64,000 nucleotides of DNA from Bolinopsis microptera (lineage: Eukaryota > Ctenophora > Tentaculata > Lobata > Bolinopsidae), in contig NC_087078.1 in the NCBI RefSeq assembly GCF_026151205.1, forward strand, positions 1,629,675 through 1,693,674, given 5' to 3'. Position 1 is the first letter of the stretch. The number at the start of each line of letters is the position of its first letter. Below the pieces are notes generated by a model. The model searched no databases. It had not been told where the DNA came from and saw only the letters and a program-made list of their open reading frames with translations. This document shows positions 1 through 64,000 of this stretch, one piece after another. Position numbers and translations under genes: made by a program.

Positions 1-17
1 ATACTTTTTCCCTACAG

Positions 18-15777
<15,760 letters not shown>

Positions 15778-15800
15778 AATACAGTGGACTGTATTTCTTC

Positions 15801-15824
15801 GTGTGTGTGTGTGTGTGTGTGTGT
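15801..15824. repeat. (GT)12 microsatellite
   Basis: An uninterrupted GT run just after the formin stop codon, probably in its 3' untranslated region. Confidence 0.9.
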
Positions 15825-17009
15825 ACAAATAGAATGCAATTAAATCACCATGACTGATCCTGTACATGTGATTATATTTTCTGATTTTGCACTTGTGAAT
15901 TGGTAAACAATTGTGCCAATTTGAACCGTCTCGTGGTAATCAATCAGCAAGTCTAGTTGTTAAGTGAGTGTAATAACTGTGATTCGCCCGGTTTGCAGTT
16001 TATCTCCACGGATCCGAACCATAATTTGAAGGGAAATTTTTATGGTTTTATCGGAAACGTTATTATGTGAATATTGTCTAGCTTATTCATGGTTCAATCA
16101 TCAAAAGGTGAGACTTACCATAATTTCATTAATAATTATTTCATCGATTCGATTTGGTTCTTTGGGTTATAATTATGGGTGTATCTACAAACTTATCAGA
16201 CAAACTAATGCTACTAATTACTATTTCTTACCAATATCAATCAATTATGGTGTAACTTTTAATCACGCCTTGTTACGGTGCATTTACTTGTGCTTTTCTC
16301 TTTACTTACTCACTAAGCTGATGAACAGATTTCCTATGATCACTTTCCAGAAATTTTACGGAAATGTGACGCGATTTTTTTTCTCGGAATTGTCCTAGAA
16401 AAGTGGCATTGATTCTGATGTGACCCTCTATATTTGTCAATTTTGGTTCAGAGAAATTTTTAATTACATTTTTAAATCATGTTCTACTCTTTTGGAACGA
16501 AAAGCAAACAAGTGTATTGAAATTTCTAAAAGTGCATGAAAGTGATTATGAAATAATAATAACACAAAAATTCAAGTAGAACACTACACCATAACAACAT
16601 GCAGCTCAATTTGGGGATCAATTGGAATTCGTCCTACCAAAACACGACTTACCTTTTAGTCGACGTCACAATTGGTAATAATCAATAATCGCATGAAATG
16701 TTTCAAATAGTAAAAGAAATCGCGGTTCTAATAAAATAAAAACTGCGCATCTTCCAAATAGTTCTTATAATCAAAATTAGCAAAAAAAAACTGCAATTAA
16801 TCAAATTATTACGTCTTTAAATTATCACTGCTCTTCAGCAATGGTTTTAACATTCAACAAACTACTTACTAAAATGTTGATTAAGAAGATGAAAAGTCAA
16901 TAGCAGTAGAAAAACATAAAGCTGTCCTAACAGTTCTAAGTCAAAACTCATCTCACACTAATATTAATTGTCCATAATCGCCCTTCCAATCTTCACAGAG
17001 TTGACCCAC
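15825..17009. other. AT-rich intergenic stretch
   Basis: This region lies between the formin 3' end and the receptor tail copy. A 118-codon plus-strand ORF at 16042-16398 looks like chance: AT-driven composition and no recognisable domain. I see no gene here. Confidence 0.5.
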
Positions 17010-17167
17010 TTATAGTCTCTCCTCTATCACTTGACTCACTGTAATGTAGGTCGCCTCCTCTCCATCCTGTCCTGTACCTTCAACACCATTATTCCTATTT
17101 TGAGCTGCATTCCTAAACGTCACCACATCATCTCCTCTCTCATTCCTCACAAAAGTTACGTCAGTCT
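17010..17167 (-). pseudogene. Partial copy of the receptor tail exon
   Basis: The minus-strand reading TDVTFVRNERGDDVV... to ...EEATYITVSQVIEERL and stop parallels the last 50 residues of the receptor encoded upstream (VSFVRNRRGDDVV... to ...EEATYITINQLVEDKL). The reading frame and stop are intact despite clear divergence. Similarity ends sharply at about 17167. It could be a relic of a tandem gene duplicate or an alternative terminal exon. Confidence 0.7.
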
Positions 17168-17322
17168 TCAGTACTCAACAGCTAAATTTGGTCTTCACTA
17201 GAAAAGTTCAAACATTAAAATAACTACACAGCGATGTGAAATTGCATAATCAGAAAACGATTGTCTTCATTCCAAACTTAAGTCGCATAAACATTCTCTC
17301 ATAAACGTTCAGCCAAACTCAC

Positions 17323-19872
17323 TTAAAGTTTATCCTCTACCAGTTGATTGATTGTAATGTAGGTCGCCTCCTCTCCACCCTGTTCCGGTTCTCCAACACC
17401 ATCATCTCCACCCTGACATGGGTTCCTGTAGCTCACCACATCATCTCCTCTTCTGTTCCTTACAAAGGACACGTCAGCGTATGTTGGTTCTTCCTCATTT
17501 TTAGGATTGCGTGTGTTGTTTACAAAATCTATGTCAGCATACGTTCCCTCTTCCTCAATTTTAACACTGTGTTGTTCCTTAGATTTTCCTCCGTGTCTGT
17601 TCTTAACGAACGTTACATCAGCATATGTGTCTCCTTCCTCATTGCTGAGATTGTGGGGTTCTTTAGATATTTGTCCAGGTCTGTCCAGGCGCGCATAAAG
17701 GCCTTCATTGTCATCAGTCGAGGGTCCAGGCTCATTTGATTGGATTTGGTTTTGGTCAGGATGAATCTGGGGCTGCCTATTTTGCCTCCTGTTCTGACCT
17801 TCTCTATCAATCCGGTTATAAACCCCTTCTGTGTCTTCTAAGGCGTGGACAGGCTGTGCGTTTACTGTTGTGGGGAAAGCAGGTTGCTTGTTGACATTGG
17901 CATAGACTGGTTCTTGGTCTTGGTCCCTGTTACTGTGGTCGACTTCTCCTCCTTCAGATATAATATCTTCTTTTTTCTTTCCGTCTCTTCGTAATTTGAT
18001 AATAACGGCAGTTACCAGTAGAAGCAGCAACAGCCCGCCTCCACCTGCCCCAGCTATCAAAGGAGTACTGTTTCTCCCAATACTTTCACTTCCTTGTTCT
18101 GGTTTCCTGCATTGGTTTGCAATACTTGTTGTGTTGTCAGTACAGTCCTTGCTCCCATCTTTTAAGCACTTGTAATGCTCAATATCTGGCTTGCAATATA
18201 TTCCACAATAATCTCCGAAATAATCTTTTCTTCTGCATTCGTCGCAATTCTGTCCTATCTTACTGTTTTCACACTCATCATCCATTCTTCCCCAATTTGC
18301 AGACCTTCTCTCCATTGTCCGGATCACAAGTGTAGTTTCCCTGTACTTCTTGACAGTAGATATTGCATTCCTGAGCAGGGTAATAGTCCGCCTCACATTT
18401 CTTCTCTCCAGTATTCTGGTCACAGGTGTAGTTTCCCTGTGATTCATTACAGTGCACAGAGCAATCTTCTCCAAAATGGTTTTCGATGCACTTATCACAA
18501 TTTCTTCCTTCTTTGTTGATATTCTGGCACTCATCACAGTCTTGTCCCTTCTTGCCCTCCACACAGATCCTCTCTCCTGTTGTCTGGTTACACGTATAGT
18601 TACCTGTAACCGGTTTACAGTGTGTGTTACATATCTGTTGAGGGTAGTAATGTTCTTTACAGTCTTTATCTCCTGATCCATCACATGTATAGCTAGTTCT
18701 ATTATTAGTAGTTTCCTGGCAGAATTTTGAGCAAGTCTCTCCAAAATAGTTGTCGATGCACTTTTCACAGTTAAATCCTACTTTGTTTCTGTTTTGACAC
18801 TCATCACAGCCTTCTCCTTCCTTTCCCTCCAGACAGATCTTCTCTCCTGTAGTATTATTACATGTGTAGTTACCTGTCACTGGTACACAGCGTGTGTCAC
18901 ATATTTGTGGTGGATAGAAGTGTTCCTTACAGTCTTTCTCTCCTGATTCATCACAAGTGTAGCTAGACGTCTCATGGCAGGTCTTGGAACAATCTTCTCC
19001 ATAGTGGTTTGCGACACAGTCCTCGCAGTCAGATCCAGTCCTGTATTGCAGACACTGTTTATCCCCTTCATAGGTACAAATGTATCTTTCAGGGTTTGGG
19101 ATGCAGAGGATGTTACATGATTCTGCCGGGTAGTAATTCTGAACACATCTCTCACAATTGTTTCCCTCGAAATGGTCTACACAGTCATCGCATTCAATTC
19201 CCGCTCTATTTCCTGCACAAACCTTGCTTCCTGTCGTAGGATGACACGTGTAGTGACCTGACACAGGTTTACAGTATTTACCACACTCTGTTCCGTAGTA
19301 GTTAGCTACGCAGGAGTTACAGCCTAATCCAGTGAAGTGGCTATCGCAGCTCAATAACTTATATTTTATCTTAAGAGTTGCTTGTTTTTCGTCACCCTCA
19401 GCGTTATTGTCACTTACAAAGGATTTCCACCACCAGGGTCCACCTGATCTAATGCCTGAAAATGGTACCACCAGACCCGACATTGTTCTTTCATAATCAT
19501 CATTACCCGTGTCTTCATCCCATACTTCAAATGATATTTTTATACTCCTACCAGCGTTGATCTTTACTGGAATAGCATCCTTGAGCTGCTCCAGGTTAGA
19601 GAAATAGACAGTATCAGTGTTACCGGTGTCATCTGTTTCTATTACGTTGAGAAATTCGTTACCTTCTTCTTCCTGGATCACAAAGTTCTTAAAGTAAAAG
19701 TCACACACGTCTCCGCAGTTTGTAGAGTCTTTATACTTGTAAAGTTTTATCTCCCCTTTTCCACTGCAGTCTATATTCTCCTGGTTGGGTAACAAATAAT
19801 AGTATAGTGTTCTCTGTATATTACCGTTAACAGAAGTAGTTGTAAAACAAGAAACACAAGTTTAAATTTCAT
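17323..19872 (-). CDS. Notch-ligand-like transmembrane receptor with DSL array and Y-x-x-[VIL] tail; frameshift
   Basis: Signal peptide exon 19825-19872 (MKFKLVFLVLQLLLLT), a 44-base intron, then one long exon. Order: a Notch-ligand N-terminal-like module (SGKGEIKLYKYKD... WWWKSF), then about nine DSL-like cysteine modules alternating between Y-[YF]-G-x2-C and Y-Y-P-x3-C types, each with NYTC or similar. A helix (STPLIAGAGGGGLLLLLLV) and stop-transfer KLRRDGKKK follow. The tail has seven Y-x-x-[VIL] motifs: YANV, YNRI, YARL, YADV, YADI, YADV, YITI. Such motifs recruit SH2 proteins when phosphorylated. The frame shifts by +1 near 18280, between GEKVCKLGKNG and DDECENSKIG. One extra base would explain it, as error, polymorphism or pseudogene. 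Classical Delta/Jagged proteins have one DSL followed by EGF repeats and a different tail, so this looks like a signalling receptor rather than a Notch ligand. The role is inferred only. Confidence 0.82.
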
Positions 19873-20151
19873 CCCAATCTCTAGAAGATTGAAGGTTTTA
19901 TATACAGTGATCAAACCAGTAAATGTAACGTAACGAAGACGGAGTGAGGAATCTGTACCCTACTTTACCGTGTATAAGTTCTGGTTACCGGTAGACCAGC
20001 AAATGGTGCCTAATTTGCGATTTTGAAGAAAATCTCATACCAATTTCGCATGCTATCTACTAAGTATCTTGAAATGAAATGATCTCGAGACTTAATTTAA
20101 ACAGGTAAGTTCAAGCTTATCACAAGCTCGCTTACTGCGAAAAGTGCTTAC

Positions 20152-20193
20152 CAATAGAAGTAGCAGGATACAAACCAGAAATATCAGCTTCAT
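20152..20193 (-). CDS. Second signal-peptide exon for the receptor
   Basis: The minus strand reads MKLIFLVCILLLLL followed directly by GTAAGC, a good donor in phase 0. The receptor's own first exon (19825-19872) also ends in phase 0 before the same acceptor at 19780. Both would therefore splice to the same mature protein. The intron from this exon is 371 bases, more typical for this locus than the 44 bases of the proximal one. It is either an alternative promoter/first exon or the remnant of a duplicated paralogue. Confidence 0.6.
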
Positions 20194-20434
20194 ATCTTCA
20201 TTTAACCATTGAAACTTCTATGAGCGTTCAAAATATACATACAAATAAACAACTGACTATTCGTGGTTCAAAATTTGAAGTCATACGATACAATGTGTAA
20301 TACTATTTAGTTGGTGGAAGATGGTAGTTTTTAACCTTGAGTAGCTGAGCTAACACGGGCCGATTATACTGGATTTAGATTTTAGTGCTGTATCACTGGG
20401 TAGGTAATACTTACTTGTACTTGATTAGGTCTCC

Positions 20435-20683
20435 TCAATCATTCGAGTGACCTGCACCAATGAACTCCCGTTTGTGACGTATCATCTCCCTCCAAAGTTT
20501 GCGGTCACTAGCCATCTCGCTCGCTCCTTCTAGGTCTATGTCAGTGTTTCCTGTAAACGCTGCAGCATCTTCCAACAAACATTTCCTCCAGTTCTTTCTT
20601 GGACGGGTAGGTAATAGGTATGTGATATGATTTCTCATGTAACATGATACTCCCTTCTTATTTGAGCTGACGAAGGGACACAT
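20435..20683 (-). mobile_element. Non-LTR retrotransposon 3' coding fragment
   Basis: The minus-strand ORF ends RPRKNWRKCLLEDA...DRKLWREMIRHKRE. This resembles the C-terminal tail of LINE reverse transcriptases of the endonuclease type, where R-x-x-W-x-x-C and D-R-x-x-W-R-x-x-I/V recur. No reverse transcriptase core is present, so it is a truncated copy. Confidence 0.5.
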
Positions 20684-20884
20684 TTTTTACTAAAACGGCT
20701 ATTTGACTTGAGATTATTATTAAGAATGAATATTGGTTACTCAAGAGAGATTGAAGTTACACTCTCTGTAATCCTAACTGCTACTCGAAATTTTGACTCA
20801 TGCGAATAGATTGAGTTGATAGCGCTACCCGAGAATAATAATTCAAAAATTCACATACTCACTTTAAAAGCATTAACTCCTAAC

Positions 20885-20913
20885 GGGGGGGGGGGGGGGG
20901 GGGGGGGGGGGGG
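20885..20913. repeat. Poly-G tract of 29 bases
   Basis: An uninterrupted run of G flanked by unique sequence. It can form G-quadruplexes and its true length is unreliable in any assembly. Confidence 0.95.
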
Positions 20914-21290
20914 AGCCTCCTTACATTATTCATATTACAACTTTAACTCTATTTCATGGACCAGAGATCTACCACTGCCTCATCCTCGGCCCCAACCAAA
21001 ATAAGTGCCACAATTTTTGTAAAACTGGCAGAATACCTGGGAGTTACTCTTCATATTAAAGTATATTATCCTAGTAATTTAACCACAAGCATGATGCATC
21101 ATAGCCCTGTGCGTAAGCGAAGTGTGCATGTCTGCCTTTTTCTTATTTAGCCATGTGAAGCCCCATTAGCCCATGTTATAAAACAACGACAAATTATAAC
21201 AACTACTGAATTTTCCCTTGAGTTACTAGACTCGCTTGATGAATTGAAGCGGTTTCCTTCCGCTACTTCAATTGCAACGTTTAGGTAACC

Positions 21291-21494
21291 ATGAGTCAAA
21301 ATTCATCGTCTCCCTTCAGGGACAATAACAAGTTAATAACACTAAGATATATCCCAGGAGAAGGCGGAAAGAACCGGAACTTATCAAGGGGGCGAAGTCA
21401 GACGGGGAACTCACAGTCACCCAGAAACAAGAGTAACTCGGATAACCAGGACGCTTTGGATTCTATTCTCAACGATTCCCGTGCCCCGACTACG
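21291..21494 (+). CDS. Likely first coding exon of an unrecognised gene
   Basis: It starts MSQNSSSPFRDNNKLITLRY, continues with a basic, Ser/Asn-rich low-complexity stretch and ends in phase 0 at a good donor (GTATGT). The next exon is not identified. The plus-strand exons at 48017-48319 could belong to the same gene, which would put the mobile element and the P450 array inside its intron, but at least one more exon would be needed to fix the phase. No domain is recognised. Confidence 0.45.
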
Positions 21495-21810
21495 GTATGT
21501 TGGCTTTTTTGTTTCCTCGTAATGCTGTACAACGTTTCGTTAGACTACAGTTATGAATAGAATTTAGCAGAAAGGCTAGTGCTTTTGTCGTTGGAATAGC
21601 GTTAATAGTAGGCGGTTAGAATTACGGTTAGCTCAAACTGTTAATCAGAAATTAGGATAGTTTGTTCAAGGAATTAACCATTTGAAACCACAAAAAAACG
21701 TGAAAAGGCATGCAACCATGACAACCATGTAAAGGATATGAACCACGGAAGTCGCATTTGGACCCTTCAAAAAGTGAAATTTTGACCTCAATCAATCTCG
21801 AACAAAGAAG

Positions 21811-22735
21811 GGCAAGTTTTCATAACTAATTTTTTGTGATCAGCGGTAATAACCGCTTTTTTTACGCTAAAAAAGCGCTTATTGATAAAACCCACTGTTA
21901 TTTGGCGATTATAAAGCGATTATAAACGGTCCCGTTAATAAACGATTAAAAACGATTATAATCGCTTTTTCCATAAAATATTTTTGCAAAAGCGATTATT
22001 AGCGCTTTAAAAGCGACAATAAATCGCGAATTAAAATTATTAGTGATAAAAAAACGCTTTTATTTTAGGGTTGTCGATTATTATCGCTCCGTAAGCGCTT
22101 TTCAAAAAAACGCTTATAAACCGTTTTTTGGACCGTTTTTAAAACGCTTTTAATCGACTATAAGCGATTATATTCACTAGGGAAAGTTCCAAATTAAAAA
22201 GCGCCTACTAATCGTTAAAAAAACGCTTTTTTATTTTAAGTTAATAAGCGGTTTAAATCGATTATAAAACGATTATAAGCGACAATAAGCGATTTTTTGA
22301 AATCTGCTAAAAAGCGATATTTTCACTATGATCAGCGCTTATAACCGCTTTTCTTGAAATTTTCCTACTGAAAAGCGTTTATAAGCGCTTATTTATTTGC
22401 TGTCTATAAGCGATTATAAACGATTATAAGCGCTTTTTTAAGTATTTGAAACGAGGAAAAAATTGTCAGGTACGAGATATTATAAGCGATTATAAGTGAT
22501 TATAAAGTATCGTAAATGTTATTGTCTTCAATTGTCGCTTATAAGCGATTATAAACGATGAAAAGCGCTTTTTGACGCATTTTAAAACTATGATCAAAAT
22601 ATGTTTTGATTTGATTTATTTGGGGTATATAAGCGATTATGTAAGCGGGGTATATAAGCGATTATAAACGATTATGAGCGCTTGATTTTTTACGTATTTG
22701 GAACGAGGACACAATTAACAACAAAATTACGCGAT
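21811..22735. repeat. Left terminal inverted repeat of the 7.5-kb element
   Basis: It matches the reverse complement of 28245-29351 apart from small indels and a 177-base insertion in the right arm. Internal units such as ATAAGCGATTATAAACG recur throughout. Confidence 0.85.
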
Positions 22736-22745
22736 ATTATAATAA

Positions 22746-24068
22746 TAGTCCAGTTATTAATGGACATTTATGGAAATGAACCTGCAAATTTTCAGATACT
22801 CACGAAACTTTGCACAGACCTTCCAAAAGGTATGAATAAACGATTTTCGGTTGGAGAAATTTTTTACCATGGGGAAAACCCAGGAGGGCCACGCCCATAT
22901 TGATCCAATAATGTAACTGACCCTTTGCTTCTGAAAGTCGTAGAGACTTCAAAATAGGCTTAAACGAAGCCGCATATGCATGTTTATATAGAAGTTATTG
23001 ATCAACACATGGCCTAAAATCCTTACTTTTCGAGAAATTCGCCAAAAACCATTTTGGGCGTGGCGCTGAGCCCATTTTACTAACTTTTGATATGATCGTG
23101 ATAGAGTCTTCGGATAGAGTGCAAAAGAACCGCAATTGGCATATTTATATATGACTTATGAAGAAACATGTGCCTTAAAGTGCTTACTTTTTCAGTTATT
23201 GGCGGAAACTGATTTTCGGTTCCAGAAATCATGCAAAAATATGGGTATCTGGTAAATTGGGCTATGAAGGCCCTAGAGATTTTTGAATGGGTGCAAATTG
23301 TGCAGAATGGCCATGTTTATATACAACTTATGAAGCAATATGTACCCTAAAATGCTCACTTTTCGAGTTATTAACATAGAACGGGAGGCAAAAATGGCTG
23401 ATATAACCAATTTTGCTCTATTTCGTGAAAATTTTCTCTGGTTTTCCCCCAAATAACTCGAAAAGTGAGCATTTTAGGGTACATATTGCTTCATAAGTTG
23501 TATATAAACATGGCCATTCTGCACAATTTGCACTCATTCAAAAATCTCTAGGGCCTTCATAGCCCAATTTACCAGATACCCATATTTTTGCATGATTTCT
23601 GGAACCGAAAATCAGTTTTTCGCCAATAACTGAAAAAGTAAGCACTTTAAGGCACATGTTTCTTCATAAGTCATATGTAAATATGCCAATTGCGGTTCTT
23701 TTTCACTTTGTCCGAAGACTCTATCACGATTATATCAAAAGTTAGCAAATTGGCTCAGCGCCTCGCCCAAAATGGTTTTTGGCGAATTTCTCGAAAATTA
23801 AGGATTTTAGGCCATGTGTTGATCAATAACTTCTATATAAACATGCATATGCGGCTTCGTTTAAGCCTATTTTGAAGTCTCTACGACCTTCAGAAGCAAA
23901 GGGTCGGTTACGTTATTGGGTCAATATGTGCGTGGCCCTCCTGGGTTTTCCCCATGGTAAAAAATGTCTCCAACCGAAAATCGTTTATTCATACCTTTGG
24001 GAAGGTCTGTGCAAAGTTTCGTGAGTATCTGAAAATTTGCAGGTTCATTTCCATAAATGACTGGACTA
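22746..24068. repeat. Large inner palindrome, arms about 640 bp
   Basis: Bases 22746-23385 reappear inverted at about 23450-24068 with a spacer of about 65 bases. Within each arm, three diverged tandem units of roughly 165 bases share a core like ACATGTGCCTTAAAGTGCTT and end near TTCGAGTTATT. No coding potential. Confidence 0.82.
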
Positions 24069-24617
24069 TAAGCGATTATAAGGTATTATAAATGACATAG
24101 CTCGGCGCGCTCATACTAAATCGCTCGCCCAAATTTTAAGAAAATTCTTGTGAAAAGGCCCTTTGGGTATGAAATTGATCTGAATCGATGTATTTTTGGA
24201 CGCTAATTCCGAATCACCCCCCCATGACGTAGGGTAAAAATGCTTCCCTGGAGAGTTATAAGCAAAAAAACCGTTTTGGTCACGTGACAGGCTAGTAAAA
24301 CATGAATTCTAGGGAAGCTTGGGATTTTTTGCACATCTGCCAATATTTTCGCAGCAAATTGGAAATAAAAGATATATCTTTTGCCGTCATGACGATAATT
24401 TGCGTTTTGATTTTTAATAATTTGCGTTTTGATAAATTACAACCGCTTCTTAATCTTGAGTTAATTTCATTTGTTTCACTATATGTTATATGGAAATATA
24501 TGGTTACACTGTACACATTGACATAATATTTAGCGATCTATCTTAATCCTTGTTGCCAGAGAACTGAAAGTTTGCAACCACAAAAATTGTACAACGATGA
24601 TAAGATGTTGGTAATAA

Positions 24618-25334
24618 GGAGAAGGAGAAGGAGAAGGAGAAGGAGAAGGAGAAGGAGAAGGACAAGGAGAAAGACAAGGAGAAGGACAAGAACAAAGACA
24701 AGGAGACAAGGACAAGGACAAGGAGACAAGGCCAAGGACAAGGCCAAGGACAAGGAGACAAGGACAAGGAGACAAGGACAAGGAGACAAGGAAAAGGAGA
24801 CAAGGACAAGGAGACAAGGACAAGGAGACAAGGACAAGGAGACAAAGACAAGGAGACAAAGACAAGGAGACAAGGACAAGGAGACAAGGACAATGAGACT
24901 AGGACAAGGACAAGGACAAGGACAAGGAGACAAGGACAAGGAGACAAGGAAAAGGAGACAAGGACAAGGAGACAAGGAGACACGGAGCCAAGGAGACAAG
25001 GAGACAAGGAGACAAGGAGACATGGAGACAATGAGACAAGGAGACAAGGACAAATAGACAAGGGCAAGGACACAAGGAGACAAGGACACAAGGAGACAAG
25101 GACACAAGGAGACAAGGACACAAGGACACAAGGACACAAGGATACAATGAGACAAGGAGACACGGAGACAAGGAGACAAGGACACAAGGACACAAGGAGA
25201 CAAGGAGACAAGGAGACAAGGAGACAAGGAGACAAGGACACAAGGAGACAAGGAGACAAGGACACAAGGAGACAAGGACACAAGGAGACAAGGAGACAAT
25301 GAAACAAGGAGACAAGGAGAAGGAAAAGGAGATC
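24618..25334. repeat. Polypurine minisatellite of GGAGAAG and GGAGACAAGGACAA units
   Basis: About 700 bases consist almost only of A, G and C in the pattern GGAGAAG, GGAGACAAGGACAA, GGACACAAGGAGACAA. The long ORFs that cross it in several frames are artefacts of the repeat. Confidence 0.93.
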
Positions 25335-25999
25335 AAATGAGGTTATTCTCTTGCCGACACATGAACACAAAGTGCACATCTCTCAGTAACACTTCTACTA
25401 ATACTTATAGCTATAATCTATATAGAACTAGTAACATGGTCGCCTTTCATCCGTTTACGAATACGTTTATGATACCGCGTGTTTCAAGATTTTCCGTGAG
25501 GCCGGGATTGAAACTGATTACGCGTACGATTTATTTAACTAGCAAGCCGTCGGCTAGAGAATAACAACAATTTGATATGATACTCCGTCTCCGTCTCCGT
25601 CTCCGTCTCCGTCTCCGTCTCCGTCTCCGTCTCCGTCTCCGTCTCCGTCTCCGTCTCCGTCTCCGTCTCCGTCTCCGTCTTCTTTTTGAATTCGATTGTT
25701 TAGGGCTAGGGCGCGGCTCGGGTTAGGGTTGTGGTAAGGGTATCGGATAGCTTCGTCTCCGTCTCCGTCTCCGTCTCCGCCCCCGTATCCGTATCCGTCT
25801 CCGTCTCCTCCTCCTTCTCCTTTTCCTTTTTTGAATTCGATTGTTTAGGGCTAGGGCTCGGGTTAGGGTTGTGGTAAGGGTATCGGATAGCTTCGGGATA
25901 ATATATTATGGTTGTTAGGGTTGGGATTAGGGTTTATGTAAAACCGTTTTGTACGGCTGCAAAACTATAGAAACCTTGTATCACGTCGTGACCCCCATC

Positions 26000-26080
26000 G
26001 TTACCTGGGGACCCCAGGCTATTATGTTTCATAAAGAATAAAGATTCGGTGGAATGACAGGCTGAGCGCCGCCCAGTAAC
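26000..26080. mobile_element. Short MITE, TTACCTGGG...CCCAGTAA, copy 1
   Basis: An 81-bp element with ends TTACCTGGGG and CCGCCCAGTAA. It is flanked by a repeated CCCCCATCG, so the target duplication is 8-9 bp. A second full copy lies at 27431-27506 and a truncated one begins near 28199. Confidence 0.75.
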
Positions 26081-27430
26081 CCCCATCGTCGTTTTACTTT
26101 ACCCCTGTAGAGTTTCTACGATACAGGGGAGCCGCGCACCTGTGCGCGGCGGGTCATACAACGTATGACAATAAAAACCAAAGTCACATGAAATTTTTGG
26201 GCGAGCAAATTAGCGAATTAATAAAAGCCAGTTCGGCAAGGCCCAATAGTGCATTTTGCTGCGATCTACGTGGTTGTGAGAAGAATTATTTGATGCGCGG
26301 CGCAGTCCAGTCTAGTAGTGCATCGCTCTACAAGTAATTGTTCTACTTTATTGTATATCTAGGTAGTGCGTCATCGACAGTGAGCCGCGCGTGCCGACTG
26401 TAGGATGGTTTTTTAGCGCTAATTTCGGCCAGCACAATTTTCTTCAAACAAATACCCAGGAACCCTGACCGGATGGGGCTTAACTTTGAAAGTAAAAGAG
26501 TTGGAGACTTCCGGTTTTTTGTAACATGTTCCTCTTGAAAATTCAAGACAACGTAATTGTTGAGTTATCTCAAAATCTCCAGAAAAGTCCCCTTTCGGGC
26601 CGATCAAAAGTTTGCAACTTTAACTTTGCGGATTCCTGTACTCTGGTTGGCTGAATTGTGTCACGTGGTAGCTGCCTGAACATTGGAATGCGCCACGCGT
26701 GCAAATCATGCTTGTTGTCGCGCGCGAGGTCAAGCCGTCTGTTTAAATTAAACCAACTCTAGTGCCACCACCAGCCGGTAACTTTTCCTGGGTAGATATT
26801 AAGTATCCTTCCCGACCTCCGATTGCAACAAAAATTGGTAATCTTACTCATAGACTTACAAGGAAAGTGTCCGAAAAGTTTAAAGCATATCCAACCATCA
26901 GACATTATGTTACAGCTAAACGCAGCGTATTTTGCCCCATTTTGATCACTATATCAACTCCAATATCCACCAAATTTTTCGGACAGTTGTGAAAGCCCTA
27001 TTGGAAGGTCGTCGCCAATTTTCAGAATGATCTCATGCAAGGAACTGAAGATATATCCAAATAATACGACAAAAATCAACGAATTTGGTCAAATTTGGTC
27101 AAATTACGCGACTTTTACAGCTAATTTTGCTCCAAAAGCCGCGCACCATCAAATATGGCACCTAGGCGAAACTCACTGATCTTTCCAAAAAGGTACATTG
27201 ACAAATTTGGTATTGTGAAAATTCTCACAGTCTCTAGAAAACAATGGTACAAACATTTTTAAAATCCGAGCAAGTTTATTTTTATGGTGCACCCCCTAGT
27301 CACTAGTATATCCCAGAGTGGTGTTTGGCAATTAGATAAATTGATGGTGCGTGGTTTAACCGCGGCAAAATTTTTGTTGAAATTCTTGTTAAAATTCTGC
27401 ACGCCTAATATAAACAATTATAACGTGCGT

Positions 27431-27506
27431 CTTACCTGGGGACCTCAGGCTATTATATTCATAATAGAGATTCGGCGGAATGACAGGCTGAGCGCCGCCC
27501 AGTAAC
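27431..27506. mobile_element. Short MITE, TTACCTGGG...CCCAGTAA, copy 2
   Basis: Same ends as the copy at 26000-26080 and a shared core (GAATGACAGGCTGAGCGCCG). It is flanked by the 8-bp direct repeat CGTGCGTC. Confidence 0.78.
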
Positions 27507-27840
27507 GTGCGTCAAATACCACTCTGGGATACAATAAAGTAGAACTAGAACAATTACTTGTAGCGCGATGCACTACTGGGCTGCGCCGCGCATCAAATAA
27601 TCCTTCTCGCAACCACGTAGATTGCGGCAAAATGCCGAGCTGGCTTTTACTAATTCGCTCGCCCAAAAATTTCATGTGACTTTGGTTTTATTGTCATACG
27701 TTGTATGACCCGCCGCGCACAATTGCGCAGCTCCCCCTGTATCGTAGAAACTCTACAGGGGTATAATGAAACAACGATGGGGGTACAAGGTTTTTATAGT
27801 TTTGCAGCCGTAAAAAACGGTTTTACATAAACCCTAATCA

Positions 27841-28009
27841 CAGGAGGAGCAATGCGTGGGCGCGATTGCAGCAGTTAGTGCCCGTTTGTAGCAGTCAGTG
27901 CCCGTTTGTAGCAGTTAGTGCCAGTTTGTGGCAGTAAGTGCCAGTTTGTAGCAGTTAGTAGCAGTTTGTAGCAGTTTGTGGCAGTTTCTTTGCACTTTGC
28001 TCCTCCTGC
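27841..28009. mobile_element. Small element with CAGGAGGAGCAA ends and internal 20-bp repeats
   Basis: The termini CAGGAGGAGCAA and TTGCTCCTCCTG are inverted repeats. The inside is about seven diverged copies of a GTTTGTAGCAGTTAGTGCCA unit. It interrupts sequence that is continuous in the opposite arm of the inner palindrome; TAATC occurs on both sides. Confidence 0.7.
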
Positions 28010-28244
28010 GTAATCCCAACCCTAACGACCATAATATATAACCCCGAAGCTATCCGATACCCTTACCACAACCCTTATTCCCGAGCCCTAGCCCTAAATA
28101 ATCGAATTCAAAAAGGAAAAGGAGAAGGAGAAGGAGACGGAGACGGGGACGGAGACGGAGACGGAGACGGAGACGGAGACGGAGATGGAGACGGAGACGT
28201 TACCTGGGGACCTCCGGCTATCGCGTAATTTTTGTTGTTAATTG

Positions 28245-29351
28245 TGTCCTCGTTCCAAATACGTAAAAAATCAAGCGCTCATAATCGTTTATAATCGCTT
28301 ATATACCCCGCTTACATAATCGCTTATATACCCCAAATAAATCAAATCAAAACATATTTTGATTTCTCTTGGAGAATTTCTCTTTAGACTCTTAACTTGC
28401 GAACAAATTGAAGCAGCAAACTTTAGGCTAGAAACTTTATTGAATTGAAATAATCATTCCACGTAACAACGTCTTCTTCAGTTCTCAAATTATTTGTTAT
28501 ATAGTAGTGTTGAAAGTATTAAAACATATTTTGATCATAGTTTTAAAATGCGTCAAAAAGCGCTTTTCATCGTTTATAATCGCTTATAAATGTTATTGTC
28601 TTCAATTGTCGCTTATAATATAAGCGACAATTGAAGACAATAACATTTACGATACTTTATAATCACTTATAATCGCTTATAATATCTCGTACCTGACAAT
28701 TTTTTCCTCGTTTCAAATACTTAAAAAAGCGCTTATAATCGTTTATAATCGCTTATAGACAGCAAATAAATAAGCGCTTATAAACGCTTTTCAGTAGGAA
28801 AATTTCAAGAAAAGCGGTTATAAGCGCTGATCATAGTGAAAATATCGCTTTTTAGCAGATTTCAAAAAATCGCTTATTGTCGCTTATAATCGTTTTATAA
28901 TCGATTTAAACCGCTTATTAACTTAAAATAAAAAAGCGTTTTTTTAACGATTAGTAGGCGCTTTTTAATTTGGAACTTTCCCTAGTGAATATAATCGCTT
29001 ATAGTCGATTAAAAGCGTTTTAAAAACGGTCCAAAAAACGGTTTATAAGCGTTTTTTTGAAAAGCGCTTACGGAGCGATAATAATCGACAACCCTAAAAT
29101 AAAAGCGTTTTTTTATCACTAATAATTTTAATTCGCGATTTATTGTCGCTTTTAAAGCGCTAATAATCGCTTTTGCAAAAATATTTTATGGAAAAAGCGA
29201 TTATAATCGTTTTTAATCGTTTATTAACGGGACCGTTTATAATCGCTTTATAATCGCCAAATAACGGTGGGTTTTATCAATAAGCGCTTTTTTAGCGTAA
29301 AAAAAGCGGTTATTACCGCTGATCACAAAAAATTAGTTATGGAAACTTGCC
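28245..29351. repeat. Right terminal inverted repeat of the 7.5-kb element
   Basis: Inverted copy of 21811-22735, interrupted by the 177-bp insertion at 28363-28540. It ends GGCAAG (reverse complement) immediately before the target duplication CAAAGAAG. Confidence 0.85.
28363..28540. mobile_element. 177-bp insertion in the right terminal repeat with 15-bp target duplication
   Basis: The left arm has one AAAACATATTTTGAT (inverted). The right arm has two, bracketing this segment. Its 3' part (CAAATTATTTGTTATATAGT and on) recurs at 34108-34145 and, inverted, at 58681-58727, so it belongs to a dispersed family with long target duplications, as for Penelope-like or LINE elements. Confidence 0.72.
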
Positions 29352-29359
29352 CAAAGAAG

Positions 29360-29865
29360 AAATAACAATGATAAGTATGAGATTCGTATATCGGGCCGAT
29401 CTGGTATTCGATGTGTTTTACTCAGGTTGGGTCGGTTTTAATTTGAAAAATTTAGGCTGTAAGAAAAGGACACCAGCTGTTTGAATGACCAAACATTTTA
29501 GTTTAATATAGAAAACTGTACATTTGGAAAATATTTTAACAGTTTTGATAAAATTCCAAAATTGTTAACTACAAAACAGTTAAACAGTGTTACGTGATAG
29601 CTCTTTTTCTAATTACGTTTACATTATCACAATACTTTCAATATAAAACCATTTACGATTAAATTAAATTAACCTATTTCAGTGTATATCATAACGTTAG
29701 TTCATGGTTGATGTGAACATACCCTTCATATAATATTCAAATTAATACTAAGTCCTGATAACTAAACACAAAAATACCCTTCTAAAGCTTTCCCATTCAA
29801 TACACAACAGTGCTAAGCACTATAACTGGTGCAGGTGTATTGGAAATATCAAATAATTGTTTAGA
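29360..29865. other. AT-rich spacer downstream of P450 copy 1
   Basis: Between the 7.5-kb element and the stop of P450 copy 1. No ORF or repeat of note; it presumably includes the copy 1 3' untranslated region. Confidence 0.5.
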
Positions 29866-32489
29866 TCAGCTTTTGATCTCTCGTGGGATGAACTGCAAGT
29901 ACAGGTTTAAAGGTTTCTGTATCATTGCAATGATACGTGTCACTCTCTCCGGTTGATAAGCTACCACTTCAAAGTTGTAGATTAGCTTTGCCACGGCCAT
30001 TTTCAATTCTGTGATGGCAAAGTTCTGTCCAATGCAGTTGCGGTTACCTGTTATCAGATGGATTATTTTATTAAATAGCACAATTAGAATACAATTTTTA
30101 TGGCTAACTAGGGTATTTTAATGTAATTCTTGTGCCCTTAATCGACCGTTTTTAGTTCATAATGATAAAGGACATTCAAAATCAAAATATAGCCTAATAT
30201 GTTTTCACTGATCATCGCTAATGATGTATCGTCTTTGTTAACAAAAATCGGTCGAATGATTATTTAATTTTAATTGATACTAACCTACACTGAAGGGGAT
30301 GTAGCTGTAAGGATCACGGTTTTTAGAATTTTCTCGATTAAAACGTTCTGGTCGAAATTCATTTGGTTCATCCCAGAACTCTTCCACTCGATGTAAAGCA
30401 TCAATCATAATGGCTACGTTTGTTCCTCTGGGTAGCCGAATTCCATCTGAAGTCAGATTTTTGTCTGTCAATACTTCATAATTTATAAGCTCAACTTATC
30501 TCTCACAATACTACCTAACCTCTAGACAACCCCAAACGAATCTGAAACTAACACTGGCCCGTGGCCAGGCCCCAGGGTAACACTAACTGTGTTTAAACTT
30601 ACCGATGTCCACTTCGTTGTGAAGGTGTCTCCCGATCATGGGTACAGGAGGTCTCATTCTTAAACATTCCTTGATACACAAAGAAAAATAAGACAGATCG
30701 TTGATCTGCTGCTGAGTTACATATTCATCACCACCACCATTGTCAAAGACTTCTTTAATTTCTTCGTAACATTTGGCCATATGCTCTGGATTCTGAGACA
30801 GCAGGAACAAACTAAAGCTAACACCACTAGCTGTAGTATCGTGTCCTTCAAATATGAAAACGTTTGCTTCCTCAAGGACATCCTCCATCGATAGGTTTCT
30901 ACCATCTTCGTATCTAAAGATAGCGGGATTACAATTTATGCTCTCTTTATAAGTAATAATCAATACAAATCAATGATCATGTCCGCTCTGATCTAATCAG
31001 ACTTAAATTTTATTAAATTTTTAACTTCTATTTTAAACGATTGATGTAACAGGAAACTCACTTGACGGTGAGTAATACATCAAGAAAGCTAAGATTCGTG
31101 GCATCCTTCAGTATATCTGGGTTCCTCAAATGAGCTTCTTTGCGATCTTCTATGATCTTCCTACTGATTTCCAAAAATCTATCTTTGAGTTGTAGATATT
31201 CAGCGCCCATTGTCGTATTGTTAAAGAGTCTGTCAGAGTACTGCATCGGGTCAAAAACTCTGTTGCTTATCATTATGGACATCCTGAAAATCCAAGTTGT
31301 GATAAAGTAGTGATAATAAATGGTATTTTTTAATAAATTGTGATTATACCTTCATTGGCAACCTTTTTATCATTAAAATATGATGCATTACAAAATCTAC
31401 TTACCGATACATAATTGCGGCGTATTCATCATATTGAGTTTGGCAGTTTGTTTCATAATGTACAAGACATCTTAGAATGGTGTCCAGAGTCATAGCCAAT
31501 GCCTTGGGGAAGATCTCGACTGGCTCCGCGCCATTTTCCCTAAACTGCTTGACCATGACGTTCGTGGTCTCATTGAAAATGTCGAGATAACTTTTTAGCA
31601 AGTCAAAATGAAAAGAGGGAGTCAGCATTTTCCGCCTAGTAAACCACTTTTTCCCTTTTGAAAAGAGAAGCCCATCTCCTAACCAGTCAATTGCGAATCT
31701 AAAATACAAAGTTTTTTATTTCTCAGAAATTAATGCTATTGTCTCACAAGTTCAGTTGCATCTTAACTTATAGAATTTACATCAAATATCAACAATAATA
31801 ATTTACCTGTACAGCCACGTCTTCTCTGGCTTGTCCTTGAACAAAGTTCGGATGGTTTTTGGATGTGATGTTATCACGAAGTTGTATGGTCCAAATCTGA
31901 AATAAAGACTTTATAGTCAACCGTTATCATTTATCAAGTTTGAAATAAAGAGCTTTTTTTTCATTAAAAATCTCAAAACAAAGTGACTTTTACAAATATT
32001 TATGAATCACGCGTAGCCATTGTGTTGAACCAAGTCACGTGACCCTGATGTCACAAGTTTCTGGTTTATTAGTTAGAAAAGCAAACCTGATCCTATATAT
32101 TTTAGGATAGATAGTGCCCCATTTTTGTAACCAGTCTGCTCCTTCATTTGAATACAGCGTGTTTCCTGGCGACTTGATGTGTCCAAAAATGAAGTCTATA
32201 TCTGAATGAAGTGATGACTGTTATAACTTATAGTATGAAGAGAGGGTGGAAGAGAGGGAAAGAATAAGAGAGGGTGGCTATGTTGATATATGTCAACAGG
32301 GTGAATAATTGTGGAAGTTGATCATTAGGATTGAATATTGATTGACGAATGAATTAACTTGAATACTTTACCTGAGGGAACTGGGATTGACTTGTTTCGG
32401 TACAACTGGCCGCTGACAGAAAACCACCATTTCATAACCAGTAGAACTAGAGCACTTCCAAATATGAGCAGAACCGTCGTCACCCCCAT
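29866..32489 (-). CDS. Cytochrome P450, CYP4-like, intact copy 1
   Basis: Microsomal haem monooxygenase of the CYP4 clan, which usually oxidises fatty acids and related lipids. Eight exons: 32372-32489, 32087-32201, 31807-31896, 31405-31698, 31062-31283, 30603-30913, 30285-30446, 29866-30047. They sum to 1494 bases (497 residues), the usual P450 length. Membrane anchor VTTVLLIFGSALVLLVM at the start; helix C WFTRRKMLTPSFH; I-helix EGHDTTASG; ExxR as KECLR; PERF region FRPERF; haem loop FSVGNRNCIGQ with the thiolate Cys, split by the last intron. All splice junctions are GT-AG in matching phase, and no lesion is seen. It is the last gene (lowest coordinate) of the four-gene array. Confidence 0.95.
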
Positions 32490-34006
32490 GCTTACTTTCG
32501 GAGTTTCAAAAAGTTAAAAGATGTGAAAGTGCCCAATATATGGATTATGGACTTGTGTAATAAGTTCATAATAGGCTTCATCAGATTTTCTAGTCAGTGT
32601 TACAGTATACGGAGTTTAAGCAGCCGTGATAATTTGGGGTTCTACATTATATTTGTATGGATCATTAGAAGTACCGCTCAGATGGACAACAACAGTTTCC
32701 TGTGAGTGTTCAGCTTACGACACTGATCGGTATGTAGTTATGTAAATACTGGTACAACCTGCTCAGTCGAAATCCGCAGCAAAATTGTCAAGCGATCAAG
32801 TTACGTATATAAAACAAAATTATGAAACATCTACAGCAAAGATTAAGGAACCACAGTCAAACTTAATTAACGTGATTTTCAAGCACAGCATGGCAGTTAA
32901 ACTTCCTAAATGGCAGTTCAACTTCTTGAGAAACCCTTTCATCAGATAGTATGTAGCAAGCGTGGCATGATGTCAGAGTGGGCCCACTGTGACTTAGATG
33001 TAATTTTATCACAGATAAAGCTGCGAGGGAGAGAGAGAGAGAGAGAGAGTGTGAGACAAAATGCCAATCTAGGTCAGGGCAGCTTAGTGTCGGGATCAAA
33101 TTAGACCTCGTTTATATTGCAGATAGAGCAGATGCAATGATAAATGATAGAAATAAATCACCAAATTACACCACTTACCGCAGGCCGATTTAGAAAATTT
33201 GTTATTTAAAAAAATTTGTTATAAAGACTTCCTCTAACCTCTTATCTTACAGTACCCTAACTCTTAATTCTTGCCGTTTTCTTGATTAAGCGATTTTCAA
33301 ATTACAAACAGACAAACGGACAGGTGCAGTTTCTACCATTATTATTAGTGATGATTATTATAAATTATCGTAACAATCATACAGAGACATAGAAATAAAG
33401 TGGCAAAAAGTCTCCTTATCCTAATGCTCAACTGTAGCTTCATGTCATCGACATTCCATGTTTATTTTTTAAAACCCAAATAAGAGGGACAACACGACAT
33501 TTTCGGGTATCATATTATTTGTAGTGTTGTAATTAGTTTAAAACGCTGAACTCATCGAGCCCCATTTGTATTCATGATAAAGTTCTTTTCGGCACGAAGT
33601 TATCCTACCACAAACTTAGATCAACGAGACACTTTTACTTTAATCTGGAAATTTTATATACACAAAATACAAATGATCAATAATGTTTGAGAGCCCAAAT
33701 TTGTATTATTCGGCCACAAATTTAAAAACCATAAAAACTGTGAAAAGCACCATATAATGGATCAGCAGCACAAGCTAGTAGCAGTACTGTTAATATTGTC
33801 CAGGCAATTAGCAGTACTATATCCAGAATCAGTTAATTGATATTTCTACATTCCGTATCCCATATAATATATTAAAATCAAAACTTAACATCTTTAACTC
33901 AAATCAAACATCTGGCTTTCCTTTACCATACGAAATAAAATGTTTCGTCTTCTGAAAGTATCAAATAACGGAGTAGTTCGCTGTTTATTAGTCTCATGAT
34001 TGAAAT
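32490..34006. other. Spacer between P450 copies 1 and 2
   Basis: Contains the copy 1 promoter side and a short (GA)n run near 33030-33048. The small ORFs look like chance. No gene seen. Confidence 0.5.
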
Positions 34007-34230
34007 ACTGATATCTGGATATTATCCGGTTGGAAGAGACAAGGACAAGTGAAACAAGGAAGTTAGGAGTAAGGGCAAATTTTCGGCGTCAACGCCATCT
34101 TCAGGCTCAAATTATTTGTTATATAGTAGTGTTGAAAGTATTAAAATACTTTGAAAATTTGCCCTTACTCCTAACTTCCTTGTTTCACTTGTCCTTGTCT
34201 CTTCCAACCGGATAATATCCAGATATCAGT
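34007..34230. repeat. Perfect 78-bp inverted repeat with 68-bp loop
   Basis: Arms 34007-34084 and 34153-34230 are exact reverse complements over 78 bases, starting ACTGATATCTGGATATTATC. The loop holds the dispersed CAAATTATTTGTTATATAGT sequence also found at 28493 and 58700. It lies just downstream of P450 copy 2. Confidence 0.9.
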
Positions 34231-34255
34231 CTTCTGAAAGTGATTGAACAGTTTT

Positions 34256-37200
34256 CTAATTTCGTGGAATGAACTTCAAGAACAAGTTTATAGGCTTTTG
34301 TATCATTGTGCTAATACGTGTCACCTTCTCCGGTTGATGAGCTACCACTATAACTACAAAGTTGTAAATTAGCTTTGCCACGGCCATTTTCAATTCTGCG
34401 ATGGCAAAGTTCTGTCCAATGCAGTTGCGGCTACCTGTTAACCGGATGAATGTTTTTATTTTTTTAAATTACAACTTATATACTTCAAAATGATCCATTA
34501 TATATAATACAATAATACCTTGGCTGTTGAGTACTACGGGCGATAAAATTATAAGAAATAAGCCCGGCACGATAACTAAGTCAAGGTATTATTTCTTATA
34601 ATCTATATCATGTTTGGTCTTATACACGAATTATTTTCCTGCACAGTTTGTGAAATCCGTTACTTAACATTCTAACCTGCACTGAAAAGGATGTAGCTGT
34701 AAGGATCACGGTCTTTAGAATTCTCTGGACTAAAACGTTCTGGTCGAAATTCATTTGGTTCATCCCAGAACTCTTCCACTCGATGTAAAGCATCTATCAG
34801 AATGGCAACGTTTGTTCCTTTAGGTAGCCGAATTCCGTCTGAAGTCAGATTTTTTACGTTTTGTTTGTTCACCTTTTATACAGTTAATCAAGGTCCTAGG
34901 GGGTAGAACTCACCCAGGTATATGAAACTTCCGCTTTACTCACATTTTGATCCTTCACCTTTTAGCGTATTTTAGGAACCATCAGGCCTAGTCTATATTA
35001 TATATCTATATAATATAGGTCTATATAAACACTTAAAACTTACCAATTTCTACTTCATTATGCAGCTCCCTTCCGATCATAGGTACAGGACTTTTCATTC
35101 GTAAACATTCCTTGAAACACAAAGAAAAATAAGTCAGGTCGTTGATCTGCTGCTGAGTTACATATTCATCACCACCACCATTGTCAAAGACTTCTTTAAT
35201 TTCTTCGTAACACTTGGCCATATGTTCTGGATTCTGAGACAGCAGAAACAAAATCCAGCTCATACCACTAGCCGTGGTATCGTGTCCTCCGAGTATAAAA
35301 ACGTTTGCTTCCTCAAGGATATCTTCCATAGAAAGATTTGAACCATAAACCAGATTTAAAATTTAAGACAATTTAGATTTTTAAACTATCGGATCCACGT
35401 TGGTAGTTTAACCATACCGATTATCGGCTTCTTCGAGTTTTGCTATAATTTTGCATCACCTACAACTGCATTGATAAATGTGATCGAATTTTTTATTAAA
35501 ACCCTTTGCCATTTCCGCAAAATTAAGATTTTATGTTGCTTTTAATTATATTGGGTAGTTAACTATTATTTAAATCAACCGATGGAACAGAAAACTTACT
35601 TAACGGTTAGTATTACATCAAGGAAGCTGAGATTCTTGGTGTCCTTCAGTATATCTGGGTTTCTCAAATGAGCCTCTTTGCGATCTTCTATGATCTTCCT
35701 ACTAATTTCGCAAAACTTATCTTTGAGTTGTAGATATTCAGCGCCCATTTTTGTATTGTGAAATAGTATATTGGAGAACTGTACTGGGTCGAAAAATCGG
35801 TTGGTTACCAGTATGGTCATCCTGAAAAATTCAGGATTCAGGATAAATCATAAATGGTGCAATATAATGTACAATAATAATGGTCTTCTTAACAGAAATA
35901 ATATATCTGAGCTAGATTTACTACATGTGTCAATCTTCGTTGGTGATTCTTCGATGTACCTTCATTGAAAAATGTCCTTAACCAACGCGACTTAATGAAT
36001 TTCAACAAAGCATAAAATCTTCTTACCTATACATGATTGCAGCGTATTCATCATATTGAGTTTGGCAGTTTGTCTCGTAATGTACAAGACATCTTAGAAC
36101 TGTGTCCAGAGTCATAGCTATTGCCTTTGGGAAAATCTCCACTGGCTCCTGTCCATTTTCCTTGAGCTGATTGACCATGATGTTCGTAGTTTCATTAAAG
36201 ATGTCGAGATAGCTTTTTAGCAAGTCAAAATGAAAAGAGGGAGTCAGCATTTTCCGCCTAGTAAACCATTTTTCGCCGCTCGAAAAGAGAAGCCCATCTC
36301 CTAACCAGTCGACCACGAATCTAAAATTGTTACTAATTTTCATTAACTGTAGCTGTTGTCCCACAGGTTTCAGCTTTCCTTATTATTCATACATAAAATA
36401 TTAATTATAAGTATGTTTCAATCGATAAAGTGTGCCCACCAGCGTCCAGCATTATCATGAAAATATTACTTATATAAGATGTGACACTGATTTACTTGTA
36501 AAACCACATCTTTTTTGGCTTGTCCTTAAGCAGTGCCCGGATGTATTTGGGATGAGATGTGCACACAAAGTTGAATGGTCCAAATCTGAAAGTAATATTT
36601 TAAATTGACCCTTGATACAATAATTAAGTCTTAACTTAAGGTATACGAAGGTTCATGTACAATGTACATATATACCCCAAACAAAAAGTTTCCGTTTTTG
36701 TCAATAATTAACCATACCTAAGTCTGAAAAGTTTAGGATAGATTGTGCCCCATTTTTGTAACCAGTCTGCTCCTTCATTCGAATACAGCGTGTTTCCCGG
36801 CGAATTGAGATGTCCTAATATGAACTCTATACCTGAATGAAGTGGATTCTGTTGAAGTATGAAGACAAGTTAATCGCTTTTTGGTTTGTGACACCAACTG
36901 TAAGGAAAATCGGACAAATCGACCTTTCGAATTAATTGACAAATAAAGCACTTTTCTTGGCAACCAGTTCTTTTATATCAAATCAGCCCCTGCACATCAT
37001 GCCCTGACCACCGGCCACACCATCTCCTGGAACAACATCGAAGTCCTCAAATCCCTCACCTCACGCTCCCAACTAGACCTCACAGAACACGCAGCTATAC
37101 AAATACGACAACCAGCTATGAACAGAACAGACCGCGCACCCAAATGTAGTTCCCTCTGGGACCCCATTCTTCCTAAAATTGCCAAATCCTTAAAGTCCAG

Positions 37201-37573
37201 ACCATCTGGCATTTCCTTCTCAACCTCAACAGAAGACTAAATTTTTATTGACATTGTACTGTAATTTTCACTTTCCCACCCACACCTCCCCCACCCTCCA
37301 TCCCTGACACCACTCAATCACATATAAGCATTGTCCACCACATCACATTCAGCTGACGACGATTAACACATGTTTATTGAAAGCTTCTACAAGTTAAATC
37401 ATCGTATCTCTTATATGTTTTTAACCCAACTCCACTCAGTTCTTTTATATTTCACCTGAAGGGACTGGGATTGACTTGATTCGGTACAACTGGCCGTCCA
37501 CAGAAAACCACCATTTCATAACCAAGAGAACTAAAGTGGCTCCGAGTACCAGCAAGACCGTTATCACGCCCAT
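34256..37573 (-). CDS. Cytochrome P450, CYP4-like, copy 2, splice acceptor of exon 6 lost
   Basis: Same eight-exon layout as copy 1: 37456-37573, about 36718-36833, 36497-36586, 36027-36320, 35599-35820, 35041-35340, 34676-34842, 34256-34437. It keeps the anchor, GGHDTTASG, KECLR, FRPERF and the haem loop FSAG/SRNCIGQ. The other three copies have (C/T)AG followed by ATAYGA(A/C)GATGG at exon 6. Here that sequence reads CTGGTTTATGG with no AG, and the only AG further upstream opens into stops. Correct splicing therefore looks impossible without skipping or a cryptic site. Intron 1 carries a Penelope-like fragment. It is either a recent pseudogene or a locally rearranged assembly. Confidence 0.9.
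36979..37436 (+). mobile_element. Penelope-like retroelement 3' fragment with 14-bp target duplication
   Basis: The plus strand reads TTGHTISWNNIEVLKS... EHAAIQIRQ, the H-x3-TGH-x-I-x-W and E-x2-x-I pattern at the C-terminus of Penelope GIY-YIG endonucleases, followed by a stop at about 37240. The direct repeat CAGTTCTTTTATAT flanks it at 36965-36978 and 37437-37450. It is 5'-truncated and sits in intron 1 of P450 copy 2, antisense to it. Confidence 0.78.
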
Positions 37574-38270
37574 ACTGCCGTACTTTCAAAATATAAACGT
37601 CTTATGCAGGGCCCAGATAGAATTATGTTTGAGATTTCATCATTATATAAGGTTTGATAAGGTTGTTTCTTATGTTAAAGCCGATCATAATAAGCACTAG
37701 AAAAACAGCCGCTAAATTCTGTGACTGTAAGTGCTAAAACCACTCATCGGCCCGTAAATATTAGATAATTACTTACTTTGGTAAGTTAGCAATCGAAACC
37801 AATCAATAAACTGCTTAAGCAGATACGACAGTTGCGCCCTTTTAATGATGAAATACTATTTTGTGAGCTTCAGATCATATTAAATAAGACTTAGAGATAA
37901 AAATTATACTGATAATTATGGTATACAGTATATTATGTATGTATAATGTATATAATACATTATATATGGTTAATTATTATTAATAATACATTTGAATTGG
38001 AAGTCGCGAAACAAGTATATATATACTACCCATATTTTGAAAAATGCTCAACTCTAGCCTGGGAAATAGAAAATATGGCAGCTCAGAGAAACCTTACCTT
38101 TGATACCTCTGAAATCTTATTAAATTATTTACTTGTGCATAATGTTATTTGGCAGGATTCACTGATGGAAAACAGTATTGAAATGGAAAGGTAGGACTAG
38201 TTGGTACATGGTAATTAGATTTAGGGCTAATATAAGATAACAATTGCGCTGAGTGGTCTGGCCTTAAAAG

Positions 38271-39538
38271 CTTAGTTGTAGTGAACGCTGAACTTAGTCG
38301 TACTGAACGTACGTTCCAATCATTTTGTAGTGAACGTTTGTGAACGTTAGTCAACGTTAGTCAATATTTTGATAATTTTTCCGATAGTTTTTAACTTTAG
38401 ATGGATACAATGAGATAAAACCATGTTGTCGGAATTAGACAGTAAATAAACAATAATGAATAAAAATAAGTCACTAGTATAGCAAATAGTAATGAAATTA
38501 TTGCTCCTTAAATTTAATTCGTGAATTGTTCATAAGACGCAAACTTGCGTTAACTTAAATAAGGTCTCTCTGCTTGTCAACTGTGAGGCGGTTTCTTTTT
38601 TGTTTATCACCCAGTCGTACAAGCTCCAATTCGGCAATTCGTCTCACAGGGTGAGGCTGATGTCGATTGCGACAGCGCTTTCATTGCAAAACTCTGTAGT
38701 TCGGGTACCTCGCAACCGAAGTTGCTCCACCAAGAGATTGGATCGTCAGAATCTTGGCTAAAACTTGAGGCAGCGTCAGTAGAGAATAAGCCTCTTTTCT
38801 CTCGGTAGAACGTGTTCTGCGAAAGTATCTTCTTCTTTGTTGCGCCGTCACACCACGTGTCCATGACATCTAGAAACTCCTTCCAGACATCCTGATTCGT
38901 GTGCTGATCATATCCCTGATAAGCCGGGTGAACACAAAACCCTTCTGAATGTAGGGGGGAATGGAGCTCGAGCCAGCTTTTGTTGGCAATTGACTAACCA
39001 TATCACTTTTATGGTTTCTATTGCGGAAAGCAATAATTTCATTACTATTTGCTATACTAGTGACTTATTTTTATTCATTATTGTTTATTTACTGTCTAAT
39101 TCCGACAAATTTGCTAACTTTAAGGTGAACAGATAATATTTGTAATAAATTACACCGATGAAACCAACAGGAATCTTAAGACTATTGTGTGAAAATCTAA
39201 GCAAGACTATTATCGGCTCGAGAATTGAGCATAAATAGTCGACTTCTATCCAGAAATGGGGGTCAAACACTAAATCTTTAGCGCACTCAAACAAATTCTT
39301 GTATGCATTACTTTTATTGCTAACAGACGTGTGTGTCGACGTGTTAATATTTTAAATCTGAAGTGTAAAATTTTCTCCAAAACAAAATTTTTCATAAAAT
39401 TCAGTAAAAATTCCTCGACAGGCATTTTAATTTCATAATAGCAATTAACGTTCCTTATGTTCCGAACGTTAAAATATTTTAGCGAACGCGTTCACAAACT
39501 ATTTTTAGTGAACGTTCCGTACGTTCACTACAACTAAG
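38271..39538 (-). mobile_element. hAT DNA transposon, decayed, with TIRs and 8-bp target duplication
   Basis: Terminal inverted repeats CTTAGTTGTAGTGAACG (17/17) are flanked by the exact 8-bp duplication CTTAAAAG (38263-38270; 39539-39546). Minus-strand remnants: 39294-39085 (DYLCSILEPIIVLLRFSH, a hAT core motif) and 38864-38607 (DDPISWWSNFGCEVPELQSF, the hAT C-terminal dimerisation domain). Internal 78-base blocks 38428-38505 and 39028-39105 are inverted copies, so the element has been rearranged. The transposase is broken. Confidence 0.88.
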
Positions 39539-39546
39539 CTTAAAAG

Positions 39547-40235
39547 CTTGTATATTATAAAACTTGGATTTTGCACCACTTTTGTTTGACTTAAAGTGAT
39601 TATCTTATCGGCATAATTTTGTCGGCTCAAATTTTGGCAGCTAATAGTACTATGGTTGCAAAAGGCTTGCCAGATTAACCCTTAATTCGGCGGTATTTGA
39701 TACATTTTTGATGAAATTATTAATTAGGGCTATTTTACTGCAATAGGAGCAAACATAGGAGCAAACATGAAGAAAGGAAACTAAATTATATTGAAAAGTT
39801 TATGCGTTGAGATAATGGTATTCAATCACAATTCACAATAGCAATTAATTACGTCATTTAATCATAATCAATTTCCTCGACGTGTTTATTTTGATTTTGT
39901 AAAACTTCTTCACGGAAAATGTACACACTTTTTAAAAACAAATACGATTACGGACAATTTGAACGGTAATTATGATCGGCTAAAAATTGGGCAGTTGAAT
40001 TGTTGATCGGAATAAATTATAAGCAATTCTTGCGTACGTTTTAGCTGATCAAATTTCAGCTGATATGGTTGATAGTTGTCATTCCAGAGTCTTCAAATAA
40101 ATACTTAAAATCCTTCACAAAGTAGGATACAAAAACTTGTATTGTGAAAAAATTCCATTGCTTTATTAAGATACAAAAAACATAATTATAGCCAATAATA
40201 TTAGCATATTTGTCCGCTGAAAATGATTGGTCACC
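39547..40235. other. AT-rich intergenic spacer
   Basis: Between the hAT element and P450 copy 3. No gene or clear repeat seen. Confidence 0.5.
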
Positions 40236-43006
40236 TCAGATTCCGCTTTCTCGTGGGATAAACTTCAAGAACAAGTTTAAAGGTTTCTGTATCATTGCAC
40301 AGATACGAGTTACCTTCTCCGGTTGATGAGCAACCACTTCAAAGTTGTAAATTAGCTTTGCCACGGCCATTTTCAATTCTGTGATGGCAAAGTTCTGTCC
40401 AATGCAGTTGCGGTTACCTGTTGATCAGTAAATGATTTTATTCTGGGATTATTAACCATTTTTTAATTAGGGTATTTGAAATAAATGTTGAATCTAATCG
40501 ATTGTTTTCATGGACTGAAACATGGTCTATTTCCAATCATGTCTACTCTTATTGTCGAATATAACTGGTACTGGATTAAAATAATTATTCGTTTGGTACT
40601 AACCTACACTAAAGGGAATGTAGCTGTAAGGATCACGGTTTTTGGAATTCTCTGGACTAAAACGTTCTGGTCGAAATTCATTTGGTTCATCCCAGAACTC
40701 TTCCACTCGATGTAACGCATCTATCAAAAATGCAACATTTGTTCCTTTTGGTAGCCGTAAACCGTCTGAAGATAGATTTTAACGATTTCTTTGTCAATTT
40801 TGTAGTTAAAATGCTGCATTAATATCTCAAAACACTACCTAGGCGCACCCTTACACCCTAGTATTATATAGTTATAGTAGTATTATTATAACTAATAATG
40901 TAACCTAGGTCTTAACCCTTAGTTGATCACTTTGATTCCTGAATACTAAATAGTGTCCCGTTTGTCTACTCTTGACCTCCTTAGGTCCCCCTAGACCTCC
41001 CTAGCAACCCCTAGACCTCCCTAGCAACTATAAACACTTACCAATTTCCACTTCACTCTGCAGTTCCCTTCCGATCATAGGTACAGGAGGTTTCATCTTA
41101 AACATTCCTTGATGCACATGGAAAAGTGAGTCAGTTTGTTGATTTGCTGCTGAGTTACATATTGATCGCCACTATCATCATCAAAGACCTCTTTAATTTC
41201 TTCGTAACATTTGGCCATATGCTCTGGTTGCTGAGACAGCTGGAACAAACTAAAGCTTACACCACTAGCCGTGGTATCGTGTCCTTCAAATATAAAAACA
41301 TTTGCTTCCTCAAGGATATCGTCCATAGAAAGGTTTGAGCCATCTTCATATCTGAATTCAAGTTTCAGAACTCTATTATAAGTACAATTAGATTTTGATC
41401 AAGCTTGCAATGTAAGAATAAAATCGTAGCCTTAAATATATTGAATTCTATACAATTACTTGTACTTAAAACGATTTCTAATAGATCAGAAAACTTACTT
41501 AACGGTTAGTAGTACATCAAGGAAGCTGAGATTCTTGGTGTCCTTCAGTATATCTGGGTTTCTCAGATGAGCATCTTTTCGATCGTTTATGATTTTTCTA
41601 CTAATTTCGTAAAACTTATCTTTGAGCTGTAGATATTCAGTGCCCATAGTTGTTTTGTGAAAGAGAATATTAGGGTACTTCATTGGGTCGAAAAATCGGT
41701 CAGTTATTATGAGGGACATCCTGAAGAATCCAAGTTTTATAATAATGTACAATAAGATAATAATGGTATTGATAACTTTAAATGAATAAATATGAACTTG
41801 AAATATTACATTTCTCCAAATTTCCAAATGATTCTTTAACATTTTTTACGAAAAACTTTCATAACCAACATTATCTATTTCTGTATACAATATAAACTTT
41901 TCTTACCTATACATAATTGCGGCGTATTCATCATACTGAGTTTGGCAGTTTGTCTCATAATGTACAAGACATCTTAGAATTGTGTCCAAAGTCATAGCCA
42001 ATGCCTTAGGGAAGATCTCAACTGGCTCCTGACCATTTTCCCTAAACTGATTTACCATGACGTTCGTGGTCTCATTAAAGATGTCGAGATAACTTTTTAG
42101 CAAGTCAAAATGAAAAGAGGGAGTCAGCATTTTCCGCCTAGTAAACCACTTTTTTCCTTTTGAAAAGAGAAGCCCATCTCCTAACCAGGCAATTGCGAAT
42201 CTGTAATAAAGGACTTTTCAAACCAATGATATTGTCACAGATTCGGTGCATCATAATTCATCATCAAATATTAGTTTGTTCAAATCAATTAAGGTGTATA
42301 CCACCCAGCATCATTTAAAAAAATATTGTGAGATATATAATTTACCTGTACAGCCACATCTTTTCTGGCTTTTCCTTCAATAATGCTCTAATGTACTTGG
42401 GATGTGATGTGCCCAAAAAGTTGAAAGGTCCAAGTCTGAAATTTACTTGGTACATTAACCCGCACAATTAACCCAAAGTAAACGAGGTTGTATGAAGAAT
42501 GAAGATGGAAGATGATATTACTTCGACTTCACCCCATTTTTAGGTCGAAATAATGCACAAATTACTTTAAAGAAGGAGAGGATATCATAAGTGTGTTATC
42601 TGTTTGAATTGTGAATTACCTGATCCTGTACAATTTAGGATAGATAGTGCCCCATTTCTGTATCCAGTCTGCTCCTTCACTCGAATAAAGCGAGTTTCCC
42701 GGCGAATTGAGGTGTCCTAATATGAACTCTATACCTAAATGGAGTGGCGAGTGTTATGGTATTTGTATGAAGATACGTTTAAGCGATTAAGTTGACATCC
42801 AACGTGAAAGGATTGTTGGGAAAATGATTAACCGATCATTTGGAATAATCAACGAGAACCACAATACTCATGTTATTAAAAAGATCACCTGAGGGCACTG
42901 GGATTGACTTGAGTCTATACAGCTGGCCGCTGACAGAAAACCACCACATCATGACCAGTAGAATTAGGGCACTTCCAAATATGAGCAGAACCGTCGTCAC
43001 GGCCAT
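40236..43006 (-). pseudogene. Cytochrome P450, CYP4-like, copy 3, one-base frameshift after ExxR
   Basis: Eight exons in the same layout: 42889-43006, 42620-42734, 42348-42437, 41907-42200, 41500-41718, 41043-41352, 40605-40766, 40236-40417. Anchor, WFTRRKMLTPSFH, EGHDTTASG, FRPERF and the haem loop FSVG/NRNCIGQ are all present. In exon 6 the sequence after KECLR lacks one base relative to copies 1 and 2 (AGATGAAA against AGAATGAG), giving a stop at once (about 41093). Also WLGDG is preceded by Ala where the others have Asp. If the deletion is real the protein would lack its haem-binding loop. A single-base assembly error would restore a normal gene. Confidence 0.88.
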
Positions 43007-44038
43007 TCTGTCACGCCTAATTACGTAGTGTTTTAATTAAAACTTTCGTCAAAAGCGTGTACTTAACATAGAATCAGGAACGTACCATTGACAAGAAAAT
43101 TATTCATAATTTTCAACGCCTCGGGAAATAGAAAATGTGGCCATAAAGCGAGACCCAGCAACAAGGAGAACACTGGAATCTGCGGAATAATTTGGGACTT
43201 GAAACGGTTACTCAAATGGCACATACTAATGAAATTATACATAGGTATACAATGACAATTTAGATAAGAATTGGAATATGCGAAATCTGATTATGTTATG
43301 ACTAAACGGTTTGGTAGTAACTAAAAGTGTAGAGATTCGATTTGCTACCACAAACATAAAGCGTGTTTAAAAGTCGTTGAATATTCTTATAATTAAATAG
43401 TTGATGTTCCGTAATCCCTTTAATCAAATTAAGCCTGGACAAATAATACATTATACAATTATTATCCTTGCTTAACCGTACAAAAAACATAATAATTGTT
43501 AAGTACATTTTGTCCCATCAGTTGCTGTTTTGCCGTGGAATGAACTTCAAGTACAAGTTTATAGGTTTCATTATCCCTGTACTAATACGTGTCACCCTCT
43601 CCGGTTGATGAGCTACCACTTCAAAGTTGTAGATTAGCTTTGCCACGGCCATTTTCAATTCTGTGATGGCAAAGTTCTGTCCAATACAGTTGCGGTTACC
43701 TGTTAGAGATGAATTATTCTGTTAAATAGCCCAATTAGCAGACTATTTCTATACATTTTTTTTCCAAAATCGACTTTTTGGAACAGAGCCAAAAAATTTA
43801 AATGAGCTTAACAAATTAAATTTGTAAGCTTTATGAACTAATGGCAACCGATAATGGGCATTTTGCTCCTTTATAAAAATGTTTATTGTTTTTTAAATCA
43901 GGACATTATTTTTGAAACACCCTGTACTTAACAGACATTTATGTACTTAATGTACTTAACGTGGTATAAATACAAAGTTTATATTTTTGTATAGCTTGCG
44001 ACATGTCTGCAACGCCAACAATTTCCATTATCAGTTGT

Positions 44039-44127
44039 TAGTACAGACAGATCCATCTGAAAAATCGATTAACCGACACAACGAGCTTTCAAACGATTTT
44101 GACATTTTTAAGTCTGTCTGTACTATG
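44039..44127. mobile_element. Short MITE in an intron of P450 copy 4
   Basis: Ends TAGTACAGACAGA and TCTGTCTGTACTA are perfect inverted repeats bordered by TA, as for mariner-type MITEs. 89 bp, no ORF. Confidence 0.7.
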
Positions 44128-46198
44128 TAGCGGGTACTGAAACTGGATTGAATTGATTATTTAATTGATACTAACCTGCACTGAAGGGGATGTAGCTGTA
44201 AGGATCACGGTTTTTAGAATTCTCTGGACTAAAACGTTCTGGTCGAAATTCATTTGGTTCATCCCAGAACTCTTCCACCCGATGCAACGCATCTATCAGA
44301 ATTCCAACATTTGTTCCTTTAGGTAGCCGCTGTCCGTCTGAGGTTATGTATTTTTCCACAATGTACAATTTTTTTGCAGCCCTAGAGCCCTAAAATATAT
44401 TAACTCCTTCGTAATTTGAAATATTGGCCAAAACTCCGTTCTTCCATGGATTAAATTGTAATTATTCACGTAATAGTATGCAAGTGTGTTTTTGAAGCGC
44501 TTTAGTCCCATGACACTTACCAATAACCACTTCGTTATGCAACTGTCTTCCGATGAGAGGGACCGGACTGTACATTCTTAAACATTCCTTGATGCACATG
44601 AAAAATGAGTCAAATGGTTGATCTGCTGCTGAGTTACATATTGATCGCCACTATCGTCATCAAAGACCTCTTTAATTTCTTCGTAACATTTGGCCATATG
44701 CTCTGGTTGCTGAGACAGTTGGAACAAACTCCAACTAATCCCAGCGGCCGTGGTATCGTGTCCTTCAAATATAAAAACATTTGTTTCCTCCAGGATATCC
44801 TCCATTGTAAGGTTTGAACCATCGTCATATCTGAAGAGAGTAGGATTGAAATTTGAGATTTAAGCAGATAAGCTTAAGTGTGACATAATTTTGATAAATT
44901 CTGTACTGTTACATTTAGGTTGTAAATGTTACTAGATTTGAAATTGTAATTAAGAAAGATTGGTAGATCAAGACGTACTTGACAGTTAGTAGCATATCCA
45001 GGAAGCTGAGATTCTTGGTGTCCTTCAGTATATCTGGGTTTTTCAGATGAGCATATTTTCGATCTTGTATGATTTTTCTACTAATTTCGTAAAACTTATC
45101 TTTGAGTTGTAGATATTCAGCGCCCAATGTTGTATTGTGAAAGAGTTTATTGGGGTACTTCATTGGGTCAAATATTCTTTTAGCTATTATTATGGTCATC
45201 CTGAAAAGAAAAAAATATTTGATATGGTATGAGAAAATAATGATTGTTTTAGTAACTTTAATATAATGTTTATGAGCATGAACTATTGTTCGATCTTTGT
45301 TTGGAATTCTGCAATAGTTTCATTGACAATTTTCTTACCGATACATAATTGCGGCGTATTCATCATATTGAGTTTGGCAGTTTGTCTCATAATGTACAAG
45401 ACATCTTAGAATTGTGTCCAAAGTCATAGCCAATGCCTTGGGGAAGATCTCGACTGGCTCCTGACCATTTTCTCTAATCTGGTCGACCATTACGTTCGTG
45501 GTATCATTGAAAATGTCGAGATAACTTTTCAGCAAGTCAAAATGAAAAGAGGGAGTCATCATTTTCCGCCTAGTAAACCACTTTTTCCCTTTTGAAAAGA
45601 GAAGCCCATCTCCCAACCAATCAATCCCGAATCTGCGCTATAAAATTTTTTAATTATCACAAATCAATGCTAATGATAACCATAAAAATGACCCAAAAAT
45701 CACGTTAAAATATTGTAAGATTTAATTTGTTGAATGAACTGAGGTAGTTATAATTGACCTGTAAAGCCACGTCTTTTCTGGCTTATCTTTAAGCAATGCT
45801 CGGATAGACTTGGGATGTGATGTTGCAACAAAGTTGTATGGTCCGATTCTGTAATAATTTTTTAGATGAAAACCTGTACAGTATACACTATACAGTGTAC
45901 CACAAAAATCACTTGAAATCGGAGTGTAACATAAAATTAGGGGGGCGTCTCACGAGTCTTTCAAGGTAAAGCTGTGTATCATTTGTTTGAATTACCTGAT
46001 CCTGAAAAGTTTAGGATAGATAGTGCCCCATTTCCGTAACCAGTCTGCTCCTTCATTCGATCACAGCGTGTTCCCCGGCGAATTGATATGTCCAAATATG
46101 AACTCTATATCTGAATGGAATGGCGACTGTTAAAATATAGTGTTTGAATATAAAAGAAAAATGGGATAAAGTGATCAATGGGATTGATTATCAAATAC

Positions 46199-46305
46199 TG
46201 AAATTCATGTGGTAACTAGGTGGTAACTAGGTGGTAACTAGGTCACCTAGTTACTATGTGCAGTTACCTAGTAACTAGGTCACCTAGTTACTATGTGCAG
46301 TTTTA
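46199..46305. repeat. GGTAACTAGGT tandem and palindromic repeat
   Basis: Three GTGGTAACTAG units lead into two copies of GGTCACCTAGTTACTATGTGCAG. Each unit is partly self-complementary. It ends 12 bases from exon 1 of P450 copy 4. Confidence 0.85.
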
Positions 46306-46608
46306 TGAAATAATCACCTGCGGGGACTGGGATTGACTTGTTTCGATACAACTGGCCGCTGACAGAAAACCACCATTTGAAAAACAGTAGCACTATACTT
46401 GTCCCGAGGATAAGCAGGACTGTCGTTACGCCCATACTGGATTATAATTGAGCTGTTAAAGTCACTGATCGGCATAAAATCGTATAATCATAATAACTGA
46501 ACTTGTCAAAAAGTACACTTAATATAGAGACGTTACATGGATTGAAACGGACAAAAATGTTTACTTCCCAGGGTGGGAGTCCGAGTCAGGAGAGAAAGAG
46601 GGGAAAGG

Positions 46609-46733
46609 TAATAAGAGCAGATTTAATTGTAGCAAATCACTTGAAATGAGCAGATTTAATTGTAGCAAATCACTTGAAATTAGTGACGAATAAGAGCAGA
46701 TTTAATTGTAGCAAATCACTTGAAATTAGTGAC
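46609..46733. repeat. Tandem repeat of 38-58-bp units upstream of P450 copy 4
   Basis: GAGCAGATTTAATTGTAGCA...CACTTGAAAT occurs three times. The last two units share the extension TAGTGACGA. It lies about 170 bases upstream of the start codon of copy 4, so it could affect its promoter. Confidence 0.85.
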
Positions 46734-46739
46734 GATTTT

Positions 46740-48016
46740 CAGCTCTCTTTAATCTTGATTTATAAAAGTAGTCTTTCAGCAACAACAATCTAAAGTATGA
46801 TTAAAACAAGTAAAATGCGATCAAATTCTCCATAACCATAATATAGAAGTTGAAATGTAACCAGGTGTTATGCACAAATGTAAATGAAATATTATAACAA
46901 TGATATCGGAACCAGATGTCTCAAAAGAAATATGATATGTATTATCCGATGAATGGCGACATGGTTTGGTACCGATGTAGAGAGGTTTCGATTTTTTAAT
47001 GGAAAACTGCAATTTTAAAATCCTTGATTAATTTGATTCAGATTCCCGAAGAGACTTTTGATTATATAATCAACGCAATATCACACAAAACAACAAAAAA
47101 CAACCTGAAGCTGATCTTCTTCGTAAAAAGTGATATGTTAACCTAAACGTAGGCCACAAAGAACGAGTTGACATGATTAGTTTGTAATTAATGGAATCAG
47201 ATATTATATTAGTTCGACGTTGTCCATATTAATTATTAAGCCTATAAAGTTCACCGGTATTATCCAGTCACATACGACTGGATAACAAAACAACATCAAA
47301 TATTTCAAACTATATCCTACATATTCATATTATTACATTTAAAACATTCATACATTAAAACATGCATAAAATAAGTTTGCAAGGCAGGATAGGAAGTGTT
47401 ATCACCTCATTTAATTAAATGCAGAATTCATCCGGCTGAATCAGCTGAACAGGCCTGCAAGAACAAATACATTGGCCAATTTTATCCCCACAAACAAATC
47501 ACCTCATTCTGGGTACGCAGTAGTCATGCAGTGTGGGACTTCCTAAAAATTATGATTAATCAATAATCCCGCCAAACTTAACCTCATTCGTTTTCTGGAT
47601 AAATGTCTACTTCTAGGAGTGAAGTTGAAATGAAAGTTGATAAGTTTAAGGGGACATGACACTGATCTGTTGAAGTGCCGCTACCGACTCGAATGTTGTT
47701 AAAGCGAAGTCGTGATTTGTCCTTGTGACGGTTTTTATTATTAAATTATGTCTTAAAGTTTTCTCATGCAATACAAGTCAAAATAATATGCTTGTAAATC
47801 CTGAATTTAAAATTTTATAACTCATCTGACATAAACTAGCCCGGAAATGATTATGGTGTTTCACTCCGATATCCATAATTTTGATCATCAAGCCCACACT
47901 CTTCTCTCTTCTCTGATTACGGGTATCTGGCTTCTAACCCACACTGCAAGTCATTAATGATCAATCAATTAATTAATCAATTACCAATTAGTTAATTAAT
48001 CTTATTTCTTTTTCAG
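46740..48016. other. Intergenic stretch without a recognised gene
   Basis: Only short chance ORFs. No clear repeat or RNA gene seen. Confidence 0.45.
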
Positions 48017-48319
48017 CGGTCTGGAAGACAGCGGACAAACACGCGGGGTGAATCCAAAGCTTCTGAGGCGCTTCAGAGGGTCAGAGCTCTTTGATTCCGT
48101 CTATTTTAGGTGAGCATTTTAATGTTTGACTCTCAGCGATAAAAATAGCGATCTCCAGAAAATATATACAGACTAAAATTAACAATAATTTTGAAAAACA
48201 ATGAAAAAATATAAAAAACTAATCAAATCCTTAATTTCAGATGTGAAAAGTCAGGCAGATACATTACTGCTTCACAGTTATCAGCCCGCAACCTCTCTCT
48301 CTCACTGGAATACGCGTAG
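48017..48319 (+). CDS. Last two exons of an unrecognised gene
   Basis: Exon 48017-48109 follows TTTTTCAG and reads GLEDSGQTRGVNPKLLRRF... FDSVYF. Exon 48241-48319 follows TTAATTTCAG and continues in phase as CEKSGRYITASQLSARNLSL to a TAG stop. The phases match (split Arg codon). No known domain. The upstream exon must end two bases into a codon, which the exon at 21291-21494 does not, so any link between them needs an intermediate exon. Confidence 0.6.
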
Positions 48320-50348
48320 TAGTAGACCCTATATCTCTATCTCCGTAGTAGTGTACTACTGGGCAATCAGACGTCACTAGATACCCCCCACGTCACCTGT
48401 CATAATCTTCATTTTGTTTACTTGAAAAAAAAAACAACGACTTTTTGCGAACTTATGTTACGTAGTAGCTCCGTGATTTGAAGATACTTTCTTTAATCTG
48501 AGTACACTTTACTTTAAATGTAGTAACCGTAGAAATAATGGATAGATATGTAGGTTGATTCGATGAACTTGATATAGCTCTCACCATTTTATATTCCAAT
48601 TAATATAAGGTTGGACAGTTTCGTGCAGTGATTTCGTGTGTTTTGGAGAACGTTTTAAACTGTCTCTGCGCCAATTTATCCGACCAATAAAGTGGTATCT
48701 TAACTTTACCTTGCAGGACGTATTTTTCTTATAGGTATCCAGATTGTTTCCTTTAAACATTTTACGTCATAAAACTTACGATAGTTTAAATGTTAACGAC
48801 TATACTAATAACAATAATAACATGGACTATTCATACAACATATACTAGATTGTTCGAATGTTGGTGACTATTAGCAGGCTTATATTCAAAGCCCTATCTT
48901 GAGCCATTATCGGTGTCAATGGATGCGGAGAATAATCGCAATAAGTTTAGTTATTTTTATGGATATACAATACATTAAATGGATACTATGCCGACTTTAG
49001 TGTTGGCCAATTATGTTCAGGATTTAGTCGTGCCAATAAACTATGTGTATTTGAGCCATCCGGTGTTGATTATTTTAGGTACAATTTTTCCGGATAACTA
49101 ATTTGGTTAGATTATTTCATGGGACAGAAAGTTAGAATCGTTACAAGTGGTAAACTTAAGATGGGTTATTGTTAACGTATAAATTTGTTAACATTTATTA
49201 ACTTGAAACTAGTTCCGTGGTGGTTGTGGGATATTTGGGGCGCGATTTACTCTCTAAGATAATCTTGAATTTGATAGAATTAACGTTTTGAACAGTGTAG
49301 GTTAACTTTATTTAATACATTTACTATGCAGGCAGACAGAAATTACTCGTTTAATTTGCGGGAAAATTGTTACTAACACTGTTGAACTTTAGTGATGATT
49401 CGGTTCTTGGGTCAGTTCGGTTGGCTCCACGTGTTACACGTTAACTTGTTGGAGCCGCGCAACTGAACCGAATCTAGAACTACTCTAAAGTTCAACAGCG
49501 TTATGAAAACAAAACGAGCTCTTAAAACATTTGAAACATTAATGTCAAAGTAAGAGGGGTCTCTTGAGTGTCATTCATACGTCCGTGCTTTGAAGAATGA
49601 ATTTGTTTGAATATAAAGTAGAAATGAAATTATTTGATTGTTAAATATAAAATGATTTAAGCGATCTGTAAAACTCTTGACATTGCCTTTCAAATTGTGG
49701 AAAATCGATTTATTTTTAGTATTTCATTTTTGTCAGTGTAAATGCATTTAGTTTTCAATATATAATGATATATATATGTGTTTGGCATTTGCAAACGTTG
49801 GATCCATGTCGCGTCCCCTTAAATAATAAATATAAACTAAATTTTTATGATTTTTATGTTTCTTATTGTACTGTAACCACTGATTTGCAACTCATCCATC
49901 TTACGAATCGCACATTCGAATTTTCGTTTCTCTCTTTGTAGATGATATTTCTGGGATCACTATCAACGGGGACAAAATAATAAAGCTTTATAAACATGAC
50001 AAAACATTCGAATCACATTCATTTTGCTCCATGAGCAATGAGTAAACTTGATAATTCTCAGCGCAAAAAGTGATCACTTAAATTCAAATAAAATGTGTAA
50101 CTCATGGTCAAATAATATAATTTCCGATCGCATAATACTTAAATGATATTAAACTTAAAGTATGTTAAATAAATGCTAGGTTATTAAATTCATATAATTT
50201 GTCAAAATCTATTTACAGTGCATTTCTTCTATCAATATTTTCGCTATGTAACAAATAAAATCGTAGATTTAATTAAATATCGCAGCACTACACTAGCCAG
50301 TGTCTATGCTACAAGCTAATCACACAATCAATTAATTATGTAATTTAA
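48320..50348. other. AT-rich intergenic region with one imperfect palindrome
   Basis: Bases 49369-49504 form an imperfect inverted repeat (GTTGAACTTTAGT... and ...CTAAAGTTCAAC with GGCTCCA/TGGAGCC nearer the centre), likely a MITE. The rest shows no gene and presumably includes the 3' ends of both neighbouring genes. Confidence 0.5.
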
Positions 50349-53300
50349 TTAGTCGTTTTGAACAGCATACTCTCCCGTCGACATCGTGGCAGGTGATATG
50401 CCGAATCCTACACCTTTGGGTCCGAAGTTTCTTGAGTGACAATCTGCAGGGTGATAGTAATTAAAAATGCGTCACGAATCGTTGAACAATAAACATTTAA
50501 CAAACTCAAATTGTGTGCCTCTGAAAAATTACGACAGTAAAATTAATACAACAAAACATTCGTGCTGACATTGAAAGATGATTGCTATTTTTATGTGTAT
50601 TTTGAAGAGGAATAATTGGTTTACATGATGTTTCCGGCACGTCATAATTTTTTATAACAATAAAGATTGTGATGTACTTTGAATGAGTCATGACGGATCA
50701 CATGTATATCAAAGTTCAAACTGGAGGGCTGCAATGAATTTGTGATTTTCTCATTCTCATTCACAATAAACAACTAATGTACAACTTCACCATTCAATCG
50801 CACCAAATATACACGCTCTTCACACTCGATAAACACACACTCACTAGACTTTGCCGTGAGGACCAAAGTCTTGGGCATAGCAAGCTGACGCAAAATCGGG
50901 TTAAAATCTCAAAAGTATTAAGAATAAATTGTAACTTAAAAATAAGATTCGAATTTAAGTGTAACAGCAATAAAGGGGCCCTAATGATAGTCTATGTAAT
51001 AAGCGCCATGAGTTGGCACAGAATTTTTTCCTCCGATTGTGATAAATTTGGTACCAAAAGTTGTCTAAAAATGCGAATAAGACAATTCCACCGTGCAGCA
51101 ATTTTCGCTAAAAATCTTCAAAATATTTGATATTTTAGAAGTTATAGGCATTTTAAGCGAAACATTATCCGTTTTTCGTCCTTTTTAGTTTTACACACTT
51201 GCAATGCACAGGAGTCCTACATACAGCTCGACCTTATCGTGCTGCACGGCGAATTTGTATTATTAATTTTCACACTTCAGTCAGAGGCAACTTTTGGTAC
51301 CAAATTTATCAACATCAGAGAAAAAAATTCTGTGCTAACCCATGGCGCTCATTAGTATTACATAGACTATAGAAGATATTTTGCTTAATACAAGATGCAT
51401 GTGGTATAAATCATTAATCAAGTGATTTTGGGAAAGCTTAGGATCGTTAGAAATGATGTTTGGCTTAATTTTGGTGCGAGCTATGAACTATAAAAGGCTC
51501 TATTATATATAATAAAGACGTATAATATATAATAAAGGCATGGCACATGGGCGATAGTTAAACTTTGAACTTACTTTTACAGTAAATCTCGTCGTCGTGT
51601 TCAAGGACTTCCCCGGGGGTCATGGTCTTGCTGCATGCCTTACATTTGACACAAGGCTTGTGGAAAACCTGAAAATGAGGTAGTGACTGTGAGGACAGAG
51701 GTTCAGAACGATTAGATGGAACCAGCCTCCGGGTCGTTCAATTGTTACGTACATCAGCTGCACTTGGTTCATTAAGTGTAAATAGTTTTGCAGCCGAACG
51801 AATCGGTCTTACCTAAACCTTAACCTAACTCAAACTGGAACCCTAATATAATAATACATAACTAATATAATAATACATAACTCGAGAGACTGTGGGATAC
51901 TGAAGGGAAAGGAAGCAGTTCTAACGAGCTCTTCTCAAACACAAGGATATAACTTGTGAACTCGGCTAGTATATATGAAACATTTGTCATGGAGTTGTAG
52001 AGGGAGTTATGTGCCTCGCGGGCTAAAGTAGTGGAAGACCTTGCAGTACGGCAAGTTAAACAAGGATCTGAAACTACTAGGTTCCGTACAGACTCAACTC
52101 TGCACCCGTGTCAATATGTTCATTATATGCAAGCCTCTTGATTTATAACACATAAGACCAAAGCTTACCAATACCATTAAATAGCCCTATCAGTAACTTT
52201 ACACGATCGAATTTTCGCTTAATATTACTTCGCCTTTCTTATCGTGTCACACTCACATGATAGAAACGGTTTTTGCCCAAAACTCCTTATATTTCTAATT
52301 ATTAATATTTGGGAAGCTTTTTCACCCTGCCTGCTGTCATGTCATGACGTAACTTCTGCAGTTGGATTTATTTTGTGAAACTTGGTGAGACACCGACCCA
52401 TCTCGTTGATGGATGCCATTGGAATTATTTAACGGAGTGGCATGGAGCAGGAGTTTACCTTAAGGAGGGGGGGGGTGAACTTACAAAGTCTTTTACAATT
52501 AACATTGGGATAGAACCAAATTTAGCCGTTTTCCATTAAAACCGCTCCACATCGGACTGCCGCTTACACACTACACATCTAAATCGCTCGCCCCATTTTT
52601 AATTTTCTGAAAAAAGGGTTGTTCCGGATCTTCGTTAGTTCCGGTAATTAAACCGCCTGAGTCACCTATGCGGCCGATTTATGGCCGTTTCCGAACCCTC
52701 TTACAATTACATAATAATCGCGCGTTCCTACATACCAGCATTGTTACAGGTGTCTTTCCTGAAATTAGTGCTGCATAATGCAGAATGGAAGGTCCAGACC
52801 TAACTGGCTCTCATCGGAAGAAGCATCCCAACCAATTACCCGACTCCAAGGTTAAGTCTTAAAATCTCCTCCATAGCATGATCGTGCCTGGCAACAAACT
52901 GCCTCAATTCAGTCCTCCTAAGCCTGGAACTTTAGCGTTCCAAATTATAATGCCATTTCCAGCGTTTAAAACATTTCATATCCTCGACAAGTGCTTCACT
53001 AGGTCCTTTTCAACGACGAGCTCTCTCGTGCGTCATAAACATCTCTCCTCCTCCTGTAGCATTCCCTTGTCGTTATACTGACCTTCGATATACAAAATTA
53101 AAGATCTCCTACGTCATCGAGCCACCTCATGTACTGAATCAGTTGGGAATAAAGATAGGAATGCTATGGTATCCTCAGTTTAATAAACAAATTTAATAAC
53201 ATACCTTTGATATCTTATAAGCCATCAATCAACAGATACCTCATAATATTCATATGATTAAAATCTATCTACTTATTATTTTCAACAAAATGAATTAGCT

Positions 53301-56300
53301 AAAATTTAAATCATAAACTTGTGGCTCCAAGCTAAAATGGAACAACCCTGTCTGATTGTTATTGTCCATCCTCCACCTAAACCATCAAACTAACACTAAA
53401 AATCTCTCGTCAATACTTATTAATCCAATATTTATTATTACATTAAAATTCCTGTTTCATTAATCACGATCACTTCAATCACATTCTGACTTTCGCTCTC
53501 AGTGCTATCTGACTTGCTGACAGCGTTATCCTCCTCGTGGTCAGACTCAGCTGTGCCCACCGCCACACCTGACAATGCTTAATTTTAACAAACTGGTGTT
53601 TAATCTTTCTAGCAATCAAGTTAATTAATATACTACTTTATTTATCTAGGCTGAGTTCTTCATCTCATCAGTACTTGCTAACCAGATCTATGCTGAAACT
53701 ATGTCAAGTAGACATGGTTGCATTATTCCTAATTGTTCTTGATAAGGGTTGCCTCCTTCTCATTCCTCCTAAGTCCTCCTCCTGAGTCCTCCCCCTCTTC
53801 CTCCTGAGTCCTCCTCCTGGTTCATCCTCCTCCTAGTTCCTCCACCTTCTCCTTCTCCTCCTCAGTCATTCTCCTCCTCCTCCTCCTCAGTCATCCTCTT
53901 CAGTACTCCTCAGTCCTCCTCCTTCTCAGTCCTCCTCCTTCTCAGTCCTCCTCAGTCCTCTTCCTGAGTTCTCCTCCTCCTCCTCCTCCTCAGTCCTCCT
54001 TCTGGGTCCTCCTCCTCCTAGGTCCTCCCCCTCCTCCTCCTATTCACTCCTCAGTTTTCCTGAGTCCTCCTCCTGAGTCCTCCTCCTGGGTCCTCCTCCT
54101 CCTAGGTCCTCCTCCTTCTCCTCCTCAGTCCTTCTCCTCCTCCTCCTCAGTCCTCCTCCTCCTCCCTCTCAGTCATCCTCCTCAGCCATCCTCCTCAGTC
54201 CTCCTCCTCCTCAGTCCTCATCCTCATCGTCCTCTTCAGTCCTCCTCCTCCTGGGTCCTCTTCCTCCTCTTCATCCTCCTCTTCCTCCTCAGTCCTCAGT
54301 CCTCAGTCCTCCTCCTCATCCTTCTCGTCAGTCCTCCTCCTCCTCAGTCCTCCCCAGTCCCCCTCCTCCTCCTATTCAGTCCTCCTCCTCCTCCTCAGTT
54401 CTCCTCAGTCCTCCTCCTTCTCATTCCTCCTAAGTCCTCCTCCTGAGTCCTCCTCCTCTTCCTCCTGAGTCCTCCTCCTGGTTCATCCTCCTCCTAGTTC
54501 CTCCACCTTCTCCTTCTCCTCCTCAGTCATTCTCCTCCTCCTCCTCCTCAGTCATCCTCTTCAGTACTCCTCAGTCCTCCTCCTTCTCAGTCCTCCTCAG
54601 TCCTCTTCCTGAGTTCTCCTCCTCCTTCTCCTCCTCAGTCCTCCTTCTGGGTCCTCCTCCTCCTAGGTCCTCCCCCTCCTCCTCCTATTCACTCCTCAGT
54701 TTTCCTGAGTCCTCCTCCTGAGTCCTCCTCCTGAGTCCTCCTCCTGGGTCCTCCTCCTCCTAGGTCCTCCTCCTTCTCCTCCTCAGTCCTTCTCCTCCTC
54801 CTCCTCAGTCCTCCTCCTCCTCCCTCTCAGTCATCTTCCTCAGCCATCCTCCTCAGTCCTCCTCCTCCTCCTCAGTCCTCATCCTCATCGTCCTCTTCAG
54901 TCCTCCTCCTCCTGGGTCCTCTTCCTCCTCTTCATCCTCCTCCTCTTCCTCCTCAGTCCTCAGTCCTCAGTCCTCCTCCTCATCCTTCTCGTCAGTCCTC
55001 CTCCTCCTCAGTCCTCCCCAGTCCCCCTCCTCCTATTCAGTCCTCCTCCTCCTCCTCAGTTCTCCTCAGTCCTCCTCCTTCTCATTCCTCCTAAGTCCTC
55101 CTCCTGAGTCCTCCTCCTCTTCCTCCTGAGTCTTCCTCCTGGTTCATCCTCCTCCTAGTTCCTCCACCTTCTCCTTCTCCTCCTCAGTCCTTCTCCTCCT
55201 CAGTCCTTCTCCTCCTCCTCCTCCTCCTCAGTCATCCTCTTCAGTACTCCTGAGTCCTCCTCCTTCTCAGTCCTTTTCCTGAGTTCTCCTCCTCCTCCTC
55301 CTGAGTCCTCCTTCTGGGTCCTCCTCCTAGGTCCTCCTCCTTCTCCTCCTCAGTCCTACTCCTCCTCCGCAGTCCTCTTCCTCTTCCTCCTCCTCCTCCT
55401 CCCTCTCAGTCATCCTCCTCAGCCATCCTCCTCAGCCATCCTCCTCAGTACTCCTCAGTCCTCCTCCTTCTCAGTCCTCCTCAGTCCTCTTCCTGAGTTC
55501 TCATCCTCCTCCTTCTCCTCCTGAGTCCTCCTCCTGGGTCATCCTCCTCCTAGATCCTCCTCCTTCTCCAATCATACATCTACGTCTCCAGTGTCTCCAA
55601 TGTCTCCAATGTCTCCAAAAGCTTTGTCTCCAATGTCTCCAATGTCCCCAATGTCTCCAATGTCTCCAAAAGCTGTGTCTCCAATGTCTCCAATGTCTCC
55701 AGGACATGTCTCTGCACCCTATCTTTTCAAAAAAGACAAAAGACATTGGAGACATTGGAGACATGTCACCCCCCCCCCCCCCTATAATATATAATAAAGG
55801 CATGGCACATGGGCGATAGTTAAACTTTGAACTTACTTTTACAGTAAATCTCGTCGTCGTGTTCAAGGACTTCCCCGGGGGTCATGGTCTTGCTGCATGC
55901 CTTACATTTGACACAAGGCTTGTGGAAAACCTGAAAATGAGGTAGTGACTGCAACTGTGAGGACAGAGGTTCAGAACGATTAGATGGAACCAGCCTCCGG
56001 GTCGTTCAATTGTTACGTACATCAGCTGCACTTGGTTCATTAAGTGTAAATAGTTTTGCAGCCGAACGAATCGGTCTTACCTAAACCTTAACCTAACTCA
56101 AACTGGAACCCTAATATAATAATACATAACACATAAGACCAAAGCTTACCAATACCATTAAATAGCCCTATCAGTAACTTTACACGATCGAATTTTCGCT
56201 TAATATACTAGCCTTTCTATTCGTGTCACAACTCACATGATAGAAACGGTTTTTGCCCAAAACTCCTTATATTTCTAATTATTACTATTATAGGGGTGAA

Positions 56301-59300
56301 AACGCTTCCCTAATATATTAGGGAAGCGTTTTCACCCTGCCTGCTGTCATGTCATGACTTAACTTCTGCAGTTGGATTTATTTTGTGAAACTTGGGTGCA
56401 GACACCCGACCCATCATCGTATCGATGGATTGGCCATTTAAATTTTATTTTTAACCCGAGTAAGTGGCATGGATGCAGGAGTTTAACCTGTTTAAGGAGG
56501 GGGGGGGGGGGGGGGTGAAGCTGTACAAAGTCTTATTATCAATTAACATTGAGAGATAGAAGCCAAAAATTTAAGCTGGTTTTCCAATTAAAAAACCGCC
56601 GCTCCACAGTCGGACTGGGAGTCCGACTAGTACACACTACACACTAAATCGCTCGCCCAAATTTTTTAAATTTTTGTGAAAAAAAAAGGGTTAGCTTCGG
56701 AGTTATGGTTAGTGTCGGTAATTAAAACCGCCGACGCGACCTATGCGCGGCGCGATTTATGGCGGTTTTGCGCGAACCTCTTTACAAATTTTACATAAAT
56801 AATCGCGCGTTCCGTACATACAGCATGTTACAGGATGTTTTCCTGAAATTAGTGCTGCATGAATGCAGAATGGGGAAGGATCCAAGACCTTAAATGGCTC
56901 TCATCTGGAAGAAGCATCCCGAACAATTACCGACCCAAGGTTAAGCTTAAAATCAGACCCAATAGATGAACGGCCTGGCAACAAACTTGGTCAGATTAGT
57001 CGTCCTAAAAGCCTGGAAAACATTTAGCGTAGCCAAATTATAAATGCACATTTCCAGCGTTTAAAAAACATTTTTCATATCTGCGACAAGTGTGCTTCAC
57101 ATGGTACCTTGTTCAAAACGACGAGCTTCTCGGCGGCATAAACAGTCTTCTCACATGTGTAGCATTTCTCTTGTGCTGTTATACTGACCTGTCGAATATA
57201 AAAAAATGAAAGATCTTCTACGATGACTACCCATGGTACTGAGATCAGTTGTGGAATAAAAGATAGGAATGTATGGTATTTCAGTTAATAAAACAAAATT
57301 TAATAACATAACATTTGAATTATAAAGCCAGTCAATACAACGAGATATCATAAATATTCATATTGTATTGAAAATTTGTTATTACTTATTATTATTAAAA
57401 AATGAATTAGCTAAAATTATAAAATTATAAATTGTGGCTCCAAGCTAAAATGGAACAACCCATGTTGATTGTTGATTCCATTCCACCCTAGAACCTATCA
57501 AAAACTAACAAGCTAAAAAAATCTGTCAATACTTATTAATACCAATATTTATTATTACATTAAAAATTCTTGTTTCATTAATCACGAATACTTAATCACT
57601 ATTTACTGTATTTTTGCTCTCGTGCGTATTCTTGAACTTGCTGACGGCGTTATCCTCCGTGTCGGTGGTCAGACATCCAGCTGTGGCTCCACCGCCAACA
57701 CCTGAACAAATTAGACTTAATTTATAAAACAAAATGTTGTTTAAATCATTTATAGCAAATTCAAAGTTAATTAATAAAATAATATTTAAATTTATCTAGG
57801 GAGTGTGAGTTTTCATATTATATAGGATACTTGGCTAACCAGATTGTATGCTGAAACTATGTCAAAGTAGACATGATTAGCATTATTACTATATTCGTGG
57901 ATGATCTGTTGTGATAAGTTTTGTTGACCATACCCAGTTATTCAAAAATCGTGCCAATGTTAATAAAAATCAACTTCTTACTGCAACTGTAGACATGATA
58001 AGCGGTGTAAATTTATTTGTGGATTTTTTGCTATTAGTAATAATTACCATAATTAACCTTTGAATAAAATGATAATGCAAATAAACTTACTATTGCAACT
58101 TTCACCCGGTTGGGGGTCAGTACCGTCTGCAGGTGAGTGAGTGTAATGGTTAACAGCATTTTATGAGGTGGTCGTTAAATATGAGTTAATATACCCATTA
58201 TTAAATATGAGTTAATATACCCATTATTAAATATGAGTTAATATACCCATTATTAAATATGAGTTAATATACCCATTATTAAATAGGAGTTAATATACCC
58301 ATTATTAAATATGAGTTAATATACCCATTATTAAATAGGAGTTAATATACCCATTATTAAATATGAGTTAATATACCCATTATTAATTACTAGCAGGAAC
58401 CCGTATAATATAACCCTAAACGGTGTCAAGACTCAAAATACTAAAATAATTATTACCTATTTAATTGGCGTTTTTGACACCACTTTGGGGTCCAAATTTT
58501 CGGCTCTAAAATCATTATTCCTTAGCCAATTTTTTATTTTTTCATGCTGATTTGAAGGCCATTAAAGCATTTGACCCAGCCAAAAAAGTTCCAGTTGTAT
58601 ATCTTTTACGGTTTATGCGGAAAGTCGCGTTAAAGTTGATGCCGTGGTGTCAGTAAAATGGCACAGATATATATATATAAAAAATTTTTAATACTTTCAA
58701 CACTACTATATAACAAATAATTTGAGAATTGATGTAAATAAACGATGCAAAGACTTTCGAAGATCTAATCACAACCGCTTTCTTTTATTGTGTAGAAGTC
58801 CAGCCATGAAATATATATATATATATCGTCTCGCTTTATATATAGTAAGATGGGTAGATATAATATGTCTATGATTACATTTCAAATTGTTTTGTGATGA
58901 CTGTATAATACATGTGGGTTATAATTAACTATGTATATTTAATTATAATTCTCATCGGCGCAGAGATGGGTTATAATTTATAACCCATCTCTGCGCCGAT
59001 GAGAATAAAAAGGTGATATTTTATTGAGAGAATAAGAAGTTTCATCTCTCTAAAAAATAGTGTTTAATTAAAAGATATGAGCGATTGTACGAAAATACAC
59101 ATTTGAGTTTTGAGGTGCAGTGGATTGATAGTACTCCATTCACCAGCGTGTAAACTTTTAATGGAAGCAAGATATTCCGCATTTTTAGCATTTCCGACAT
59201 ACCTTTTGGTTCGTTGCCTCCTTCTACTGGATGAATGAGTGTAATAATCATGGTTATAATTTTACTGTATGTTATTATGTATGTTATTATGTATGTTATG

Positions 59301-62300
59301 AGGTGAATATTGATATTAAAAATGGAAAAATACTTGATCACATAAACCAATCACCATTACAGTGATTCGATTAAAAAAGTAAGTGTTACAGTAAATGTAA
59401 CACTCACTTGTTTTAATCGAATAACTTTCTCGATCAAACGTTCTATAGAACGTTTGATCGAGAACAACAACACATTCTTATATACAAATAATGAAAATTT
59501 GTCGTAGTTTCCAACACGGTGTTTTAATGGAAGCAAAACATTCTGCAAGTAAAACATTGCCAACATACCTTTAGGTCCGTAATGTTTTCCATAGCAGTTC
59601 TTGCAGTATGGCTTATCATTATGCTCAGTTTCCATTCCAGGGGTCAGTTTCTTGCTGCAGTGGGTGCACTTGAAGCACATTCTGAGGAGGAATTTAATAT
59701 AGCAGCATAATTTTAGGATACATTCTGGATATTACTACATTTAGGAACGTTACACGTTGCTGTGGAATGTACATTATGATATAATTGCCCTAGGTTCTGA
59801 ACCCTTTATCAGTATATCCGAAGGAGCAATTAAGACGGCAGTAAAGGAGTACTTACACGGAATCCATCTCCGCAGATACAGAAACACGTCGCTCAGGGAG
59901 AAGGGGAAGATCCCTCTCACAATCACAGTGCTGGCAAGCACGACCGCCGCCATTATACTCACTATACTATTTACCCCCTATTATACTATTATACCCCCTT
60001 TACTGTTTTTCAGGCATTAAGACTGATCGAAAGTCGTTCAGCAGGCATATTTTAAGTTAAAAACATTCTAATTCAATGTCAAAGATGACAGGAATAAGAA
60101 ATAGTTTGTGGAGGTTTTTAAGAAATTTGCGCAAAATACGCGCCAGCACTGTTATACGAAATTCGGTAGAAAACCCAAAATCGCCGTATTCGGGTGCCTT
60201 TAAACCATGTTAAAATTGAGTTAGAGATCTGAAATTTTGCAGGGCGTCTAGATGTTGACCAAATCGACTGTAAAAAAGTTTCAAGTTTCAGGAGTATCGG
60301 GAAATGGGTTTTCTGGTACCCCTGTTTTACAATAGATTGGTCGTGAAGAATATTTATAATTTTTTTTTCTAAATTTGTGTGTTTTAGATTAATTTTGTGT
60401 GTTTAGATGGAGGTGGTGTTAGTGATTCTGGGGGTAGAAATATTACCTGTAATACGTATACCCCCAGAACTTGTACCACTTACCCACAGGCACGTAGACA
60501 GGGGGGGGGGGCTAGGGGGGCGGCAGCCCCCCCCCCCCCCCCCCCCCGGAAAAAATCGAACCTCAGAAAAAAGATAAGCCCCCTAGTCCCCATGGTCGCC
60601 TGGTAACTGGGCTGTGTTTATGGCTGCAGTCAGTCAAAGATTTGAACTGTGGATTAGTAAATATCTGTCATAAAATCCAAGCAAACATTCTAGAAGACTT
60701 CTATAAATAGTCAATAGTGTCCCCTAGACCGTAGGAAATGTAAAAATCTTAAGACGATGAGGCCTCAGTAAGTCGTAAATTCTGATTGGAGAATGCAGAT
60801 TGCTGTTGTGAAGTTACCAAATTTACGTGAGTACTTGATTCTTTTCAATCCCAGTTTATTGCTGTCCTACAAATTTCTTTAATGCCAAATGTCGTCTAAA
60901 ACACCCTGTTTCGCACAAATTTTCCGGGGGGCTGCGCCCCCCTAGCCCCCGCCAAGGGGCTCCGCCCCTGGACCCCGCTGGGGGCTGCGCCCCCACACCC
61001 CTGCCACAGCGCAGCGAGCGAAGCGAGCAAGCAGCTGGATTGGATGCGTCGGCTCACTTCGCTCGCCGACAGCCCCCCTCAAAGAAAAATCCTGGCTACG
61101 TCCCTGCTTACCCATGCTTTTAGTATTTCTACGATATGGTCTACGAATTTTACACAGCATAATACCTCATGATGTCGTTTATTTTAAATTCTCTTTGCTG
61201 TATTGTATAATATTACTATTTGTAAAAGTTTCAAATCAAATCAAAAATCATATATATACAGGGTGTACCGCATAAAGTGTGACTTTTTTCCATTTTAATA
61301 GTTTTTGACAAAATATTGACACAATGTGATGAAGAGTTTTTAGCAATTGCTCCTTCATAATATTTTGTATCATTTCTCAAAAAAGTCACACTTTCTGTGG
61401 TGCACCCTGTATATATATATAGAGGCTTTGGCAGTCAATTGTAGCCGTCATTCAAATGTGAAATGTCTGTAGATTCGAAAGCTTTAAAGATACAGCCATC
61501 TCGGATCACAGTTCTTGAAGATAATTGTTTAGACTTCAGGTTACATTATATTACAAAATAATTTTACGTCATCATCACCACTTGATGACGTCATCAAGTT
61601 AACCGTTTTTAAAACTTGATTTTTGACAAAGTAGCAACTTTTCAAATCGACTTTACAACATTAAGGAGTAATTTTATTCAAAATTTGAGGACACACTGAC
61701 GGTAGATAATTGTTTAAGCATTTTGAAAATCTACCGGAAAGTTTTCCTACCTTGCTCCTTCATAAAGATATTTGCTATTGAAGTTAGTGCTTTTTTAAAG
61801 AATAATTTTATAAAAATACAAAAGTTGTGATTTAGTATTCTCTGGTGTTGGGCCATCCATTGGGTTGTGGAGCTCAGTTCTGCTTTCTATTAAAATAAGG
61901 TTAGTTTTAAAGTTAAAAATCGAAAAGTTTTACACGTGGGGACACGCCCAAATTGATATAAAATTGCTAAAATCACTGAAAATTGCTATTTTCACTATTT
62001 TCTGTCAACTTTGGAGTCCCGTTGAAATTTTTTGAAACTCTGTATGCTTATAAAACAATATATAAAACACCAATATGCAAAAATTTACGGTGATTCAATA
62101 TTGTATGCGCACGCAACGTCCGCTCAAATTTTGCACGTGCGCAAGGTGAGAATTTTGCTCATTCGTGATTTCGAACAAATTCTGCTTTCCCACGACAGTT
62201 AAATGGCATTATTATATATGAATTTAATGCCAACTTGAATGAGTATATAGTGGCATATTCAGTCAGTGATCGACAGATATGCTTACCTAAACACAAGGAA

Positions 62301-64000
62301 AAGGTAAAATTTCGAAATCGTTGAAATTACCTTCTTATTAATGAAGTTATGAGTTTACAAGTACCCTGAAATTAATCAAAAAGAAATGATATTCGACCAA
62401 AACCCATAATCATGGGTGGAGTGGACCGCTGCCAGTGCCAGTGTCTCTCTTTCCCAAACAAAAGGAAATGATATTAATTCAAATAACCGTCCGCAAATGA
62501 AAAATGATACCGAGAATGAAATCGGTCGCTCGCTTTTTCCATTCATTTACAATTGTAATAGATTAAGAAAAACTGTACTCGGCAATACAGATTCAATAAA
62601 CATCAGCTAATTGGACACTAACTACCACCCTTATCCCGAAATACTAGGTATCGACCCGAAAGCAACCCAAAGAGATTCTTACAGCATGTGATTGATGTAA
62701 TTAATCGAAATTTATTACAATTCGTAAGCCGTGAATGAATGGGAAAAGCGAGCGACCGATTTCATTCTCGGTATCATTTTGCATAGTTGCATTTGCGGAC
62801 GGTTATTCGAATTAATATCATTTGGGAAAGAGAGACACTGGCACTGGCAGCGGTCCACTCTACCCATGATTATGGGTTTTGGTCAAATCCTACTCACCAA
62901 ATATAAGTACAGGAATCTTGGATTAGCAGGAAAACATCAAAGGTGGATAACCTGGCTCTTCACAGGACATAGCCCCCTGGACTACTTCCAATACAAGGCA
63001 AACAATTTCACATTCCCTCGTTGTGAACACTGTCCAGAAGAAGAGGAAACCTCGGAACACTTCATGTGTCACTGTATAGGATACATGACCATTAGGTTGA
63101 GAATTTTCGATAATATTTTTATAACTTGGAAAGATATAGTCACAGCTAGAATCAGTACGGTTATAAAATTTATAGAGGCAACCAATCGACTTTTAAGAGC
63201 GGATCTTTTTGAAGACCCTATTAACCACTGAAACACCTAGGATAACTTGCAGATTATTAGGAATTTACCGTCCCTGGAAGTCCCTGTCTCCACGTCGTTA
63301 ACCCGGCGGGGTTGCACCAGGGGCGGTGGTAACAGAACTTCAAGACTCTCGGAGTCTGTTGTCGATATCTATGTTTAATATATGTATGGTATATAATTTG
63401 GGAGTCTCTCTCTCCAGCAGCAGGAGTTGGAGAAATAGGGACGCGTTGTAAAAGCCACCGTAAGGAAGGCTTACAGTCGACGCCGACCAATCAGAAGAAG
63501 ATAAATAGAGACATGGCTGTGTTGAAAAAGTGTAATAATAAATGGGACAGTTAAATCTAACAGTAAATTCTAACAGTATGTGACTATATTCTTACGCAGC
63601 GACATAATCCCAATCATATATCGTACAGTTCCAGCTTTATGTGTAACATTGGCTCCCACTACACAAATATTTGGTCGATAGTTTTCATAGTTTCTACTTT
63701 TGCATTTAGTATGTAGACTCGTTAATCTGTCTGTCGTTTCCCGTAACTGTGTTGTGCAGCAACCGGACGAACATTTACCAACACTTACCACGCAACATGA
63801 CATGCATAATATCCCAATTCTAATGGTATTACACTAGTTACCAACAGCAACAGCAGAGTTTAAACCTCTTAGCTCAGCTGCTAAACATCTTACACCACAC
63901 ACAACGTCACGGAAGTTAATGTGACAACCACTAGTTTAGTTTAGTAGTAGTTTAGTTTCTAGTGTACGTACAAACCACACTTACTTGTGCCAGATTTTCT
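50349..64000 (-). CDS. Two-LIM CRP-type protein, 5' end outside the window
   Basis: Cysteine-rich LIM protein; such proteins bridge actin-associated and transcription partners. Minus-strand exons, all in matching phase: 63985-64000 (KIWHK), 59569-59681 (LIM1 second half, CFKCTHCSKKLTPGME, then YCKNCYGKHYGPK), 59203-59226 (24 bases, VEGGNEPK), 58091-58126 (GTDPQPGESCN), 57607-57701 (acidic linker), 57108-57188 (LIM2 start, CYTCEKTVYAAEKLVVLNK), 55837-55930 (VFHKPCVKCKACSKTMTPGE...YCK), 50349-50443 (CHSRNFGPKGVGFG... and stop). LIM2 has C-x2-C-x17-H-x2-C-x2-C-x2-C-x17-C-x2-C exactly. Both LIMs are followed by GPK(G), as in CRP proteins. The exon 55837-55930 is repeated identically at 51575-51668, so two forms or an assembly duplicate exist. 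The family is secure; the micro-exons rest on phase agreement only. Confidence 0.83.
50985..51372. repeat. Imperfect inverted repeat, arms about 80 bp
   Basis: Bases 50985-51062 (ATAGTCTATGTAATAAGCGC... to ...GGTACCAAAAGTTG) recur inverted at 51288-51372 with scattered differences. It lies in the last LIM-gene intron and is probably a MITE. Confidence 0.7.
51515..53660. repeat. Segmental duplication, copy 1 (indel-rich)
   Basis: It parallels 55785-57800. The first 350 bases, including LIM exon 51575-51668, are almost identical. A 265-base insertion follows (about 51863-52127), and beyond it copy 1 is shorter through many scattered small deletions. Its version of exon 57108-57188 (near 53000-53085) is broken, while its linker exon (about 53490-53570) stays open with different residues. 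Confidence 0.85.
51575..51668 (-). CDS. Duplicate LIM2 exon
   Basis: 94 bases encoding VFHKPCVKCKACSKTMTPGE and the following residues to YCK. Identical to 55837-55930 in sequence, splice sites and phase. Either copy could splice to the last exon at 50349-50443. Confidence 0.75.
53751..55580. repeat. 1.8-kb pyrimidine-rich satellite with about 662-bp higher-order period
   Basis: Basic units are CCTCCT and CAGTCCTCC. A longer block starting CTCCTTCTCATTCCTCCTAA begins at 53751, 54415 and 55077, so the basic units are arranged in higher-order repeats of about 662 bases. The plus strand is almost pure C/T, a candidate for triplex DNA. Confidence 0.93.
55581..55770. repeat. 9-bp repeat (ATGTCTCCA)n with an inverted end
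   Basis: About fifteen ATGTCTCCA units with AAAGCT breaks are followed, after 35 bases, by the reverse complement (GACATTGGA)n. A foldback minisatellite at the junction between satellite and duplicated block. Confidence 0.88.
55785..57900. repeat. Segmental duplication, copy 2 (holds the intact LIM exons)
   Basis: Counterpart of 51515-53660. It begins with the same TATAATATATAATAAAGGCA sequence. Contains exons 55837-55930, 57108-57188 and 57607-57701 in usable form. Confidence 0.85.
58180..58387. repeat. 26-bp minisatellite, about eight copies
   Basis: Unit ATTATTAAATATGAGTTAAT plus ATACCC. Copies are identical except for two AAATAGG variants. It lies between LIM-gene exons. Confidence 0.95.
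58949..59005. repeat. Perfect 27-bp hairpin
   Basis: TTCTCATCGGCGCAGAGATG... pairs exactly with its downstream complement across a 3-base loop (27+3+27). It lies in a LIM-gene intron. Confidence 0.92.
59361..59464. repeat. Two adjacent hairpins
   Basis: 59361-59423 is an imperfect inverted repeat (GATTCGATTAAAAAAGTAAG with TTACTTTTAATCGAAT-like partner around GTAAA). 59427-59464 is a perfect 38-base palindrome centred on TCTATAGA. They lie just 105 bases from LIM1 exon 59569-59681. Confidence 0.85.
59850..59962 (-). CDS. Candidate first exon, hydrophobic N-terminus
   Basis: The minus strand reads MSIMAAVVLASTVIVRGIFP and continues to RRWIP before a possible donor (GTGTAAGT). It looks like a signal anchor. 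No continuation exon found. It lies in the first visible LIM-gene intron. Could be chance. Confidence 0.3.
60487..61106. mobile_element. hAT-type non-autonomous element, 620 bp, 8-bp target duplication
   Basis: Ends CAGGCACGTAGACAGG and (reverse complement of right end) CAGGGACGTAGCCAGG match at 14 of 16 positions. CTTACCCA flanks both sides (60479-60486; 61107-61114). Interior has poly-G, poly-C and GGGGGCTGCGCCCCC palindromes near both ends. No transposase. Confidence 0.87.
61257..61412. mobile_element. Mariner-type MITE with TACAGGGTG ends
   Basis: The left end TACAGGGTGTACCGCATAAA and the reverse complement of the right end TACAGGGTGCACCACAGAAA share most of about 34 bases, then GTGTGACTTTTTT on both sides. 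TA-rich flanks give the TA target site. About 155 bp, no ORF. Confidence 0.83.
62395..62884. repeat. Inverted repeat, arms about 150 bp
   Basis: 62395-62545 (GACCAAAACCCATAATCATG...) recurs inverted at 62736-62884 with few differences. The spacer is about 190 bases. The ends are GACC/GGTC. Probably a foldback MITE next to the LINE fragment. Confidence 0.85.
62888..63231 (+). mobile_element. LINE (non-LTR retrotransposon) 3' end, RNase H-like and zinc-knuckle tail
   Basis: The ORF reads WITWLFTGHSPLDYFQYKAN, then CEHCPEEEETSEHFMCHC. The TGH-x-[PL] segment and C-x2-C-x7-H-x4-C pattern close the ORF2 of Jockey/I/R1-type LINEs after RNase H. The upstream RT is absent. The ORF's first 50 codons are the inverted repeat, not LINE. 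Confidence 0.78.
63232..63984. other. LINE 3' flank and LIM-gene intron
   Basis: No gene seen. A tail-like AATAATAAATGGGACAGTT stretch near 63531 may mark the end of the LINE 3' untranslated region. The 77-codon minus ORFs here look like chance. Confidence 0.4.

What the first reader, a model, noticed from the sequence alone, without database searches (positions are those of the whole stretch)
17323..19872. Receptor joining a Notch-ligand N-terminus, a DSL array and a seven-tyrosine tail
Seen: an N-terminal module and first Cys module like Delta/Jagged, then about eight more DSL-like modules instead of EGF repeats, one TM helix, and YANV, YNRI, YARL, YADV, YADI, YADV, YITI in the tail. Known: Notch ligands have one DSL and no such tail; repeated Y-x-x-[VIL] motifs are typical of SH2-phosphatase or kinase-coupled immune receptors. 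Inference: a ligand-like ectodomain was recast as a phosphotyrosine-signalling receptor, possibly for cell recognition or immunity.
Basis: partly seen in the sequence, partly recalled or inferred. Interest (0 to 1): 0.8.

Follow-up and report, generated by a model that had tools for sequence, protein, structure and literature searches.

The report
Notch-ligand-like receptors with phosphotyrosine tails
What is very probably a comb jelly genome carries a multi-copy family of cell-surface receptors whose outer part is built from Notch-ligand modules and whose inner tail carries a row of tyrosine motifs; the copy in this window is a member whose reading frame is broken in the assembly.

Summary
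As assembled they are not one reading frame: ectodomain and tail are split by a frame break at 18280, and the first intron is 44 nt where paralogs have 216-229. This copy is damaged or mis-assembled. The architecture is not an accident. In the same genome (very probably the ctenophore Bolinopsis microptera) 34 loci or fragments match the N-module, and 12 of 23 full-length copies examined hold N-module, DSL modules, TM and tyrosine tail in one open frame. Six more have a different TM/tyrosine tail on an adjacent exon. The predicted N-module/DSL fold has Jagged-1/-2 as best matches. N-module dN/dS lies near 1, tails lower (0.35-0.53), with wide intervals. The motif is not a canonical ITIM (0 of 7; family 9 of 109). 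An SHP2-like phosphatase gene and a Src-like kinase gene are present. Best reading: a lineage-expanded recognition-receptor family signalling through SH2 proteins; function is inferred. Precedents: multi-DSL genes in Nematostella, a DSL receptor kinase in Capsaspora.

The parts
19825..19872 (-). exon 1: start codon and signal peptide MKFKLVFLVLQLLLLT
   Evidence: Translation; exon, upstream DNA and GTAA donor conserved in three paralogs, 87-91% DNA identity, and more weakly (72-73%) twice in L013
19781..19824 (-). putative 44-nt intron (GTAATA...CAACCAG); 216-229 nt in the three paralogs
   Evidence: Donor and acceptor conserved in L001 (two genes) and L002; frame-compatible join
19310..19774 (-). 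N-module: C2/MNNL-type domain ending CDSHFTGLGCNSC
   Evidence: AF2 model pLDDT 91.1; Foldseek ranks 1-7 Jagged-1/-2; 22-member alignment A1
18299..19285 (-). array of eight DSL cores in frame A (19285-19217, 19117-19052, 18991-18929, 18901-18833, 18733-18659, 18631-18563, 18463-18395, 18367-18299)
   Evidence: Cys pattern scan; Pfam DSL 1.5e-28 with 8 stretches; 270-bp internal tandem duplication 18459-18966
18278..18282 (-). frame break: frame A stop TGA at 18280-18278, tail frame resumes at 18282 (8 nt shorter than paralog L006 here)
18142..18207 (-). ninth DSL core, in the tail frame
   Evidence: weak Pfam DSL, 13.4 bits, below the cut-off
17998..18060 (-). transmembrane helix LIAGAGGGGLLLLLLVTAVII
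   Evidence: Translation; hydrophobic helices at the same place in paralogs
17326..17997 (-). cytoplasmic tail, 224 aa, with YANV 17904, YNRI 17820, YARL 17697, YADV 17625, YADI 17541, YADV 17481, YITI 17361 (coordinate of the first base of each Tyr codon)
   Evidence: nine-tail alignment with the last two motifs kept in 9 of 9
17013..17165 (-). remnant of a second tail end (last 51 aa) and 3' flank of an L001-type gene
   Evidence: C7:1646687-1646839, 57% identity to tail residues 225-275; 91% DNA identity to L001 7051-7304

Best explanation
The window holds a damaged (or mis-assembled) member of a lineage-expanded family of type I cell-surface receptors. Shown: ectodomain of signal peptide, Notch-ligand-type C2 N-module and DSL modules; then one TM helix; then a tail of repeated [VTLI]-Y-[SA]-x-[VIL] motifs; tandem and dispersed copies; two tail types, one in frame with the ectodomain and one on an adjacent exon; an SHP2-like and a Src-like gene in the genome. 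Inferred: the C2 module (with the DSL stalk) binds something on another cell or microbe; clustering lets a Src-type kinase phosphorylate the tail tyrosines; SH2 proteins (SHP2-like phosphatase, adaptors) dock and set the outcome; different tails give copies different outputs, as in paired receptors. As assembled, the window copy would encode only a truncated ectodomain without TM or tail.
For: Family and architecture: 34 N-module loci or fragments, 20 on C7 (union); 12 of 23 full-length copies examined are one open frame from N-module to tail; 6 more have the second tail type downstream. Fold: pLDDT 91.1, Jagged ranks 1-7; DLL1 Z 9.3, Drosophila C2-DSL-EGF1 Z 9.2, DLL4 Z 9.1. Tail: 7 of 8 Tyr in motifs; 109 Yxx[VIL] motifs in 19 tails; TM-plus-tail dN/dS 0.35-0.53 in 4 pairs; last two motifs in 9 of 9 tails. 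N-module dN/dS 0.72-2.54 in 10 chosen pairs, median 0.86 over the 24 closest pairs with differences. SH2 toolkit: 33 SH2 hits; SHP2-like locus with two SH2 pieces and PTP exons; Src-like kinase.
Against: The window copy has a frame break and a very short intron; no transcript data. N-module dN/dS intervals are wide and only one of 10 pairs excludes 1; over 24 pairs the range is 0.55-2.54. Pooled N-module against tail gives p 0.014 with that extreme pair, 0.034 with a sister pair in its place, 0.060 without either, 0.12 on matched pairs. Gene conversion and relaxed constraint can mimic diversification. Motifs fail the canonical ITIM and ITAM definitions. YxxΦ is also an endocytic signal (recalled). 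No other species could be searched. The Jagged superpositions have low TM-scores (0.28-0.32) over the whole model, and C2 Z-scores do not separate ligand C2 from other C2 domains.
Confidence: 0.53

Rival explanations
1. They are atypical Notch ligands. The tail YxxΦ repeats are AP-2 endocytosis signals that supply the pulling force for Notch activation, not SH2 sites.
For: C2 plus DSL order and fold like Jagged/Delta; a Notch-like gene with EGF and LNR repeats exists in the genome (L028); YxxΦ fits AP-2 signals (recalled).
Against: No EGF-repeat stretch after the DSL; eight DSL stretches in the window ORF and 1 to 12 in five paralogs scanned. Dozens of loci is unlike a developmental ligand. 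Up to 10 motifs per tail, mostly V/T/L at Y-1 and S/A at Y+1, is more than an endocytic signal needs.
Confidence: 0.2
2. They are phagocytic or scavenger receptors like MEGF10/Draper/SCARF, with a Cys-rich stalk and tail tyrosines that call a Syk/Src engulfment pathway.
For: SCARF1 appears weakly in sequence searches (E 0.02; E 0.088); Cys-rich repeated ectodomain plus tyrosine tail.
Against: No EMI match in the Pfam scans; DSL in 21 of 21; no ITAM spacing (20-41 residues between window motifs).
Confidence: 0.15
3. The window locus itself is a pseudogene with no product, a recombined leftover of the expansion.
For: Frame break at 18280, intron cut to 44 nt and a leftover tail end downstream; other decayed copies exist.
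Against: No other stop in about 820 codons from 19780 to 17326; one assembly allele only, so an assembly error or a polymorphic allele is not excluded.
Confidence: 0.55
4. Two unrelated neighbouring genes (an ectodomain gene and a tail gene) were joined by eye.
For: Different frames in this copy.
Against: 12 of 23 examined copies carry the same order in one open frame.
Confidence: 0.02

Closest known systems
Delta/Jagged Notch ligands
   Same: N-terminal C2 (MNNL) module followed by DSL; type I TM protein; Foldseek best hits
   Different: DSL arrays instead of EGF repeats; multi-tyrosine tail; Pfam MNNL not hit; dozens of loci
Nematostella multi-DSL genes (Gazave et al. 2009, PMC2770060, passages seen)
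   Same: Genes of 1-11 DSL repeats and one MNLL with 3 DSL
   Different: The passages seen mention no tyrosine tail or expanded receptor family and leave misassembly open; another phylum
Capsaspora Delta-like receptor tyrosine kinase with two DSL domains (cited in PMC4810162, passages seen)
   Same: DSL ectodomain coupled to tyrosine phosphorylation
   Different: Has its own kinase and EGF repeats; here docking-type motifs only, and a C2 module
Botryllus fester co-receptors and Hydractinia Alr (PMC12065747, abstract and passages seen)
   Same: Clustered recognition receptors whose tails carry ITIM, hemITAM or 'core' Y-x-x-I/L/V motifs
   Different: Fester co-receptors have Ig and sushi ectodomains, not C2/DSL; here mostly non-canonical core-type motifs, many per tail
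MEGF10/Draper/SCARF scavenger receptors (recalled)
   Same: Cys-rich ectodomain, single TM, tail tyrosines
   Different: EMI/EGF modules rather than C2/DSL; ITAM/NPxY-type tail signals

Membership tests
Notch ligand (Delta/Jagged) | N-terminal C2 (MNNL) module | tested here: met
   By fold together with the DSL: Foldseek ranks 1-7 Jagged. By profile only weak: Jagged-1 E 0.15 and DLL1 E 0.21 rank first, an unrelated odorant-binding protein follows at 0.38. Pfam MNNL: no hit
Notch ligand (Delta/Jagged) | DSL domain directly after the N-module | tested here: met
   Pfam DSL in 21 of 21 members, best 1.7e-13; window member 3.9e-07 at residues 155-196, right behind the N-module
Notch ligand (Delta/Jagged) | tandem EGF repeats after a single DSL | tested here: not met
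   Nine DSL cores; in the whole frame A ORF no EGF-type Pfam family above its cut-off (EGF_laminin 15.1 bits, cut-off 21)
Notch ligand (Delta/Jagged) | binds and activates Notch | not testable with these tools
   A Notch-like gene exists (L028)
ITIM receptor | [SIVLT]xYxx[LVI] in tail | tested here: not met
   0 of 7 in the window (motifs); 9 of 109 in 19 tails
ITIM receptor | SHP-type tandem SH2 phosphatase available | tested here: met
   C8 locus: C-SH2 best PDB match PTPN11 E 6e-20; second SH2 piece and PTP exons by eye
ITIM receptor | tyrosines phosphorylated and bound by SHP | not testable with these tools
   Needs phosphoproteomics or pull-down
ITAM receptor | two YxxL/I 6-12 residues apart | tested here: not met
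   Window motif spacings 28, 41, 24, 28, 20, 40; other tails not measured
Laminin/EGF protein | modules are ordinary laminin EGF, no DSL similarity | tested here: not met
   Whole frame A ORF: DSL 99.2 bits against EGF_laminin 15.1. In the 255-aa N-terminal piece EGF_laminin reaches 21.1 (cut-off 21) and in paralog L009 it outscores DSL (32.6 against 24.9)
MEGF10/Draper | EMI domain plus EGF repeats | tested here: inconclusive
   No EMI match in the Pfam scans; a missing match is weak evidence in so diverged a lineage

The most novel reading that the evidence does not exclude
Ctenophores run a recognition system (microbial or allogeneic) built from Notch-ligand modules: a clustered, diversifying family of C2-DSL receptors with exchangeable phosphotyrosine tails read by SHP2- and Src-type proteins. 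[quoted passage not shown]
Probability: 0.33. Interest if true: 0.88.

Novelty: new variant of a known kind. Interest (0 to 1): 0.68.

Why it matters
[quoted passage not shown] A ctenophore family doing this with Notch-ligand modules would extend that pattern to the lineage proposed as sister to all other animals. It also bears on the history of Delta: a 2016 review states that Mnemiopsis has no diagnostic Delta domains and that it had no information on ctenophore Notch and Delta architecture (PMC4810162, passages), whereas this genome has many C2-DSL genes. The test is direct, because paralogs with open frames and a candidate SHP2 are now located.

Tried and rejected
Intron rescue of the frame break: 266 GT-AG joins of up to 400 nt enumerated, the 12 best by a simple score printed. 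The best (18603 to 18213, donor GTAACT) would remove two DSL cores and part of a third, and its donor lies in a codon run that recurs as coding sequence in the array; not accepted, not disproved. MNNL Pfam search of the genome: nothing, but its control also rang nowhere, so it proves no absence. COX1 for naming the organism: no match. The organism was inferred from a published table; the scaffold count differs (232 here, 346 there). Model of the later DSL modules: failed, pLDDT 33.2 with 6 sequences, not used. L027 (LNR hit) looks like GNPTAB, not Notch, by eye. L024 SH2 ranks Syk and SHP2 close together, unresolved. L026 is SH2B-like. Canonical single-DSL Delta: candidates at C3:8854857 (L029) and C3:3.446/3.452 Mb (L030, with sushi-like exons, by eye); no EGF-like motif and no N-module in those stretches, unresolved. 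L019 showed no tail among the frames printed; not searched further. Literature: nine searches listed no title or abstract start on DSL arrays with tyrosine tails; the library lacks most subscription papers and preprints.

Full report
What is in the window. Pfam finds DSL with E 1.5e-28 and eight stretches. Seven of the eight tail tyrosines are Yxx[VILM]; composition shuffles average 1.16 and none of 5000 reaches seven.

The copy is not intact. Frame A ends at TGA 18280 and the tail frame resumes at 18282. Against the paralog in L006 the window lacks 8 bases here. Of 266 GT-AG joins enumerated, the 12 best were printed and none is convincing. The signal exon, its GTAA donor and the acceptor before ENIDC are conserved in three paralogs (two genes in L001, one in L002); from those alignments their intron is 216, 222 and 229 nt, the window's 44 nt. 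Just downstream, 17165-17013, is the end of another tail with an L001-type 3' flank. Whether this is a pseudogene, an allele or an assembly fault cannot be told here.

The genome. G000 has 264.65 Mb in 232 contigs; C1 is 26.2 Mb, C11 20.8 Mb, C13 16.4 Mb; the window's GC averages 38% over the 32 rows. PMC11797021 Table 1 (passages) gives Bolinopsis microptera 265 Mb, 13 chromosomes, largest 26.2 Mb, N50 20.8 Mb, GC 38.5%. The scaffold count differs (346 against 232). I take it as very probably this ctenophore; no marker gene was compared.

The family. Two N-module searches together list 34 loci, fragments and decayed copies included, 20 of them on C7. I fetched 20 stretches plus the window and examined 23 full-length N-modules. 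Twelve sit in a single open frame with DSL modules, TM and tyrosine tail (L001 twice, L002, L005 twice, L006, L009, L014, L015, L016 twice, L020; the L005 gene at 2-2830 is cut at the stretch edge, L009 carries the second tail type in the same frame, and L015 has YKEV and two YVPM only). Six have an ectodomain exon followed downstream by a TM/tail piece of the second type, YDNV/YNDV/YDYV-like (L006, L007, L008, L010, L011, L013; two of these pieces carry a stop); splice-like donor and acceptor sequences are visible in L006, L007 and L011. The other five are the window, L003 (frame break or intron), L013 (broken frame), L014 (an in-frame stop) and L019 (no tail seen). Pfam DSL in other copies: 5 stretches in L001 (2.1e-18), 12 in L005 (1.3e-73), 6 in L014, 1 each in L009 and L016. 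The window's own array holds a 270-bp tandem duplication, so arrays can grow by duplication.

The N-module. An alignment of 21 members gave a confident model (mean pLDDT 91.1; two of the five models were lower, 78.8 and 75.6). Foldseek against the PDB ranks Jagged-1 and Jagged-2 C2-DSL-EGF structures 1 to 7, E 5e-11 to 4e-10, but whole-length TM-scores are low (0.28-0.32 by query length) with rmsd of 10-15 A, as for a jointed chain. VIA-align shows that the C2 part alone is tied with many C2 domains (Z 10.1 to 8.8; DLL1 9.3, Drosophila C2-DSL-EGF1 9.2, DLL4 9.1), so the ligand assignment rests on C2 and DSL together. A profile of the N-module alone ranks Jagged-1 and DLL1 first, at E 0.15 and 0.21, with an odorant-binding protein next at 0.38. 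Pfam MNNL does not hit.

The tail. Over 19 tails, 109 Yxx[VIL] motifs mostly show V/T/L at Y-1 (80 of 109) and S/A at Y+1 (76 of 109); the canonical ITIM residue at Y-2 occurs in 9 of 109, and in 0 of 7 in the window. Motif spacing in the window is 20-41, so no ITAM. The last two motifs are kept in 9 of 9 aligned tails. Shuffle tests on the other tails are mixed: most are enriched, but L002 5215-6204 (P 0.58), L004 (0.15) and L009 (0.11) are not.

Rates. NG86 dN/dS for TM plus tail is 0.35-0.53 in four pairs, for the DSL array 0.21-0.75 in five, for the N-module 0.72-2.54 in ten chosen pairs; over the 24 closest N-module pairs with differences the range is 0.55-2.54, median 0.86. Only one of the ten intervals excludes 1. 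Pooled counts from five N-module pairs against two tail pairs and three DSL pairs give Fisher p 0.014 and 0.0002; matched pairs alone give 0.12 and 0.025. I had included the extreme pair L005-L010; with L005-L003 in its place p is 0.034 and 0.001, without either 0.060 and 0.0035. N-module loops vary more than strands and helices (0.32 against 0.21). This fits diversification of the outer module but also relaxed constraint; gene conversion is likely, since dS differs between modules of one pair.

The signalling toolkit. 33 SH2 hits. One locus on C8 carries an SH2 whose best PDB match is the SHP2 C-terminal SH2 (E 6e-20), a second SH2 piece upstream and phosphatase exons with YIATQG, WPDHG and HCSAG (by eye). 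A Src-like kinase with two SH2 exons lies on contig C102 (by eye). Csk-, Crk- and Abl-like SH2 pieces were recognised by eye only. A Notch-like gene with EGF and LNR repeats exists (L028).

How it most likely works. Shown: modules, order, family, tail motif conservation, toolkit. Inferred: ligand binding by the C2/DSL ectodomain, phosphorylation of the tail by a Src-type kinase, docking of SH2 proteins, and different outputs from different tails. The strongest rival is that these are odd Notch ligands with endocytic YxxΦ signals.

Comparison. Gazave et al. (PMC2770060, passages) reported Nematostella genes of 1-11 DSL repeats and one MNLL plus 3 DSL, possibly misassembled. PMC4810162 (passages) cites a Capsaspora receptor kinase with two DSL domains, and says Mnemiopsis lacks diagnostic Delta domains while Pleurobrachia has a Delta. 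PMC6040629 (passages) puts MNNL plus DSL back to choanoflagellates. PMC12065747 (abstract and passages) describes Botryllus fester co-receptors and Hydractinia Alr receptors with ITIM/ITAM-type motifs and, in Botryllus, a 'core' Y-x-x-I/L/V motif of unknown function, the closest match to this tail. The ctenophore immune survey PMC11797021 (abstract and passages) treats TIR, NACHT, SRCR and CTLD genes and has no occurrence of Notch, DSL or tyrosine in its main text. The nine paper searches listed no title or abstract start describing this architecture. I therefore call it a new variant of a known kind: a tyrosine-motif recognition-type receptor with an unusual ectodomain.

Noticed in passing
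window 12653-13513 (-): Secreted-looking protein ([15 protein letters not shown] start) of about six repeats with [EH][TES]ADPHTWxDNxxC; only sub-threshold Pfam hits.
   Followed up: partly
window 53764-55569: 1.8-kb degenerate TCC-rich tandem array, GC 0.55 with strong strand skew; similar poly-S/L/P frames lie in L029.
   Followed up: no
window 8870-10933 (+): 687-aa open frame without a Pfam match at E up to 0.01.
   Followed up: no
G000:C7:1726506-1734595: Four DSL/tail fragments at a constant spacing of 2425 bp with equal scores: a tandem array of a decayed receptor piece.
   Followed up: no
L012 (G000:C7:8693000-8696500): Tail copy in two pieces, 77% (with two stops) and 83% identical to the window's tail; the window tail's nearest relative in the search.
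   Followed up: partly
L021 (G000:C102): Src-like kinase with two adjacent SH2 exons; a like SH2 pair is on contig C107.
   Followed up: partly
L015 and L019 (C3 and C11): Two distant loci with N-modules that show no difference (dN and dS zero): a very recent interchromosomal copy or an assembly duplicate.
   Followed up: no
L031 (C1:4.42 Mb), L018 (C11:3.93 Mb): Multi-exon-looking DSL-array genes, possibly an intron-bearing form of the family.
   Followed up: no
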